Shown here: positions 1-64,000 of the stretch, one piece after another | How positions within the stretch are numbered: position 1 is the stretch's first letter | How the letters are laid out: the number at the start of each line of letters is the position of its first letter | DNA from: Saprospiraceae bacterium | Lineage (GTDB): Bacteria > Bacteroidota > Bacteroidia > Chitinophagales > Saprospiraceae | Direction of reading: 5' to 3' | DNA: 64,000 nt | Assembly (NCBI GenBank): GCA_020630435.1 | Contig: JAHDBJ010000014.1 | Location: 1 to 64,000, forward strand | Notes under the pieces: generated by a model | Databases searched by the model: none | Seen by the model: the letters and a program-made list of their open reading frames with translations, nothing else | What the model was told of the DNA's origin: nothing | Made by a program: the position numbers and the translations under genes

Positions 1-49
1 CACGACCTTGCCAAGGTCGGGGTCGCGGGTTCGAATCCCGTCTTTCGCT
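1..49 (+). tRNA. tRNA-Gly(GCC), 3' part (cut by window edge)
   Basis: The anticodon arm CGACC-TTGCCAA-GGTCG gives anticodon GCC. The T arm GCGGG-TTCGAAT-CCCGT (25-41) and the acceptor 3' strand CTTTCGC (42-48) are followed by discriminator T49. The 5' half lies outside the window. CCA is not encoded. Confidence 0.93.
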
Positions 50-51
50 CT

Positions 52-81
52 AAAAGCCTTCTAACAGTGAAGGCTTTTTTT
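52..81 (+). terminator. Intrinsic terminator after tRNA-Gly
   Basis: The stem AAAAGCCTT (52-60) pairs with AAGGCTTTT (70-78), giving 9 bp with a 9-nt loop, followed by a T run. It separates tRNA-Gly from tRNA-Leu. Confidence 0.8.
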
Positions 82-88
82 AACAACC

Positions 89-173
89 GCCCGGGTGGTG
101 GAACTGGTAGACACGCAGGACTTAAAATCCTGTTCCCATTGCGGGAGTGCGGGTTCGATTCCCGCCCCGGGTA
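89..173 (+). tRNA. tRNA-Leu(TAA)
   Basis: This is a class II tRNA with a long variable arm (TTCCCATTGCGGGAG). The acceptor is GCCCGGG/CCCGGGT (G1-U72 wobble). The anticodon arm CAGGA-CTTAAAA-TCCTG gives anticodon TAA. The T arm is GCGGG-TTCGATT-CCCGC and the discriminator is A173. CCA is not encoded. Confidence 0.95.
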
Positions 174-176
174 CTT

Positions 177-213
177 AAAAGCCTTGTAACGTTTTATGTT
201 GCAGGGCTTTTTT
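177..213 (+). terminator. Intrinsic terminator after tRNA-Leu
   Basis: A 14-bp stem forms from AAAAGCCTTGTAAC and GTTGCAGGGCTTTT, including G-U pairs, with loop GTTTTAT and a terminal T run. Confidence 0.85.
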
Positions 214-355
214 GATGGAATTTAATGTTCTCATAGTATTTTCCTATGTTTGATTGTTCTATTCGAAGTAATTTGTTGTATATAGCTCAATGTGAGAAGG
301 AACAATAAGAAAAATAAGTTGTTGTATTTTTTTGAAAAAAATTATTGATTCAATA

Positions 356-2575
356 ATGAGAACAAACCTTTTTACCCTCTTTTTACTATTAATTACGTAT
401 CCCGCTTTCACTCAAATACTAAAAGGCAAAATCGTAGATGAATACGAGCAACCAATACAAGAAGCCAATATTTTAAATAAAAATACCGAGCAAAATACCT
501 ATTCTAATTTTAAAGGTGATTTTAGTCTAGAAAAAGTTTCGATTGGTGATACATTACAAGTGTCATATATTGGTTTTCAGACGAGTCAAGTCTTTATAAA
601 AAATCTTGAAAAATCGTTAACTATTGTTTTAGGCGAAGAAGTAGTGAACTTAAATGAAATAGTGATTTCACCAAAGTTAAATGCTCTTAATTTGATTACG
701 GATATTGATATTCAAACGAATCCTGTTAATTCCTCTCAAGATGTTTTGCGTAAAGTACCTGGACTTTTTATAGGTCAACATGCAGGGGGAGGTAAGGCGG
801 AACAAATATTTTTGAGAGGCTTTGACATTGACCATGGGACAGATATAAATATAGCGATGGATGGCTTACCTGTTAATATGGTTTCACATGCACATGGACA
901 AGGCTATGCAGATTTGCACTTTATCATTCCTGAAACGATTGATAAAATTGATTTTGGGAAGGGATTATATTATCAAGACAAAGGAAATTTTAATACAGCA
1001 GGATATGTAGATTTTTTGACTAAACAAAATTTGGAAAACAATTCTATAAAATTAGAGGCGGGACAATTTGATACCTATCGTCTATTGAGTATGTTTAATG
1101 TCTTAAAACAGAGTGACCACAATGCATATATTGCAACAGAGTTTTTGTTTACAGATGGGCCTTTTGAAAGCCCGCAAAACTTTAATAGAATTAATTTCTT
1201 TGGTAAATATACAGGGGGGTTATCGAATACAGATAAAATTCGAATCACGGCTTCTCATTTTAATAGTAAATGGGATGCCTCAGGACAAGTTCCACAACGA
1301 GCAATTGATAATGGTTTGATCTCACGTTTTGGTGCAATAGATGATACAGAGGGAGGAACTACTTTTCGAAATAATTTAATGATGAGTTATGATAAAATAC
1401 TCAATGAAAGTGCCTTAATAAAGAGCAATGTATATCTCAGCCAATATGGGTTTGAACTCTACTCTAACTTTACTTTTTTTCTTGAAGATCCAATCAATGG
1501 TGATCAAATTAGACAGAAAGAAAATAGAAGAATGTATGGCTTTGATGGCAAATATATTCAATCATTTTCGACCAATAAATTCAATGGAAATTGGCAAATA
1601 GGGATAAGTTTGAGAAATGATCAAAGTATGAATAATGAATTATCTCATACCTTAAATAGGACGGAAACATTGCGGCGAATTCGATTTGGCAACATAGGTG
1701 AAACCAATATGAGTGCTTTTTCGGGGATGACTATAGATATTAATAAATGGACTTTTAACCCTGCAATTAGGATAGATTATTTCGATTTTCAATATAATGA
1801 TGCTTTACTTGTAACCTACAAAACACTTAGAACAAATCGGTCGATTGTGAGTCCAAAACTCAATATCCTTTATAATCCATCAAATAAGTTACAATTATAT
1901 TTAAAAATGGGGAAGGGCTTCCATTCGAATGATACACGAGCAGCTATATCGGAAGGAAGTGGCGAAATTTTACCTGCAGCCTATGGTCTTGATATAGGCT
2001 ATATTTGGAAACCTAATCCTAGTATGTTGCTTAATGTAGCGTTTTGGTATTTGTATTTGGAACAAGAATTTGTATATGTAGGTGATGCGGGAATTATTGA
2101 GCCTAGCGGAAAAACAAGAAGACAGGGAATTGATCTAAGTTATCGATATCAGCCATTAGCATGGTTGTTTTGGAATTTGGATGCAAATTATGCTTATGCT
2201 CGTTCAATAGATGAATCGAAAGAAAATAACTATATCCCTTTAGCACCTGATTTTACAGCAGTAAGTGGTTTCAACTTCATCTTTAAATCAGGACTTTACG
2301 GGAGTGTCAATATCCGTCATTTAGCGAATCGACCAGCGAATGAAAACAATTCAATTCGGGCAAAAGGCTATACGATTACCGATTTGAATATAGGATATAA
2401 ATGGAAGAAACTGAGTCTTGGTATCCAAATCCAAAATGTATTTAATACGAAATGGAATGAAACCCAATTTGCTACAGAATCTAGGTTGGATGATGAAATA
2501 GAGCCAGTTGAAGAAATTCATTTTACTCCTGGAACACCTTTCTTTATTAAAAATATAATTAAATATAATTTTTAA
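356..2575 (+). CDS. TonB-dependent outer-membrane receptor with carboxypeptidase-regulatory-like N-terminus
   Basis: This 739-residue protein starts with a signal peptide (1-20, ending AFTQ). Next comes a carboxypeptidase-D regulatory-like beta sandwich (about 22-105, GKIVDEYEQPIQEANI), then a plug (about 110-225, with GGKAEQIFLRGFDIDHGTD) and a TonB-type 22-strand barrel ending in an aromatic residue, typical of outer-membrane barrels. The architecture is that of Bacteroidota TonB-linked transporters driven by TonB/ExbBD. No SusD-like partner or biosynthetic genes are adjacent, so the substrate cannot be named. The frame is open upstream to a TTG at 332, but the ATG at 356 places the signal peptide correctly and is preferred. 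It stands alone between the tRNAs and a 410-bp gap. Confidence 0.9.
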   Translation: MRTNLFTLFLLLITYPAFTQILKGKIVDEYEQPIQEANILNKNTEQNTYSNFKGDFSLEKVSIGDTLQVSYIGFQTSQVFIKNLEKSLTIVLGEEVVNLNEIVISPKLNALNLITDIDIQTNPVNSSQDVLRKVPGLFIGQHAGGGKAEQIFLRGFDIDHGTDINIAMDGLPVNMVSHAHGQGYADLHFIIPETIDKIDFGKGLYYQDKGNFNTAGYVDFLTKQNLENNSIKLEAGQFDTYRLLSMFNVLKQSDHNAYIATEFLFTDGPFESPQNFNRINFFGKYTGGLSNTDKIRITASHFNSKWDASGQVPQRAIDNGLISRFGAIDDTEGGTTFRNNLMMSYDKILNESALIKSNVYLSQYGFELYSNFTFFLEDPINGDQIRQKENRRMYGFDGKYIQSFSTNKFNGNWQIGISLRNDQSMNNELSHTLNRTETLRRIRFGNIGETNMSAFSGMTIDINKWTFNPAIRIDYFDFQYNDALLVTYKTLRTNRSIVSPKLNILYNPSNKLQLYLKMGKGFHSNDTRAAISEGSGEILPAAYGLDIGYIWKPNPSMLLNVAFWYLYLEQEFVYVGDAGIIEPSGKTRRQGIDLSYRYQPLAWLFWNLDANYAYARSIDESKENNYIPLAPDFTAVSGFNFIFKSGLYGSVNIRHLANRPANENNSIRAKGYTITDLNIGYKWKKLSLGIQIQNVFNTKWNETQFATESRLDDEIEPVEEIHFTPGTPFFIKNIIKYNF

Positions 2576-2985
2576 AAATAGGCTATTGTCTTAAGTTAAA
2601 AGGCTTGAAAATAATCTACATCCACTTCATGTTTTCTATATTTATCTATAGAATTTAGTTTACCATATCTTTCCGTGTAAAAGCTCTAAAGTATTCAAAA
2701 TCAAACTTTTCCACTATTTGTTATGTCACATTTTTCATCTTTTTAGGATAGAATATTTTTTTTGATTAAAATACTTTGAAATCGACTTTTAGATGTGGTT
2801 TTGGCAAGCTTTTTGAGTTAGACCTAAACAGTTTTACAACACCCCTCCTCTACTTGCAAAAACCATTTAATTAACATATCGGTTAAAATTAATTACTTTT
2901 TGAAAATTACCCCTTTGAAGGAAGTAGGATCATTTTAGTCGGTTTCAATATTTTCTTTTTTAACACACTAACTAACTAACTAGCT
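2576..2985. other. 410-bp AT-rich intergenic region
   Basis: No ORF, RNA gene or convincing terminator was seen. The tetranucleotide ACTA is repeated four times in tandem at 2967-2982, immediately upstream of the ATG at 2986. A slippage-prone repeat at this distance could alter translation initiation, but this is only a possibility. Confidence 0.5.
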
Positions 2986-3816
2986 ATGAGAAAATTAAAC
3001 AGTACACTGTTTTACAGCCTTTTCTATGCATTTATTGCAACACTTCTATTAACATCTTGCTCTAAAGATTCAGCAGACTTTTCGTTTAAGGGAGAATTTA
3101 CTTATCAAGAACAAAAAACGATAGGTACAATCCTAAGAGATGAACTGCTCAATAACCCTAAACATTATAATATTATAGATGATGAAGATAATACTTGTGG
3201 ATATGAGTATACGTCGAAAATTGTAGAAATGTTGGTAGAACGAGATATGATTCGTAATACTCAGAACTTTGATTGGAAAGTATACCTAATCAATGACTAC
3301 GATCAAAAAATTGCTTTCACATTACCTGGAGGGTATATATTTTTAAGCACAGGTTTAGTAAAATATTTAGATACAGAAAACCAATTGGTGGCTGTTATTG
3401 CGCACGAAATGGCCTATGCTGATAAGGGATTTGCAATGGACAAATTAGTAGAAAATTATGGTTCAACAGCTTTAGTTGAGATACTGAATAAGGTATCTAA
3501 TCCTAGTATTGAGCCTTTAAAAATGGCTGCTTCTGTTGCTAACTTTTACTACTCAAAGGCGATTGTAAGAGAGGCTGATACATACTCTGCTGCTATGGTC
3601 TGTCCTTATTCATATGCTGCGGATGGTATTGTAAAAGTATTGGAAAAAACAATAGTAAGTCGAAATAGAGTAGAGTGGTTAGAAACTAAACCAAGTTATC
3701 CACAAAGAGTTGAATTTTTAGAAAGTTATACTAAAAAATCATGTTGTCATGGTGAAGAAACATTTGAGGAACGATTCAATGAAATTAAAAATACTTGTTT
3801 TAATCAGGGTGGGTAA
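2986..3816 (+). CDS. Lipoprotein related to M48 metallopeptidases, with an altered zinc-binding motif
   Basis: This is a 276-residue lipoprotein. The hydrophobic N-terminus ends in a lipobox (LLTSC, Cys25), so it should be membrane anchored after signal peptidase II cleavage. The middle resembles the M48/Ste24-like fold: GGYIFLSTGLVKYL, then VAVIAHEMAY (the HExxH region, His140-Glu141) and the downstream EAD-type motif READTYSA (Glu196, Asp198). The second zinc-binding histidine is tyrosine (Tyr144, codon TAT at 3415-3417), so the canonical HExxH reads HExxY. Activity is therefore doubtful unless another residue replaces it. The C-terminus carries a Cys pair (KSCCHG). It is a single gene followed by a strong terminator. 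Confidence 0.75.
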   Translation: MRKLNSTLFYSLFYAFIATLLLTSCSKDSADFSFKGEFTYQEQKTIGTILRDELLNNPKHYNIIDDEDNTCGYEYTSKIVEMLVERDMIRNTQNFDWKVYLINDYDQKIAFTLPGGYIFLSTGLVKYLDTENQLVAVIAHEMAYADKGFAMDKLVENYGSTALVEILNKVSNPSIEPLKMAASVANFYYSKAIVREADTYSAAMVCPYSYAADGIVKVLEKTIVSRNRVEWLETKPSYPQRVEFLESYTKKSCCHGEETFEERFNEIKNTCFNQGG

Positions 3817-3843
3817 TCGATAAATATACCTTAGAAACTATAG

Positions 3844-3890
3844 GAAACGCCTTCAGCTTGGTAGAGACCAATATGAGGGCGTTTCTTTTT
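3844..3890 (+). terminator. Intrinsic terminator after the M48-like gene
   Basis: GAAACGCC (3844-3851) pairs with GGCGTTTC (3878-3885) and is followed by TTTTT. Confidence 0.8.
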
Positions 3891-3972
3891 ATAATCAAAA
3901 TAAATATTGAATACTATATATATTGCACCCTATAATAAATATGCTCTTATAGTTGTATTTAGTTAAAGTTGC

Positions 3973-4932
3973 CTATCGATTAGCTTCTTTTTGAAAATAG
4001 TAATGAATAAGAAGTTCGAAAATGTGTTCCCTTTCGGCTTTCGCTTTTTTATTTAGTTCGGGTTTATCCATTACAAATAAAATACTCCATACTGTCTTTT
4101 TTCTTTTTTCAAATCGTTTTCTTAGAGCATCGGCTTTAATCACTTTATTATTGAGAGGACTAAGAATAGATGATAATAATTGATATGTTTTTTCTTTACT
4201 TAAAGCTACAAGTGTAGTGTCTTTATTTCGAAGGTTCACTAGAGTGACTTGAGAAATACTAGAGATGGGTACACCATATAAGAGTCCAAGACAGAGCTTC
4301 ATTTCTAATTTGTCTTTTGTTCGAAGCGTTTTGAAATAATAATAAAATTTTTTGAATAAAGTCTGGAAAAGATCGTTTTGAAAAATAGGGTCATCCATAC
4401 AAAAGCGATCACCAATTGTTGAAGCATCAGTACAAACTTCATCATTTATAGTATTCCGTTGTTTTCGAATACCATCAAGTATTCTGTATTCTATCTCTTG
4501 ATCAATAAAATATCGAAATTCTCCACCTTTAAATTTTTCTAGATATTTGTGGTTTTCAAGTTTATCAATAATTTTATCTTCAACATATTGTCGAAGTACT
4601 TCTTTATCAATAGCTTCACCTTTTACTTTTATATCAATCAAATAAGAAATAAGTTTTTGATATTTGAAAACTAAATCAGTAGGGTAATCACTTTGAAGCA
4701 TTTCAATATCAATCTCTTTATTAAGAAGGCGAACTTTTTGATAAAGTGTAGAAGGATCTTTGAAACCATTTTTTTTAATATGGCTTTCTAGCCGAGAGTA
4801 TATCAAGAAATAGTAATTCCTTTCATGAATACCTTTAATAAAAGAAAGATGATTTTTAGTTTCAAATTGCTGAATAACTTTCTTGAAACTAGAGTTTGAA
4901 CTAGTAGTATAGGGGGTAGTGTGTGGGTACAT
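3973..4932 (-). CDS. Helical protein with faint sigma-70-like layout, function unknown
   Basis: This 319-residue soluble, basic, largely helical protein was not recognised as a named family. The segment around residues 125-165 (DKIIDKLENHKYLEKFKGG then ILDGIRKQRN) has the spacing and feel of sigma-70 region 2 (core-binding helix followed by a DxxRKxR helix). The C-terminal third (LRTKDKLEMKLCLGLLYG...ISSISQVTL...LRKRFEKRKKTVW) resembles a region-4 helix-turn-helix preceded by a KDK/LxLxxxYG block. No alignment was run, so the relationship is inferred. No signal peptide or membrane segment is present. It is a single gene with a 784-bp upstream region containing a large hairpin (5157-5204), and no anti-sigma gene is adjacent. 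Confidence 0.5.
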   Translation of the reverse strand: MYPHTTPYTTSSNSSFKKVIQQFETKNHLSFIKGIHERNYYFLIYSRLESHIKKNGFKDPSTLYQKVRLLNKEIDIEMLQSDYPTDLVFKYQKLISYLIDIKVKGEAIDKEVLRQYVEDKIIDKLENHKYLEKFKGGEFRYFIDQEIEYRILDGIRKQRNTINDEVCTDASTIGDRFCMDDPIFQNDLFQTLFKKFYYYFKTLRTKDKLEMKLCLGLLYGVPISSISQVTLVNLRNKDTTLVALSKEKTYQLLSSILSPLNNKVIKADALRKRFEKRKKTVWSILFVMDKPELNKKAKAEREHIFELLIHYYFQKEANR

Positions 4933-5716
4933 GGTATATAGTTTAAGTACAATTAATTATGGAAAATTTCCAAATAATTAAAATTAATATTTATATAATA
5001 AAACAATAATAACTCGAATGTATTGTATTTCTAATTTTTTAAAAATGCCTAAGTTGGGATCTTTATCTACAGCAGTCTATTGGTATTTCTATTCATAATA
5101 GATAGGGAGGAAGAAATGAACAATCCTAATATACTTACACCTATATATTATGATTATTGCCATTCCTTAAGACGTTTTGATTATTGTAAGGGGTAGAATG
5201 GCAAAAAATACACATCAGTAAAATAATAACAAGTATCTCTCAGGGGGGGGTTGCATGGATTAATATAATCAGCACCTAAGAAGGGATTCACTTTTTTAGA
5301 AAAAGCTAACAGTAAATTATATATAACCGACCTTAGTCTTATTAGATTTTATGGATAAAGTTTTTAGGGAAATTTTCCTTGTTCAGTTTATAGTGTAGGA
5401 AAAACTTCTAGGACATGGTTTTGAGTTAGTGATAAGGTTGAAAAAACAACAGTTTAAAGCTTTTACATCCAAAGTTAAAAAAACCTTTAGAATAGTTAAC
5501 CACAATTATTAAAAAATAATCCTTCCTTTGACGGATATATTACTCAATTAAATAATAATTTTTCAAGTCTAATCCTAAAACTGTATATGGATTATATTTA
5601 GGTCTAATATTTAAAAAAAATATTCATGAAATAGATTTTTTTTTTTTTTTTCCAAAACTGGTTATTGCACTTCGTCTTAGGGGTACATTCAATTAAAATA
5701 AATTATAAAATAAAAG
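4933..5716. other. 784-bp AT-rich region between divergent genes
   Basis: This is the shared upstream region of the leftward gene at 4932 and the rightward gene at 5717. It holds an inverted repeat at 5157-5204, an 8-G run at 5243-5250 and a 16-T run at 5636-5651. A 26-codon ORF (5116-5196) overlaps the hairpin and has GGAGG shortly upstream. No other gene was seen. Confidence 0.5.
5157..5204. repeat. Long inverted repeat (hairpin)
   Basis: TTGCCATTC (5157-5165) and GAATGGCAA (5196-5204) are perfect complements. A nested CCTTA/TAAGG pair (5165-5169, 5187-5191) extends the stem across a small bulge. No T tract follows on either strand, so it is not a standard terminator. Confidence 0.6.
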
Positions 5717-6097
5717 ATGATGAAGGCTCTAAAAATTTTTACTCTAGGATTATTATTATCAGTTTCAAGTGTTGTTTTTGCAAATAACACTATTATATAT
5801 ACTCAAAACTCTGAAGCTATAGAAGAACTTCCATTACCAGATGTTGCAATAGTTATAGCAGCAGATACTGAAGGAGATTTAAATGGTACTGTTGAAGGAG
5901 GAGCTGAAACAGGACGATATGCTGCTTCTACAGTTGAAATTAGTATACTAGGAAAAAGAAACCAAGTGGTATATTCACAATATGTATCTATAGGACAAAA
6001 GTTTACATTACGTACAAGTAGTTTACCTTCAGGGAATTACAAAGTAGTTTCAAAATTTAACAATAAAAAAAGAATTGTTTATAAATTTTTTAAGTAA
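5717..6097 (+). CDS. Small secreted protein of unknown function
   Basis: This 126-residue protein has a clear signal peptide (about 1-23, cleaved near VFA-NN). The mature part is about 100 residues. Its second half (STVEISILGKRNQVVYSQ then SLPSGNYKVV) has the strand-turn-strand pattern of short Bacteroidota beta-sandwich or sorting-like domains, with the recurrent LPSGxYxV motif. A linker rich in Glu/Asp/Gly precedes it. ATG codons at 5717 and 5720 are both possible. A 16-T run lies 65-80 bp upstream of the start, within promoter range. The gene ends in front of a symmetrical hairpin shared with the convergent neighbour. Confidence 0.75.
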   Translation: MMKALKIFTLGLLLSVSSVVFANNTIIYTQNSEAIEELPLPDVAIVIAADTEGDLNGTVEGGAETGRYAASTVEISILGKRNQVVYSQYVSIGQKFTLRTSSLPSGNYKVVSKFNNKKRIVYKFFK

Positions 6098-6157
6098 GAA
6101 AATTAAGTTTCAGAAAAACAAAATTATACTACGCAAATACTTAAATATTATATCTAG

Positions 6158-6180
6158 AGAGCTATCATATTGATAGCTCT
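6158..6180. terminator. Hairpin between convergent genes (probable bidirectional terminator)
   Basis: AGAGCTATCA (6158-6167) and TGATAGCTCT (6171-6180) form a 10-bp stem with a 3-nt loop. It overlaps the stop codon of the leftward gene. The T runs on both sides are weak. Confidence 0.55.
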
Positions 6181-7610
6181 TCTGCTTTTTCAATCAACCA
6201 ATCTTTAAAGGATAGATTTCCTTCTTTTTGAAGTGCTTCTAAAATATCCATACCATTCCCCTTTTCTTCATAAGTTTTACTTAATCTTTTGACATAGATG
6301 ATGAACAAGTTATATTCCTTCTTAAGAGAATCAGAATATGAGTTCTCTCTTCTTAGAAAGATTCTAAAGGCTTCACAAGCATTGTAAATAGGATAATCTT
6401 TTCCTTTGATAAATAATTCGTAATAACTTCTTATAATAAAACATTTAGTTCTTACTTTATAAGACAAGTCTTCAAAAGATATAGTTGTCAATACACCTAT
6501 AACATCTTCAAATTGCTTTAATCCAAAGTATAAATAGGCTAATGCAATTCCCCTTGCACTTTCTTTAAATTTTGATTGAAGTTTATCAGTATATTGATCT
6601 ATGAAGGTTTTAACCCAAGCATAATTTTTAGCTTGACAAGCAGCATAAACAGTTATAGTATAATATTGTTGAGGCAGAATACCATTTTCTTCAAATACTC
6701 CGTTTTCTATGCCGAATTTTAATAAGGTAAAACCTTCTTCTTTATAGTCAGTTTTTAATTCTTTACGTCTAATATATGAAAGATTATAAAGTAAGGATAG
6801 TATAGTTTGTTGTTCTTTTCGGCTTATTTCATTTGCTTTTCTAAATAGAATAGATTTTACTTCATAATAATATTTTATCTCATTGGTTTTTAATAATATA
6901 AAATTTTTAAAATATAGTTCTATTTTCTCTTGTCCTTTTAAACTCAAATTATGAATCTCTTTTGTAATGCTTTCCAGTAAAAAAATGGAATCAAATGTCT
7001 CATTCATTAAAAATTTACGATTATAAATTGTGCCAGCATAGTATAATTTAGAAATTAGATAAGAAATATCCAATTGTTCCATTATTTCTAATAAACTATC
7101 TTTATTAGATGTTTTTAATTTTAAATTACTTGAGTGATAAAATAAATCTTTGAGTAAGGTGAATTTTTTATAATGATTCTCTGCACTAATAATTGGTTCA
7201 GCATCTATTTTTTTGAGTTCTTCATTAGAATATTGAAATAAAAACTTTTCTAAGTTTTTTTCTTTGGTATAGTTGATTAGGTGTTGTTGACGTTCATAAG
7301 ACTTTTCTTTGGTTAATTTCCATACAATATAATCTTCAAGATGTAGGGTTAAATCGGACATAATATCTCGCATCTTTCGTGGTGTATAGGTTTCATTGGA
7401 AAATACTTTTTTAAAAACAAGTTCCTTTTCAAATTTTTTTACTCGATGACGATCAGATTTTATATTTGACTCTTGTTTTCGGATAAAATTATATAAAGCA
7501 ATAACTTTTTTATCTCGGTTAAAAAATGGAGTTTTTAGATAACGGCCAAATTCTTTAAATTCTAAAGGAGATAAAGAAAAAATTAAAGCTATTAATTTAC
7601 TATTTGTCAT
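6165..7610 (-). CDS. Large helical protein of unknown function (Saprospiria-type family)
   Basis: This 481-residue protein has no signal peptide or membrane segment. It is almost wholly helical, rich in Lys, Glu, Tyr and Leu, with repeated amphipathic helix pairs resembling degenerate TPR/HEAT-like solenoids (for example YYTITVYAACQAKNYAWVKTFIDQY, split here by position about 320-345). The N-terminal stretch LIALIFSLSPLEFKEFGRYL followed by TPFFNRDKKVIALYNFI looks like the conserved core of a family common in Saprospiria, to which no function is assigned. A scaffolding or regulatory role is a guess. A T-rich leader precedes the ATG. Confidence 0.65.
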   Translation of the reverse strand: MTNSKLIALIFSLSPLEFKEFGRYLKTPFFNRDKKVIALYNFIRKQESNIKSDRHRVKKFEKELVFKKVFSNETYTPRKMRDIMSDLTLHLEDYIVWKLTKEKSYERQQHLINYTKEKNLEKFLFQYSNEELKKIDAEPIISAENHYKKFTLLKDLFYHSSNLKLKTSNKDSLLEIMEQLDISYLISKLYYAGTIYNRKFLMNETFDSIFLLESITKEIHNLSLKGQEKIELYFKNFILLKTNEIKYYYEVKSILFRKANEISRKEQQTILSLLYNLSYIRRKELKTDYKEEGFTLLKFGIENGVFEENGILPQQYYTITVYAACQAKNYAWVKTFIDQYTDKLQSKFKESARGIALAYLYFGLKQFEDVIGVLTTISFEDLSYKVRTKCFIIRSYYELFIKGKDYPIYNACEAFRIFLRRENSYSDSLKKEYNLFIIYVKRLSKTYEEKGNGMDILEALQKEGNLSFKDWLIEKAEELSI

Positions 7611-7892
7611 TTTTTTGTGTGATGTTTTTTTTATTTATAATGTTGGTTATTAGTAAGATAGGATTTTTTTTTTTATATTTTTTGTGTGATATAAAATATA
7701 TGTTATACTTTTTTCTCGTTTAAAGTTGGTATATATTTGAATCAGTAATTAAAAATAGTAATAGCAGTTTAGCTTTATGTCAAAGGACTAGCATGAAAAT
7801 CTGTGTTATTTTTTTAAATTAAAAAGTTGATTAAGAAGTCCTTATTCTTATTTGTAAAAATAAAAAAAAGTGATAAAAATAGTCAATTGTAC

Positions 7893-7923
7893 TTGGAATT
7901 AAACAGAAATAACTCTATTTTTG
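7893..7923 (+). promoter_or_regulatory. Bacteroidota-type promoter for the 7.95-kb small RNA
   Basis: A -33 element TTG (7893-7895) lies 20 nt from a perfect -7 element TATTTTTG (7916-7923, consensus TAnnTTTG). Transcription would start near 7928-7931, just ahead of the structured region. Confidence 0.55.
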
Positions 7924-7925
7924 AT

Positions 7926-8097
7926 ACTATAAAAATAATATTGCAAAAGTATTTGCGTAGGAGTGCTTCCGATAGTGCCAATAATACTTGTCTCACACTC
8001 TTCATATACTCACATGTGCTCTCATATACTCTCTTTCGGGCACTCCACGCACTTTTTAAACAAGCCATTGAGTTCTTTACTCAATGGCTTGTTTTTT
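7926..8097 (+). ncRNA. Candidate structured small RNA (about 170 nt) with its own promoter and terminator
   Basis: A long closing stem is formed by TGCGT (7954-7958) plus GGAGTGC (7960-7966) pairing with GCACTCC (8040-8046) plus ACGCA (8047-8051), with one bulged A. CCGA (7969-7972) pairing with TCGG (8036-8039) continues it inward across a 2-nt bulge. The enclosed 63 nt are pyrimidine-rich and carry TCATATACTC twice (8002-8011 and 8022-8031). A 16-bp terminator follows. ORFs across it are not conserved-looking. The layout (long closing stem, large open loop, autonomous transcription) resembles 6S-type RNAs, but no conserved 6S sequence was recognised. The gene is an inference from structure. 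Confidence 0.6.
8058..8097 (+). terminator. Strong intrinsic terminator of the small RNA
   Basis: AAACAAGCCATTGAGT (8058-8073) pairs perfectly with ACTCAATGGCTTGTTT (8079-8094) over a 5-nt loop, followed by T residues. It may also stop leftward transcription arriving from ilvA. Confidence 0.9.
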
Positions 8098-8149
8098 ATG
8101 CTTATAGCTATTTTCTATAAAGATAATAAAGGCAGGAAAAATTGATAAA

Positions 8150-9421
8150 TTATATAAGTAAATCGTAAAGCATTGGATTATCATTCAGAGATTGATACTT
8201 TATACCATTTTCAGCCATACGCTGAACAAGTTTTTCAAAATCGTGATGTTTTTTTACTTCTATACCGACTAGAGCAGGCCCAGATTCTCGACTAGTTTTT
8301 TTAATATATTGAAAATGGGTAATGTCATCAGAAGCACCTAAGGTATTATTGAGAAAATCTCTAAGGGCACCAGAGCGTTGAGGAAAACGAATAATGAAGT
8401 AATGTTTTAAACCTTCATAAAGCAAAGAACGTTCTTTGATGTCTTCCATTCGAGTAATGTCATTATTGCCACCACTTACAACACATACGACATTTTTTCC
8501 TTTAATTTTTTCTTTATAAAAATCAAGTGCAGCTATACTCAATGCTCCTGCAGGCTCTGCAACAATAGCTTCTTCATTATACAATTCTAAGATTGTAGTA
8601 CATACTTTTCCCTCAGGAACGAGTACCATATCATCAATGACTTGCTGGCAGAATGCAAATGTAAGTTCGCCAACTTCTTGAACTGCAGCACCATCAACGA
8701 AGCGTTCAATGGTATCAAGTTTGATAATTTTTCCTGCTTTTAAAGAATCGTGCATAGCAGGAGCACCTGTAGGTTCTACTCCAATTAATTTGGTTTGTGG
8801 ACTTAGCTGTTTAAAATAACTTCCCATACCAGAGGCTAAACCACCACCTCCAATACAAATAAAAGCATAATCTATAGGTTGTTTACAATCTTCTAAAATT
8901 TCTAATCCAACAGTCCCTTGCCCTTCTATAACTTTAGGATCATTGAATGGATGGACAAACGTTTTACCATTATCCTCAGCATCTTTTTTTGCTTCATAAT
9001 AAGATTCGTCAAAAGTATCACCTATTAATACAATTTCGACCTTATCCTTTCCAAATCTTCTAACCTTGCTAACTTTCTGTAAGGGAGTAGTCGCAGGCAT
9101 ATAAATTTTGCCCTTAACACCTAATTTTTCACATGCCATCGCTACACCTTGAGCATGATTACCAGCACTTGCACATACCACTCCTCTTGATAATTCTTCA
9201 GAAGATAGACTGGACATTTTATTGTATGCTCCTCGAATTTTATAAGAACGAACAGTCTGTAAATCTTCTCGTTTTAAAAAAATATTACAGTTGTACATCT
9301 CTGAAAGATAAGCGTTGTAGTCCAAAGGAGTATGTATTACTACATCTTTAAGTTTGACTTTTGCTTTATAAATGTTTTCTACTGGAATTAAGCCTGTTCG
9401 TTTCTTTTCTATCACTGCCAT
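8150..9421 (-). CDS. ilvA: Threonine ammonia-lyase (threonine dehydratase), biosynthetic
   Basis: This enzyme converts threonine to 2-oxobutyrate and ammonia, the first committed step to isoleucine. The 423-residue protein has a fold-type II PLP domain: SYKIRGAYNKM carries the PLP lysine, SAGNHAQGVAMAC binds substrate/PLP, and SGGNND is near residue 315. A single C-terminal ACT-like regulatory domain (about 335-423, HYFIIRFPQRSGALRDFL) is the shorter architecture than the two-ACT enzyme of E. coli and implies effector control, probably by isoleucine. It is the last gene of the ilv cluster and lies 72 bp downstream of ilvC. An intrinsic terminator sits in that gap, so its expression is probably lower than, or partly independent of, the upstream genes. 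Confidence 0.95.
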   Translation of the reverse strand: MAVIEKKRTGLIPVENIYKAKVKLKDVVIHTPLDYNAYLSEMYNCNIFLKREDLQTVRSYKIRGAYNKMSSLSSEELSRGVVCASAGNHAQGVAMACEKLGVKGKIYMPATTPLQKVSKVRRFGKDKVEIVLIGDTFDESYYEAKKDAEDNGKTFVHPFNDPKVIEGQGTVGLEILEDCKQPIDYAFICIGGGGLASGMGSYFKQLSPQTKLIGVEPTGAPAMHDSLKAGKIIKLDTIERFVDGAAVQEVGELTFAFCQQVIDDMVLVPEGKVCTTILELYNEEAIVAEPAGALSIAALDFYKEKIKGKNVVCVVSGGNNDITRMEDIKERSLLYEGLKHYFIIRFPQRSGALRDFLNNTLGASDDITHFQYIKKTSRESGPALVGIEVKKHHDFEKLVQRMAENGIKYQSLNDNPMLYDLLI

Positions 9422-9427
9422 ACTTTT

Positions 9428-9477
9428 TTTATAAAAAAATTATCGGATACTCTGTATATTAGAAGCATCCGATAATT
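9428..9477 (-). terminator. Intrinsic terminator/attenuator between ilvC and ilvA
   Basis: On the leftward transcript AATTATCGGAT (9477-9467) pairs with ATCCGATAATT (9448-9438), giving an 11-bp stem followed by a T run. It ends a few bases before the ilvA start codon. It should partly insulate ilvA from the rest of the operon. Confidence 0.75.
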
Positions 9478-9493
9478 AAATAGAAATTAAACA

Positions 9494-10552
9494 TTAAGCT
9501 GGTACGTTTTCTTTCTCTGGTCGAAGACCTCTAACGACTTTTCCTGCTTGCCACATTTCAGAATCTTCTAATTCTTTAAGCTCTGCTTCTAATTTTTCAC
9601 GATAATCCGTTTGGCTATTACTGTCTATAGAACGTTGTGCTTCTTCTCCAGTTGCTACACTTTCGTAGAGATCTTCAAAAACTGGTAAAACGGCATCACG
9701 GAATTTATTTTTCCAATCTAAAGCTCCTCTTTGAGCGGTAGTAGAACAATTGGCATACATCCAATCCATACCATTTTCAGCTACTAATGGCATTAAACTT
9801 TGAGTTAATTCCTCAACAGTTTCATTAAAGGCTTCACTAGGGGAATGCCCATTTTTTCTCAAGACAGTATATTGAGCTTCAAATATCCCTTGAATAGCTC
9901 CCATAAGAGTGCCACGCTCTCCCGTTAAATCACTATAAACTTCTCTTTTAAAAGTCGTTTCAAATAAATATCCTGAGCCTACTCCAATTCCTAAGGATAC
10001 AACTCTATCATGTGCTTTTCCTGTAGCATCTTGATAAATGGCATAGCTAGAATTTAAACCTCTTCCCGCTACAAAAAGACGTCTTAAACTTGTTCCAGAC
10101 CCCTTAGGAGCGACTAAAATAACATCTACGTCTTTGGGCGGAATAATACCAGTACGTTCAGTATAAGTGATACCAAAACCATGAGAAAAGTATAATGCTT
10201 TGCCTGCGGTTAAGTATGGCTTAATGGTTGGCCAAACTGCAATTTGAGCTGCATCTGATAATAGATACTGAATAATTGTACCCCTTTCAGCGGCTTCTTC
10301 AATACTGAATAACGTTTCTCCAGGAACGAAACCATCAGCAACTGCCTTATCCCATGATTTAGAAGGCTGGCGTTGTCCTACGATTACGTTAAAGCCGTTG
10401 TCTCTTAAGTTCAATGCTTGACCAGGTCCTTGTACACCATAACCAATAATCGCAATAGTTTCATTTTTTAAAACTTCTCTTGCTTTTTCAACTGGAAATT
10501 CTTCTCTTGTTACAACGTTTTCCTCAACGCCACCAAAATTTAACTTTGCCAT
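9494..10552 (-). CDS. ilvC: Ketol-acid reductoisomerase (NADP+), class I
   Basis: This enzyme catalyses Mg2+-dependent alkyl migration and reduction of acetolactate and acetohydroxybutyrate to dihydroxyacids. The 352-residue length is that of class I (one knotted domain). The Rossmann motif GYGVQGPGQALNLRDNG is at about 37-53, followed by a cofactor-selectivity loop (QRQPSKSW). Residues of the metal/catalytic region are visible in SHGFGI, VAPKGSGTS and SDLTGERGTLMG. The very acidic C-terminus (EAELKELEDSEMW) is typical of Bacteroidota orthologues. It sits 217 bp downstream of ilvN, a gap containing two hairpins, and upstream of ilvA. Confidence 0.95.
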   Translation of the reverse strand: MAKLNFGGVEENVVTREEFPVEKAREVLKNETIAIIGYGVQGPGQALNLRDNGFNVIVGQRQPSKSWDKAVADGFVPGETLFSIEEAAERGTIIQYLLSDAAQIAVWPTIKPYLTAGKALYFSHGFGITYTERTGIIPPKDVDVILVAPKGSGTSLRRLFVAGRGLNSSYAIYQDATGKAHDRVVSLGIGVGSGYLFETTFKREVYSDLTGERGTLMGAIQGIFEAQYTVLRKNGHSPSEAFNETVEELTQSLMPLVAENGMDWMYANCSTTAQRGALDWKNKFRDAVLPVFEDLYESVATGEEAQRSIDSNSQTDYREKLEAELKELEDSEMWQAGKVVRGLRPEKENVPA

Positions 10553-10704
10553 AATGTTTTTTTTAGATATTAGACAACGGATATAATAGTTTTAGGTTTT
10601 ATTTGAACCGATGCCTTAAAATTTTTTAAATTAATTTGTGATTGGATTTATAAACATTGGTCGGGTTAGTTGGTTATTAGGGTAATATATTTTAATATAA
10701 ATAT

Positions 10705-10754
10705 CTTTGATTTTTATCAAGAAATCAAAGGTCGGGATTCAAGTTCTTGAATCC
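10705..10754 (-). promoter_or_regulatory. Two consecutive stem-loops between ilvN and ilvC
   Basis: In transcript order, GGATTCAAG/CTTGAATCC (10754-10735, loop of 2 nt) comes first. CTTTGATTT/AAATCAAAG (10730-10705, loop of 8 nt) follows. Neither is followed by a clean T run, so RNA processing or 3'-end protection of the upstream message is as likely as termination. Confidence 0.5.
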
Positions 10755-10769
10755 TATAATTCTTATTAT

Positions 10770-11321
10770 TTAATTTAACCCAGAGACTTTATCTTCTAAA
10801 GATTTCAAGTATTTATTTAATTGTTCCATGGGCTTGGTAATGGCCACTCTTCCTGAACGAACAAATTCATAAATACCGATTTTTTCTAAATCTCTTAATA
10901 ATGCTTCGGTTTCTTGCTTATGACCAGATTTTTCTATTACCACATATTCTGGTTCTATACTTAATATTCTTGCATTGTACGAGCGAATTAATTTTTCCAC
11001 AATATCACCACCCGCAAGAGCCTCTGTAGGAATTTTATACAAGGCAATTTCTTGATGCACAATTTCACTCTCTTCATAGTAAAATGCCTTGATAATATCT
11101 ACTTGTTTATCCAACTGAGCAACCAGTTTTTTGACCACCGCTTCGGTAACATCTACCACAATCGTAAATCTAAAAATATCTTTGATAGAAGATTCTGAAG
11201 CATTAATACTATTGATGTTGATATGACGACGAGTAAATATAGAAACTAATCTACTCATCAATCCTGTTTTATTTTCGGTGAAAACCGATATTGTAAATTC
11301 TTTTATATCCATGTTAATCAT
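10770..11321 (-). CDS. ilvN: Acetolactate synthase small (regulatory) subunit
   Basis: This regulatory partner of IlvB confers valine feedback control and raises activity. The 183-residue protein has an N-terminal ACT domain (about 5-80; FTISVFTENKTGLMSRL, then RRHININSI) and a second ACT-like C-terminal half with the common SGRVAI element near residue 160. It starts 16 bp after the ilvB stop, consistent with translational coupling of the two subunits. ATGs at 11321 and 11312 are both possible; the first has the more A-rich leader. Two hairpins follow the stop codon. Confidence 0.93.
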   Translation of the reverse strand: MINMDIKEFTISVFTENKTGLMSRLVSIFTRRHININSINASESSIKDIFRFTIVVDVTEAVVKKLVAQLDKQVDIIKAFYYEESEIVHQEIALYKIPTEALAGGDIVEKLIRSYNARILSIEPEYVVIEKSGHKQETEALLRDLEKIGIYEFVRSGRVAITKPMEQLNKYLKSLEDKVSGLN

Positions 11322-11337
11322 TTTTTTAAATACGAGC

Positions 11338-13086
11338 TTATTCTAATCGGATTTCTGATACAGATGCTCCACTAGGAACCATCGGGAATACATTTTCTTC
11401 TTTTTCAACCATTACGTGCAATAAGTAAGGCCCATCATAAGCTAGCATTTCAGCAACAGCACCTTTTAATTCTTCTGGTTTAGAAATTGTTTTTCCTGCC
11501 ATTCCAAAGCCCTCCGCAATTTTTACAAAATTGGGATTTTGTAATTCTACAGAAGAGTATCGACGATCAAAAAACAATTGCTGCCATTGTCTAACCATTC
11601 CTAAATAATTATTATCTAAAATAATAATCTTTGCGGCTACATTCCATTGAGTACACATCCCCAATTCTTGTATCGTCATTTGAAAACTACCATCTCCAAT
11701 AAAAGCAACAACTTCACGTTCGGGCTGTGCCAATTTTGCACCAAATGCTGCGGGAAGACCATAGCCCATAGTACCTGCACCACCAGACGATACCCATTGA
11801 TTGGTACTTTGATAATTATAATAGCGAGCAGCAGACATCTGATGTTGTCCTACATCTGTCACCACAACTGCCTGACCATTGGTTTGATCAGAAACTTCTT
11901 TTACAACTTGTCCCATTCGGATTTCTCCATTTGGAGATGCTTGTAAATCTCTATTGATAACTTTCGTTTGTTCTTCTTTCGCACAGGCTTCAAATTCTGC
12001 TAGCCATTTAGGGTAAGTTTTCTTTGTTACCAATGGTAGCAACCCTTCTAATGCTAATTTAGCATCGGATAAGACAGGAACATGAGCATATACATTTTTA
12101 TTGATTTCAGAAGGATCGATTTCTATATGAATGACTTTTGCTTGTTTAGCATAACGACTCACATCACCAGTCACACGATCATCAAAACGCATTCCTATAG
12201 CTATCAAGACATCACATTCATTAGTTTTGACATTAGGACCATAATTGCCATGCATTCCTAGCATACCCATATGTAAAGGATGATCAGAAGGAATAGAAGA
12301 AAGTCCATGTATTGTGCAGCCTAGAGGAATTCCTGTTTTTTCTACAAACTTTTTAAACTCATCTTGCGCTCCTGAAATTTGAATGCCATGACCCGCCAAA
12401 ATAAAAGGTTTTTTGGCTTCGTTTATCAGTTTGGCAGCTGCTTCTAAGCTGTTTTTTTCTGGAACAGGGTAGGGATGATAGCTTCTTATAGAACGCATTT
12501 TTTTATAACTAAAATCAAGCATCCCCAATTGAGCATCTTTGGTTATATCTATCAGAACAGGACCAGGTCTGCCAGAATTCGCTACAAAGAAAGCTTTAGC
12601 AAAGACTTCAGGTATTTCTTCAGCTTTTGTAATTTGATAATTCCATTTGGTGATGGACATAGTACAGCCAATAACATCTATTTCTTGGAATGCATCCGTA
12701 CCCAATACATGACTAAAAACTTGACCAGTTATGCACACCATAGGAGTAGAATCCAACTGTGCATCTGCTATACCTGTAATGAGGTTAGTTGCACCTGGTC
12801 CTGATGTAGCAATACAAACCCCCGTTTTTCTAGTCACTCTAGCATAACCCTCAGCAGCATGAGTAGCACCTTGTTCATGTCTAGGCAATATATGGCGTAA
12901 CTGATCTTGGTAGCTATAAAGGGCATCATATACGGGCATAATAGCACCGCCAGGGTATCCAAATAAGGTGTCTACACCTTCATTTATTAGGCAACGAACA
13001 ACAGCTTCTGCTCCTGATATTTTTTCCATTTGCTGTCTTGTTTTTCCGTTACTTTTTGCTTTTTTCTCTACTAATTTCTTTCCCAT
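11338..13086 (-). CDS. ilvB: Acetolactate synthase large (catalytic) subunit
   Basis: This thiamine-diphosphate enzyme condenses pyruvate with pyruvate or 2-oxobutyrate. The N-terminal ThDP domain has [14 protein letters not shown] and the catalytic glutamate in [15 protein letters not shown]. The central FAD-binding-like domain follows. The C-terminal domain has the ThDP/Mg motif [14 protein letters not shown] followed by NN (about residue 470-500). The length from the chosen ATG is 582 residues, normal for the family. The frame extends 33 bp further to 13119, but the extra residues ([11 protein letters not shown]) are not family-like. It lies between ilvD and ilvN. Confidence 0.95.
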
Positions 13087-13152
13087 TTTATTTTTTTTAA
13101 AACAATAGAAAAAGGACAATTTATGAGATGGTCTTCTTTCCCTTAATTAGGT

Positions 13153-14841
13153 TTAAAATTCATCTGTTACACAACCTTCGCTGGCAGATGATACTGTCTG
13201 GCTATATTTTTTTAAAATTCCTAAAGTGGCATTGATTGGAGGCACTATCCATTCAGCACGCCTTTTGGCAATTTCTTCTTCACTTAGTTCTACTTCTAGT
13301 TTATTATTCACAGCATCTATCGTGATTTTATCACCATCTTTTAAAAGCCCAATAAGCCCACCTGTTTGAGCTTCTGGTGTAATATGTCCTACTACAAAAC
13401 CATGAGTTCCTCCTGAAAAACGACCATCCGTAATTAAGGCCACATCGTCTCCTAAACCAGCTCCCATTATAGCAGAAGTAGGTTTTAGCATTTCGGGCAT
13501 TCCTGGAGCACCTTTAGGACCACAATATCGGATTACAATTACATCCCCAGCTTTGATAGTATTAGCGGTGATGGCATCATTAGCGGCTTGTTCACGATCA
13601 AAAACCCTAGCAACCCCATTAAACAATTCTCCTTCTTTACCAGTAATTTTAGCTACAGCTCCTTCTTTCGCAAGATTACCATACAATATCTGAAGATGTC
13701 CAGTAGACTTTAAAGGATTATCAAACGAACGAATGACTTTTTGCCCTTCTAATAAAGAAGGAACATTTGCTAAGTTTTCCGCAATTGTTTTTCCTGTTAC
13801 TGTTAGACAATCACCATGCAGATAACCTTCTTCTAGCATTAATTTCATAACTGCTGGAACACCGCCTACATTATGTAAGTCTTCCATTAAATATTTTCCA
13901 CTAGGTTTTAAATCTGCTAAAAATGGTGTTCTATCGCTTATTTTTTGAAAATCATCAATTGTAATAGAGACACCGACAGATTTTGCAAGCGCAATCATAT
14001 GTAAAACAGCATTCGTAGACCCCCCTAAGACCATAATTAAAGCTAAGGCATTTTCAAAAGCCTTTTGAGTCATTATGTCTCTTGGCTTTATATCTTTTTC
14101 AAGGAGATGCCGAATAGCTTTGCCTACTTTCCCACATTCCTCTTTTTTATTATTGCTTCTTGCTGGATTAGAGGAATTGAACGGTAATGCCATTCCTAAT
14201 GCTTCAATGGCAGATGACATTGTATTAGCAGTATACATTCCACCACAAGCACCCGGTCCAGGACAAGATTTTTTTATGATAGCTTTAAAATCCTCAGGAG
14301 TAATTGTACCAGCAACTTTTTGTCCTAAAGCCTCAAAGGCAGAAACGATATTTAAGTCTTGTCCTTTATGACAACCAGGGCTAATAGTACCTCCATAGAC
14401 GATGAGTCCTGGGCGATTTAACCGCCCTAAAGCCATTAAGGCTCCAGGCATATTTTTATCACAACCAACAACAGCAACAACAGCATCATACCATTGAGCA
14501 GAAACTACGGTTTCGATAGAATCTGCAATAATATCTCGTGAGGGGAGTGAAAATCTCATACCTGATGTTCCCATAGAAATTCCATCACTAACACCAATCG
14601 TATGAAAAATCAAGCCGACTAAGTTTTCTTCTTGTACTCCAATTTTTATATCTTTTGCAAGATCATTTAAGTGCATATTGCAGGGGTTTCCCTCCCAACC
14701 TGTACTGACAATACCGACTTGGGCTTTTTTCATATCCTCCTCTGTTAACCCAATTCCATAAAGCATGGCTTGTGCTGCTGGTTGAGTTTCATCTTGTGTA
14801 ACGTGTTGACTGTATTTGTTTAGTTTGTTCATTGATTTCAT
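13153..14841 (-). CDS. ilvD: Dihydroxy-acid dehydratase
   Basis: This iron-sulfur enzyme dehydrates 2,3-dihydroxyacids to 2-oxo acids in isoleucine and valine synthesis. Cluster-binding cysteines are visible in VGCDKNMPG (about 125) and [18 protein letters not shown] (about 195-212). [10 protein letters not shown] (about 475-485) is the conserved C-terminal motif. The length, about 562 residues, is normal. The frame begins with a TTG at 14844; ATGs at 14841 or 14832 are better starts. It lies 24 bp downstream of ilvE, so the two are cotranscribed. Confidence 0.95.
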
Positions 14842-14865
14842 CAAAATATATGTGTCAGATTAAAA

Positions 14866-15756
14866 TTACATTAATGCAAAGTGATGGTAATTTTGTTTGG
14901 TTACGATTTGTCGATACATCCGTTGTAATTCAAAGCCAATACTTTCTTCGATAGGCTTGAATTTAGACTTTCGATCAACAGATTTTAAAAGGTGTATTTC
15001 GGTTGCCGTTCCTGTCAAAAAAGCAGCATCAGCAGTATACAATTCTTTTTTTGTGAATTTTTTTTCTATAACAGTAGTTTCAAGAATTTTTGCCATTTCT
15101 GGAATCATTGCTCTTGTGATTCCAGGAAAAATATTATCAGTAGGTGGTGTATACAAGACGCCATCTTTTTCATAAAAAATATTAGAAGAAGCAGCCTGTG
15201 TCACATATTCCTCCTCGTCTAATAAAATACCCTCACTATACCCATACTTCTTTGCTTCAGTTGTTGCCAAAATAGGGGTCACATATTGCCCTGATATTTT
15301 GGCATCAATAGGCATGGATTTTTTACTTGGTTTTTGGTAAGAAGAGATCATAACATCAATTGGAGACTCTCCATAATATCGTTCCCAATCCCAAACAGCA
15401 ATCAATAAGTGCGATTCTAGCGTAGCAGTAAGTATCATATTTGCTCCTACAAAAGCAAGTGGACGGATATAGGCATTTACACTACCATTTAACTCCAATA
15501 ATTTATAGGAGATATTAATTAATTCTTCTGTAGAGTAACGGATTTTGATATCCATTTTCTTTGCGGAATAGGCCAATCGATTATAATGCGAAATAGGTTT
15601 AAAAATCCGAGTACCATCTGTGGTGTTGTAAGCACGAATTCCTTCAAAGGCACTATTACCATAGTGAAGACTTTGGGTGTAAAGATCTGTTTTAACATCT
15701 TTAGCTTTGACATAATTGCCATCAAAGAATACAATTGAATTTTCGTTGTAGTACAT
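14866..15756 (-). CDS. ilvE: Branched-chain amino acid aminotransferase
   Basis: This fold-type IV PLP enzyme performs the last transamination to isoleucine, valine and leucine. AFEGIRAY is at about 38-45, the PLP lysine lies in DAKISGQY (about 151-158), and YVTQAASSNIFYEKDG and the GTATEI phosphate-binding loop follow. The length of 296 residues is typical. It is the first structural gene of the operon. Its start codon lies directly after the T tract of the attenuator terminator, so every ilvE transcript from the upstream promoter must read through that hairpin. Confidence 0.94.
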   Translation of the reverse strand: MYYNENSIVFFDGNYVKAKDVKTDLYTQSLHYGNSAFEGIRAYNTTDGTRIFKPISHYNRLAYSAKKMDIKIRYSTEELINISYKLLELNGSVNAYIRPLAFVGANMILTATLESHLLIAVWDWERYYGESPIDVMISSYQKPSKKSMPIDAKISGQYVTPILATTEAKKYGYSEGILLDEEEYVTQAASSNIFYEKDGVLYTPPTDNIFPGITRAMIPEMAKILETTVIEKKFTKKELYTADAAFLTGTATEIHLLKSVDRKSKFKPIEESIGFELQRMYRQIVTKQNYHHFALM

Positions 15757-15760
15757 CTAA

Positions 15761-15799
15761 ATAAATTAAAAAACCGTTCCCATGAAATGAGAACGGTTT
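15761..15799 (-). terminator. ilv operon attenuator (terminator in the leader)
   Basis: In transcript order AAACCGTTC-T-CAT pairs with ATG-G-GAACGGTTT (15799-15771). This is 13 bp including one U-G pair, over a UUC loop, followed by TTTTTTAATTT just before ilvE. The 5' arm also pairs with an upstream segment: ACCATTCTC at 15828-15836 and GAGAACGGT at 15789-15797 (plus-strand spelling) form a 9-bp antiterminator that excludes the terminator. Confidence 0.88.
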
Positions 15800-15834
15800 A
15801 TCTATATTTTTAATATTCTATACAAATACCATTC

Positions 15835-15903
15835 TCAACCTGTTTGTCCAATAATGACACGCACGCAACAATTAATGACAAGAATGACACTGTTATAACT
15901 CAT
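15835..15903 (-). CDS. ilv operon leader peptide (22 aa)
   Basis: This short ORF, ATG to TGA, lies 78 bp upstream of ilvE. Its core reads SVILVINCCVRVII. Nine of 22 codons are Ile, Val or Leu, in two clusters (codons 6-10 and 14-18). This is the signature of leader peptides that sense charged branched-chain tRNAs. The stop codon (15835-15837) overlaps the 5' arm of the antiterminator. A ribosome finishing translation would mask that arm and allow termination, while a ribosome stalled on codons 17-18 would leave it free. The ORF lies downstream of a matching promoter. Function is inferred from position, composition and the alternative structures. Confidence 0.85.
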   Translation of the reverse strand: MSYNSVILVINCCVRVIIGQTG

Positions 15904-15933
15904 TTTATATAAACTATTTTCTGTTAGGCTTAA

Positions 15934-15965
15934 CAAATATGCAATAGAATTGAGATTTTTACAAA
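15934..15965 (-). promoter_or_regulatory. Promoter of the ilv operon
   Basis: On the minus strand a -33 TTTG (15965-15962) is separated by 20 nt from CATATTTG (15941-15934), one mismatch from TAnnTTTG. Transcription would start near 15927, about 25 nt before the leader ATG. Confidence 0.55.
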
Positions 15966-16184
15966 CTTTCCCTAATGTTTTTAATAAAAATCTTTTCAAA
16001 AAATTATAAAAAATTTGGCAAATCTCTCTAAATATTTAGTATTTATTATGGTAAGTGCATAGTTTTGTGAAATTGAATATTGGAAAAGAGCATTTTTCTT
16101 TAAAAAAATTTTAAAATTGATAGAACTTCTGTAGAATTGTGCCACTCTTATTATTTAAGAGAAATAAGAAAAAATAGTATTGAT

Positions 16185-16703
16185 ATGGCACTCATAAAAA
16201 AGGTTTTGGGACATTATCCGCAATTTGGAGAAGAATGTTTTTTAGCTGAAAATGCAACTATTATAGGAGATGTGAAGATGGGTAAGCAATGTAGTGTGTG
16301 GTTTCAGGCGGTAGTTAGAGGAGATGTAAACAGTATTCAAATAGGGAATAAGGTTAATATACAAGACGCTGCGATTATTCATTGTACATACCAGACCGCA
16401 CCAACGACAATAGGAAATAATGTTTCGATTGGACATAGAGCCATAATTCATGGTTGTAGAATTGAGGATAATGTTCTAGTTGGTATGGGAGCGATTATAA
16501 TGGATCATGCAGTTGTACATTCTAATACAATTATTGCTGCGGGAGCGGTGATCCTAGAAAATACAATTGTAGAGTCCAATAGTATTTATGCTGGTGTGCC
16601 AGCAAAAAAAGTAAAAACTCTAAGTGCGGAACAATTTAGCCAAACAGTAGAACGAATAGCTAATAACTACATCATGTATTCAGGGTGGTTTGTAGATAAA
16701 TAG
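16185..16703 (+). CDS. Gamma-class carbonic anhydrase-like acyltransferase-fold protein
   Basis: This 172-residue protein is a left-handed parallel beta helix of hexapeptide repeats (IGDVKMGKQC, IGNNVSIGHR, VLVGMGAIIM, IIAAGAVILE). Metal-ligand histidines are seen in IIHCTY, SIGHRAIIHG and the following region, matching the YrdA/PaaY group of gamma carbonic anhydrases. RGDVNSIQIGNKVNIQD is the family signature. The precise reaction (CO2 hydration or thioester-linked role) is not proven for this group. The upstream in-frame TTG at 16137 is unlikely. The ATG at 16185 gives the family N-terminus MALIKKV. It is divergent from the ilv operon. Confidence 0.9.
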   Translation: MALIKKVLGHYPQFGEECFLAENATIIGDVKMGKQCSVWFQAVVRGDVNSIQIGNKVNIQDAAIIHCTYQTAPTTIGNNVSIGHRAIIHGCRIEDNVLVGMGAIIMDHAVVHSNTIIAAGAVILENTIVESNSIYAGVPAKKVKTLSAEQFSQTVERIANNYIMYSGWFVDK

Positions 16704-16772
16704 GATTTTTTTATCAATAAAATTTGTATTTTAAACCAAATAAATGTTATATTTGTTATAACATCTTTATGG

Positions 16773-16817
16773 CAAGAACGTTTCTATCTGTCCTACCTGG
16801 AAACGTTCTTGTTTTTT
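16773..16817 (+). terminator. Intrinsic terminator
   Basis: CAAGAACGTTTC (16773-16784) and GAAACGTTCTTG (16800-16811) form a perfect 12-bp stem followed by TTTTTT. It ends the carbonic-anhydrase transcript. Confidence 0.88.
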
Positions 16818-16995
16818 ATTATAAGGAGTAGAGAAGATATTGAATAAGCACATTCTTCACTCAAAAAGGTAAATTTTATTACCTATTTTTTATTTCAAAA
16901 GGACAGGAGTATTGCTGACTGTAAAGTAATAGATGATTGCATCGGTTGCCTTAGAGTCGATAATTTTTTTTCTAAAATTTAAGAAGATTCAAACT

Positions 16996-17469
16996 ATGTC
17001 AAAGTATCATTATTTAACTCAAGAAGGATATGACAGACTTCAAGAAGAGTTGGAAGAGTTAAAAACCAACGGACGAGCAGCGGCAGCAAAAGCCATTAGT
17101 GAAGCAAGGGAAAAAGGGGATTTATCTGAAAATGCAGAATATGACGCTGCAAAGGATGCCCAAGGATTACTAGAACTGAAAATTAATGAGATGGAGAAGG
17201 TTTTGGCAAATGCTCGAATATTAGATCAAAGCCAAATTGATACTTCCAAAGTTACGGTTTTTACAAAAGTAAAAATGAAAAACCTAAATAATAATAAGGA
17301 GGTTCAATATCAGCTAGTATCAGAGAGTGAGGCAGACTTAAAGGCTAAGAAAATCTCTGTAACATCACCTATTGGAAGTGGACTACTAGGAAAAACAATA
17401 GGCGAGGTAGCTAGTATTACGACACCAAGAGGTGAAATAAAATTCGAAATTTTAGATATTTCAATTTAG
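16996..17469 (+). CDS. greA: Transcription elongation factor GreA
   Basis: This factor rescues backtracked RNA polymerase by stimulating transcript cleavage. The 157-residue protein has an N-terminal antiparallel coiled coil (about 1-75) with the tip motif LSENAEYDAAKDAQ holding the acidic residues that reach the polymerase active site. The C-terminal FKBP-like domain carries SPIGSGLLGKTIGE. The reading frame extends upstream to 16933, but MSKYHYLTQEGYDRL is the standard start. It is a monocistronic-looking gene with its own terminator. Confidence 0.96.
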   Translation: MSKYHYLTQEGYDRLQEELEELKTNGRAAAAKAISEAREKGDLSENAEYDAAKDAQGLLELKINEMEKVLANARILDQSQIDTSKVTVFTKVKMKNLNNNKEVQYQLVSESEADLKAKKISVTSPIGSGLLGKTIGEVASITTPRGEIKFEILDISI

Positions 17470-17500
17470 TCAAAAATTAAATTTTCTGTAAGAATTTATA

Positions 17501-17534
17501 AACAGTTGTCTGTATAAAAGGCGACTGTTTTTTT
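17501..17534 (+). terminator. Intrinsic terminator after greA
   Basis: AACAGTTGT (17501-17509) pairs with GCGACTGTT (17521-17529), including G-U pairs, then a T run. Confidence 0.7.
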
Positions 17535-17678
17535 ATGGAACAAATCATCTCATATAAATAAAATGTTAATTGTTTTTTAAAATCTTGGCATTAAAATAGG
17601 AATGGCTGTATTTTTGATGCATAAAAATAAGATCAGCGGTCGGTGTTTTTTAGTCATTATTTTAATTTATATATTAAG

Positions 17679-18641
17679 ATGAATATTATTTCTCTTCGTC
17701 CTATCATTATTGTAATCTGTCTCATTTTATTAGTGTTTGCACTCAGAGCAAGTAATTCTACAGATAAAACGCTAGATTCATTATCCATAGAATCCTATAT
17801 AAAACAGCAAAATATTGATGCCAAATCGCTCAATACAGGATTATTCTATACAATGCCAAAAGAAGGAAAAGGTCAGAATCCAAAAAAAAATGATTACGTA
17901 TTAGTAAATTTTAAAGGGATGTTACTAGATGGGACTGTTTTTGATGCTTCAGAAGTAGGTAGTCCTTTTGTTTTTCAAGTTGGGCATCGTCAAGTAATTA
18001 GAGGCTGGGAAATAGGGATATTAGTATTTAAAGTTGGAGGTAAAGGAACGATTTATATACCTCCTCAATTAGCATATGGCAAAACTGGCGCAGGCGTCAT
18101 AAGACCAAATGCTCCTGTCAAGTTTGAAATTGAGCTTTTAAAAATCATGTCTGAATCAGAGTATGATGAATATATGGTAGAACTAGAAAAAAAGGAGCGA
18201 CAAAAGTTTTTAAAACAAAAGAAACTCCAATTTGAGAGAGATAAAAAAGATATTCATTACTACTGTTCCGAGAAACAAATTAGAGCAAAAGCATTGCCTT
18301 CGGGATTAAGCTACAGTATTACTAAAAAAGGAAAAGGAAATAATGCTAAGTCAGGAGATATGTTGACTGTTGCTTATGAAGGAATGTTGACCGATGGAAC
18401 ATCTTTTGATGCTAGCACAAAGAAAAAACCATATATTTTTCCTCTTGGACAAAATAAAGTGATAAAAGGATGGGAAGAAGGTTTGAAAAATTTTAATGAG
18501 GGCAGTGAAGGCTGGCTAATTATCCCTTCGGATATGGCTTATGGCCCTAGGGAAATAAAAGAAGACAATATTCATATACCTGCCAATTCTATTTTAGTAT
18601 TTAAAGTAAAAATTCTTAAAATAGAAAGTGCTAAGAAATAG
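17679..18641 (+). CDS. Exported protein with two FKBP-type peptidyl-prolyl isomerase domains
   Basis: This 320-residue protein has an N-terminal hydrophobic segment (about 7-24) that should export or anchor it in the periplasmic space. FKBP domain 1 (about 45-140) has GMLLDGTVFDAS, the region before RGWEIG and IPPQLAYG. A charged, probably coiled-coil linker (about 145-185) leads to FKBP domain 2 (about 195-315) with GMLTDGTSFDAS, KGWEEGL and IPSDMAYG. Most proline-binding-pocket positions look retained in both, so folding-catalyst or chaperone activity is likely. Fusion of two FKBP units in one exported protein suggests a clamp-like chaperone for secreted or outer-membrane proteins. The ATG at 17679 is preferred over an upstream GTG. 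Confidence 0.88.
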   Translation: MNIISLRPIIIVICLILLVFALRASNSTDKTLDSLSIESYIKQQNIDAKSLNTGLFYTMPKEGKGQNPKKNDYVLVNFKGMLLDGTVFDASEVGSPFVFQVGHRQVIRGWEIGILVFKVGGKGTIYIPPQLAYGKTGAGVIRPNAPVKFEIELLKIMSESEYDEYMVELEKKERQKFLKQKKLQFERDKKDIHYYCSEKQIRAKALPSGLSYSITKKGKGNNAKSGDMLTVAYEGMLTDGTSFDASTKKKPYIFPLGQNKVIKGWEEGLKNFNEGSEGWLIIPSDMAYGPREIKEDNIHIPANSILVFKVKILKIESAKK

Positions 18642-18643
18642 TC

Positions 18644-19291
18644 CTAGGAATCATACGTTTGTAAAAAAGTATTCACAACAGATGTAATATCATCTTTGGG
18701 GTTGTGTAGGATTGTATGGATACCTGCTTGTTTTGCACCTTCGATATTTTCTTTCAAATCATCAATGAAAAGGGTTTCAGAACCTAAAATGCCAGCATCG
18801 TTCAAGACATATTGATACGTTTCAGTATGCGGTTTTCTGTGTTGAATAAGATGAGAATAATAGGCTTTTGTGAAAAAACGTTGATCAAAATCATGGATTT
18901 GATGAGCTTCTTTAAGATAATTGTAAACCCATCGAAGATGCGTCTCATTGGTATTGCTCAATAAAAATATATTGTATTGTTGACTAAGCTGTTCTAATAA
19001 CTGAAATCGTTTAGTAGGAATAGTTAACAAAAGTGCGTTCCAGGCATCGATAATCTGTTGGTCATTAATTTGAAGTGATGAACCTGCTTGCATAATTTTG
19101 ATGAATTCTGCTTCTGTTATTGCTCCCACTTCAAAACGTTCAAAAATTTGATCCTTTTGATTCCTTTTATAAGCTGCTTCAAATTCAGCCGTATTTTTAT
19201 TTAATTTTCGAAAAGCTGCTTCAGTTTTTTTGATGTCAATATCAATAATTACATTGCCTAAATCAAAGATTATATTTTTTATGGAACTCAT
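18644..19291 (-). CDS. HAD-superfamily hydrolase (subfamily IA)
   Basis: This 215-residue protein has all HAD motifs: motif I FDLGNVIIDID (about 7-17, nucleophile and acid aspartates), motif II LLSNTNE (about 107-113), the lysine of motif III in QHRKPHTETY (about 150) and motif IV FIDDLKENIEGA (about 175-186). An alpha-helical cap lies between motifs I and II, as in subfamily IA. The substrate is probably a small phosphorylated metabolite, with no further clue from context. The in-frame upstream start at 19333 is less likely than the ATG at 19291. It converges with the FKBP gene, 2 bp apart. Confidence 0.9.
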   Translation of the reverse strand: MSSIKNIIFDLGNVIIDIDIKKTEAAFRKLNKNTAEFEAAYKRNQKDQIFERFEVGAITEAEFIKIMQAGSSLQINDQQIIDAWNALLLTIPTKRFQLLEQLSQQYNIFLLSNTNETHLRWVYNYLKEAHQIHDFDQRFFTKAYYSHLIQHRKPHTETYQYVLNDAGILGSETLFIDDLKENIEGAKQAGIHTILHNPKDDITSVVNTFLQTYDS

Positions 19292-19315
19292 TTTTATAAA
19301 ATTATGTTGAATACC

Positions 19316-19346
19316 TTGCAATAAAGATTGCAAATATGTAAATTTG
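19316..19346 (+). promoter_or_regulatory. Promoter of the tRNA(CAT) gene
   Basis: TTG (19316-19318) lies 20 nt from a perfect TAAATTTG (19339-19346, consensus TAnnTTTG). The predicted start near 19353 lies about 47 nt before the tRNA. Confidence 0.6.
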
Positions 19347-19399
19347 CGTCCACTTTATGAAAGTTCTGTTGATTATTCATAATGAAATAACATAAAGCA

Positions 19400-19473
19400 G
19401 GTCTCATAGCTCAGTTGGTTAGAGCACCTGACTCATAATCAGGGGGTCCATGGTTCGAGCCCATGTGGGACCA
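19400..19473 (+). tRNA. tRNA with anticodon CAT (elongator Met or lysidine-modified Ile2)
   Basis: The acceptor is GGTCTCA/TGGGACC with discriminator A. The D arm is GCTCAGTTGGTTAGAGC, the anticodon arm CCTGA-CTCATAA-TCAGG gives CAT, and the T arm is CATGG-TTCGAGC-CCATG. The paired 1-72 position argues against initiator tRNA. Sequence alone does not separate elongator Met from Ile2. CCA is not encoded. Confidence 0.93.
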
Positions 19474-19483
19474 CATCTACTTC

Positions 19484-19517
19484 AAAACAGTTACGATTAT
19501 CGTAACTGTTTTTTTTA
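19484..19517 (+). terminator. Intrinsic terminator after tRNA(CAT)
   Basis: AAACAGTTACG (19485-19495) and CGTAACTGTTT (19501-19511) form an 11-bp stem with a 5-nt loop, followed by a T run. Confidence 0.88.
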
Positions 19518-19857
19518 TGCTTGACCTAAAAAATTAAATTTCCTGCCAAGTTCTATGTTTTTATTTTGTTATTTATTAATAATTGTAAATTAGAGATTTA
19601 CAAATAATAATTTTGTTGGTAAAAAGAGAATGAAAAATTATATTTGTGACGTCTTAACTTTTACGTATTTTATAAATAGATACGATATTTTACAAACTCT
19701 ACTACTATAAGTCTTCTTTTTAGGGGTATATAAAAACAGAATAGATGATGTCTATTGTTGACACTATCATCTATGCCTTATTATATGTAATATAAAAAAT
19801 AATACAACTTAACTTTACTTATAAAACTTATTTTAAAACCTTAAACGATTACAACTT

Positions 19858-22800
19858 ATGAAACAAATCCTATTTTGTTTACAATGTCTTTTCCTTATGA
19901 CTCTATTTAGCTTTTCAGTTTATAGTCAGAATATATACTGGAATAAGGTAGACTCATCTACTTTTAGGAATGGGAAAATAATCAAGAAAAATATTCCCCA
20001 AAAATTTAAATTATTTACTTTACAACTAAAAGATTTTCAAAAAAACTTATCAAGTAATGCTCCATTAAGAATAAATCATAAGAGTGTTAAAGGTCTCATA
20101 GTAACTATTCCTATGCCAGATGGGAAATTCCAGCGATTTAAATTATATAGTTCGTCAATAATGGATGAGAAACTTGCTGCTAAATATCCTGATATTAATT
20201 CTTATACAGGTTGGGGTATTGATGATCCTTCGGCCTATCTCAAATTGAGCTCTTCAAATGCAAAAGGTATAAGTGGTATGATTCTTTCAGGTAAACATAG
20301 TACAGTATATTTTGATCCTTATACAGATGATTTATCTACATATATTTTCTATTATAGAGTTGATCGTAATCAAAAAGGACTAAAAAAATTCAAATGTTCA
20401 ACAGATGAGCAATCAATTAATATGAACTCTAATCAAAGGAATTCTTCTAGTCAAAGGAATACAAATGATCAAACATTAAGAGATTATCGTTTAGTAGTAT
20501 CAACTTCAGGAGAATATACTGCATATCATGGAGGCACCAAAGCAGGGGCTTTGGCTGCTATTAATACTACAATGACTAGAGTTAATGGTATATACGAAAT
20601 TGATTTTGCAATAACTATGACTGTAATTTCAAATACTGATGATGTAATCTTTACGAATGCATCAACTGATCCGTATACAAATAATCTAAATACACAGTTA
20701 AAAAATGAATTAAATAGTACAATTGGACTTGCGAATTTTGATATTGGACACTTATTTCACCAAGAAACGAATAGTAATGGGAATGCGGGATGTATAGGAT
20801 GTGTATGTAGTAATGCAAGTAGTGGCGAAAAAGGTAGTGCTTTTACTTCTCACATAACTCCAGAGGGAGATCCATTTGATGTTGATTTTGTTGCTCATGA
20901 AATGGGACATCAATTTGGAGCTAATCATACATGGACTTTTAATGGTAGTGAAGGAACAGGAGTACAAGCAGAACCAGGTAGTGGTTCTACAATTATGGGA
21001 TATGCTGGTATAACAGGTGCAACTGATGTTCAATCAAACAGTGATGATTATTTCCATTATTATAATATAGATCAAGTTTCTGCTTATGTACAATCTCAAT
21101 CGTGTCATTCTGGTACATCTTTATCAAATTCTGCACCTATTGCTGATGCAGGTCCAAACTATACAATACCTGAAATGACAGCTTTTGTTTTACGGGGAAA
21201 TGCAACAGATGCAGATGGAGGAGATGTGCTTACATATTGTTGGGAACAAACAGACGTTAACACTTCAGTTACATATCCAAATAAGAATAATGCAACAGGG
21301 ACTACTAACTTTAGGTCAAGACCACCATCAACTTTTCCCGATAGATATATGCCACAGTTAAGTGATATTATTGCTGGAAATCTTACAAATCAGTGGGAAA
21401 CAGTTTCGGATGTTTGTAGAAACTTGAATTTTGCGCTTGTTGTTAGGGATAATGCAGTAGGAGGAGGTCAAACTCATTCTGATTTAATGCAACTTACAAT
21501 AGATTGTAATTCTGGCCCATTTGTAACAAATGTTCCAAATGGAGGTGAAGTATGGGATGTAGGGACAACAGAAAATGTAACTTGGGATGTAGCAGGGACA
21601 ACAGCAGCACCAGTAAGTTGTGCGAATGTTGATATTTTGATGTCAACAGATGGCGGAAACACTTATCCGATAACATTAGCATCAGGTGTACCAAATGACG
21701 GAACCCACCCTATCACGGTTCCTAATAATGTGGGAACAACCAATAGAATGATGGTCGTATGCTCTGATAATATCTTTTTTGATATTTCTAATGGAGATTT
21801 TACTATTGAATCTAGTGGTCCTAAAGTTAATCTATCCACTGCTTCTATCTTAACAGAAGCAGAAGGGACAGACTGTAATACAAGAAGTGTTTCTTTTGAT
21901 ATTACGATGTCTCAAGCCCCTAGTGCGAATGCTAATGCAACTTGGAGTTTTTCTGGTAGTACTACTAATGGAACAGACTATTCTGTAACGGGAGGAACAA
22001 GCCATACATTTACAACAGCTAATTGGTCAACACCTCATACCGTGACTCTTGACATTGAACAAGATGCTGTTGTAGAGGGAGATGAAACGATTATTGTTGA
22101 CATTACAGGAGTTACAGGAGGTGGAGCCGTAGTTGGAACTCCTAGTCAGTTAACCTTTACTTTAAATAATGATGATATAGATCCTTCTACTGGTGGTACA
22201 ACCACTACAACAGTTACACTAATAGATGATAAGATCGACTCAGGATCACAACAAGTTACTTGGTGTACTTATGATTGGGATAATGGTGAGGGGGCAGTTG
22301 GTCCAGGAGAAAATAGTTGGGGAATATATACAGATACAAGTACAGGAGATCAATGGTATGAAGTATCAGATTTGAACAATGGAAATTCAAATACTTTTGG
22401 ATGCCCTAATACAAGAACCTCCTCAAGTGGTAGTGCTGCATATCAAGCAAATAGTACTTCTCAGACTATGGTATATACTCAGGTAAATACAACAGGGATT
22501 ACAAATTTAAATCTTTCTTTTAATTACTTATGTAATGGAGAAATATTTAATGGGACATATTATGATTACGGATTGTTATTGTATTCTGTAGATGGTACAA
22601 ATTTTAATACAATACCAGGTACAACAGAAATACAAGGAGTTACTAATGTAACAGCGTATAATCTCACTTTACCAGCAGCATTAGAAAATCAAGCTACACT
22701 TTATTTAGCATGGTATTGGGAAAATGATAGTTCTGTTGGTAATGATCCTGCTTTTGCCATGGATGATGTGGTATTAACAGGTACACAAACGGTAACGACT

Positions 22801-24984
22801 ACAACCTCAATACAAACAACAGTGAATTCTTCTTCGGGCTATGCTGAACATGATTTAGGACCTAATCAAACGGTTCATTTCTATGATCAAACGACAGGAA
22901 ACATTATGGCTACGATTGAAGAACTATCTGGACATGACTATGGCTGTACTAGAGTAGAGGTAGACCGAGCAGGAGTAGATGACACAGCATGGATAGGTGG
23001 TAATCAAGTTAGTAATAAGACATTTAAGGTAAGCCCAACAAATAATAATCCATCAGGTTCATATAAAGTTACATTATACTATGAAGCGGCAGAACTTCCA
23101 AACTTTTTATCAAGTATTCAATCTATGGTAAAAGCACCCACAGCTATAGATAATGGGACAAATACAACCTCAAACTCTCAAGCTGTTGCTGTAACTCAAG
23201 CTGCTTTTGGTAGTGATTATCAATTTGCAGCAACTTTTAATACAGGATTTTCAGGTTTTGGATTATCGGATGCACTAGCAGGTTCTTTACCAGATACTCC
23301 AACTCCTCCTGCTGCACCAAGTGCTCTAGTAGCGAATAACCCAACGACAAGTACAATAGATGTGAGTTGGACAGATAATTCGAGTGATGAAGATAATTTT
23401 GAATTGCAACGTTCGTTAACAGCAGGCAGTGGTTTTACAACAATTGCGACATTAGGAGCGAATACAACAAGTTATACCGATACAGGTTTAGCAAGTGCTA
23501 CGACGTATTGGTATCGAGTGCGAGCTACGAATACTGGCGGCGATTCTGGCTGGAGTAATGAAGATGATGAAACGACGACGAGCTCTGCTACGGTGCCCGA
23601 TTTTCCAACAGATTTGGTTGTCACCTTATCGGGTACGAACGATGCTGCTTTAACTTGGACGGATAACGCTAGTAATGAAGATTCGTATAGGGTATTCAGG
23701 AAAGTAGGAACAGGAACATGGTCTGTGTACGCTACCCTTGGAGCAGATGTAACCAGTTATACCGATACAGGACTATCTGTAGGCATAGAATATTGTTATA
23801 AAATCAGAGCATTTAATGCGGTAGGAGGTTCGACAAGTTTTACGAATACAGAATGTTTAACCATAGCGACTTCGGTACCTGCGACACCTACGGATTTAAT
23901 AGGTTCAGTTGATTCTCCAACTTCTATACGTTTGGATTGGACGGATAATGCAGATAATGAATCGTATTACCGAGTTTTACGAAGACTAGGTTCTTCAGAT
24001 ACATGGCTTGTGATAAAAGAGAAGGTTGCAAATTCGCAAGCACATATCGACTCAGATGTAACTCCAGGTGTAGAGTATTGTTACAAAGTTAGAGCATTCA
24101 ATTCTTTTGGGCCTTCACCAGGCTTATCGAATGTGGTTTGCATAACGATACAGACAGAGATACCAGAGACACCTTCGGATTTGGTTGCCTGCCCAGAGAC
24201 AACGACATCTGTACGATTGACATGGGCCGATAATTCAGATAAAGAAGATAAATATCGAATATTTAGAAAGACAAGCACGACGGCATGGGAGTTTATAAAG
24301 GAGAAGAGTTCGAATTCGACATTACATATAGATAGTGGTTTAACAACAGGCGTAGAATATTGCTATAAGATACGCGCAATAAATACGGCAGGACCATCGA
24401 CAGGATTTTCGAATACATCGTGTACCACGATACCAACAGTAATACCTCTGGCGCCCTCTGATTTGGTAGCGACGACAGTATCATCGAGTTCGATAGATTT
24501 GAGTTGGACGGATAATGCAGATAATGAAGGATATACGAAGATATTCCGAAAGGCTGGAACGGGGGCATGGCTCTTAATCGGCAATGCAGCGAAGGATGAG
24601 ACGAGTTATAGTGATACGGGCTTATCTTCGGGGACAGAATATTGTTACAAGGTACGTTCATTCAATATCATAGGTGGTTCTACATCACCAATATATTCCA
24701 ATACAGACTGTGCGACGACAGGGGCAACATTGGCACGGTTGAGTAAAGAGGAAATACGGTTATATCCAAATCCTGCGAAGAATCAGGTTTATATAGAATT
24801 GCCAAGAACAACAACATTCCCAGTTCGAATGGAGATGTTTTCAACAATGGGACAGCGTGTCCTAGCAAAAGAGTTGAACGAAACGACAACCAGATTAGAA
24901 ACTTCTCATTTAACAAAAGGTGTTTACATATTAAGAATTGATGATGGAGGGACAAACCATCAATTTAAATTAATTGTTAATTAA
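19858..24984 (+). CDS. Giant secreted metzincin protease with Calx-beta, FN3 repeats and T9SS sorting domain
   Basis: This is a 1708-residue secreted protein. A signal peptide (1-23) and a propeptide-like region precede a reprolysin-type zinc protease domain (about 205-425). The domain has HEMGHQFGANH at 347-357 (zinc ligands His347, His351, His357; catalytic Glu348) and a Met-turn GSTIMGYAG at Met380. Downstream are an Ig-like/PKD-type region (NSAPIADAGPN), a Kre9-like segment (PNGGEVWDVG), a Calx-beta domain (about 660-770), a jelly-roll domain with AMDDVVL and five fibronectin type III repeats (about 1150-1620), each with a WTDN and a YxYRVR or EYCYK motif. A type IX secretion C-terminal domain (about 1632-1708, LYPNPAKNQVYI to GVYILRI) ends the protein. 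It should be exported by T9SS to the surface or medium. The substrate is unknown. Confidence 0.93.
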   Translation: MKQILFCLQCLFLMTLFSFSVYSQNIYWNKVDSSTFRNGKIIKKNIPQKFKLFTLQLKDFQKNLSSNAPLRINHKSVKGLIVTIPMPDGKFQRFKLYSSSIMDEKLAAKYPDINSYTGWGIDDPSAYLKLSSSNAKGISGMILSGKHSTVYFDPYTDDLSTYIFYYRVDRNQKGLKKFKCSTDEQSINMNSNQRNSSSQRNTNDQTLRDYRLVVSTSGEYTAYHGGTKAGALAAINTTMTRVNGIYEIDFAITMTVISNTDDVIFTNASTDPYTNNLNTQLKNELNSTIGLANFDIGHLFHQETNSNGNAGCIGCVCSNASSGEKGSAFTSHITPEGDPFDVDFVAHEMGHQFGANHTWTFNGSEGTGVQAEPGSGSTIMGYAGITGATDVQSNSDDYFHYYNIDQVSAYVQSQSCHSGTSLSNSAPIADAGPNYTIPEMTAFVLRGNATDADGGDVLTYCWEQTDVNTSVTYPNKNNATGTTNFRSRPPSTFPDRYMPQLSDIIAGNLTNQWETVSDVCRNLNFALVVRDNAVGGGQTHSDLMQLTIDCNSGPFVTNVPNGGEVWDVGTTENVTWDVAGTTAAPVSCANVDILMSTDGGNTYPITLASGVPNDGTHPITVPNNVGTTNRMMVVCSDNIFFDISNGDFTIESSGPKVNLSTASILTEAEGTDCNTRSVSFDITMSQAPSANANATWSFSGSTTNGTDYSVTGGTSHTFTTANWSTPHTVTLDIEQDAVVEGDETIIVDITGVTGGGAVVGTPSQLTFTLNNDDIDPSTGGTTTTTVTLIDDKIDSGSQQVTWCTYDWDNGEGAVGPGENSWGIYTDTSTGDQWYEVSDLNNGNSNTFGCPNTRTSSSGSAAYQANSTSQTMVYTQVNTTGITNLNLSFNYLCNGEIFNGTYYDYGLLLYSVDGTNFNTIPGTTEIQGVTNVTAYNLTLPAALENQATLYLAWYWENDSSVGNDPAFAMDDVVLTGTQTVTTTTSIQTTVNSSSGYAEHDLGPNQTVHFYDQTTGNIMATIEELSGHDYGCTRVEVDRAGVDDTAWIGGNQVSNKTFKVSPTNNNPSGSYKVTLYYEAAELPNFLSSIQSMVKAPTAIDNGTNTTSNSQAVAVTQAAFGSDYQFAATFNTGFSGFGLSDALAGSLPDTPTPPAAPSALVANNPTTSTIDVSWTDNSSDEDNFELQRSLTAGSGFTTIATLGANTTSYTDTGLASATTYWYRVRATNTGGDSGWSNEDDETTTSSATVPDFPTDLVVTLSGTNDAALTWTDNASNEDSYRVFRKVGTGTWSVYATLGADVTSYTDTGLSVGIEYCYKIRAFNAVGGSTSFTNTECLTIATSVPATPTDLIGSVDSPTSIRLDWTDNADNESYYRVLRRLGSSDTWLVIKEKVANSQAHIDSDVTPGVEYCYKVRAFNSFGPSPGLSNVVCITIQTEIPETPSDLVACPETTTSVRLTWADNSDKEDKYRIFRKTSTTAWEFIKEKSSNSTLHIDSGLTTGVEYCYKIRAINTAGPSTGFSNTSCTTIPTVIPLAPSDLVATTVSSSSIDLSWTDNADNEGYTKIFRKAGTGAWLLIGNAAKDETSYSDTGLSSGTEYCYKVRSFNIIGGSTSPIYSNTDCATTGATLARLSKEEIRLYPNPAKNQVYIELPRTTTFPVRMEMFSTMGQRVLAKELNETTTRLETSHLTKGVYILRIDDGGTNHQFKLIVN

Positions 24985-25004
24985 ACAATAACCTTAAATT
25001 TTAT

Positions 25005-25042
25005 AAAAATGCTTGTATCATATTTTGGTACAAGCATTTTTT
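25005..25042 (+). terminator. Intrinsic terminator after the metalloprotease gene
   Basis: AAAATGCTTGTA (25006-25017) pairs with TACAAGCATTTT (25029-25040), 12 bp, followed by T residues. It could act in both directions, because the neighbouring gene is convergent. Confidence 0.85.
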
Positions 25043-25047
25043 ATTTT

Positions 25048-25944
25048 CTATTTCAAAATATAAATACCATTTGAGGAATTGGATAGCCATTTTTCTCGTT
25101 TATACCTATCATTAGCCAATAAAGCTGCTATATCTTTGCCAACATTTTTATCTAATTTAAAATAGATATGATTAGATAAACGGATTAGTCGTTGGCTAGA
25201 AGAAGAAGTTACGTCGATTACCTCTATCGTATCTTTTTGTTTATTGGAACTAATTCCATCTCTCCCCAATCGTTTTCTACCATGAATCCATTTCGATAGT
25301 TTTAATAATCGGTCTTTTTTATGGATATATATAACAATCTTAGCTGTGTTACGAGTTAATTGTTTTAGGCTTTTTTCAAATACATCGGAATCCAAATCTG
25401 CTGCTACGAATATAACCGTATTTAAATGATAATTTACAGAATCTAGATTAGCAATAATACCTTCAAATACTCTATTTCCCATAGAGTGACTTAAGACATT
25501 TTTTTGTAAACCTTCCACCGAGAATAGAACAGCCATGAGTGTACGAATCGAGGAACCCTTTTGAGGAGCTTCATTCCACAGATGTTTATATCGAATATCA
25601 TTTCCATGCCATTCGATGGAGATTATTTTTTTAAATTGGTTAATACGACTGAGTTTTTTTATGGAATGTTTGTGATAAGGTGTTATACTACCATACAAAG
25701 AATGAAAATAGAATAATACACTTTTATCTTCTTGTTGAATCAAAAAAGATTTCGCTTCATCAATATCGATAGAATCGATATCGTATTTTTTATATTTTAG
25801 TTTTGCGACCCGATTCTTCTTATATGTTCCTATCTCAATGTATTTTTTATGAATATCAATATAAAGGTTTGGGGACTTATGCTTGGCGAATATAGGTGAA
25901 GTTATTCCGAATAGGAAAGCGTTAAGCAATATTAGATTTTTCAT
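25048..25944 (-). CDS. Secreted alpha/beta hydrolase, DUF900 type
   Basis: This 298-residue protein begins with a signal peptide (MKNLILLNAFLFGITSPIFA). The core matches the DUF900-like alpha/beta hydrolases: an oxyanion-strand motif LFYFHSLYGS, the nucleophile elbow SHSMGNRVFEG (Ser in the centre), a putative acid loop HKKDRLLKLSKWIHG followed by RLGRDG, and a late His in SNHIYFKL. The substrate is unknown. The longer frame to 26016 adds a non-signal-like extension, so the ATG at 25944 is chosen. It is convergent with the protease and downstream of another secreted-protein gene on the same strand. Confidence 0.8.
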   Translation of the reverse strand: MKNLILLNAFLFGITSPIFAKHKSPNLYIDIHKKYIEIGTYKKNRVAKLKYKKYDIDSIDIDEAKSFLIQQEDKSVLFYFHSLYGSITPYHKHSIKKLSRINQFKKIISIEWHGNDIRYKHLWNEAPQKGSSIRTLMAVLFSVEGLQKNVLSHSMGNRVFEGIIANLDSVNYHLNTVIFVAADLDSDVFEKSLKQLTRNTAKIVIYIHKKDRLLKLSKWIHGRKRLGRDGISSNKQKDTIEVIDVTSSSSQRLIRLSNHIYFKLDKNVGKDIAALLANDRYKREKWLSNSSNGIYILK

Positions 25945-26090
25945 GTTTTTCTTTTTTATTAAAAATACAAAAACAACTCCCTTACCGAAGCAAGAGAGCT
26001 GTTGTATTTGAAACATACTTTATGTTTTATAAATATAACTTAACGATTATATAGAGAAATTATTTTTTATGCTTCATAAGTATTAGAATA

Positions 26091-27602
26091 CTATTGTTTG
26101 ATAAAACGTTTTGCTGTGATATGCCCTTTATCATCCATCATTCGAATGAAGTAAATACCTACGGGGTATGAAGAGACATCCAATCGAACATTATATTGAT
26201 CTTGAATATTTACTGTACTAATCGCTTTGCCAGACATATCAAGTACCATAATATCTTGATAATTATGTTCCGAACTGAAGTCGATATTTACAAATTTAGT
26301 AGCAGGATTTGGATACATACTGATATTCGGTATTAAATCTTCTGAGGTTGTTCTCATTTGATTGCCCCAGCCTTTCAAGAATGCCTCAAGTGATTGGTCT
26401 GTTCCTCCTGATGCCATATGACTAAAGGCGATTGCATCAAGTTCTGTTGGTTCATACGGTTCGTGCGGACCATTATTCATACAAGGCTCATCACTACATT
26501 CTACATGAAGATCCCAAATTGTTCCTGGTCCGCTACAATCGTCTCCTGTTATACAAATCTCAATTAATTGTCCCGCTTCTACAAAAACCTGTGCGGTAAA
26601 GTCATTTCCTCCTCCTCCGATTCCACCTACACAAGCTGGATAAGTAGCTAGTAGTTCAGCGGTTGTATAATTTGAAGAATATAAACCAGACTCAACTTCG
26701 TGTGAACCATCTATAAATACATCTAGATGATCGGGTTGGTAACGTGTATCAAATGTAAAACATAACCAAATATCACAATCTGCAACATACGGATGACAAA
26801 TTTCACCAACACCACCTGAAAAGTCTTCATTAATCTCATCACAGATAGTACAGCATTCTGGGAAAACGATGGTTTGAGGTTCTAAATGGCAACACCAGCC
26901 TGTTCCGTCCTCAAAGACATATCGGAATGTAAAGCTATCCCCTCCTTCAATGCCTGCACCACAATCTGTAATAATGACACAGATTTCTGTTGATTCTCCA
27001 AGCCCTAGACCACCAGGAATATCAATAGGATACGTAGCTGGATTTCCATTGATACAAACACCACTAGCAGGATCCATAGGTACCATTGTAAACTCTGTCA
27101 TCACATTATCCGAACCGTTGGTGATTTCAAAACAAAGTTCCCAAGTATTTTCACCAACACATTCCAGAGATGTAATGTCTACTTTTGCACATGGACATTC
27201 TTGGATAGGAATACAGTATACATAGTGACAACAAATACGACCTCTAGCAGTATATAGTGTTACTTTAAAACAATATTCTTCATATTCACCTTCTTCAAAA
27301 GTGACAGATACAGGACCATAGACATCACCGCTGCTTAAACTTAAACCAGCTTCGGCAACTACAATTCCCTTATCGTCTTCGATTTTAATAAAGTCAGCAA
27401 CGGGAAAACCCCAATAATGTACATTAAAAGTAACGGTTACTGTTCCATCAAAATTACATTCAACTTCTGAGCTTATCGTAATACAAGGTGCTTCGGAGAC
27501 GATTTCGTCTTTAGGAATCGCTACAGGATCGAGTTGTGCGTTTAAAAATAAAAAATTGCAAACCAATAAAATTAAGGAACATATTATATATTTGGCTTTC
27601 AT
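26091..27602 (-). CDS. Secreted cysteine-rich protein with T9SS sorting domain
   Basis: This 503-residue protein has a signal peptide (about 1-22, ending FLNAQ) and a Cys-rich beta-structured body with repeated ECxC and CxxC pairs (for example EVECNFDGT, CPCAKVDITSLEC and PECCTICDEI). An acidic Gly-rich region with GGIGGGGNDF follows. The C-terminal type IX sorting domain (about 430-503) carries ISMYPNPATKFVNI and PVGIYFIRM. The body resembles no catalytic family known to me; an adhesive or structural surface role is a guess. The start at 27602 gives the signal peptide, while the open frame reaches 27689. It is upstream of the DUF900 hydrolase on the same strand, 146 bp away. Confidence 0.85.
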   Translation of the reverse strand: MKAKYIICSLILLVCNFLFLNAQLDPVAIPKDEIVSEAPCITISSEVECNFDGTVTVTFNVHYWGFPVADFIKIEDDKGIVVAEAGLSLSSGDVYGPVSVTFEEGEYEEYCFKVTLYTARGRICCHYVYCIPIQECPCAKVDITSLECVGENTWELCFEITNGSDNVMTEFTMVPMDPASGVCINGNPATYPIDIPGGLGLGESTEICVIITDCGAGIEGGDSFTFRYVFEDGTGWCCHLEPQTIVFPECCTICDEINEDFSGGVGEICHPYVADCDIWLCFTFDTRYQPDHLDVFIDGSHEVESGLYSSNYTTAELLATYPACVGGIGGGGNDFTAQVFVEAGQLIEICITGDDCSGPGTIWDLHVECSDEPCMNNGPHEPYEPTELDAIAFSHMASGGTDQSLEAFLKGWGNQMRTTSEDLIPNISMYPNPATKFVNIDFSSEHNYQDIMVLDMSGKAISTVNIQDQYNVRLDVSSYPVGIYFIRMMDDKGHITAKRFIKQ

Positions 27603-27844
27603 AGTGTTCAATTTTATAAGATGATTTCCTACTCTATTTAAGAAAAGGCTTTTCGGAATCCGCCTAGATATTTTAACCTTTAGGTTCAATAGTACGTTAA
27701 GAGTGATTCGAATCGTTTGGATATGAAATAAGCGAATATTAATATCCTTATATACCGATTAAGAACACTAGCCTGAAATATGTAATAGTCTTTTTGTATT
27801 TTTTTTAAAAAATATTTTTAAAGGAGATTATTTTATAACGTTCT

Positions 27845-28975
27845 TCATTGTAAAATCTCCTTTAATTTTTCGATTAAAATATCAATTTCTTTAGAAGTAT
27901 TGAGATAGGAAAAAGAAAAACGTACAGTTTTACGAGGAGAGTCAGGATGAATAGTTGCAAGAACATGGGATTCGTGTTCAGCACCTGAACTACAGGCGGA
28001 ACCGCCAGAGGCACAAATACCTGCGATGTCCAAGCTCATCACCATCAAATCTGCTTTTGGAGATGGAGGAAAAGAAACACTTAATAATTTGTAGAGATAA
28101 TGCTCTTGATCTCCATTATATTCGATGTCCTTAAAATTGATATCAAGTTGCTGTTTTAGATATTGTCGTAAGCCCTCAATATGTTTTCTTCGTTTGATTT
28201 GTTGTTTATTCGCTTCAGCCAATGCTGTGGCAAGCCCAACAATACCATAGATGTTTTCTGTTCCACCTCTCATGTTTCGTTCTTGTGCGCCACCATATAT
28301 AAATGGATTTAGTTTTGCTTCACCATTAATATATACAAAACCAACACCTTTAGGCCCATGAAACTTATGTGCAGAGCCAGATAAAAAATGAATTTTAGTA
28401 GTTTGAACATCAATTGGATGAAAGCCGATTGATTGGACGGTATCTGAGTGAAAAAACGCTTGATGTTCTTCACATAATTGAGCAACTTTCTCTAGGTCAA
28501 GTAAAGTGCCAATTTCATTATTTCCATGCATCAAGGAAACTAAAGTTTTTTTGTTAGATTGTTTCAATAGCTCTTCTAGAGTATTATAATCAATCCTACC
28601 TAATTGGTCTGTGTTTAAATAAATAACTTCTGCTAATTCTTCTGATACGATAGCATCTAAAGTATGTAAGATACAATGGTGTTCAAGTTTTGTACTGATA
28701 ATTTGTTGAACCCCCAAATCTCTTATAGCACCTCTTAATATCATATTATTAGACTCTGTACCACAAGACGTAAAAAATACTTCACCTAAACTTGCTTTTA
28801 TAGTATTCGCAACAATTCTTCTTGCCTTTTCTATTACGGTTTTTGCGGTTCTTCCTGCCCGATGTATAGAAGATGGGTTGCCGTACTGTTCGTTCATTAT
28901 ATCCATTACTTTTTCGATAACGATAGGGCTTAAAGGAGTCGTTGCTGCATTGTCTAGATAGATCATATCATTCAT
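27845..28975 (-). CDS. Cysteine desulfurase (NifS/IscS family)
   Basis: This PLP enzyme transfers sulfur from cysteine to an active-site cysteine persulfide for Fe-S clusters or tRNA thiolation. The 376-residue protein shows YLDNAATTP at the N-terminus, SCGTESNNM, HSDTVQSIG, the PLP lysine in SGSAHKFHGPKGVG (about 203) and the catalytic Cys in ASGGSACSSG (about 325-334). The start overlaps the mazG-like stop by one base (TAATG), implying translational coupling. No iscU or mnmA is adjacent, so its sulfur acceptor is not indicated. Start alternatives are ATG at 28975 or 28966. Confidence 0.93.
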   Translation of the reverse strand: MNDMIYLDNAATTPLSPIVIEKVMDIMNEQYGNPSSIHRAGRTAKTVIEKARRIVANTIKASLGEVFFTSCGTESNNMILRGAIRDLGVQQIISTKLEHHCILHTLDAIVSEELAEVIYLNTDQLGRIDYNTLEELLKQSNKKTLVSLMHGNNEIGTLLDLEKVAQLCEEHQAFFHSDTVQSIGFHPIDVQTTKIHFLSGSAHKFHGPKGVGFVYINGEAKLNPFIYGGAQERNMRGGTENIYGIVGLATALAEANKQQIKRRKHIEGLRQYLKQQLDINFKDIEYNGDQEHYLYKLLSVSFPPSPKADLMVMSLDIAGICASGGSACSSGAEHESHVLATIHPDSPRKTVRFSFSYLNTSKEIDILIEKLKEILQ

Positions 28976-29316
28976 TAAGCGTTCAATTTTTTATTGGATG
29001 CGTGTCGATCTTTATCTCGTGTTGTTTTCTTTTTTAAATTCTTGTGAAATGCTTTTGAAAGATCAATTCCCGTTTGATTGGCTAAACAAACAAGGACAAA
29101 TAAAACATCTGCCATTTCATCCGATAAATCTTCTTTGGCATTTGCTTCCTGTACTTTGGTTTTAAAGGATTGTTCCCCGTATATTCGAGCCATAAGCCGA
29201 GCGACTTCGCCAACTTCCTCTGTAAGTATAGCAGTATTGGTCAATTCATTATAATACCTTATACCGATAGTATTGATCCAATCATCAACGGTCGTTTGTA
29301 TTTCTTTTAATGTCAT
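28975..29316 (-). CDS. MazG-like nucleotide pyrophosphohydrolase
   Basis: This 113-residue all-alpha NTP-PPase domain shows the EExxE...DExxD pattern of the MazG superfamily: ILTEEVGEVARLMARIYGE (about 30-48) and DLSDEMADVLFVLVCLANQ (about 64-82). Such proteins hydrolyse (d)NTPs to monophosphates, often in housecleaning. A single domain and short length set it apart from the two-domain MazG. It lies between the SpoU methyltransferase and the desulfurase and overlaps the latter by one base. Confidence 0.9.
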   Translation of the reverse strand: MTLKEIQTTVDDWINTIGIRYYNELTNTAILTEEVGEVARLMARIYGEQSFKTKVQEANAKEDLSDEMADVLFVLVCLANQTGIDLSKAFHKNLKKKTTRDKDRHASNKKLNA

Positions 29317-29355
29317 TATTAGATTTGTTATAAAATAATTTAAAATTAGAGTCTC

Positions 29356-30108
29356 TCAACATATATTTCTAAAAGCGGCACAGATAATCCCTGTAGCCAC
29401 AGCGGCATTGAGAGATTCACTACCAGAATTATGAGCTGGGATGCATATTTTTTGGGTAATAAAGGAGTGGATTTCTTCTGAAATGCCTTTACCTTCATTA
29501 CCAATGACGATTACACCTTTGCGAGGTGGAGCAATAGTAAAGACGTTTTTTCCTTCCAAAAATGTACCATAAACAGGCAATTCAGTATAAGTTTCAAAAA
29601 ATGATTTTGCATCTATTTCAATACATTTTACTCTAAGAAAAGCCCCCATACTAGATTGGATAACTTTGGGATTGTATAAGTCCACACAGCCATTATTACA
29701 AATAACGTATTCAATACCAAACCAATCTGCAATTCTAAGAATAGTTCCCATATTGCCAGGGTCTTGAATATTATCTAAATACAAAATGAAATCGTTTATT
29801 TTTTCTTTACGAAATATAGGTTGAAATTGATTTGCTAGGATTAAAACATCGCTAGGGTTTATCAAATTAGAAATCTTTTTTAATTCACTCGGCTGTGCGA
29901 TGAGTCGTTGAGCAATACTTTGTTGCAATTGAGTTTGATGCTTTTCAAACCAAGTTTGAGTTGCTATAATATATTGAATAATGCTAGGAGATTCTAATAT
30001 CGTTTCAAGAGCAATTTTTGTGCCTTCCAAAATAAATACTTGGTGTTGATTTCTTATTTTTTTCCTTCTTAAGGATTGTATATACTTGATTTGTGCTTTA
30101 GAAATCAT
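29356..30108 (-). CDS. TrmH/SpoU-family RNA 2'-O-methyltransferase
   Basis: This 250-residue protein has an N-terminal L7Ae/L30e-like substrate-binding domain (about 1-95) and a C-terminal SPOUT knot: motif 1 LDNIQDPGNMGTILRIADWFG (about 109-129, split here), motif 2 VIGNEGKGIS and motif 3 IPAHNSGSESLNAAVATGI. These motifs bind S-adenosylmethionine and the target ribose. The family methylates rRNA or tRNA; the exact site cannot be assigned. It is the first gene of a three-gene leftward operon with mazG-like and desulfurase genes. Confidence 0.92.
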   Translation of the reverse strand: MISKAQIKYIQSLRRKKIRNQHQVFILEGTKIALETILESPSIIQYIIATQTWFEKHQTQLQQSIAQRLIAQPSELKKISNLINPSDVLILANQFQPIFRKEKINDFILYLDNIQDPGNMGTILRIADWFGIEYVICNNGCVDLYNPKVIQSSMGAFLRVKCIEIDAKSFFETYTELPVYGTFLEGKNVFTIAPPRKGVIVIGNEGKGISEEIHSFITQKICIPAHNSGSESLNAAVATGIICAAFRNIC

Positions 30109-30687
30109 CTAAAAGGAAATTGAAAGTTTAACTATTGACAAAGATAGTTTTTATATCTTGATATCTAATATCAATACAGAGAAGTTGTTTAAATCAAATT
30201 ATTTTAATACTTTTTGTATTTATTTTTTAAATCAATTTGTTTTAATTAATTTAAAAGTGTATTTTGTTGAAAAAAAAAGTTATAAACAATTTTTTCCACA
30301 TTGTTGGTAAATTTGTTTATAATTTCAACAGTTTATGTTATAAATATAGAATCTGTCTTTTTTTATTTTAACAGTTTAGTTTTTTGTATACAAAAACAGG
30401 GGTTTTGAAAAAATATTTAAATGAATTATAAAAATAAATATATATAAGTTACTTTTCTTTTGACTTTAAATTTAACTGTTTTGTTGAAAAAAAAATGATT
30501 TCTAAACATATTTATCAACATTAAAAATCAAGTTAAAAGAAACCTTTATTTTTTATTCAACATTCAATCAACTATTTTTGTAATCCTACATTTTAAGGTT
30601 ATTGAAATAAGTTCTAAATATTCAATAACTTTTAAATAAAACTAAACAAAAAGAAAATTATCTAACACAATAAGCGTCCTTACTGTC
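30109..30687. other. 579-bp very AT-rich region upstream of dnaB with a direct repeat and DnaA-box-like sites
   Basis: No gene was seen. The sequence TTTTGTTG followed by nine A occurs at 30262 and 30479. In both places TAAACA and then a near-DnaA box follow: TTTTCCACA at 30292-30300 and TTATCAACA at 30512-30520, each one base from TTATCCACA. The repeat unit is about 41-44 bp. The composition would suit duplex melting, but an origin is not established. Confidence 0.4.
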
Positions 30688-32202
30688 ATGGGAGACAACA
30701 ACTTTAAAAAAGCGACAAAGTATAGAAATAAATCAAAAGATAATGATTTATCTGCTTATGTTTTTGGTAAGGTACAGCCTCAAGCACTTCCTTTAGAAGA
30801 AGCAGTATTAGGAGCGTTGATGTTGGATAAAGATGCTTTACCTGTAGTAATAGATATATTACGGGATGTAAGTTTTTATTCTGATGCTCATAAACTAATC
30901 TACAAGGCGATGCTACGGCTTTTTGAAAAAACACAACCTGTAGATTTACTAACCGTTACAGAAGAATTAAAAAAAGCGGGAGATTTAGAAAAAGCAGGAG
31001 GACCGTATTATTTGGTAGAATTAACGAATAGAGTAGCTTCGGCTGCAAATATTGAATATCATGCTCGTATTATTGCTCAAAAGCATATTCAAAGAGAATT
31101 GATTTCTGTTTCTACAAAAATCATCAAAGATGCTTTTGAAGATACAACGGATGTTTTTCAATTGCTTGATGAAGCAGAACAAGGTTTATTTTCGATTACT
31201 CAGCAAAACCTTAATCGAGGGTATGAAAGTGTTAGTGCATTGCTAGGAAAGGCACAAAAACAAATTGAAGAATTATCTAAGAAAGAAACAGGATTGACAG
31301 GGATTCCAACTGGTTTTACAGACTTGGATCGCTTAACTTCGGGTTGGCAACCTTCAGATTTGATTATTGTTGCAGCACGCCCTGGTATGGGGAAAACTAG
31401 TTTCACATTAGCGTTAGCCAGAAATGCTGCTTTGGATTATCAAAAGCCTGTAGCTTTATTTTCATTGGAGATGTCAAAACTTCAATTGGTACAGCGTCTA
31501 ATTTCCCTAGAAGCTGAGATTTCAGGGAGCAAACTAAGGAATGGTCAATTGGAAGAATATGAATGGCAACAACTACATAGTGCTATTGAAAAGATGAGCG
31601 ACATCCCAATTTTTATTGATGATACACCAGGCATCAATATTTTTGAGCTACGAGCGAAATGTAGAAGGATGAAAATGCAGCATGATATTCAAATGGTGGT
31701 TATTGATTATCTTCAATTGATGTCAGGAGGAAAAGATAGTTCGAAAGGAGGAAATCGGGAGCAAGAGATTAGTTCTATTTCTAGGGCTTTGAAAGGGCTA
31801 GCTAAAGAATTGGAAGTCCCTGTCATTGCGTTATCACAATTAAGTCGTGCTGTTGAAACACGTGGTGGTTCTAAACGTCCTCAATTATCAGATCTTAGGG
31901 AATCAGGAGCAATTGAACAGGATGCGGATATTGTATCATTTATCTATCGTCCAGAATATTATAAAATACTGGAGGATGAAGAAGGGAATTCGCTCAAAGG
32001 GGTATCAGAGATCATTATTGCAAAACACCGAAATGGAGCATTAGATACCGTCAAATTGCGATTTATTGATGAGTTTGCTAAATTCAATAATTTGGATGAA
32101 AATTTTGATTTATTTGCAGATCCAAACGGTGCAAATCCTACAAACAATATTATCACTCGTTCTTCTAAAATGAACGATGAAATGGATGATATACCATTCT
32201 AA
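30688..32202 (+). CDS. dnaB: Replicative DNA helicase
   Basis: This hexameric helicase unwinds DNA at the replication fork. The 504-residue protein has an N-terminal helical collar domain (about 30-135, LPLEEAVLGALMLD) and a linker that binds primase and loader. The RecA-like motor carries Walker A AARPGMGKTSF (about 230), Walker B VVIDYLQLM (about 335-343), the QLSRAVE motif and the arginine-finger region near SDLRESGAIEQDAD. The C-terminus has KHRNGALDTVKLRF. The ATG at 30688 is preceded by a long AT-rich region with repeat sequences. It converges with aceK. Confidence 0.96.
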   Translation: MGDNNFKKATKYRNKSKDNDLSAYVFGKVQPQALPLEEAVLGALMLDKDALPVVIDILRDVSFYSDAHKLIYKAMLRLFEKTQPVDLLTVTEELKKAGDLEKAGGPYYLVELTNRVASAANIEYHARIIAQKHIQRELISVSTKIIKDAFEDTTDVFQLLDEAEQGLFSITQQNLNRGYESVSALLGKAQKQIEELSKKETGLTGIPTGFTDLDRLTSGWQPSDLIIVAARPGMGKTSFTLALARNAALDYQKPVALFSLEMSKLQLVQRLISLEAEISGSKLRNGQLEEYEWQQLHSAIEKMSDIPIFIDDTPGINIFELRAKCRRMKMQHDIQMVVIDYLQLMSGGKDSSKGGNREQEISSISRALKGLAKELEVPVIALSQLSRAVETRGGSKRPQLSDLRESGAIEQDADIVSFIYRPEYYKILEDEEGNSLKGVSEIIIAKHRNGALDTVKLRFIDEFAKFNNLDENFDLFADPNGANPTNNIITRSSKMNDEMDDIPF

Positions 32203-32243
32203 TATTTATGAGTTTTTGACTAGGTTACAATCCTTAAAAAATG

Positions 32244-33962
32244 CTATATTTCAAAACGATTTTTAAATTTTAAACGTTTTCGGTAAGGAAAGACTGTAAT
32301 GATTTCTCCCTCTCTTAACCTTGCTTGCGTATCTCTCCAGAATTTCACATCATATAGATCACCATGCATTTCAAGAAAGAGTTGTTTAATTTGAGGATCA
32401 CCAATTAAAAAACGAGGAAATTCTTCAGGAAAAATATCGTTAGGTTCAACGTGAAACCAAGCACCTGCCGACATCTCTTCGTATTCATCTCGAGGTTGTG
32501 GAATTCTTCGGAATCGAAAATCTGTCAAAAAACCGATTTCATCGTAATCGTAAAAGACAACCCTTTTAAGGCGGGTAACGCCAAAATTTTTCAAGAGCAT
32601 ATCCCCTGGAAATATATTAACAGCAGCAAGTTGCTTAATGGCTTTTCCATATTCGTTAATAGCTTCTCGACGATCCTCTATATTTGCAGATTCAAGATAC
32701 ATATTTAGAGGGATCATCTTTTTCTCAACATAAATATGTTTGAAGGTGATGGTATCTTCTGTTAGTTCTATTTTAGTTGGAACTTCCTTAATCAACTCTT
32801 CTAATAAAGCATCGGAAAATCGGCGTTTATCAAAAATTAAATTTTCAAACATATGGCTATCGGTCATTCGACCAACCCTATCATGTAAAGAGACGATTTC
32901 ATATTTTTCTTTGACTTCACGTTCCGTCACTTTTTTGGGTGGAGCAAAACGTTCTCGAATGATCTTAAAGACCATATTATAAGAAGGGAGGGTAAAAACA
33001 AGCATAACCATACCCTCGATACCAGGAGCGATAATGAATTGATCATTCGAACTTTTTAAATGACGGATAAAATCACGATAAAAGACAGTTTTTCCATGTT
33101 TGTTAAAACCAATAGAATTATATAATTCGCCTAGACTTTTTGTAGGAACAATAGATTTTAAAAAATCAACCATTTCACTCATAATATCAACATCAACTAG
33201 AAAATAGGAGCGATTATAACTGAAAATAGAACTGATGTCATTATATTCTAATAGTAGAGTATCAATATAAATCCCTTTATCTTCATTTAGGATAGAGAGG
33301 ACAAAAGGGCTATAATTATTGTTGTCATTAATGCGCCCGACAATATATGCCCCTTTATTTCTGAAAAAAATAGATTTTAAGACTTCAAGTTTTAGAGAAT
33401 GGTGAGCTATAAATTTTTCTTTAAATGTCTTTACAATAAACTCAATATCTCTATTTAAATCTTGGTAGGGAACATCAAATTCGTAATGTTTGAATAAGTT
33501 TTGAATGGTTTTTTCAGCAGCATCTTCAATTTCAAAAGTGTGGTAGATAGGTACTGTAGATTTAAACTCTCGATAAGTGCCTGTAGCATTGATAAACATG
33601 ACCTCAATGTTTGATTCTACATCTTTATGTGTATGCCGAAAAACAGAATTGAAAAAGGTTTCGGCAATATTTCGAGTATTAAAATTTACAATCTCGTCGA
33701 AGTACATTTCCTTAATTTTCCACCAAGTTGTTTCATCATGGGTTTTCTGATCTAGAAAATTTTTTAATTTTTCCGTTGTTTTACCGACTATTTTACGATA
33801 TAGGTTTATTCTGGCTCTAGCATCTTTTTGTATACCACTCCAATCTTTATACTCAAATCGTATTTTGGCACGTTTGGTAATTTTTTTGTGTTGATGATGA
33901 TATTTTATATATTCATGTAAAATAATATGTGCGGCATCATAAGGGATTAATTTTTCAAACAT
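32244..33962 (-). CDS. aceK: Isocitrate dehydrogenase kinase/phosphatase
   Basis: This bifunctional enzyme phosphorylates and dephosphorylates isocitrate dehydrogenase to switch flux between the TCA cycle and the glyoxylate bypass. The 572-residue length matches AceK. The diagnostic segment APGIEGMVMLVF plus MVFKIIRERFAPPK contains the ATP-binding lysine. The catalytic region FPGDMLLKNFG (Asp...Asn) and the metal-binding FYDYDEIG are intact, as are DRVGRMTDSHMFENL and the N-terminal regulatory half. Both activities are thus plausible. No aceA or aceB is in the window. Start ATG at 33962; the frame continues to 33992. AceK is best known from Proteobacteria, so its presence here is notable. Confidence 0.93.
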   Translation of the reverse strand: MFEKLIPYDAAHIILHEYIKYHHQHKKITKRAKIRFEYKDWSGIQKDARARINLYRKIVGKTTEKLKNFLDQKTHDETTWWKIKEMYFDEIVNFNTRNIAETFFNSVFRHTHKDVESNIEVMFINATGTYREFKSTVPIYHTFEIEDAAEKTIQNLFKHYEFDVPYQDLNRDIEFIVKTFKEKFIAHHSLKLEVLKSIFFRNKGAYIVGRINDNNNYSPFVLSILNEDKGIYIDTLLLEYNDISSIFSYNRSYFLVDVDIMSEMVDFLKSIVPTKSLGELYNSIGFNKHGKTVFYRDFIRHLKSSNDQFIIAPGIEGMVMLVFTLPSYNMVFKIIRERFAPPKKVTEREVKEKYEIVSLHDRVGRMTDSHMFENLIFDKRRFSDALLEELIKEVPTKIELTEDTITFKHIYVEKKMIPLNMYLESANIEDRREAINEYGKAIKQLAAVNIFPGDMLLKNFGVTRLKRVVFYDYDEIGFLTDFRFRRIPQPRDEYEEMSAGAWFHVEPNDIFPEEFPRFLIGDPQIKQLFLEMHGDLYDVKFWRDTQARLREGEIITVFPYRKRLKFKNRFEI

Positions 33963-34149
33963 CCTAATGTAATATTTTGAGATTGTTATCAAATATTAGG
34001 GTAGGGCAGCCTAAAAATAGGACTAAGATTTAACAAGTTTATTAAATTTTTAAAGAATTACGCACCAATGGGTTAGAAATTTTCTTTTTTTTAAAAGGGT
34101 TCTATATTTTTAGCGACAATTTTAATTTGCCAGTCAACTCCTTTTATAT

Positions 34150-35511
34150 ATGGGAAGGTCATTAACAGAAGTACTTAACTTAGAAATATTCTCACTAGGA
34201 GTATTTACCCTTTATTTATATCAAATAATTGGGATAGCTATTATTATTGTTTCAGCAATATTAATATGGAAATATCTCCTTAGAAATTCTATTTCACTTT
34301 TCCTTAAAACCTTTGGAATAAAAGAAGTTGGAGGATATAATATAAGAAGGATAGTTAAACAATTACTAGTCCTGATCGTAGTCTTGAGTGTTATTTTTTT
34401 ACTAAGGTTAGATATTTCCTTGTTTAACTTAGGAAGTCTAGATGTAACGGTTACAATTTTTGTAGAGGCATTGCTAATTTTAAAGTTTGCCCATTTATTA
34501 GATTGGGTTATTTTTAAAATATTAATAAGACAATTCTATAAAAAACGGGAGGAAGATAAAAAAGAAATATTCGAAGAACTTGAAGAAGAAAGTGATAGAG
34601 ATGAGAATTTAAGATATGTTCATAGACTGACTCGTTATTTGGTATATCTACTTTCAATTATATTTATTCTTAGGAATTATAATATAGATTTGACCTTATT
34701 TCCGATAAAAAATGGAGAACTTAATATAGATTTCACCTTATCTCGAATTTTTAGTACTCTCTTAATAATTGTAGTAGCGCAGTTGCTGGTATGGTTTATT
34801 TCTAAGATAATATTAAGGCATTATTTTAAAAGAAGAAAGGTAGAAGAAGGTGGGCAATATGCAGTAAATCAATTACTAAAATACATAATCTATATCTTTA
34901 CGTTTGTAGCAGTATTACAAAATTTAGGGATAAATCTGACCCTAATCCTAGGAGGTTCAGCGGCCTTATTGGTAGGTATTGGTTTAGGCTTACAACAGAC
35001 TTTCAATGATCTTATTTCAGGAGTTATTCTGTTATTTGATCAAACAGTAGAAGTTGGAGACGTTGTAAATGTGGGAGGTATGATTGGGACTGTGAAGAAA
35101 ATTGGTATTAGGACATCAATCGTAGAAACAAGGGAAAATGTATCGGTTGTAGTACCTAATTCTAGTTTTATTGGTGAAAAGGTGGTGAATTGGAGCCATT
35201 TTGATGAAAAGGTTCGTTTTTCTCTAGCAGTAGGGATAGCCTATGGTTCAGATACGGATTTAGTAAAGAAACTTTTATTACAAGTTGCTAAAGAAAATAT
35301 TTATGTAATAAAGCATCCTTCTCCATTTGTTCGATTTAAAAATTTCGGAGATTCTGCACTAGATTTTGAATTGCATTTCTGGACTCGAAATATTCTTATT
35401 ATTGAAGATATCAAGAGTGATTTGCGTTTTGAGATTGATAAAGCCTTTAGGGCGCACAACGTTGAAATTCCCTTTCCTCAGCGTGTGGTATGGACAAAGA
35501 AAACAGAATAA
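34150..35511 (+). CDS. MscS-family mechanosensitive ion channel
   Basis: This 453-residue inner-membrane protein has about five hydrophobic segments. The pore helix is glycine/alanine rich (LILGGSAALLVGIGLGLQQT, about 270-290, the TM3 equivalent). The soluble beta domain begins FNDLISGVILLFDQTVEVGD and contains IGTVKKIGIRTSIVETRENV, then VVPNSSFIGEKVVNWS. This is the standard MscS core, with two extra N-terminal transmembrane hairpins and a charged cytosolic stretch (KKREEDKKEIFEELEEESD). It probably relieves osmotic pressure. Start ATG at 34150. It converges with dapA, 1 bp apart. Confidence 0.93.
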   Translation: MGRSLTEVLNLEIFSLGVFTLYLYQIIGIAIIIVSAILIWKYLLRNSISLFLKTFGIKEVGGYNIRRIVKQLLVLIVVLSVIFLLRLDISLFNLGSLDVTVTIFVEALLILKFAHLLDWVIFKILIRQFYKKREEDKKEIFEELEEESDRDENLRYVHRLTRYLVYLLSIIFILRNYNIDLTLFPIKNGELNIDFTLSRIFSTLLIIVVAQLLVWFISKIILRHYFKRRKVEEGGQYAVNQLLKYIIYIFTFVAVLQNLGINLTLILGGSAALLVGIGLGLQQTFNDLISGVILLFDQTVEVGDVVNVGGMIGTVKKIGIRTSIVETRENVSVVVPNSSFIGEKVVNWSHFDEKVRFSLAVGIAYGSDTDLVKKLLLQVAKENIYVIKHPSPFVRFKNFGDSALDFELHFWTRNILIIEDIKSDLRFEIDKAFRAHNVEIPFPQRVVWTKKTE

Positions 35512-35512
35512 T

Positions 35513-36415
35513 TTAAACGTAGGTTTCTTTTTCAACCAATTTATCCATTTCAGTTTTCAACTTTAGATAACTGTCGTCAGAAAGCGGAATTAACGGCAAA
35601 CGCATTTCTTTTGAGCAAAATCCCTTAATTTCCATGCAGGCTTTAATACCTGAAGGATTTCCTTCGACATATAACCAATGATGAATATCTAGTAGTTGAC
35701 GGTGAATGAATTGAGCGGTTTTAAAATCACCCTTTAATGCAGCATGAGTAAGCTCAGAAAACGCACTAGGGTAAGCATTGGCAATTACAGAGATGACTCC
35801 GTCACTTCCCATTCCTAATAGTCCAAGGCTTGTTTCATCGTCACCTGATAGAACTAAGAAATCATCAGGGCGATGTTTTATAACATATGCACCTTGACGA
35901 AGATCACTAGATGCCTCTTTGATAGCTACAAAACGCTTACTGGCATGGGCTAATCGTACAGTGGTTTTAGGGAGTATATTAGAAGATGTTCTACCAGGAA
36001 CATTATAGATAATGATAGGAACGGGAGAGATTTTGGCAATAGCCATATAATGTTGAAAAATACCTTCTTGAGTAGGTTTATTATAAGCAGGGCTACTAGA
36101 CAAAACACCAGCTACATTGGTAAAATCAAAGCATTCGAATTGCTTTAGGACAGCTAATGTATCGTTACCTCCTATACCAACAACGACAGGCACTCTTCCT
36201 TTAGTTTGTGCAATAGTGAAATTTAGGACATTAATCTGTTCTTCATTTGTTAAAGTAACAGCTTCTCCTGTTGTACCTAGCGATACTAAATAATCTATAC
36301 CACTTTCAATATTATACTCTATGATACTTGCTAGTGCGTCGTAATCTACTTCATGGTTTTTAAACGGTGTAACTAAAGCAACACCAGTTCCTCTAAACTG
36401 CTGCGAGTTTCTCAT
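35513..36415 (-). CDS. dapA: 4-hydroxy-tetrahydrodipicolinate synthase
   Basis: This enzyme condenses pyruvate with aspartate semialdehyde in the lysine/diaminopimelate pathway. The 300-residue TIM barrel has GTGVALVTPF at the N-terminus, LGTTGEAVTLTNEE (threonine pair of the active site), IIYNVPGRT (catalytic Tyr near 137) and the Schiff-base lysine in FVAIKEASSD (about 165). Its start lies inside the 3' end of the DUF6913 gene (23-nt overlap), so translation is coupled. A second dap gene, dapF, is in this window at 62012. Confidence 0.95.
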   Translation of the reverse strand: MRNSQQFRGTGVALVTPFKNHEVDYDALASIIEYNIESGIDYLVSLGTTGEAVTLTNEEQINVLNFTIAQTKGRVPVVVGIGGNDTLAVLKQFECFDFTNVAGVLSSSPAYNKPTQEGIFQHYMAIAKISPVPIIIYNVPGRTSSNILPKTTVRLAHASKRFVAIKEASSDLRQGAYVIKHRPDDFLVLSGDDETSLGLLGMGSDGVISVIANAYPSAFSELTHAALKGDFKTAQFIHRQLLDIHHWLYVEGNPSGIKACMEIKGFCSKEMRLPLIPLSDDSYLKLKTEMDKLVEKETYV

Positions 36416-36956
36416 TAGTTTTAGGATTGAGAATATTTATAAAGAAATTCACTTGACCTATGAAGAAATCCAAATCCATATTATCCTGTGTATCGATCAT
36501 AAGATCATAGCATTCTTCTCTAGGTGTGTAACGACCAATTCGAAATTTAGCTTTAGATAGAGCAGATATATATTCTAAGGGCAAAATTTCACCCAGATGA
36601 ATATCAATAAGTAGATCAAAAGGAGTTTCCATAAATTTTGAAACCTCTTCGTGATCTGGAATTTGATGCCAATTTAGATCATTTTTATTAAAACATTTGA
36701 AATCAAATTCATTTCCTTTATTTTTTTCATCATAAAAGCCAAGTAACTTGACTTTTTTACCCTTTTTGGTAAAGGATTTGGCGTATTTAGCAACTAACTC
36801 CCTAGTGTTAAAATCTTTGGCATCAAATAAAATTCCAATCGTCTTCAGTTCATCAAAATTTTGAGATTTTCTAGGAATATCTTTCGCCTTTTTAAGGACT
36901 TTTTTTAAAAAATTAAGATGCTTTTGCCGAACTATATTCTTGTATCTAAAAAACAT
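36393..36956 (-). CDS. DUF6913-type conserved protein upstream of dapA
   Basis: This 187-residue cytosolic protein has the features of the Bacteroidota family DUF6913, commonly found next to dapA: a basic N-terminus, IGILFDAKDFNTRELVAKYA, an acidic middle, and FDLLIDIHLGEILPLEYI followed by KAKFRIGRYTP. The fold appears to be alternating alpha/beta. The biochemical role is unknown. The genomic link to dapA suggests a connection with lysine or cell-wall metabolism, which is inference. It overlaps the dapA start by 23 nt. Confidence 0.75.
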   Translation of the reverse strand: MFFRYKNIVRQKHLNFLKKVLKKAKDIPRKSQNFDELKTIGILFDAKDFNTRELVAKYAKSFTKKGKKVKLLGFYDEKNKGNEFDFKCFNKNDLNWHQIPDHEEVSKFMETPFDLLIDIHLGEILPLEYISALSKAKFRIGRYTPREECYDLMIDTQDNMDLDFFIGQVNFFINILNPKTNEKLAAV

Positions 36957-37270
36957 TTGAACGTTTTTTTAGAAGTTTAGTTAATAGAAGTTGAATTTCT
37001 TTTTTTAGAAAATTTAGGGCAACTTCTTTGTGACCGTTTCTTTCGTTAAGTGCATATATTAGTGGTATTTTTTATATTAAATACCTATAAATCAATAGAT
37101 TCCAATAAGTAAGTTTTTCCCATTTATATGCTCATCAGACTTGCAAAAATAATAAAATTAATGCTAATATTAGGAGTTTAACGAAACTTTAAGGCTATTG
37201 ACTTTTGGGTGTCAATAAACTTAAAGTCATTTTGTTTAAGAAGAACTAATTTTAAAGAATCACATTAGGT
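36957..37270. other. 314-bp intergenic region with leftward hairpins
   Basis: No gene was seen. A composite hairpin at 37186-37227 has the outer stem ACTTTAAG/CTTAAAGT and the inner stem ATTGAC/GTCAAT. A second one at 37257-37290 is listed separately. Both lie at the 3' side of the leftward gene at 37271. Confidence 0.5.
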
Positions 37271-37290
37271 TTAATCTGACATTGTGATTC
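37257..37290 (-). terminator. Probable terminator of the 105-aa gene
   Basis: On the leftward transcript GAATCACA (37290-37283) pairs with TGTGATTC (37264-37257), overlapping the stop codon and followed by TTTAAAATT. The U tract is weak. Confidence 0.5.
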
Positions 37291-37588
37291 TACTCTTACG
37301 TTTTAAAAAGATAGTTACTCGTTGTAGCCCATTTTGGGCATGTAACATGAGGTTATGGAATTGCTCCCATTGTTCAATACTGATAAGGCTTTCTTCCACC
37401 ATATCATCTACCTCTTTTTTGAGTACTTGATAGGGTAGACGAATAAATCCTTTCCTAACCAAAAATGCAATAGCTTCTTCACCATTACCATACATGGCAT
37501 CTCGGACTAATTTTTTATACCCACCTTTATTTGTCATATCTACCTCTTTCAGCCTATCAACTACAATTTGTCTCTTAACTCGAATCAT
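37271..37588 (-). CDS. Small basic protein of unknown function
   Basis: This 105-residue protein has no signal peptide. It is mostly helical and basic, with a hydrophobic stretch FLVRKGFIRLPYQVLKKEVDDMVEESLI and a C-terminal KRKSRITM. Nothing in it identifies a known domain. Coding nature is supported by length, an ATG start, a following hairpin and normal composition. It lies alone between two non-coding gaps. Confidence 0.55.
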   Translation of the reverse strand: MIRVKRQIVVDRLKEVDMTNKGGYKKLVRDAMYGNGEEAIAFLVRKGFIRLPYQVLKKEVDDMVEESLISIEQWEQFHNLMLHAQNGLQRVTIFLKRKSRITMSD

Positions 37589-37953
37589 ATACTTAATATA
37601 TACTTGAAACTTTGGAGTGATAATATACTTAAATATTTGCTTTTATGCCAATAAGGAAAGACTCGAAGCAGGATAACAAAAGATTTTTATTGAAGTCAAA
37701 TTGTTTCAAGGAAGGGGGGCATATTTTATGTACTATTCCAAAGGTTTTGATATATAGGAAGAGGGAAACAGTACTTAGAGCTATTATATAGTATTTCTAA
37801 ATTTTTTTTTGAAAATAATCTTATGAAATAGTAGCACTTAATCTTTTTAAGATAGAAACTTTTTAACCTTTAAAAACAAAGTCAAATGGCATATTTTTAA
37901 ATAATAACAAATTTCCATCTCGATATATATTGAGGTGGAAATTAATTTTCTGG
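37589..37953. other. 365-bp intergenic region
   Basis: Nothing gene-like was seen apart from the leftward terminator at 37910-37943. Confidence 0.5.
37910..37943 (-). terminator. Terminator of the radA-lipoprotein operon
   Basis: AATTTCCACCTC and GAGATGGAAATT (leftward transcript) form a 12-bp stem with one non-Watson-Crick position, directly after the lipoprotein stop codon, followed by TTTGTTATT. Confidence 0.65.
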
Positions 37954-39579
37954 TCACTCTCCAAATGTAGGTTCAACAGTCGCTTCCAGTTCCCAGTTTT
38001 TGCGTAGAGCTTCTAGTTTTTTGATAAAAATACGTTCAGGTTGTAGATTTTTATCATAGTTTCCAGTATCCCATTCACCATTTCCATTTAGATCTTCAGT
38101 TATTTTGACTTCATAAGTATCAGGTTCAAGGAGTTTATAAGCAAATTGATAAGACACCTTTCCTTTTAAAATTTCTTTTGGGCGGATATTTTTACCTTTC
38201 CCATCCAATAATTCAAAAAAATAGCTACGATTAGCGTTAAGTTGATTAATAGTTAGTTTAATACCTCCGTAATCATTGAGACTACGAGTTTGGTATTTGA
38301 AGGTAAGGGTATCATTTGTTAAACCATAAATATCTTCAATGGCACCTGGATATAGATTTAAGGTATAAAGTGTATTTTCTTTCCATTTATGGCTAACAGC
38401 GACTTGTTTAAACCTCGTAGAATCTTTTAAGACAATGGGGGAAACTCGCTGTTGAGTTGTATCTTCCAGTAGATATATAAAATCAGTATTTACCTGATAG
38501 ACAGGGTGACGAAAAGATAATTTTACGGGTTCTTTAGGAGAAATAAAAGTCAATTGAGCTTTGGATACGGCTGTTTTTTTAGTAAGGGTTTTTTCTTTTT
38601 TAAGAAAGTCTGTTTTGTTGGGTAGTTTTACAAATACAGTATCTGTAGCAGTTGCTAAGATTTGCCATTGAGTTGCACTATTTTGGGGTTGGGTATACCA
38701 TATTTTTAAAGTGTCTTTATCGATTTCTTGAATAGGAGGACTTTCAAATATATTTTCGTATTTAGGGTTTGCGTTTTTGGCATTTTGGTTGTACTGTAAT
38801 TTTACTAGACCGTAGGTTTTTGTATCACTTCCAAAGAGACGTAAATTAGGGATAGGTTTAAACATTTGTAACTGAATGTTTGCCTTTGTAGAATCATTTA
38901 AGACAAGACTATCTTTAGAAAAACCAATCATTTCAGTATCCAAATCATATAGGTAATTAAGATTACCATCTATTAAAGCAAAATATTTAAATGTACCTTC
39001 TTTTACATTGTCAATTTGAAAAGCACCATTTTTATCTGATTTTGCAAAATAGTAAGGACGCTCTTTTCGAACAACAGAATCTGCGGTATTTTCATACAAC
39101 ATAAAGAGTGCATCTTCTACAGGACTACCTTGTACATCAACTAGGCGTCCTTCTACAGATAGAGAGTCTATTTTATTACCAGTTGAAAAGACATACTTTA
39201 AATTTGGAGGTACATTTCCTTCTGTCAAATCTTTAATAGCATTACCAAAATTAATAGTATATGTGGTATTGGGGCGCAGGGCTTCTTCTTTATCAAAAAT
39301 GACACGGACAGTTCGTTTCCTAAGTATAATTTCAGGATTTTTTTCAAGTGGAGGCGAGATTAAAACTTGGTTAAAAATATCTTCTAACTTTACCCATTCA
39401 TCAAAAGTGATGTCTATTGTTTCTTCTTTAAAATTGGTAAGAAGATTAGGTGTGGATTCAGTCGTAACAATTTTAGGTGGTGTTTCGTCTTTTGGACCAC
39501 CAGAGGGAGAACTGATATTTGCACAAGCAATATTTAAGAATAGTAAGACGATTGAGAGATATAGTAATAAACGATTCAA
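37954..39579 (-). CDS. Lipoprotein with SbsA-type Ig-like domain
   Basis: This 541-residue lipoprotein has a signal peptide ending in lipobox FLNIAC (Cys19) followed by the hallmark SPSGGPKDETPPKI. An N-terminal Ig-like (Big_5) domain (about 35-140) has ITFDEWVKLEDIFNQVLISPP and TYTINFGNAIKDLTEGN. A carboxypeptidase-regulatory-like module (VEGRLVDVQGSPVEDALFML) and further beta domains follow, ending with a calcium-loop-like DLNGNGEWDTGNYD. This Bacteroidota family is cell-surface or periplasmic and of unknown role. It follows radA by 31 bp on the same strand and shares its terminator. Confidence 0.88.
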   Translation of the reverse strand: MNRLLLYLSIVLLFLNIACANISSPSGGPKDETPPKIVTTESTPNLLTNFKEETIDITFDEWVKLEDIFNQVLISPPLEKNPEIILRKRTVRVIFDKEEALRPNTTYTINFGNAIKDLTEGNVPPNLKYVFSTGNKIDSLSVEGRLVDVQGSPVEDALFMLYENTADSVVRKERPYYFAKSDKNGAFQIDNVKEGTFKYFALIDGNLNYLYDLDTEMIGFSKDSLVLNDSTKANIQLQMFKPIPNLRLFGSDTKTYGLVKLQYNQNAKNANPKYENIFESPPIQEIDKDTLKIWYTQPQNSATQWQILATATDTVFVKLPNKTDFLKKEKTLTKKTAVSKAQLTFISPKEPVKLSFRHPVYQVNTDFIYLLEDTTQQRVSPIVLKDSTRFKQVAVSHKWKENTLYTLNLYPGAIEDIYGLTNDTLTFKYQTRSLNDYGGIKLTINQLNANRSYFFELLDGKGKNIRPKEILKGKVSYQFAYKLLEPDTYEVKITEDLNGNGEWDTGNYDKNLQPERIFIKKLEALRKNWELEATVEPTFGE

Positions 39580-39610
39580 GTGAAAAATTTTGATTTAGAG
39601 GATGAGTAAT

Positions 39611-40996
39611 TTAGACCTCAAATAAGGTTTGATATAAATCTTCTACTTTCCCAACAGTTTTTATATCTATTTGGTAACGATCAAAGTTAAGTCCTTTTAT
39701 ATTATATTTAGAAATAAAAATCTGTTTGAATCCTAAACGATCTGCTTCTTGGATTCGTTGGTCAATACGGTTAACAGAACGGATTTCACCAGATAAACCA
39801 ACCTCTCCCGCAAAACAAATATCGCTAGGAACAGCGATGTCTTCCAAAGAAGAAATTAAGGCAGCAACGATGGCTAAATCGATAGCAGGATCATCAACAC
39901 GAATACCTCCTGCGATATTGAGAAAAACATCATTTTGTCCAAAAAGTAAACCACCTCTTTTCTCCAATACAGCAAGCAACATACTCAAACGCCTCAGATC
40001 GAAGCCCGTTGCAGAACGCTGTGGAGTACCATAAACTGCTTTACTAACAAGTGCTTGAGTTTCGATTAACATTGGTCGCATTCCTTCCATCGTAGCACTA
40101 ACGGCTGTGCCGCTAAGATCTTCATCTGTTTGAGAAAGCAGTAGCTCTGAAGGATTAGAAACCTCTCGAAGCCCTGTTGCTTGCATTTCATAAATACCCA
40201 TTTCATCGGTAGAGCCAAAGCGATTCTTTATCGTTCGTAAAATACGGTAGGTATAATTTCTATCTCCTTCAAATTGAAGCACGGTATCTACGATGTGTTC
40301 CAAAAGTTTAGGACCAGCAATTGCCCCTTCTTTATTAATATGGCCTATTACAAAAACAGGGATGTTCATTTCTTTTGCAAAACGTTGCAATTCGCCTGCA
40401 CATTCTCGGACTTGAGAAACACTACCAGGGGTAGAGTCAATAAATGGACTAGAAAGCGTTTGTATGGAATCTATGATTACAATTTGTGGCTCTAAGTCTT
40501 GAGCATGCGTTAAGATTTTGCTTACATTCGTTTCTGTAAGAATATAACATTCAGAAATTGATGTTCCAATACGATCAGCTCTCATTTTGAGTTGTTCCTC
40601 ACTTTCTTCTCCTGATACATATAAAATTTTCGCTTTAGTGCTTAAAGCAAGCTGAAGCAATAAGGTAGACTTTCCAATACCAGGTTGCCCACCAATCAAT
40701 ACAAGAGAACCATTGACAATTCCACCACCCAAGACTCGGTTTAATTCATTATCACTAGAAGTCAATCGTTGGGTATTCCCTGCTTTAATTTCTTGTATAA
40801 TTACAGGACGAGGATTCCCAGTCGCTGTACCTTGTTTTTTCTTCCAGACTAGTTTCTCGCTTTGTTTAGTCTCAGATTTAACAACAACTTCTTCTTGATA
40901 AGTGTTCCATTCTCCACAAGCATTACATTTGCCTATCCATTTTGGGGAGCTAGCACCACAATTTGTACAAAAAAATACTTTTTTGACTTTTGCCAT
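39611..40996 (-). CDS. radA: DNA repair protein RadA
   Basis: This hexameric helicase promotes branch migration in recombination. The 461-residue protein has an N-terminal four-cysteine zinc finger (CTNCGASSPKWIGKCNACGEW, split; Cys11, 14, 27, 30 approximately), Walker A GGQPGIGKST (about 102-111), Walker B IVIIDSIQTL, the RadA-specific KNRFGSTDEMG motif and a C-terminal Lon-protease-like domain (DLAIVAALISSLEDIAVP, GEVGLSGEIR). All key elements are intact. It is the first gene of a two-gene unit with the Ig-like lipoprotein. Confidence 0.96.
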   Translation of the reverse strand: MAKVKKVFFCTNCGASSPKWIGKCNACGEWNTYQEEVVVKSETKQSEKLVWKKKQGTATGNPRPVIIQEIKAGNTQRLTSSDNELNRVLGGGIVNGSLVLIGGQPGIGKSTLLLQLALSTKAKILYVSGEESEEQLKMRADRIGTSISECYILTETNVSKILTHAQDLEPQIVIIDSIQTLSSPFIDSTPGSVSQVRECAGELQRFAKEMNIPVFVIGHINKEGAIAGPKLLEHIVDTVLQFEGDRNYTYRILRTIKNRFGSTDEMGIYEMQATGLREVSNPSELLLSQTDEDLSGTAVSATMEGMRPMLIETQALVSKAVYGTPQRSATGFDLRRLSMLLAVLEKRGGLLFGQNDVFLNIAGGIRVDDPAIDLAIVAALISSLEDIAVPSDICFAGEVGLSGEIRSVNRIDQRIQEADRLGFKQIFISKYNIKGLNFDRYQIDIKTVGKVEDLYQTLFEV

Positions 40997-41291
40997 AATT
41001 ATAAAAATTGATTTTACAAAAGTATCTTTTTTTAAACAACTTCATCTATATCGAAATTGTTAATTTTTAAACAATTGCAATACAAGTAAACGTATAACGT
41101 TTTAGAAGTAAGTCATCTGATTAGATTTAGGAAAGAATGATATAAAAGATTTAAACTAAATTTGAAACAAGGATGTTAAATGGGAGGGAACATTATTTTT
41201 TTTAAATAAAATGTGACCTTGAGATGATTTTACTGTCATAAAACCGGAAAACGACGAATTACAGTTATTACAAAACTACAAAAGCATACTC
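40997..41291. other. Intergenic region upstream of a small ORF
   Basis: No gene was seen. The stretch TTAAACAACTTCATC at 41032-41046 matches the right end of the MITE-like repeat at 49394-49411, but no left end is present. Confidence 0.35.
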
Positions 41292-41450
41292 ATGCAAAGC
41301 AAACTAGACCAAAACTCTACTAATAGAGGGATATTGGCAGGAGAAAAGAGTAAAAAAAGCACTAAAGAAGTAAAAAAGGTGTCAAAAAAAGTAGGGAAAG
41401 ATTCAGATAAAAAAGCCCTTGATAAGGGATTTATTGAGCGTTGGTTCTAG
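41292..41450 (+). CDS. Small lysine-rich protein (52 aa)
   Basis: An ATG-to-TAG ORF encodes 52 residues with about 16 lysines and ends in DKGFIERWF. The middle is a run of Lys/Ser/Val (STKEVKKVSKKVGKDSDKK). It lies alone in a 795-bp gap and is followed at 41556 by an intrinsic terminator on the same strand, which argues for a transcript. The lysine-rich, aromatic-tailed make-up suggests nucleic-acid or membrane binding. No homologue is known to me. Confidence 0.45.
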   Translation: MQSKLDQNSTNRGILAGEKSKKSTKEVKKVSKKVGKDSDKKALDKGFIERWF

Positions 41451-41555
41451 TATTTTCTTATGATAAAATTATTGGTTATTTAATTAAAGATATTGGTTTG
41501 TTTCTACAAGAGCAAACTGTTAAGAATTGTTTTTCATTTGGTTTTTTGGGGTTAT

Positions 41556-41594
41556 ACAGGGTGCTTCGATTTAATCGTTAGTGCCCTGTTTTTA
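41556..41594 (+). terminator. Intrinsic terminator downstream of the small ORF
   Basis: ACAGGG (41556-41561) pairs with CCCTGT (41584-41589), continued inward by TGC/GTG and CGAT/ATCG, then TTTTT. Confidence 0.65.
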
Positions 41595-41730
41595 GTTTAC
41601 CAATTGCTCATTTACCTCATTATCATTGATTTCTAATGTTTCAAGCCAATCAATTTTTTGTAAAGATAAATAGATTGACCAATTGGATATAATTTCACAT
41701 AACATTCTCATGTCAATTAATTTTTAGTTT

Positions 41731-41771
41731 AAAAAAAAAGCTGAACCTAACAACCTTGTCAAGTTCAGCTT
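41731..41771 (-). terminator. Terminator of the phasin cluster
   Basis: On the leftward transcript AAGCTGAAC (41771-41763) pairs with GTTCAGCTT (41746-41738), followed by nine T. It lies 20 bp after the stop of the last phasin gene. Confidence 0.85.
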
Positions 41772-41791
41772 ATTACTTTTATTACTAAGCT

Positions 41792-42265
41792 CTAACTTTT
41801 TGTACTTGTTGTTTTCTTAGCGGTAGCTTTTACAGCAGCTACTTTCTTTCTAGCTGTTGCTGTTGTCTTTTTTACAGCAGTTGTAGCCGTTTTTTTAACT
41901 TGAGTAGCGGTTTTTTTAATGGACGCAGTTGCTTTTTTTGCTGTTGTTTTACGAGTAACCGTTTTTTTTGCAGGCTCTAGTTGAGCTTCTAATTCTGCAA
42001 TTCTAGTTTTCAAATTAGTAACTTCATTACGACTCGGAAAATCAAAAGAGTTGATTACTTTGTTAATGATCTTGCTAACTCTTGTCTCTAACTCATCTTT
42101 CTTAGTATCAAAGTCAGTAATAAAATCATTTACTACTTTTTTGCCTTCTTCTTCTGATAAATTTCCTTTTTCAACAAGTTCGTTTACTTTCTCTTGTACT
42201 TTTTCGGCTGTTGTTGAAACAAGTCCAACACCTGTGTACATTACTTTTTTAAATAAACTTTCCAT
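41792..42265 (-). CDS. Phasin-like protein with histone-H1-like Lys/Ala/Thr tail
   Basis: This 157-residue protein has two parts. Residues 1-95 form the phasin-type amphipathic coiled coil (MESLFKKVMYTGVGLVSTTA, then GNLSEEEGKKVV and FPSRNEVTNLKTRIAELEAQ). Residues 100-157 are a low-complexity tail of TAKKA/KKTAT/VKKTT repeats like the DNA-binding tails of PhaF and histone H1. PhaF-type proteins bind polyhydroxyalkanoate granules by the coiled coil and DNA by the tail, helping distribute granules. That role is inferred; no PHA synthase is in the window. It is the third of three tandem paralogues. Confidence 0.82.
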   Translation of the reverse strand: MESLFKKVMYTGVGLVSTTAEKVQEKVNELVEKGNLSEEEGKKVVNDFITDFDTKKDELETRVSKIINKVINSFDFPSRNEVTNLKTRIAELEAQLEPAKKTVTRKTTAKKATASIKKTATQVKKTATTAVKKTTATARKKVAAVKATAKKTTSTKS

Positions 42266-42320
42266 TTTATATATATTTTAAATATTGTATTTTTAATAAA
42301 ATCAAATCAATTAATAATGC

Positions 42321-42620
42321 CTATTTTTTTGATGCTTCAGTTTCCAACTGTGCAATTCGGGCATTTAATTTTTCTACTTCCGTACGAGTAGGGAAATCCA
42401 ATCTTCCTAATGTCTTATTGATTAGATCTTTTAGTTTAGTTTCAAACTCGTCACGTTTGTTTTTAGTGTCTATTAAAACATCTTCCACGACCTTCTTGCC
42501 TTCTGTTTCTGATAATTTTCTTTTTTCAACAAGTTCATTAATAGATTGTTGAACATTCTCAGCGGCTGTAGATACAACACCTACACCTGTGTACATTACT
42601 TTTTTAAATAAATCTTCCAT
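42321..42620 (-). CDS. Phasin-like protein
   Basis: This 99-residue paralogue of its two neighbours consists of the coiled-coil core alone: EDLFKKVMYTGVGVVSTAAE at the start, EGKKVVEDVL in the middle and FPTRTEVEKLNARIAQLE at the end. No basic tail is present. Such small proteins coat carbon-storage granules or act as stress-related coiled-coil adaptors in Bacteroidota. The gene sits 55 bp upstream of the tailed paralogue, probably in one operon. Confidence 0.8.
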   Translation of the reverse strand: MEDLFKKVMYTGVGVVSTAAENVQQSINELVEKRKLSETEGKKVVEDVLIDTKNKRDEFETKLKDLINKTLGRLDFPTRTEVEKLNARIAQLETEASKK

Positions 42621-42679
42621 AATTACGAGTAATTTTAAATATGATTAATAAGGGATAAAATATCCTTGTCCAAATGTGC

Positions 42680-42982
42680 TTATTTTTTCTTAGCTAATTT
42701 TGCTTCTAATTCAGCAATTCGAGCATTCAATTTTTCAATTTCTTCTCTTGATGTGAAATCGAATTTTTGTACTACTCCATTTACTAATTCTTTTAATTTA
42801 GTCTCAAATTCATTCTTTTTATTTTCTGTATCAGATACAAAATCATTCACTACTTTTTTGCCTTCTTCTTCTGATAAATTTCCTTTTTCAACAAGCTCGT
42901 CTACGGTTTTTTGAATTTTTTCAGCTGTTGTTGAGACAATTCCAACACCTGTATAAAGAAACTTTTTAAATAAATCTTCCAT
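42680..42982 (-). CDS. Phasin-like protein
   Basis: This 100-residue protein is the first of the three tandem phasin genes. The same layout is visible: EDLFKKFLYTGVGIVSTTAE, then GNLSEEEGKKVVNDFV and FTSREEIEKLNARIAELEAK. Its central GNLSEEEGKKVVNDF is identical to that of the tailed paralogue rather than of the middle gene, which suggests gene conversion or a recent duplication. A 956-bp non-coding region lies upstream. Confidence 0.8.
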   Translation of the reverse strand: MEDLFKKFLYTGVGIVSTTAEKIQKTVDELVEKGNLSEEEGKKVVNDFVSDTENKKNEFETKLKELVNGVVQKFDFTSREEIEKLNARIAELEAKLAKKK

Positions 42983-43938
42983 TCTTTTTTTTATTTTTAT
43001 TAATTTTCTAACTAATTATGTTGTAAATCACGTTTATTTCTATTTCCATCAATGATTATGCTAGATAAATTTTAGTAGAAATCCAAAATATGCGTAACTT
43101 GCAGCTGAAACGAGCGAAAATTCGTTTTTTTGGAAAAACAAGTATTTTATTCTATCTTTTTAAGAGAGAGTATTTTTTATTTTGACTTTATAAAAAAAAA
43201 TATATGAATGAAATGACAGATTGTCAGATCATTATTTTTAAATAAACTGACAAGTGGTTTTTTGACTACTGACAAGTTGTCCAAATAAAGTTGAAATACA
43301 TATAGAGTCAACAGGTTTTTATTAAAAGACTAAGTACAAACACATAAAAAGGAAGTCAATCCCTAAATTGACCAAAGAGACAAAAGTGAATAGGTGTGAG
43401 TATTATGACAGTATATTTCTAATGAGATATATTATCTAAACTTCACAGTTATTTGAATATTTTTTTAGAGATCGTTGGAGAATGTATTTATATCGACATT
43501 TCAATTATTTCATTTTTGATATACTTGTCGAGTATAGTATATTTTAGAGCAATTTCTTGCGATTAACCATAATTAATTGGATTAAGAGTATGATTATGTT
43601 GTTTGCTTTTGTTTAGCAATTCTTTATTTCAAAGTACACCTTAATTTATATAGAATGGTTCTTTATTTAAATCGTGGATAAGTGTTTATTTATCTAAATT
43701 AGTGCCCCCCTACCAAATAGTTTCACTATATAGTGAGTCTAGGTATAAATACAGAGTTGTAGATTCTAATTTGTTACACGATAAAATTAAAGAGAAGATT
43801 TAAGAGTATAAGGTTTCGGGTAATGTGAAACCTTATGCATTAATATAAGTATAATTATTATACAAGTCTTATTAATGTCTAATTGAAAGACTTGTTCCAA
43901 GAGTTTTGTGTTGAGTATATGAAGATAAAAAACGAAAA
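42983..43938. other. 956-bp non-coding region between divergent transcripts
   Basis: No ORF of note or RNA gene was recognised. A cluster of TGACA-N3-TGTCA sites is at 43214-43282. The rest is AT-rich with no obvious repeats. Confidence 0.5.
43214..43282. promoter_or_regulatory. Cluster of TGACA/TGTCA operator-like sites
   Basis: A perfect palindrome TGACA-GAT-TGTCA is at 43214-43226, a half site TGACA-AGT at 43248, and a near-palindrome TGACA-AGT-TGTCC at 43270-43282. The last two starts are 22 bp apart, about two helical turns. This suggests cooperative binding of a dimeric regulator upstream of the phasin genes. Confidence 0.4.
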
Positions 43939-44454
43939 ATGACACTACAAGAACTTTTTAATATAGTTGGAGCTGATCCAACTTATATTATTGCTTATTT
44001 TATAATGGTTCCAATTATAGCTTTAATTGTCGGTTTTACAAGTAAGGGAGAAGCTCATTTATCTCCTTGGAATTATATTTTTTCGGCACTAGTTTATTTG
44101 GCATGTATACCAGGTATTTTTGCAGCTACACTATGTATCTATAATTTTTTCTTTGAGCGGCAAAGTTTTTTAAACTTAAACATCTTCGTTTACTTTCTTC
44201 CTATACTTTCTATGTTTGTTACTTTATTTTTAATAAAGAATAGAATAGCATTCAATCGGATACCAGGATTTAGTAATTTGTCAGGTTTAATAATGGTGAT
44301 TACGGCAACATTCATTGTCATGTTACTTATACAAAAGACTCGGATTTGGGTAGTATTTATAGGTTCTGTTGGGCATCTGCTCATAGCATTCCTTGTACTC
44401 TTTTTAATTATACGGATAGGCTTTTCAAAATTATTTAAACAGTCAAAAAATTAA
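43939..44454 (+). CDS. Small integral membrane protein of unknown function
   Basis: This 171-residue protein has five predicted transmembrane helices (about 14-34, 45-68, 85-104, 112-130, 138-163) and short loops. No signal peptidase site or catalytic motif is seen. It ends 23 bp before the DUF5916 outer-membrane gene on the same strand, so the two are probably cotranscribed. The function is not recognised. Confidence 0.7.
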   Translation: MTLQELFNIVGADPTYIIAYFIMVPIIALIVGFTSKGEAHLSPWNYIFSALVYLACIPGIFAATLCIYNFFFERQSFLNLNIFVYFLPILSMFVTLFLIKNRIAFNRIPGFSNLSGLIMVITATFIVMLLIQKTRIWVVFIGSVGHLLIAFLVLFLIIRIGFSKLFKQSKN

Positions 44455-44477
44455 ACATAAAAGCATAGACTATTTCA

Positions 44478-46676
44478 GTGAGAAAAACTATCAAATACAT
44501 ACTAATACTTTTTAATTGTTTGCAAGTCATTTCAGTAATGGCTAATACATTTCCTGTGGAAAAAACGAAGGAGAGTATTATGATTGATGGTATATTAGAT
44601 GAGGCTGTTTGGAAAAATAGTGTAGTCTTGAAGGATTTTCAAATGAATTATCCCTATGATTCTCTTCAAGCTGTTACAAAAACAGATGTTCGACTTACAT
44701 ATGATGATAAATATCTTTACCTGGGGGTTACTTGCCATAATGAAATGGATAAAGATTACGTTGTGCAATCGTTAAAACGTGATTATGACTTTTACGAAAA
44801 TGATGGCTTCGCTGTTTTTATCGACGCTTTTAATGATGCTACGAATGGGATTATGTTTGGAGTCAATCCTTATGGCGTACAATTAGAAGGATTAGTAGCT
44901 AATGGGGGAACGAAAGGAATTACGACTAGTTGGGATGGTCTTTGGTTTGTAGAGGTTAATCGAACTAGGGGCATGTGGGTAGCAGAAATTGCTATTCCCT
45001 TCAAGACTCTTCGATATAATGGTGATATAGATACTTGGCGAATCAACTTTGCAAGAAATGATTTAAAAAGAAATGAGATATCGACTTGGATACCAATTCC
45101 TAGAGGATTTGAGGTTTCTACACTAGCTTTTATGGGGCAAATGTTATGGGATAGGGCACCGAATAAACAAGGTACAAATGTTGTCCTTCTTCCATATGCT
45201 GCGGGAACAATATCTAAAGATCATACAAATGAAGAAGCCTTAACGACTTATGAACCTAATATTGGACTTGATGCTAAGGTTGCCTTGACTTCTTCTCTAA
45301 ATCTAGATTTGACATTTAATCCCGATTTTTCTCAGGTAGAGGTTGATGAGCAAGTGTTGAATTTAACACGCTTTGAGTTATCTTTTCCAGAACGAAGATT
45401 GTTCTTTACCGAAAATAGTGATTTGTTTGCTAAAATAGGTAATAGTCGTGTGCGTCCATTTTTCTCTAGACGTATAGGTGGCGTAGGGACAACACCTGTT
45501 CCTGTATTATTTGGAACAAGGTTGAGTGGTAAATTAAATAGGGATTGGAGAATAGGGGTGATGAGTGTACAAACTGAAGGAGTAAGAGATGTGGCTAAAA
45601 GTCAGAATTATACTGTAGCTACTGTCCAAAGGCGGGTACTTTCAGGTTCAACAGTTAAAGTTTTTGCTACTAACCGACAAGCTTTCATAGGAACAAAATT
45701 CGATAAAGATGATTACAATAGAGTAGGAGGATTAGAGTTTGACCATCGTTCGGTTGATACTAAATTTAAAGCACACGGATATTTTCATGCTTCTACGACA
45801 AAAGAAAAACTAAAAGATAATCTTGCATATGGAGCTAAAGTTCGATATCAAGATACGAGATTAAATATTTTTTTTGGTGTAGATAAAGTAGGTGAAAATT
45901 ATATTACAGATATGGGGTTTGTACCTCGTTTATACCATGAAAATGAAAATGGTGAAGATGTAAGAATCCCTTATTTGCAATGGCGTTCTAATGGTAATTA
46001 TTGGTTTTTTCAAGGAAATAGTGATATAATTGATTATGTAGGGCCTGAATATAGATTGGATATATTTACACAAGACTTAGACTATATAGAACACGCTGCT
46101 GAATTGAGTTTTGTAACACGTTTTATGAATCAGAGCGAAGCTAAGATAACCGCACAGGAATCGACACTAAATTTGTTTTTTCCTTTTACTTTATCTGGGT
46201 TAAATACTGCTTTTGATGCAGGGCGATACAAAAACCAGCGGTTTTATTCACTGAGTTATGATACAGGAAAGCGTAGCCGTCTTTATGGTAATTTTGAAAT
46301 AGGCGTTGGGGATGAGTTTTCAGGAAAACGGTTTAGCTTTGAATCTCAGTTAAGTTATCGTTACAAATCTTGGGGCGTTTTCAGTTTGACATTCGAAAGA
46401 GAAAATTTATCAGGATTTTCTGAAGAATTTGGTAATCCTAGTTTCACATTACTGGGGTCAAAATTCGAAATCTCATTTAATAAAAATATCTTCTGGACTA
46501 CGTTTTTGCAATATAATACTCAAAAGTCTAACTTCAATCTTAATAGCCGTTTCCAGTGGCGTTTCCGTCCAATGTCTGATTTGTATATCGTATATACGAA
46601 TAATAGAGATACTAATGAGTTTGATTTGAAAGATAGAGCTTTAGTTGTAAAATTGAATTACTGGATCAATCTGTAA
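44478..46676 (+). CDS. Outer-membrane protein with CBM9-like domain and DUF5916 barrel
   Basis: This 732-residue protein begins with a signal peptide (about 1-22, ending VMA-N). The CBM9/DOMON-like beta-sandwich domain (about 25-215) reads MIDGILDEAVWKNSVVL, DVRLTYDDKYLYLGV and WRINFARNDL. A DUF5916 domain (about 235-732) follows with FNPDFSQVEVDEQVLNLTRFE and RRLFFTENSDLF, rich in beta strands predicted to form an outer-membrane barrel. This pair is common in Bacteroidota, often linked to proteolysis or polysaccharide uptake, but its function is unproven. The start is a GTG at 44478; an ATG would delete the signal peptide. No carbohydrate locus surrounds it. Confidence 0.88.
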   Translation: MRKTIKYILILFNCLQVISVMANTFPVEKTKESIMIDGILDEAVWKNSVVLKDFQMNYPYDSLQAVTKTDVRLTYDDKYLYLGVTCHNEMDKDYVVQSLKRDYDFYENDGFAVFIDAFNDATNGIMFGVNPYGVQLEGLVANGGTKGITTSWDGLWFVEVNRTRGMWVAEIAIPFKTLRYNGDIDTWRINFARNDLKRNEISTWIPIPRGFEVSTLAFMGQMLWDRAPNKQGTNVVLLPYAAGTISKDHTNEEALTTYEPNIGLDAKVALTSSLNLDLTFNPDFSQVEVDEQVLNLTRFELSFPERRLFFTENSDLFAKIGNSRVRPFFSRRIGGVGTTPVPVLFGTRLSGKLNRDWRIGVMSVQTEGVRDVAKSQNYTVATVQRRVLSGSTVKVFATNRQAFIGTKFDKDDYNRVGGLEFDHRSVDTKFKAHGYFHASTTKEKLKDNLAYGAKVRYQDTRLNIFFGVDKVGENYITDMGFVPRLYHENENGEDVRIPYLQWRSNGNYWFFQGNSDIIDYVGPEYRLDIFTQDLDYIEHAAELSFVTRFMNQSEAKITAQESTLNLFFPFTLSGLNTAFDAGRYKNQRFYSLSYDTGKRSRLYGNFEIGVGDEFSGKRFSFESQLSYRYKSWGVFSLTFERENLSGFSEEFGNPSFTLLGSKFEISFNKNIFWTTFLQYNTQKSNFNLNSRFQWRFRPMSDLYIVYTNNRDTNEFDLKDRALVVKLNYWINL

Positions 46677-46768
46677 AAATATTGTGTACTTTCCGTCAGA
46701 AATAATTCCTTTTTTTTGAACTTCATTTTATATTTTTGCGGTTTACTTATCAATGCCTATATTCAAAT

Positions 46769-48277
46769 ATGGAATCCAAACAACTCAAAATTCATAATAG
46801 TCTTACAAGACAAAAAGAAGTATTCAAACCTATAAATCCACCATTTGTAGGAATGTATGTCTGTGGACCTACAGTATATAGTGATGTGCATATTGGAAAT
46901 GTTCGGACTTTTGTGAGTTTCGATATCATTTATCGATATTTAAAATATATCGGTTATAAAGTACGCTATGTCAGAAATATTACAGACGTAGGGCATTTGG
47001 AAGGTGATGCAGATATAGGCGCAGAAGATAAGATTGCTAAAAAAGCTAGACTAGAGCAGCTTGAACCAATGGAAATTACCCATCGGTATACACTAGGATT
47101 CCATGAAATGATGAATACATTCAACACCTTGTCGCCAAGTATTGAGCCACGGGCTACTGGACATATTATGGAACAGATTGAAATGGTTCAGGATATTTTA
47201 GATAATGGTTTTGCCTACGTGAAAAATGGTTCTGTTTATTTCAATACGGTTAAATTTGCAGAATCCAATGATGTTTATGGTAAATTATCAGGACGTAAAA
47301 TTGAGGATTTATTTTCTGAAACAAGAGATGATTTAAAACACCAAGATGAAAAAAATCACCCTTCAGATTTTGCAATATGGATTAAAGCAGATGAGAATCA
47401 TCTAATGCGATGGAATTCTCCTTGGTCTGTTGGTTTCCCAGGATGGCATTTAGAATGTTCCGTAATGAGTACAAAATATTTAGGGAAAACATTTGATATC
47501 CATGGAGGAGGTTCTGACCTGAAATTTCCGCATCATGAAAATGAAGTTGCCCAAAATCATGGTGCTTGTAATGCTGCTCCAGCGAAAGTGTGGATACATA
47601 CGAATATGCTTTTAATGAATGGTCGTAAGATGTCTAAAAGTGATGGTAATCACATTACTCCTGTAGAACTTTTTACAGGAGACAGCACCCATATTACGAA
47701 GGCTTATAGTCCAATGATTGTAAAATTCTTTATGATGCAAGCTCATTATGGTAGTACCCTTGATCTTTCTGATGCAGCACTCCTAGCGGCTGAAAAAGGA
47801 TACCGCAAGATAATGGAAGCCAATAGAACATTACAACAATTAGTCTATGAAGGTGCAGAGGCTTTAAATGATGAAGATACAGAAATTCAAGCCTTAATGA
47901 ATGGTATCTTTGTGGATATGAATGATGATTTCAATACTCCTCAGGCACTCGCTAAAGCTTTTGGATTAGTAAATAAAATCAATTCGTTCAAAGATGGACA
48001 CATTGCACTCAATTCAATATCAAGACGAACATTTGAAAAGTTACAATACATCTTTACAGCCTTTTTGTTTGATATATGTGGTTTGAAAGATGAGACGCTG
48101 AATAGCGAGGAAAGCAATGGTATTACAGATGAATTAATGCAACTCATCATAGAATTACGTCAAAATGCAAGGGGCAACAAAGACTGGGCTATGTCTGACA
48201 AAATAAGAGATAGCCTAGCAGGAATAGGAGTCCAACTAAAAGATGGAAAAGAAGGAACAACTTGGATAAAAAGCTAA
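46769..48277 (+). CDS. cysS: Cysteinyl-tRNA synthetase
   Basis: This class Ia synthetase charges tRNA-Cys. From the chosen ATG it has 502 residues. The HIGH signature is in GPTVYSDVHIGN (about 33-44), the zinc/cysteine site begins at Cys of MYVCGP and continues with WHLECSVMS and HHENEVAQ. The KMSKS motif is in GRKMSKSDGN (about 285). The C-terminal anticodon region ends GIGVQLKDGKEGTTW. Upstream in-frame TTG at 46736 is not used in the family. Its 3' end abuts yajC, convergent with 3 bp between. Confidence 0.96.
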   Translation: MESKQLKIHNSLTRQKEVFKPINPPFVGMYVCGPTVYSDVHIGNVRTFVSFDIIYRYLKYIGYKVRYVRNITDVGHLEGDADIGAEDKIAKKARLEQLEPMEITHRYTLGFHEMMNTFNTLSPSIEPRATGHIMEQIEMVQDILDNGFAYVKNGSVYFNTVKFAESNDVYGKLSGRKIEDLFSETRDDLKHQDEKNHPSDFAIWIKADENHLMRWNSPWSVGFPGWHLECSVMSTKYLGKTFDIHGGGSDLKFPHHENEVAQNHGACNAAPAKVWIHTNMLLMNGRKMSKSDGNHITPVELFTGDSTHITKAYSPMIVKFFMMQAHYGSTLDLSDAALLAAEKGYRKIMEANRTLQQLVYEGAEALNDEDTEIQALMNGIFVDMNDDFNTPQALAKAFGLVNKINSFKDGHIALNSISRRTFEKLQYIFTAFLFDICGLKDETLNSEESNGITDELMQLIIELRQNARGNKDWAMSDKIRDSLAGIGVQLKDGKEGTTWIKS

Positions 48278-48280
48278 ATA

Positions 48281-48574
48281 TTATGCCGTTGCATTAGCAG
48301 AATTACTAGCGTATAATGCATCGGTCATTTCCTTTGATATCGCATTTTTAGTGACTCGGATAAATGTTTTAGTATCAACTTGTAAAGAGACAGTTTGACC
48401 ATCGACTTTACTGATTTTGCCAATTATTCCACTTGCAGTAACGACCTCGTCTCCTTTTTGGATATTATCCATAAAAGCTTGTTGTTCTTTTGCTTTCTTT
48501 TGTTGTGGTCGTATAAAAAACATATACATTACTAAGAACATCCCCGCCATCAGGGCTAAATTCAATGCATCCAT
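48281..48574 (-). CDS. yajC: Preprotein translocase accessory subunit YajC
   Basis: This 97-residue Sec translocon partner has one transmembrane helix (about 5-22, LALMAGMFLVMYMFFIRPQQ) followed by the RPQQKKAKE basic stretch and the conserved MDNIQKGDEVVTASGIIGKI domain, as in SecDF-associated YajC. It lies 22 bp downstream of the DUF1573 gene on the same strand, a common arrangement in Bacteroidota. Start ATG at 48574. Confidence 0.93.
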   Translation of the reverse strand: MDALNLALMAGMFLVMYMFFIRPQQKKAKEQQAFMDNIQKGDEVVTASGIIGKISKVDGQTVSLQVDTKTFIRVTKNAISKEMTDALYASNSANATA

Positions 48575-48595
48575 AATTTATATAGTTAGAATTTT

Positions 48596-49114
48596 TTATT
48601 GATTAGAAAGTTCGTCATCTTCAGGTTCAAGCATTGGAGCTAAAACATTACCTTCTAGAACTACCATTGTCATCAGTGGCCATGTATTCGCAATAATTGA
48701 GAAGGGTTTATCTTGTCTTCCTTCTTTTCCTTTGCTATCGAATATTACTTCAATGCTTCCTTTTTCTCCGACAGCAACAGGGGCTTTTGTCCATTTTGGG
48801 ACTGCACAGCCACAAGAGGATTTAATGTCCTTTATGACCAAGGGAACAACACCTGTATTTTTAAATTTATAGGTATAGGATACTTTTTTTCCTTCTTGGA
48901 TATTGCCAAAGTCATATGTCCATGTATCGAACTCCATTTTTGCAACATTAACAGTATCTGTGGGTGTCATATTTTTTGGTGTTCGGATAGCTTTATTATT
49001 ATCTGTTGTAAGATCTATATCGGTATCGACAACTTCAAGCGTGTTATCTCCAGACTTGCTATTTTGACAAGCAAGTATAAATAGTGAGAATATGATGACA
49101 ATGTATTTTCCCAT
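48596..49114 (-). CDS. DUF1573 lipoprotein
   Basis: This 172-residue protein has a signal peptide with lipobox LFILAC (Cys near 16), an acidic linker, and an ASPM/Hydin-like Ig domain (DUF1573): WTYDFGNIQEGKKVSYTYKFKNTG, split here by position about 65-90, IKDIKSSCGCAVPKW and VIFDSKGKEGRQDKP. The CGC pair is typical. The surface or periplasmic function is unknown. It precedes yajC by 22 bp. The start was moved from a TTG at 49135 to ATG 49114. Confidence 0.88.
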   Translation of the reverse strand: MGKYIVIIFSLFILACQNSKSGDNTLEVVDTDIDLTTDNNKAIRTPKNMTPTDTVNVAKMEFDTWTYDFGNIQEGKKVSYTYKFKNTGVVPLVIKDIKSSCGCAVPKWTKAPVAVGEKGSIEVIFDSKGKEGRQDKPFSIIANTWPLMTMVVLEGNVLAPMLEPEDDELSNQ

Positions 49115-49210
49115 TATTTTATTTTTTGATTGCAAAAGTAGTAATTAAGACATAAAGAGATTAAAAATCAAGTATAAAAATGGAATCTAAGTAGAATTGT
49201 AGCTTTAACA

Positions 49211-49252
49211 AAAAAAGAAAAGCAATAAGTTATTGGCTAACCTATTGCTTTT
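49211..49252 (-). terminator. Terminator downstream of ompA
   Basis: AAAAGCAATA (49252-49243) and TATTGCTTTT (49227-49218) pair on the leftward transcript, followed by a T-rich run. The MITE-like copy sits between the ompA stop and this hairpin. It may act in both directions. Confidence 0.7.
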
Positions 49253-49261
49253 TTATATATC

Positions 49262-49408
49262 GAAGCTGTTAAAAAATAGAATGATGAATTATTTACAAGT
49301 CATTGTATCTCAATATTTCAGCTAATTCTTTTCACCGTAACTAAGGCTACGAAAAAAGAATGGAGCTTTATCTTGAAATACAAGCACTTATCATTATTAA
49401 ACAACTTC
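49262..49408 (+). mobile_element. MITE-like repeat, copy A (147 bp)
   Basis: Imperfect 16-bp terminal inverted repeats (GAAGCTGTTAAAAAAT against GAAGTTGTTTAATAAT, 13 of 16 match) bound the element. A direct ATC duplication flanks it at 49259-49261 and 49409-49411. A 130-bp stretch from 49262 matches 58483-58612 on the other strand with 3 differences. An internal hairpin spans 49320-49367. There is no ORF. It sits between ompA and its terminator. Confidence 0.75.
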
Positions 49409-49425
49409 ATCAAATACTATAAAAA

Positions 49426-50784
49426 TTATTTCAAATACAAATCAAATTCAACTCTACGATTCGCTTGTCGACCATCTTTATATTTATTATCAGCAATAGG
49501 GCGAGTTTCACCAAAACCTGTATAGCTAATACGATTTGGGTTAATACCTTTTGCTACAATATAGTCATAGCATGCTTTAGCTCTACGTTCTGAAAGCTGT
49601 TGATTTGATTCAGAGCTTCCTACACTGTCAGTATGTCCGCCGATACTCAAATTATAATCTTTATAACGTGTCATTATATCAACAATTTTATCCAATATGC
49701 CATGAGATGTAGAGCGAATCGTTGACTTTGCAGTTTCAAATTCTACTGCATAACGTGCTTCTTCTAAAGTTGCTTTATCTTCTTCCTTAAGCTCAGGACA
49801 ACCACTGTTAGATGCAACACCAGCAGTTGTTGGACATTTATCATCCGCATCAGCTACACCATCACCATCTGTATCAGGGCATCCATTAAATCGTGCTAAG
49901 CCTGCTGTTCTTGGACACCTATCATTTTTATCATCTACACCGTCACCATCTGTATCAACAATTTTAACTTCCTCTTCTTCCTCCTCTTCTTCAGGACAGC
50001 CATTATTAGCAGCAATTCCTGCAATATTAGGACAATCATCCTTAGAATTAATAATTCCATCATTATCAGAATCAGGACAACCATTAAATTTTGCTAAGCC
50101 TTTATCTCTAGGGCATTGGTCTATGTCATCCGTTACACCATCACCGTCAATATCTGTGGGTTCTACAACTACTTTAGGTTCTTTTTTCTTAACACCACCA
50201 TCATTATGGATTAAAAAAAGTAGCCCTGCTGTACCGTGCAGGTTATTACGATTATCAGATAGGGAAAAGCGATACTCTGTTTGAAGTTGCAAGTAAAAAT
50301 TACGAGATAGTTTTAAATTGAAACCTATTCCTGCTGGAAATTGAATGTCAAGATCATCATCTTGAAGCAACATCCCTCCAACACCTGCAAAAAGATAAGG
50401 ATTGAAAAAAGTTGTAGGTTTGAAATATTTAAATTGAGCAACAAGATCAAGATTTACAAATGTTCTTTTTTTATTTAAATTAGTAGCATTTAATTCAGGA
50501 GTTGCACCTAAAGAATCTAATGTTCCTATTCTTAGTGGTACTCCGATATTAATAAATTCATTAAGATGTCTAAAATAGCCGACTTCGACACCGCCACCCC
50601 TTTTATCAATAGCATCGGAAAAGTTGTAATCAGTATCAATATATCCACTCCAAACTTTTGGGGAATAATAATCTGTAGCAAGATATTTGAATGTAATCCC
50701 ATGTTTTGCTCCAGAATGTTGTGCTAAGATAATACTTGAACAACATAGGATTGAGATTACGAAGAGCAATATTTTTTTTTGCAT
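49426..50784 (-). CDS. OmpA-family outer-membrane protein with thrombospondin type 3 repeats
   Basis: This 452-residue protein has a signal peptide (about 1-21), an N-terminal beta-barrel domain (about 25-195), then calcium-binding TSP3 repeats (about 205-330, four DxDGDGV...CP units such as DTDGDGVDDKNDRCP) with an acidic EEEEEEEE spacer. The C-terminal OmpA domain (about 340-452) has GGHTDSVGSSESNQQLSERR for peptidoglycan binding and GFGETRPIADNKYKDGRQANRRVEF. It should link the outer membrane to the wall. Its 3' end is followed by the MITE-like copy and the terminator. Confidence 0.95.
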   Translation of the reverse strand: MQKKILLFVISILCCSSIILAQHSGAKHGITFKYLATDYYSPKVWSGYIDTDYNFSDAIDKRGGGVEVGYFRHLNEFINIGVPLRIGTLDSLGATPELNATNLNKKRTFVNLDLVAQFKYFKPTTFFNPYLFAGVGGMLLQDDDLDIQFPAGIGFNLKLSRNFYLQLQTEYRFSLSDNRNNLHGTAGLLFLIHNDGGVKKKEPKVVVEPTDIDGDGVTDDIDQCPRDKGLAKFNGCPDSDNDGIINSKDDCPNIAGIAANNGCPEEEEEEEEVKIVDTDGDGVDDKNDRCPRTAGLARFNGCPDTDGDGVADADDKCPTTAGVASNSGCPELKEEDKATLEEARYAVEFETAKSTIRSTSHGILDKIVDIMTRYKDYNLSIGGHTDSVGSSESNQQLSERRAKACYDYIVAKGINPNRISYTGFGETRPIADNKYKDGRQANRRVEFDLYLK

Positions 50785-50973
50785 AACAATAAAGTTTTAT
50801 GAAAATAAATTGTAGTAGTGTGTAGTGATATATAAGCAAAATAGTGTGCGTGCTAAAAAATAAAAATTTTGACACCTACACCAACTAAACTGTAATCTAC
50901 AGTATAGTATTAACTTCCAAATAATTTTATGTGTTAATTGTTATAAGGCAATACAAGTTCTACTAAGTTAAGA

Positions 50974-51912
50974 TCAATCTACCAGTCCTCGTCCCTTTTT
51001 GATGATTTTTCCTTCTTTTTGTAGTAGTTTCATCAATTTGTCGAGTATTCCATTAATGAAATCTTTACTTTTGGGCGTACTATATATTTTAGAAATATCT
51101 ACAAATTCGTTAATCGTAACTTTTGTAGGAATCGTTTCAAAATTGATTAATTCACAGACGGCCATCTTTAATAAAATCATATCAATATTAGCAACCCGAT
51201 CAGCTTCCCAATTTTTAAGGACAGGTTTGATGATGCTAAGAAGCTCATCATTTTGGTGAAAAACTTTATAGAGCAATTCCAATCCAAATTCTTTGGTTGT
51301 CTCATCATCAGGAACATATTGGTCATAAAAGGCACCTTCTAAAGGCGATGCTTTCAAGGTCTTTTTCATAGCACCTACAACGAGAGATTTGTCGTGGATA
51401 TAGCAGGAATATCGATCGTCTAAATGTTCTTCAAAAGTCTCGTTATTGACAAGGAATTTGTATAATTTTAGTAAAATATCTAGATGATCGGCTAAACTAC
51501 TTTTATCTTTCTGAAGTAAATAATTTTTAAAATCTTCGGACTTGGCAAATTCAGTATAAAGTAAACGATTCGTGTCTTTATCATTTTTTGTTTCTAATTT
51601 ATACTTTTTTAACAAGGCTTTGTACCCTTCATTATTAACAATGGACTGTACATTTTCATTTTCAAAAAGTTTAGGAGAAAAATATTTATCTTCCTCAGTA
51701 GGTAAGAGTTTTGCAGCACGTTTTGCAGCATCGCTTTTAACATATTCGGCGATTTTCATCAACTGGTACAAGTTGAAGATATATAATTCATAGGAACTTT
51801 GAATGTCTCGGTTGTACCTGTTTTCCAAATCTTTGTAAGTCAGTGTGCTGTCCATCCCAATGGCGTAGAGCAACTGCATCACTTTGACCCGAATATTTCT
51901 TCTGCTCAACAT
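50974..51912 (-). CDS. nusB: Transcription antitermination factor NusB
   Basis: NusB binds boxA in rRNA leader transcripts with NusE/S10 to allow antitermination. The 312-residue protein begins with the conserved MLSRRNIRVKVMQLLYAIGM. It has a long family-specific middle insertion and the conserved C-terminal helices DRVANIDMILLKMAVCELI and IPTKVTINEFVDISKIYSTPKSKDFINGILD. The extended length is typical of Bacteroidota orthologues and roughly double that of E. coli NusB. The start ATG at 51912 is preferred to the frame's upstream extension. Confidence 0.92.
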   Translation of the reverse strand: MLSRRNIRVKVMQLLYAIGMDSTLTYKDLENRYNRDIQSSYELYIFNLYQLMKIAEYVKSDAAKRAAKLLPTEEDKYFSPKLFENENVQSIVNNEGYKALLKKYKLETKNDKDTNRLLYTEFAKSEDFKNYLLQKDKSSLADHLDILLKLYKFLVNNETFEEHLDDRYSCYIHDKSLVVGAMKKTLKASPLEGAFYDQYVPDDETTKEFGLELLYKVFHQNDELLSIIKPVLKNWEADRVANIDMILLKMAVCELINFETIPTKVTINEFVDISKIYSTPKSKDFINGILDKLMKLLQKEGKIIKKGRGLVD

Positions 51913-52108
51913 AATTTGATAGTATCGTCTTGCGGATTTGTTTTGATATAAAGAATTGAGAACAAAATAAATATAACTTTGTCCAAAATGCAAAGAAAAA
52001 AGATTTTTTTTATAAAACCTTATTTAATTTGAGTTTAAATGTAATTATGGGGTTTTAATACTAGTTTTTAGACGTCAATAACGAGCAAATAGATACATTT
52101 ATTAAAAA

Positions 52109-53617
52109 TCACATCCATGCTTTTTGAGAAGTTTCTACTTTATATAATACAAAATCTTGCAAAAATTGAGCTTTTTCTATTGTTAAAAATGGAATTGTTA
52201 CAGAACCTGCTGCGGTGTAAAAGGTAATATCTGCTAATTGATGCCTTCTTTGGTAAATGGATTGTCTTATTTTTATAGATTGAATTTTATACCATTTTAG
52301 TAAAATATACTTAGTCCCTACCAAACCATTTCTTACCCTTAACCCTTTTTCACTAATATACAGCTTCCACTTTTTATAATAAATTAAACTTGTCCAATAG
52401 ATAAATGGTAACCAAAGCAATAGCCATAAATTTATCCAACTAGTATTGAAATATTGAAATAAAAGAATCGGTAAAAGAGGGACAATGCCAAAATACAACA
52501 TTCGCCGAAAAATGATTTTTTTACTGATAGAATGTTCTTCAAATTCCAATAAGTTTTCTTCAGGAAAGTAAGCATTTCGAACAGCATCAATTTGACTATT
52601 ATAACATCCTGGAACATATAAGGCTTGACGACGTTGAATCGCTGAACTTCCTGCTTGGCGAAGTCGTAAACCCCAAAGAGAGAATATTTGTTTGATAGGG
52701 TTGGTACTCCAATCAACTAATTGGATTTTCTGCATTTTAGCAGAACGTTCTTTACGATTGAAAAGTCCAGCTATAATTTTAAATCCCTTTTCTTGTCGTA
52801 AAAATCGGAGGTCATAATATTTTAATGCTGTACTAATAAGTGTAAAAAGGAAAGACGTTATCACCATGAAAATGAGAAAACTAATGCCTATAATGAATAC
52901 ATTTTCTCGTATAAACCCTAATTCAGTCAGTTCTTTTTTTAGCCCTTTTTCACCAAAAACCGATTCTGCAAATTCGAAAATACCATATATCGTGAAAAGA
53001 ATAAGCCCCGCAGTTCTAAGATGATTTTGACCAATGCCAATTTTAAGTAAGTCTGAAAAACTCAATCGTAGTAGTAAAGTTTCTTTTTCTTCTATTGCAT
53101 TTACACTCGTTTCACCTTCACCAGTACTATCGATATGCTCTTTCTTTTTAGCAATTAAGAATGTTCGAATAGCTTCGGCTTCTTCTTTACGTAAAGCATC
53201 GATAGAAACTTCATTTTTGCCAGAACCTGCTGTGTCCAACTCTAGAGCAACAACATTGAAAATCTGATGAATAATATTTTGCTTAAAATTAATAGTTTGT
53301 ATACGATCGAAAGGGATATTCAGTTTTCTTTTTTGAAAAATTCCTTTTTCTATGATTAATTCATTTCCTTGTATATAGTAGTAATATTTAAAATAAGAAA
53401 TAATAGAAAGGGTCATGGGAATAATCGCAACACCAACACCTACAATTGACCAAAAGGAATCTTGTAAACGTGCAGGATTGATGAAAAATACAATAACTAA
53501 CGGAAATGCTTGCCTGATAAATAACCAAATAAACCGAAACAAAATAATAAAGATTGCAACAGGTGATTGTCGATTAGGTGTATTTAAAAAATCTATAATT
53601 TCCTTATTTGTCTTCAT
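52109..53617 (-). CDS. PH-domain membrane protein, YdbT-like
   Basis: This 502-residue membrane protein has repeated bacterial PH (PF03703-like) domains, each following two hydrophobic segments. The motif FQKRKLNIPFDRIQTINFKQN (split by position about 90-110) recurs as FNRKERSAKMQKIQLVDWSTNP and VGTKYILLKWYKIQSIKIRQS. Six or more transmembrane helices are seen. The function is unknown; the family sits with YdbS in many bacteria. Its start overlaps the end of the YdbS-like gene by 14 nt, so the two are translated together. Confidence 0.88.
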   Translation of the reverse strand: MKTNKEIIDFLNTPNRQSPVAIFIILFRFIWLFIRQAFPLVIVFFINPARLQDSFWSIVGVGVAIIPMTLSIISYFKYYYYIQGNELIIEKGIFQKRKLNIPFDRIQTINFKQNIIHQIFNVVALELDTAGSGKNEVSIDALRKEEAEAIRTFLIAKKKEHIDSTGEGETSVNAIEEKETLLLRLSFSDLLKIGIGQNHLRTAGLILFTIYGIFEFAESVFGEKGLKKELTELGFIRENVFIIGISFLIFMVITSFLFTLISTALKYYDLRFLRQEKGFKIIAGLFNRKERSAKMQKIQLVDWSTNPIKQIFSLWGLRLRQAGSSAIQRRQALYVPGCYNSQIDAVRNAYFPEENLLEFEEHSISKKIIFRRMLYFGIVPLLPILLFQYFNTSWINLWLLLWLPFIYWTSLIYYKKWKLYISEKGLRVRNGLVGTKYILLKWYKIQSIKIRQSIYQRRHQLADITFYTAAGSVTIPFLTIEKAQFLQDFVLYKVETSQKAWM

Positions 53618-54125
53618 CTATGGCTGTATTTTTAATAATGAATTCTTTAAGTTGTTGAGCATCACCATCACGCAATCCAGGAATGGATAAATCACTAGCA
53701 TTACCTCCAGCCGTAAAAATTTCTAAGGTTTTAAGATTAAACATTCTTTCAATTGGTCCCTGTTTTATTTCACAATGTTGGACTCTATTAAAAGGAATTG
53801 AAGTAAGACTTTTAAATATCACTCCTTTTCGATATAAAATATCATAGGTTCTAAGGGCATAGCCTCTAATATTGAAACTTTTTTTAACTAATAATATAGA
53901 AACAATAAAAGCTAGCAACCAAAGTCCCATTATCACATAAACAGCCCAAGGCATTTTTCTTACATAAAGAGTGAAACTTAAGGATAATGCCCCAAAAAGT
54001 AGAAAAATATAAAAGGCTAACGTCCCTAGATAAGAAACAGTTAAATAGGCGGGATCTGGTTTTTGTAATTCAACATCAGCCGTATTTGGGAGAGACTCAA
54101 TATTGACTTGTGGATTTGTAAACAT
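53604..54125 (-). CDS. PH-domain membrane protein, YdbS-like
   Basis: This 173-residue protein has two hydrophobic helices (about 30-75) and one bacterial PH domain with YRKGVIFKSLTSIPFNRVQH followed by FNLKTLEIFTAGG. It is the small partner of the YdbT-like protein, overlapping it by 14 nt. This arrangement is common across bacteria, but the pair has no defined biochemical role. The ATG at 54125 (MFTNPQVN) is preferred over a TTG at 54170. Confidence 0.88.
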   Translation of the reverse strand: MFTNPQVNIESLPNTADVELQKPDPAYLTVSYLGTLAFYIFLLFGALSLSFTLYVRKMPWAVYVIMGLWLLAFIVSILLVKKSFNIRGYALRTYDILYRKGVIFKSLTSIPFNRVQHCEIKQGPIERMFNLKTLEIFTAGGNASDLSIPGLRDGDAQQLKEFIIKNTAIDEDK

Positions 54126-54245
54126 TTTTGAAGGTATTTTATCGGGTATAAATAATCGACGGTTCAACAAGTTCTTAATTTCAATCGGATTATACTAAAT
54201 TTACCTTGAGAATCTGTTTTAAAATTTATTTAATACTATTTTCTT

Positions 54246-55289
54246 ATGAAAAATTTCATTCGATTTATAAAAATCATATTTGTTATAGCCCTAATGTTAG
54301 CAATTACCTATGCTGTAGGGCCTAAGCCCGAAAAGCCTACATTAAATACTATTCTGCCAAGTTTAGACATTCCTTTAAATAAACTAGATGAAACAATTAT
54401 TCGTTCAGAGTCTGCTTTTACAACCCTAAAACCAGGCAATGAAGCAAGGGTCGTTTGGGCAAACGCAACAAAAACAAAAACACCTTATAGTATTGTTTAT
54501 TTACCAGGATTTTCAGGGACGCATGAAGAAGGTAGTCCTATACATAACGATTTTGCTAAGAGATACGGCTGTAATATGTACCTAGCTAGACTTCAGTCAC
54601 ATGGATTGAATGAAAAAGAACCATTATTAGATTTAACAGCAGCGAATTATTTAGAGAGTGCAAAACAAGCTTTAGCAATTGGCAAATTACTCGGGGATAA
54701 AGTTATCTTAATGTCTTGTTCTACAGGAAGTACATTAGGTATCTATCTAACAGGTGATAATCCAGAGGTAGCTGCTAATATTTGCTATTCACCCAATATT
54801 GATGTATATGATCCTAAATCAGATTTATTGATAGGGCCTTGGAGTTTGAAACTGGCAAGGCTAATCTTTGGAGGAAACTATCGAGAATATGAAGCGTCAG
54901 AAGATATGAAGAAATATTGGACTAGTCGCTATCGTTTAGAAGCATTGATTCAGATGAAACTCCTAGTAAGCTCAACAATGACAGAAGAAACATTTAAGAA
55001 GATTAGCCAACCTGTTTTTATAGGATATTATTATAAAAATGAAGAAGAACAAGATAAGATAGTTTCGATTAAACGTATGAAAGAAATGTTGGAACAAGTA
55101 TCTACACCAGAGCATTTGAAACGGGAAGTTGCTTTTGATAAAGTAGATGCACATGTTATCGCTTCATGGGTACAATCCAAAGATATTGAATCTGTTAGAA
55201 GTGAAACCTTTAAATTTGCGGAAGAAATTTTACAGCTCAAACCTATAACAGCAGAAATTGTACCTGCAGAAATTGAAATGACTCATTAG
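54246..55289 (+). CDS. Membrane-anchored alpha/beta hydrolase
   Basis: This 347-residue protein has one N-terminal hydrophobic helix (about 7-23), then an alpha/beta hydrolase fold. YLPGFSGTHEEGSP is the oxyanion strand-loop and LMSCSTGST holds the nucleophile Ser in an SxSxG elbow in place of GxSxG. The general-base His is in KVDAHVIASWV near residue 300. The Asp is probably in the EEEQDKIVS loop. The substrate is unknown, perhaps an ester or lipid at the membrane. It is followed by rimM after 11 bp on the same strand. Confidence 0.82.
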   Translation: MKNFIRFIKIIFVIALMLAITYAVGPKPEKPTLNTILPSLDIPLNKLDETIIRSESAFTTLKPGNEARVVWANATKTKTPYSIVYLPGFSGTHEEGSPIHNDFAKRYGCNMYLARLQSHGLNEKEPLLDLTAANYLESAKQALAIGKLLGDKVILMSCSTGSTLGIYLTGDNPEVAANICYSPNIDVYDPKSDLLIGPWSLKLARLIFGGNYREYEASEDMKKYWTSRYRLEALIQMKLLVSSTMTEETFKKISQPVFIGYYYKNEEEQDKIVSIKRMKEMLEQVSTPEHLKREVAFDKVDAHVIASWVQSKDIESVRSETFKFAEEILQLKPITAEIVPAEIEMTH

Positions 55290-55300
55290 CCTTTTTATAA

Positions 55301-55813
55301 ATGGAAGATATTATAAACATTGGATATACTCAAAAAGTCTATGGACTAGATGGGCGCTTAAAAATTAAAATAGAAGCGCAATATATAGAAGATTTTGTTG
55401 ATTGTGGTGTGTTATTTTTAGAAGTAAATGGGAAGCCTTTACCCTACTTTATTGAAGAAATTAGTGTCCTAGGAAAACAACAGTTATTATTGAAATTAGA
55501 AGATGTCAATGATCGAGAAACAGCAAATACATTGACGTCTAAAAGTATTTCAATAAGAAGTATTGATATAGTACAAACAGAAAAAGTACAAGAAGGAAAT
55601 AAAACTTATATAGATTATACCATAATTGATAAGGAACAAGGAATCGTGGGTAAAATAACGAGTGTAGAAGAGTTTCCTCAGCAGGAGATGGCATTTTTAA
55701 AGCATAAAGGAAAAGAAATCTTGATTCCTTTAAATGATGATTTTATTATAAAAATTGATTCTACTCAAAAAGAAATTTTGATGGATTTACCCTTAGGCTT
55801 ATTAGAGTTATAA
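55301..55813 (+). CDS. rimM: 16S rRNA processing protein RimM
   Basis: RimM assists assembly of the head of the 30S subunit by binding S19 and 16S rRNA. The 170-residue protein has the N-terminal RimM barrel (YTQKVYGLDGRLKIKI, about 8-23) and the C-terminal PRC-type barrel (IVGKITSVEEFPQQEMAFLKHKGKEILIPLNDDFI, split by position about 110-145) ending DLPLGLLEL. In many bacteria rimM lies in rpsP-rimM-trmD. Here neither is adjacent; it follows an alpha/beta hydrolase. Confidence 0.92.
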   Translation: MEDIINIGYTQKVYGLDGRLKIKIEAQYIEDFVDCGVLFLEVNGKPLPYFIEEISVLGKQQLLLKLEDVNDRETANTLTSKSISIRSIDIVQTEKVQEGNKTYIDYTIIDKEQGIVGKITSVEEFPQQEMAFLKHKGKEILIPLNDDFIIKIDSTQKEILMDLPLGLLEL

Positions 55814-57061
55814 TCAAAACTGTTTGGCACTTTTTTGAATGATATAATTTGCAATAAAACCATAAAAGAAAATACCTAAGAAAAATAAAATAAAAGCAAA
55901 ATTGAGATTCCCAAAGATACCTATTAACCCAATGACAATCATAGCAACTGAAAAAATACTGAGGTGTTTTCTTGCTTGGGTTTCAGGAGATACCATAAAT
56001 TGCCCACTAAGCGGTATCATCATAATGAGAAATAAACCTCCGATTAACATAAATAACGTTTGCCCTGTAATGAAGTGAACAATAAGCGAAATAATACCAA
56101 TCAATGCTGAAACACTAACAATGTTAGTTGCTTTAATTTCATCCACTGTCAGAGCATATTTACCAACAGGGTGGAATCTTAGAAAAAGATTAGAGATAGG
56201 TTGAGCAATCCAAGTAGAAAAGACAAGTAAAATATATAAAAATAAAAATGGGTAGATAAAAGGAGCTAATGCTTCATTATTTCTTGATATAGATAGTAAG
56301 ATTCGATAAATGACATACATCCCTATGATAAATGCCCACTGATTTTGAGAAGACATCTTACTCATCCAAAGAAAAAACTTTAAAACAACTCGGTATATAG
56401 GATTCTTTCCTTTTATGGCTTCCTTTAAGCCCGTTTTAGCAAAGTCACTATTGGGATCTAATCGAAGAGCTTCTTTAAAATGATTGATAGCTTCGTCAAA
56501 ATGATTTGTTTCAATAGCAATCCAACCCTTATTAGCATGAGCTTCCGCATTGAAAGGAGCTTGATGTAAGGCATTGTCGGTAGTAAGTCCTGCTTCTGCT
56601 TGTCTATCTAATTTAATAAGACACTGTGTTCTCATATTTAAGAGTTCAACGTTTTCAGGGTCTTGGGTTAAGCCTTTTTCAGCATTCTCTAAGGCTATAC
56701 CCCATTTATCATCATGGAATTCTATATGGGCTAGTATGAGGAAAAAATCAGGATCATTGGGATTAAGTCTAAGCCCTGCATAAGAGCATTTACGGGCATC
56801 GTCAGATTGGTTATTTAGAAAATAGGCTCTAGCTTGAATATGCAAAAAACGAGCATTGTTTGGATTCTGACCAATCGCTTTTTCTATAAGTGATAATGCT
56901 TTTTTAGCATCCGATTTTTGAATAGCACATTCGGCTAATTCTGCAAATATCAAAGCACTTTCAGGGTTACTTCCCAACAAGTTTTGAAGTAGTTTTTCGG
57001 CTTCATCAACTCGGTTTTGTTCTAGTAGTAATTTGGCTCTGAAATACTCTTTCATCCACAT
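55814..57061 (-). CDS. TPR protein with C-terminal membrane domain
   Basis: This 415-residue protein has an N-terminal TPR solenoid of about six repeats (about 1-215; for example FLHIQARAYFLNNQSDDARK and ANKGWIAIETNHFDEAINHF). Five or six hydrophobic helices follow (about 225-405) with short loops. TPRs face the cytosol or periplasm and probably bind a partner. It lies 7 bp downstream of the TPR-AAA ATPase gene, so the two are cotranscribed and may work together. No enzyme motif is seen. Confidence 0.8.
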   Translation of the reverse strand: MWMKEYFRAKLLLEQNRVDEAEKLLQNLLGSNPESALIFAELAECAIQKSDAKKALSLIEKAIGQNPNNARFLHIQARAYFLNNQSDDARKCSYAGLRLNPNDPDFFLILAHIEFHDDKWGIALENAEKGLTQDPENVELLNMRTQCLIKLDRQAEAGLTTDNALHQAPFNAEAHANKGWIAIETNHFDEAINHFKEALRLDPNSDFAKTGLKEAIKGKNPIYRVVLKFFLWMSKMSSQNQWAFIIGMYVIYRILLSISRNNEALAPFIYPFLFLYILLVFSTWIAQPISNLFLRFHPVGKYALTVDEIKATNIVSVSALIGIISLIVHFITGQTLFMLIGGLFLIMMIPLSGQFMVSPETQARKHLSIFSVAMIVIGLIGIFGNLNFAFILFFLGIFFYGFIANYIIQKSAKQF

Positions 57062-57068
57062 AATATGC

Positions 57069-58421
57069 TTATTGTTTTTTTATATTTAAATACGATAAAA
57101 TATCATCATAATATCCCGATTCATTTGCAAATAAGGCATAGTTTTTAGCAGAACCAAACCACTCTTTAGTTGTAGGACGGTGCTTTTTTATAGCAGTTTC
57201 GAGATCTTTGGTTTCTAAAGGAATAGGAATACCGCCTTGTTGCATAGCCTGTTCTAGTTTGGCTTCAACAGCAATATCAATGATAGCTTCAATATCTGCT
57301 CCAGAATATTCTTGTGTTCTTTTGATTAATCGTTTATATTCAATATTTCCAATAGGTTTATCTTTAAGTTTTATAGTAAAAATAGCTTCTCTCGCAATCG
57401 CATCAGGAGGAGGTACAAAAACAATGCGGTCAAAACGACCTGGTCGGCGAAAAGCAGGATCAAGATGCCAAGGAGTATTTGTGGCAGCAAGAATAAGTAC
57501 ACCATCATTCGAATGGGTGATACCATCCATTTCATCTAAGAACATATTGATAATGGAACGACCTGCATTTTGTCGCATATCTCTTCGGTTGGCACCTAGA
57601 GCGTCAACTTCATCAAAAAATAAGACACACGGTTTCAATCGCCTTGCTTTTTCAAATATTTCGTGAAGGTTACGTTCACTTTGCCCTATGAACATATCTA
57701 AAATATCATTGATCCCTACAGAAATGAAATTAGCAGAAATCTCTCCTGCTGTAGCCCTTGCTAAATGCGTTTTACCACATCCAGGAGGACCGTACATCAA
57801 GATTCCTCCTCCTATTTTTTTACCGTAGGCTTTGTACAATTCTTGATGCTCTAAAGGATGGATAATTTTTAAACGAATTTCTTTTTTTACGGTTTCCATA
57901 CCACCCACATCATCAAATTTAATCGATGGACGTTCTATTGCTAGGTCATTTTCAAAATCATCAAAGACCTCATCGAAACCACCTAAGATTAGTTTTTCTC
58001 TCTCATCTGTAGTTTCATTAATGTTTAAATTGAGTTCCGATTCAAAGAAGCTATCTTCTAGATTTGGATCTAAGGCTATAGCATCATAATATGCTTCTTT
58101 CGCAGCGTCATAACGCTTAGTTTTAAATAGTAACTGTGCGTGCAAAAAATATACTTTAGGAGAAGGAGCAGTCTTCTGCAATAACTCTTCTACCAAAACC
58201 AAACCTACAGAAATTTTTTCACGATGAAGGAAGGTGGTGGCTAATCCTAATTTAATATCATCAGCATTAGGAGCGAGTTTTAGGACTTCCTTAAATTCTA
58301 TTTCAGCTTCTTCGTATTTTTTAACTTTTAGAAGAGCCTTGGCAAGGTACTTTCGCAAGGGGATATTATTAGGAGAGTTATTAACAGCAGCTCTTAAATC
58401 TTGTAATTCTTTTTCATCCAT
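57069..58421 (-). CDS. TPR-AAA ATPase (classical AAA clade)
   Basis: This 450-residue protein has an N-terminal TPR domain (about 1-130) joined to one classical AAA module (about 165-420). Walker A is GPPGCGKTHLARA, Walker B LFFDEVDALG, sensor 1 ILAATNTPW, arginine fingers FRRPGRFDR, and the VGGMETVKKEIRLKI start is typical of Cdc48/Vps4-like AAA proteins. The pore-loop position reads DILDMFIGQSERNL, with MFIG where canonical enzymes have YVG, so the threading residue is Phe. The protein probably remodels or unfolds a substrate chosen by the TPRs. A MITE-like copy lies upstream. Confidence 0.9.
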   Translation of the reverse strand: MDEKELQDLRAAVNNSPNNIPLRKYLAKALLKVKKYEEAEIEFKEVLKLAPNADDIKLGLATTFLHREKISVGLVLVEELLQKTAPSPKVYFLHAQLLFKTKRYDAAKEAYYDAIALDPNLEDSFFESELNLNINETTDEREKLILGGFDEVFDDFENDLAIERPSIKFDDVGGMETVKKEIRLKIIHPLEHQELYKAYGKKIGGGILMYGPPGCGKTHLARATAGEISANFISVGINDILDMFIGQSERNLHEIFEKARRLKPCVLFFDEVDALGANRRDMRQNAGRSIINMFLDEMDGITHSNDGVLILAATNTPWHLDPAFRRPGRFDRIVFVPPPDAIAREAIFTIKLKDKPIGNIEYKRLIKRTQEYSGADIEAIIDIAVEAKLEQAMQQGGIPIPLETKDLETAIKKHRPTTKEWFGSAKNYALFANESGYYDDILSYLNIKKQ

Positions 58422-58449
58422 TTTTCATGACTTGTTGTATTGGTTCTTT

Positions 58450-58612
58450 GAAGTTGTTTAATAATGAAGGTTGATTTTAATTATAAGTGCTTGTATTTCA
58501 AGATAAAGCTCCATTCTTTTTTTGTAGCCTTAGTTACAGTGAAAAGAATTAACTGAAATATTGAGATACAATGACTTGTAAATAATTCATCATTCTATTT
58601 TTTAACAGCTTC
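58450..58612 (-). mobile_element. MITE-like repeat, copy B (163 bp)
   Basis: This is the same element as at 49262, read leftward, with 127 of 130 bases identical plus a 16-bp insertion (58467-58482) near the right end. The TIRs match (GAAGCTGTT and GAAGTTGTT ends). A TTT duplication flanks it (58447-58449 and 58613-58615). The three substitutions all preserve the internal hairpin. It lies between the AAA and glutathione-peroxidase starts. Confidence 0.75.
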
Positions 58613-58738
58613 TTTATAAGTAAAGGTACAAAAATGTTAAACATAATATTTTTATTTAACAATAAAAAAACAGTTTGATTCAAAGAATTAAAAATACTTT
58701 CTTGGCACATTATTAAAATAATCTGTATTTTTACAAAA

Positions 58739-59233
58739 ATGAAAACTTCGAGCATGAACTCGATACATCAATTTAAAGTAGAAAGCATAGAAGGAAAGGA
58801 GATAGATTTTGCAGATTTTAAAGGTAAAATAATATTAGTGGTGAATGTAGCCTCAGAATGTGGTTTTACACCTCAATATCAACAACTGGAAGAACTTTAT
58901 CAAGAGTTCAAAGACATACTGGTGATTGTAGGTTTTCCTTGCAATGATTTTGGAAACCAAGAGCCTAGTGCCAATATAGACATTCAGCAATTTTGTACCA
59001 CAAGATATGGAGTTTCGTTTCCTATGGCAGCAAAAGTGTCCATAAAAGGAAAAAATATTACACCCATATATAAATGGTTGACCAATAAAAATTTAAATGG
59101 AGTACTTGATAGTGAAGTAGATTGGAATTTTCAAAAATATATTTTAGATAAAGAAGGGCAACTCCTCGCAAAACTCTCTCCTGCCACTAGTCCAATTAGT
59201 GAAGAAATATTGGATTATTTAATTCCCTCTTAA
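58739..59233 (+). CDS. Glutathione peroxidase-family thiol peroxidase
   Basis: This 164-residue peroxidase has a thioredoxin fold. The peroxidatic cysteine is in NVASECGFTPQYQQLEELY (split, about Cys41), in place of selenocysteine. GFPCNDFGNQEP supplies the Gln of the catalytic tetrad and a second Cys, and VDWNFQKYI supplies Trp and Asn. Bacterial members usually reduce hydroperoxides with thioredoxin rather than glutathione. Start ATG at 58739 or 58754. It stands alone, with the MITE-like copy upstream. Confidence 0.93.
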   Translation: MKTSSMNSIHQFKVESIEGKEIDFADFKGKIILVVNVASECGFTPQYQQLEELYQEFKDILVIVGFPCNDFGNQEPSANIDIQQFCTTRYGVSFPMAAKVSIKGKNITPIYKWLTNKNLNGVLDSEVDWNFQKYILDKEGQLLAKLSPATSPISEEILDYLIPS

Positions 59234-59264
59234 GTTTCTACTAGATAGAATAAAAAAATAAACC

Positions 59265-60380
59265 TTGCAGTTCAAGCATATCATTGGACAATCAATGTCC
59301 AAACAAAGACTTATCAACATGGCGAATTCTGCTAGAATTCCTCATGCACAGTTATTTCTGGGACCTGAGGGTTGTGGAAAGCTGGGGCTTGCACTAGCAT
59401 TTGCGCAGTATGTGCTTTGTGAACATAAGCAAGAGCAGACCGCTTGTGGTGAATGTAGCAATTGCATCAAATCTTCAAAATTCATTCATCCTGATATTCA
59501 TTTTTCTTTTCCAACTGTAGGAACTAAAGTGAAAAGTATCTCTTTTTTGCCACAATGGCGAGAAATGCTTTCAGGGCATTCCTATTTTAGCCTGAATGAT
59601 TGGTTAACAAAAATAGAAGCGGAAAACAAACAAGGGAATATCAATGCAGAAGAGTGTAGAAGCATTATACAAAAATTGAGCCTGAAAACCTTCGAAGGAA
59701 AGTATAAAATTCTTATTCTGTGGCTACCTGAATTACTAGGAAAAGAAGGGAATAGATTACTCAAACTTATAGAAGAACCGCCAGAGAATACACTTTTTTT
59801 GTTGGTCGCAGAAAATCAAGAATTAATATTGAATACGATTCTTTCTCGTTGTCAGCTTTTTAAAGTCAACCCTTTAAGAGATGAGGATATAGTAGAAGGT
59901 TTATTAAATCAAGGAATTCCTGAATCAAGAGTTCATGCGATTGCCTATTTAGTTAATGGCAATTTTAAGGAAGCATTATCCATGATAGAACAAGAAGAAA
60001 ATGATAATGCAAACTTGTTTTTGGATTGGATGCGTTTATGTTGGAAAATAGTGCCTAGTGATCTGATAAAATGGATCGATAGTTTTGCAAAAATTGGACG
60101 CAAAGGACAAAAACAGTTTTTTACTTATGGACTCTTTTTTTTAAGAGAATATACAGTATTAAAACTAACAGGAAACGAAAATATACGCTTACGTCCTAAA
60201 GAATTGGAAACAGCAAAAAGGTTTACAAAAGTAGTTGATTTTGAACAAATCGAACCTATGATGCAACTTTTTGACGAAGCGATTTTACACATAGAACGGA
60301 ACGGCAATCCAAAAATTATAATGATGGATTGTTCTATTCAAATGAATAAAATTTTTAGAAAAAATTTGGTAGCAACCTAA
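59265..60380 (+). CDS. holB: DNA polymerase III delta' subunit
   Basis: This is a clamp-loader subunit. The 371-residue protein has an AAA+ fold with LGPEGCGKLGLALAFA as a degenerate Walker A and a zinc-binding Cys cluster CEHKQEQTACGECSNC (about 53-68). The sensor-like RLLKLIEEPPENTLFLLVAE and TILSRCQLFK are canonical for delta'. The start is a TTG at 59265, giving MQFKHIIGQ, which matches the family N-terminus and is preferred over the internal ATG. It starts a rightward unit with ricT, a small membrane protein and dapF. Confidence 0.92.
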   Translation: MQFKHIIGQSMSKQRLINMANSARIPHAQLFLGPEGCGKLGLALAFAQYVLCEHKQEQTACGECSNCIKSSKFIHPDIHFSFPTVGTKVKSISFLPQWREMLSGHSYFSLNDWLTKIEAENKQGNINAEECRSIIQKLSLKTFEGKYKILILWLPELLGKEGNRLLKLIEEPPENTLFLLVAENQELILNTILSRCQLFKVNPLRDEDIVEGLLNQGIPESRVHAIAYLVNGNFKEALSMIEQEENDNANLFLDWMRLCWKIVPSDLIKWIDSFAKIGRKGQKQFFTYGLFFLREYTVLKLTGNENIRLRPKELETAKRFTKVVDFEQIEPMMQLFDEAILHIERNGNPKIIMMDCSIQMNKIFRKNLVAT

Positions 60381-60400
60381 CCAATTAAAAAGGAATACAA

Positions 60401-61753
60401 ATGGGATGTAAAGGATGTTCAGTAGCAGCAAATAATGGTAAAGCAGCAGGGTGTAAAAATAATGGAGGCTGCTCTACAGGAGGTTGTAATAAACTCAACA
60501 CCTATGATTGGCTCTCAAATATGAGTATGCCTGCTTCCGATAATTTTGATATCATCGAAGTAAGTTTCAAAAATGGTTCTAGGAAAGAATTTTTCCATAA
60601 CCCTCCATATGTTAGAGCAAATACAGGGGATATGGTTGTAGTAGAATCGGGGTCAGGGTATGATGTAGGGCAGGTATCACTAGCGGGAGAGATCGTGAAA
60701 ATGCAAATGAAACGAAAACGACTCAAAGATGGTACAATACTAGGAAAGTTAATTCGATTAGCGAATAACAGAGATTTAGAAAAGTTGGAAGATGTGCGAA
60801 AGATAGAAAAAACATCAATGATTAAAGCTAGAATAATAGCAAGGACTTTGGATCTAGAAATGAAAATTGGAGATGTAGAATATCAAGGAGATAGACGAAA
60901 GGCAACTTTCTACTATACAGCCAATGGAAGAGTTGACTTTAGGGAATTGATCAGACATTATGCGAAGGAGTTTAAAGTAAAGATAGAAATGAGACAAATT
61001 GGAGCAAGACAAGAATCTGCTCGAATAGGAGGGTTGGGGTCTTGTGGTCGTGAATTGTGTTGTTCTACTTGGTTGACAGATTTTAAATCTGTGAATACTT
61101 CAGCCGCCCGATACCAAAATATTGCCATCAACCAATCTAAACTATCAGGACAATGTGGTCGATTGAAATGTTGTTTGAATTTTGAATTGGATACTTATAT
61201 GGACGCACTAAAGCATTTTCCTAAAAAGGCGGATAACCTGATGACAACTACTGGGAAAGCTATTTTGATCAAAACAGACATCTTTAAGGGTATCATGCAC
61301 TATGTACAGAAAGATCATACAGGTAGGAATAAGTTTTATTCTTTAGATAAAGAGCGTGTTTTTGAAATTTTAGAAATGAACAAGCGAGGGGAAAAACCTT
61401 CAAGCCTTGTTGATTTTAATACAGTAATAGATGAACCAGGTAGAGACGAAGAAAACGAAGAAGTGTTATTTGGGGCGGAAGATTTAACAGGCGTAGTTGA
61501 ACTTCCTATTGAAAAGAAAAAAAGACGTAGTCGCAGTAGAAATAGAAATAAACAGACGAAGAATAAACGTCCAGAAATAAAAAAGACAAACAACAAAAAA
61601 TCAGCAACAACCAAAGATAAACCTAAAGTAAAAGATACTTCCAAGCCTAATCCAAAGGCAAAAAACGAATCTGTAAAACCGAATAAAAATACAAAGAACA
61701 ATCGAAATAGATCTCGAAGAAACTCAAAGCGAAAACCGCCTAAAAAGTCGTAA
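60401..61753 (+). CDS. ricT: RicT/PSP1-family protein with long basic tail
   Basis: This 450-residue PSP1-domain protein corresponds to RicT/YaaT. It has an N-terminal Cys cluster (GCKGC, GCKNNGGC, GGCNKL; five or more Cys in the first 30 residues), the PSP1 core (about 50-270) and the Fe-S-type motifs GSCGRELCCSTW and SGQCGRLKCCLNFE. In other bacteria RicT acts with RicA/RicF in mRNA maturation. A low-complexity basic tail (about 365-450, KKKRRSRSRNRNKQTK and beyond) suggests RNA binding. It follows holB by 20 bp. Confidence 0.92.
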   Translation: MGCKGCSVAANNGKAAGCKNNGGCSTGGCNKLNTYDWLSNMSMPASDNFDIIEVSFKNGSRKEFFHNPPYVRANTGDMVVVESGSGYDVGQVSLAGEIVKMQMKRKRLKDGTILGKLIRLANNRDLEKLEDVRKIEKTSMIKARIIARTLDLEMKIGDVEYQGDRRKATFYYTANGRVDFRELIRHYAKEFKVKIEMRQIGARQESARIGGLGSCGRELCCSTWLTDFKSVNTSAARYQNIAINQSKLSGQCGRLKCCLNFELDTYMDALKHFPKKADNLMTTTGKAILIKTDIFKGIMHYVQKDHTGRNKFYSLDKERVFEILEMNKRGEKPSSLVDFNTVIDEPGRDEENEEVLFGAEDLTGVVELPIEKKKRRSRSRNRNKQTKNKRPEIKKTNNKKSATTKDKPKVKDTSKPNPKAKNESVKPNKNTKNNRNRSRRNSKRKPPKKS

Positions 61754-61766
61754 TAATAGTGTGTAA

Positions 61767-62000
61767 ATGAAGGAACAAATAAAAAAGGAAGAAGAAGAGT
61801 ATATTGGGAATATGTGGGGATGGAAATTCTCTATGCTTGGATTAGTTGTGATGCTGATTTTTGGGAGTTTATTTGCATATCGAATACATAAATATGGGAT
61901 CGAAAGTGTTTTTAATAAAGATACTCCAACAGTCTTTGATGAACAAAAAATTATGCACCGTGATACGAGTATAAAGCCAACTTTTAAAACAGAAAAGTAG
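61767..62000 (+). CDS. Small single-pass membrane protein
   Basis: This 77-residue protein has one transmembrane helix (about 20-40, WKFSMLGLVVMLIFGSLFAY), an acidic N-terminus (MKEQIKKEEEEYIGN) and a charged C-terminus. It is in the position where a GldH lipoprotein often follows ricT in other Bacteroidota, but it has no lipobox and shares no visible GldH feature. It sits 13 bp after ricT and 11 bp before dapF, so it is part of the operon. The function is not recognised. Confidence 0.7.
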   Translation: MKEQIKKEEEEYIGNMWGWKFSMLGLVVMLIFGSLFAYRIHKYGIESVFNKDTPTVFDEQKIMHRDTSIKPTFKTEK

Positions 62001-62011
62001 TATAGATTCTA

Positions 62012-62791
62012 ATGGATTTTTATAAATATCAAGGAACGGGAAACGATTTTGTCATGATTGATAATCGGGCAAAACGATATTTGACTAGAGCTGACGTTGA
62101 AAAAATTGAACGACTATGTGATCGAAAATTTGGAATAGGTGCGGATGGTTTAATTCTCTTAGAAAATCATGCAGATTATGATTTTGAAATGATTTATTTC
62201 AATGCAGATGGTAGAGAAAGCTCCATGTGTGGTAATGGAGGGCGTTGTATCGTGGCATTTGCAAATTTTTTAGGTGCGATCCAAAAAGATACACGTTTTA
62301 TAGCTATCGACGGAGTTCACGATGCTTGTATAGAAGATGGAAATGTAGAATTGAAAATGAGCGATGTTGCTTCCGTAGAAATAGGAGAAGACTATTTCTT
62401 ACTCAATACAGGCTCTCCTCATTATGTTATTTTCGTGGAAGATATAGATGATATAAATGTGTTTGAATTAGGGAGAACCATCCGATATTCCAATCGTTTT
62501 CGAGTAGAGGGTGTAAATGTCAATTTTGTAGAAATCGTTGAAAATGGGATAAAAGTAGCGACTTATGAAAGAGGTGTTGAAGATGAAACCTTATCCTGTG
62601 GAACAGGCGTTACAGCAGCAGCGATTGCGTATTATTTAAAATTCCCTAATGCGAATAATCAAAAAGTAGCGATTGAAAGTAAAGGAGGAGCATTAAGTGT
62701 TAAGTTTGAAGCGAAGGAAAATAACCAATTTGAAAATATATGGCTTTGTGGTAATGCCCAGCAAGTCTTTCAAGGGAAGATAAATGTATAA
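62012..62791 (+). CDS. dapF: Diaminopimelate epimerase
   Basis: This enzyme converts LL- to meso-diaminopimelate for lysine and peptidoglycan. The 259-residue protein is two alike beta-barrel halves. The catalytic cysteines are in SSMCGNGGRC (about 69-78) and LSCGTGVTAAA (about 194-204). FYKYQGTGNDFVMID at the start and GIGADGLILLE are family signatures. It is the last gene of the holB-ricT unit, 11 bp after the small membrane protein gene. Confidence 0.95.
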   Translation: MDFYKYQGTGNDFVMIDNRAKRYLTRADVEKIERLCDRKFGIGADGLILLENHADYDFEMIYFNADGRESSMCGNGGRCIVAFANFLGAIQKDTRFIAIDGVHDACIEDGNVELKMSDVASVEIGEDYFLLNTGSPHYVIFVEDIDDINVFELGRTIRYSNRFRVEGVNVNFVEIVENGIKVATYERGVEDETLSCGTGVTAAAIAYYLKFPNANNQKVAIESKGGALSVKFEAKENNQFENIWLCGNAQQVFQGKINV

Positions 62792-62812
62792 AATATAAAC
62801 CATTTCTTTGTA

Positions 62813-62998
62813 TCAACTATTTCCTAACACTTTATGAATAGTTGGTTCTGATTTTTTATCTTTTAAAAAAGAAAAACCACCAACACCTAATTTGGGATAA
62901 TCTAAATCGTTGATTACATAATATTCTAAATATTGGTCTTCATTCTCTAAGTCAACCAAAAGACATTGAAGATAGTGTTCTTTGTTTTTCTATCTTTA
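62813..62998 (-). pseudogene. 3' remnant of a gene (about 57 codons, no start)
   Basis: A leftward open stretch between a TAG and a TGA (62813-62815) translates to a protein-like segment including LVDLENEDQYLEYYVINDLD and PKLGVGGFSFLKDKK, ending HKVLGNS. It has no start codon and is cut off just where a truncated copy of the MITE-like repeat begins (63013). I read it as the tail of a gene broken by deletion or insertion. The parent family is not recognised. Confidence 0.55.
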
Positions 62999-63012
62999 TT
63001 ATTGTTTATCCA

Positions 63013-63050
63013 CTTATAAATAATTGAGCATTCTATTTTTTAATAGCTTC
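63013..63050 (-). repeat. Truncated copy C of the MITE-like repeat
   Basis: The 38 bases match the terminal 38 bases of copy B (58575-58612) at 34 positions, and they include the terminal inverted repeat in the form GAAGCTATTAAAAAATAG on the minus strand. The rest of the element is absent. Confidence 0.6.
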
Positions 63051-63117
63051 AAGGGCAATTTCTCCAAGTGTGTATCTCCAATTGATTTTTTTTAAGCATG
63101 ACAAGTATACTTTTATA

Positions 63118-63753
63118 ATGATAGAAAAGCTAAAACAACGTTGGCATCAGTTAGTACAAAAATACACAAATGATAGTGAGTTAATTGAGATAGCGTGGAT
63201 AGAAATAGAAAATCAGTATGGTCAAAAGAATCGAGCCTACCATAACCTCAAGCATTTGGAGAGTATGTTTTTTGAGTTGGAAAAATTTGTTATTGAAATA
63301 GATGATATGGAAGCAATATGCTTTTCGATTTGGTACCATGATTTGGTATATAATCCGTTAAAAAAAGATAACGAATTGAGAAGTGCCGAAAAAGCTCGAA
63401 TCTGGTTAAATAAATTAGGTGTTGATACTCAATTAATCGAAAAGTGTTTTCAACAGATAGTATTAACCCAACATCATAACCCAGAAGAAGATGCACCAAT
63501 GGACGATAAATATTTAATGGATTTTGATTTGGAAATATTGAGTCGAAAGGAAGAAGATTATTTAATGTACTGTCAACAAATAAGAAAAGAATATTGGATG
63601 TATCCCGATTTTATATATAAAAAGGGACGAGCGAAGGCGATGCAAAAATTTCTAGAACGTCCCTATATTTACCAAACATCATTTTATAGAATAGAAAAAG
63701 AAAAACGGGCTAGAGAAAATATTTCAAGAGAAATAGCTGCTTTATTGAAATAG
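63118..63753 (+). CDS. Predicted HD-superfamily metal-dependent protein
   Basis: This 211-residue protein belongs to a family of HD-like predicted phosphohydrolases (COG4339 type). The motifs YHNLKHLESM (about 32-41), ICFSIWYHDLVYNP (about 60-75; the HD pair) and LTQHHNPEEDAP (about 120) give three His-rich metal-binding clusters, and LMDFDLEIL supplies another Asp. The substrate is unknown. The ATG at 63118 is preferred over the extended frame start at 63070. It is followed 33 bp later by a sigma factor gene. Confidence 0.85.
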   Translation: MIEKLKQRWHQLVQKYTNDSELIEIAWIEIENQYGQKNRAYHNLKHLESMFFELEKFVIEIDDMEAICFSIWYHDLVYNPLKKDNELRSAEKARIWLNKLGVDTQLIEKCFQQIVLTQHHNPEEDAPMDDKYLMDFDLEILSRKEEDYLMYCQQIRKEYWMYPDFIYKKGRAKAMQKFLERPYIYQTSFYRIEKEKRARENISREIAALLK

Positions 63754-63786
63754 CAAGAAAGATTTTTTAATATTGATATATGAAAA

Positions 63787-64000
63787 ATGATTAGAAATTT
63801 ATTATTTATAATAAATTTTCTATCCAATAGGAGTTACATTATTCGAAGAACACCAAATCGCATTTTGACAAAAGACTTTAGACATATATTCAACACCTAT
63901 TATTCTCCTTTGTGTAACTATGCTACAAAGATCATCCATGATGATAATAAGGCTGAAGATATTGTACAGGCTTTGTTCATTCAATTATGGGAAAATAAAA
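63787..64000 (+). CDS. ECF-type RNA polymerase sigma factor, 5' part (cut by window edge)
   Basis: The 71 visible codons include FRHIFNTYYSPLCNYATKII and EDIVQALFIQLWENK, the region-2 core-binding signature of ECF sigma-70 factors. The first residues (MIRNLLFIINFL) are unusually hydrophobic, so the true start may be a later codon. The rest of the gene, including region 4 and any anti-sigma partner, lies outside the window. Confidence 0.85.
   Translation, partial: MIRNLLFIINFLSNRSYIIRRTPNRILTKDFRHIFNTYYSPLCNYATKIIHDDNKAEDIVQALFIQLWENK

Follow-up and report, generated by a model that had tools for sequence, protein, structure and literature searches.

A MITE lineage of the Saprospiraceae with IS5-type ends and an internal hairpin kept across genera on one strand

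Here we report a family of short mobile elements, found in a Saprospiraceae genome and its relatives, whose interior forms a hairpin that is strongly kept across genera on one strand, and whose resident copies within single genomes change nearly freely. The best reading of the element is a type-II-like MITE of 163 bp, non-coding, with a long imperfect hairpin interior containing internal loops. We consider it fairly probable that this MITE is moved in trans by an IS5-family transposase recognizing GAAGYTGTTTAA-type ends and making 3-bp duplications, and that its hairpin is selected on one strand (the R strand), most likely as RNA, in the source copies that transpose. MITE interiors tend to be regarded as filler. 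In this family, structure maintains the interior even as resident copies decay, which makes it possible to investigate if an RNA fold that helps a non-coding transposon to spread can come under selection.

The window analyzed, a stretch of 64 kb (G000:C49:1-64000) from a genome of 5.12 Mb in 70 contigs, holds two copies of the element in opposite orientations, with the ends GAAGCTGTT and GAAGTTGTT. Copy A (49262..49408; R strand = minus) has a length of 147 bp compared with 163 bp for the full-length element, 16 bp being missing near its right end, and copy B (58450..58612; R strand = plus) is full length. Copy A lies between the target-site duplications ATC at 49259..49261 and 49409..49411, and copy B between TTT at 58447..58449 and 58613..58615. 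The terminal inverted repeats of copy A occupy 49262..49273 (GAAGCTGTTAAA, plus strand) and 49397..49408 (GAAGTTGTTTAA on the minus strand), and those of copy B 58450..58461 (GAAGTTGTTTAA, plus strand) and 58601..58612 (GAAGCTGTTAAA on the minus strand). The structured cores, as matched by the covariance model, span 49292..49393 on the minus strand in copy A (92.4 bits) and 58481..58582 on the plus strand in copy B (89.7 bits); the internal hairpin arms in copy A are ATTCTTTT/AAAAGAAT. No ORF of at least 80 codons overlaps either copy. Elsewhere in the window, two more GAAGTTGTTTAA words stand unpaired, at 30181 and, on the other strand, at 41032-41043.

A sequence-only reading of this DNA had described two nearly identical copies with perfect 3-bp duplications, GAAG(C/T)TGTT ends and an internal hairpin, and each of these features was confirmed: the copies differ at three aligned positions, both duplications are perfect, the ends are present in A and B, and the minus strand of copy A, its R strand, folds at -43.9 kcal/mol (z = -6.92), as compared with -27.2 kcal/mol (z = -2.75) for the plus strand. 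The same reading had held that all three changes preserve pairing and had taken this as a sign of selection on the structure. Pairing is indeed preserved on the plus strand of copy A, but on the minus strand, which folds best, the change at 49322 replaces a G-C pair with an A-C mismatch. The C-G to U-A exchange was confirmed; it is found in copy B (L008) and again in L033 and L035. As one of the three changes breaks its pair on the best-folding strand, structural selection does not follow from them.

The element belongs to a large repeat family. A genome-wide search, as had been proposed, returned at least 41 matches at 85-100% identity, the number being a lower bound because 40 of 156 first candidates were scored; copy numbers in other genomes are likewise lower bounds, with 8 to 40 candidates scored per genome in element or model searches. 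With so many matches at different sites and with different duplications, a chance repeat or an assembly duplicate is ruled out. Among the 41 extracted copies, the 3-bp target duplication is exact in 31, agrees at two of three bases in 7, and at one of three in 3, two of which have ends that could not be fixed; GAAGYTGTTTAA or a near variant stands at both ends in most of them. In this set, L017 was omitted because L012 already includes it as a tandem neighbor; for L012b and L030, the ends were placed by hand and are uncertain. In a second genome, G087, the duplication is exact in 21 of 29 copies, one of 30 loci having been dropped because the element runs off it. The family thereby combines the marks of a MITE, namely a short length (163 bp), many copies, the lack of coding sequence, terminal inverted repeats, and a target duplication of fixed length, and the transposition suggested from copies A and B is backed by copy number, ends, duplications, and an unoccupied orthologous locus. 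Shorter derivatives with the same ends, of 37, 42, 64, 78, 78, and 82 bp, were found at six loci examined, with an exact duplication in four. The two shortest lie on contigs C9 (L053:797-833, 37 bp), where the 3-bp duplication is still there, and C18 (L054:817-858, 42 bp), where there is no duplication and the flanks prolong the palindrome by 7 bp. At L012:1473-1769 (C59), two MITE copies stand in head-to-tail tandem with a common junction, the second without one end.

The unoccupied locus was found in G001, the one further genome of this genus among the relatives searched. Copy A lies among three genes presumably encoding OmpA-like, DUF1573-like, and YajC-like proteins, as named from their sequences, and contig C207 of G001 carries the same three genes in order, with about 67% DNA identity where the DNA aligns. 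The gap between the listed ORFs is 34 bp in G001 versus 290 bp here; since start codons were chosen mechanically in both genomes and the gap here without copy A would still be about 140 bp, the site is empty at the level of the locus and not of the base. The hairpin model has no match in the 3601 bases of this syntenic locus and a single match elsewhere in G001. The check for empty sites, which the sequence-only reading had suggested for sister strains, came out in favor of insertion at the one syntenic locus tested in this genome of the same genus.

All 41 own copies are outside ORFs of at least 80 codons, in gaps that are co-directional in 25 cases, divergent in 14, and convergent in 2. These proportions resemble those of the intergenic DNA of the window (50% co-directional, 46% divergent, and 4% convergent), so that no positional preference is visible. 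For the analysis of genomic setting, 41 of 65 own-genome model matches were kept, since the remainder repeat these copies as read on their weaker strand, apart from one additional weak match; across genomes, 93 of 104 matches were used, 19 of them situated at contig edges and one within an ORF. Orientation towards the neighboring genes is unbiased (++ 14 and -- 11 here; 23 and 16 in the cross-genome set), so no effect on neighbors is visible. A regulator of neighboring genes with a fixed orientation was also considered and rejected, since co-directional gaps taken alone show no bias; an apparent excess of downstream genes on the R strand (28 of 41; 60 of 83) is caused by divergent gaps, which make up 46% of the intergenic DNA of the window.

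The ends of the MITE point to the IS5 family. A relative, G036, has a full-length transposase gene assigned to this family by NCBIfam NF033580 (133 bits; cut-off 110) and flanked by the ends GAGGCTGTTCAAAAATAGAATG and GAGGCTGTTTAAAAATGATTTG. Its left end equals the MITE end GAAGCTGTTTAAAAATAGAATGATG at 22 of the first 25 bases, as counted by eye; one end of the IS is thus similar to that of the MITE over approximately 25 bp, and the other over the terminal repeat only. The genome of the window has remnants of such a gene: C66 holds part of the transposase N-terminus (82% identity), and C46 and C57 hold parts of the C-terminus (73 and 67% identity), with the ends GAAATTGTTTAAAAAGTC and GAAGTTGTTCAAAAATGATTTG. 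Eleven contig ends were examined, chosen for a nearby end motif; seven of these contigs (C15, C23, C27, C33, C46, C47, and C57) stop inside same-ended elements, and one (C21) inside a MITE copy. One type of contig end runs GAAGTTGTTTAAAAAGTC..CTCAAAAGAGAG..TTGCAAAAGC, and in G038 it leads into a degraded IS5-like transposase gene. A transposase with matching ends, for which the sequence-only reading had proposed a search, is therefore found in relatives such as G036, whereas the assembly of this genome yielded only remnants and contig ends and no intact gene with matching ends. None of the IS copies examined has a 3-bp duplication that could be verified, their flanks being either truncated at contig ends or mismatched. 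From the ends we infer that the MITE would be mobilized in trans by an IS5-family transposase; none of the IS loci screened with the hairpin model (L174-L180) matches the interior.

Other candidate sources were set aside. The transposases detected here by PF01609 (IS5-type in C40, IS982 in C53, and ISAs1 in C36) have ends that differ from those of the MITE. Origin of the MITE as an internal-deletion derivative of the IS was rejected, as the IS loci L174-L180 gave no match to the hairpin model and are seen to have only the ends in common with the MITE. An exact search among the genome contigs for the end of one collapsed element returned nothing. Concerning carriage by phages or plasmids, two exact patterns had no match in viral contigs, and one 163-bp MITE copy had none in phage and plasmid collections. 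Three contigs end in the same element, GAAGTTGTTTAAAAAGTCTGAATGAAAACTAGGCAAGAATTG (C33:1-53, C47:1-53, and C46:131184-131237), which probably represents a further collapsed, multicopy transposon sharing these ends.

Within genomes, the hairpin changes close to neutrally, with at most a weak constraint. Compared with their consensus, the 41 own copies have 128 distinct substitutions, 36 of which keep a pair, 59 break one, and 33 fall on unpaired positions; random placement of the same 128 changes gives 33.4, 65.4 +- 3.4, and 29.2, respectively (P = 0.045 for so few breaks). In a shuffle control, 95.3% of cells are paired in the actual copies versus 94.6% after shuffling (none of 1000 shuffles as high). 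Pair-keeping double changes fill 21 cells versus 11.4 in shuffles (1 of 1000 as high), but 12 of the 21 represent one subfamily change, and counted as distinct events they number 7 versus 5.2 (195 of 1000 as high). The 78 events in G087 comprise 25 that keep pairs, 38 that break them, and 15 at unpaired positions, with 20.0, 40.3, and 17.7 expected (P = 0.017 for keeping and 0.26 for breaking), and include 8 distinct compensated changes. Strand asymmetry within genomes is weak, with single changes creating G-U versus A-C in a ratio of 29 to 22 here and 18 to 11 in G087.

The opposite holds across genera. We aligned 20 diverged cores (alignment A1), chosen by hand for diversity from different genera and subfamilies; ten of them (L127, L134, L136, L137, L145, L154, L159, L164, L165, and L166) came from a pattern search, L154 being also the BLAST match L074, and three further elements (L078, L116, and L129) were folded but left out because of degeneration or a nested insertion. 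RNAalifold predicted 37 pairs, and for 26 of them at least one sequence has both partners changed; 92.4% of the 722 cells are paired. The compensated cells number 93; shuffles give 25.7, and slid controls never exceed 27. Under a null model, in which a fully paired ancestor evolved along the fitted tree without pair constraint, 200 runs gave 62.8 +- 4.7% paired cells, and compensated cells numbered 25.3 +- 5.4, never more than 42. The mean pairwise identity is 0.70 in the inner hairpin versus 0.61 in the outer stem; as the search pattern fixes most of one inner arm, this inner-arm identity arises in part by selection of sequences, and the outer helix (21 pairs) is untouched by the pattern. The random pair breaking in further copies that had been named as an argument against selection on structure is nearly what the resident copies show, and the cross-genus cores show the reverse: the proposed selection on structure is favored by 93 compensated cells versus about 25 across genera, and not by copies A and B or by the resident copies.

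The conservation is also asymmetric between the strands. On the R strand, G-U wobble is tolerated, and A-C mismatches, which are the mirror image of such wobble, are purged: in A1, G-U fills 98 cells and A-C 9, with G-U exceeding A-C in 19 of the 20 sequences, whereas the null model with the same starting wobble pairs gives 111 and 56. Deriving the A1 structure from the R strand biases these counts towards G-U; the folding comparison is free of that bias, and in 22 of 23 elements it gives the R strand a better fold than the opposite strand. Columns 47-68 form U-G in 14 of the 20 cores, U-A in 6, and C-G in none, and columns 48-66 form U-G in 13 and U-A in 4 and are unpaired in 3. By eye, internal loops recur across genera, namely GC/UG in the outer stem and GA/GA in the inner stem of many members, the latter being absent from the members in this genome. 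On account of the G-U/A-C asymmetry, the folding of the R strand, columns 47-68, and the recurrent internal loops, folding of a single strand, be it RNA or single-stranded DNA, fits better than copying of the arms at the DNA level, and the hairpin probably matters to the element as the MITE spreads.

By BLAST, 9 of 100 genomes, counting the present one, contain copies; the core pattern occurs in 47 stretches in named records, all labelled as Saprospiraceae, Chitinophagales, or Bacteroidetes MAGs; and the core covariance model matched 50 of 198 related genomes at E <=0.001, again with this one, 47 of them in the same family and 3 in two other families of the order. In a phylum-wide sample of 395 genomes, four match at E <=1e-5, namely this genome, one of the same family, and two in another family of the class. 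Among 26 loci fetched from the model search, the flanks could be viewed in 19, the other 7 being too near contig ends. The matches in this other family of the class, L276, L278, and L280 (47.5-54.5 bits), have GAAG-type ends around the same kind of hairpin, in L276 on one side only. Around the conserved core, the ends vary (GAAGTTGTTTAAAAAGT, GAGGTAGTTTAAAGTT, GAACTGGTTTAAACTT, and GAAGTGATTTAAAAAC), most of them being variants of a single end, which may have diverged together with their IS. In a single case, L159, the ends are wholly different (24 bp, GAGTCTGTCTTCCTTCTATTTTTG), with no visible duplication. These observations admit a further, tentative interpretation, that of a structured RNA travelling as a MITE: the hairpin might be older than its ends and kept for selfish spread through many Saprospiraceae genera and two further families of the order, and also, judging from weak matches, through a family belonging to a different order; its wobble pairs and loops would let the RNA fold well without making the DNA a perfect palindrome, and L159 looks as if the core had been re-housed.

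Some members carry additional sequence. In L084 (1501-1607 and downstream) and L096 of G050 and in L078 of G017, a stretch is inserted in one hairpin arm, containing in G050 two small palindromes, TCGAGTACGATAGTACTCGA and AACCGCAAAAGCGGTT. In several genomes, a small G+C-rich stretch lies inside the element near the hairpin arm (L116 at 1532-1654, L118, L120, L129, and L147), and it is often palindromic, of the CCTGCC..GGCAGG type.

In the mechanism that we favor, an IS5-family transposase would recognize GAAGYTGTTTAA-type ends, move the MITE in trans, and leave 3-bp duplications, and selection would act on the source copies that keep transposing, each resident copy decaying nearly freely. Copies giving rise to later copies would have to keep the fold, and selection would hence operate during spread. 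The R strand would fold most likely as a stretch of RNA within transcripts running through the element; we tentatively consider such readthrough likeliest because of the lack of orientation bias and of a promoter of sigma-70 type in copy A, a scan for this type having found none inside and 3 sites in the region around it, with 3.3 expected. The gain from the fold can only be guessed, and may be a lower cost of insertion or protection of the RNA or DNA of the element. Copy A contains no intrinsic terminator, a scan of 49000-49600 giving one stem outside of it: a terminator-like stem with a T run at 49218-49252 on the minus strand, between copy A and the DUF1573-like gene. As for a known RNA family, neither copy matches Rfam at gathering score, and five loci with family members gave 6 matches at E <=5, all below gathering scores.

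The strongest rival for the compensated changes is template switching between the arms in replication (quasi-palindrome correction), by which a palindromic MITE would keep its pairing with no structural selection; this may act as well, but as the explanation of the hairpin we find it rather doubtful. It is a published mechanism that can create and maintain hairpins and make compensated changes (PMC8794818), and it would suit both the almost unconstrained change of resident copies here and in G087 and the 42-bp derivative, whose 7-bp palindromic flanks and lack of a duplication are as arm copying would make. Correction of one arm by the other, however, should erase wobble pairs and loops, yet the U-G columns 47-68 and 48-66 and the loops persist, and it offers no reason for G-U to stay near the unconstrained level (98 versus 111) while A-C drops from 56 to 9. 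The strand asymmetry fits any single-stranded form, and selection could instead favor the hairpin of the R strand as single-stranded DNA, as might occur for instance on a lagging strand or in an intermediate of transposition, with which the absence of an orientation bias towards genes also agrees. We regard this as unlikely, given ends and duplications that we take, from what is known of IS5, to be those of a DDE element acting on double-stranded ends; moreover, G-T pairs stabilize DNA hairpins less than G-U pairs do in RNA.

It is most improbable that each copy serves a host function such as the processing or stability of the mRNA of a neighboring gene. The location of all 41 own copies between ORFs would suit such a role, and the ERIC and NEMIS repeats are described as acting on mRNA (PMC2229807), but the unbiased orientation, the position classes equal to the intergenic background of the window, the near-neutral decay of copies, and the lack of a hairpin-model match at the syntenic locus of G001 all argue against it. 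Selection of the fold in transposing source copies, with RNA as its likeliest form, remains our preferred reading.

MITEs with RNA structure are already known, and for this lineage we found no account among the papers listed in literature searches, judged by titles and the beginnings of abstracts; a survey of conserved MITEs might list it. The ends of the Correia/NEMIS repeats of Neisseria differ from those of this MITE. Folded transcripts of MITEs are treated in reviews (PMC2229807, PMC10969869), and according to the former the Correia/NEMIS repeats resemble our element in being short and mobile, and their transcript has been proposed to form a fold that RNase III cleaves; they differ in their interior and in the IHF site of their longer form, and the passages of that review on them describe no core conserved across bacterial families. 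The CIR repeats of Caulobacter and Brucella are likewise intergenic, with a proposed RNA structure conserved between genera, but form a two-arm structure with a GANTC motif and are only partly MITE-like, as summarized in the same source (PMC2229807). Within the Bacteroidota, MITEs with IS5-type ends are known from Porphyromonas, where BrickBuilt and other P. gingivalis MITEs share with our element ends similar to those of resident IS5-family elements and the lack of a transposase remnant; unlike it, they have terminal inverted repeats such as GAGACCTTCGCA and 23-nt tandem repeats inside, and no conserved hairpin is described in the sections of that report devoted to them (PMC4596501). MITEAba12 of Acinetobacter is similar in that its movement by a coresident IS with the same ends was inferred and that it is found across a family, and is described as differing in its 113-bp length, 9-bp duplications, and weak predicted folding (PMC6382973).

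Because selection on structure and template switching both make compensated changes, the 50 matched genomes among the 198 related ones are useful as a test set for distinguishing RNA-structure selection from template-switch correction. Apart from the MITE copies, the window has a match to the Rfam DUF805b RNA (RF02914, 42.9 bits) at 27626-27666 on the minus strand.
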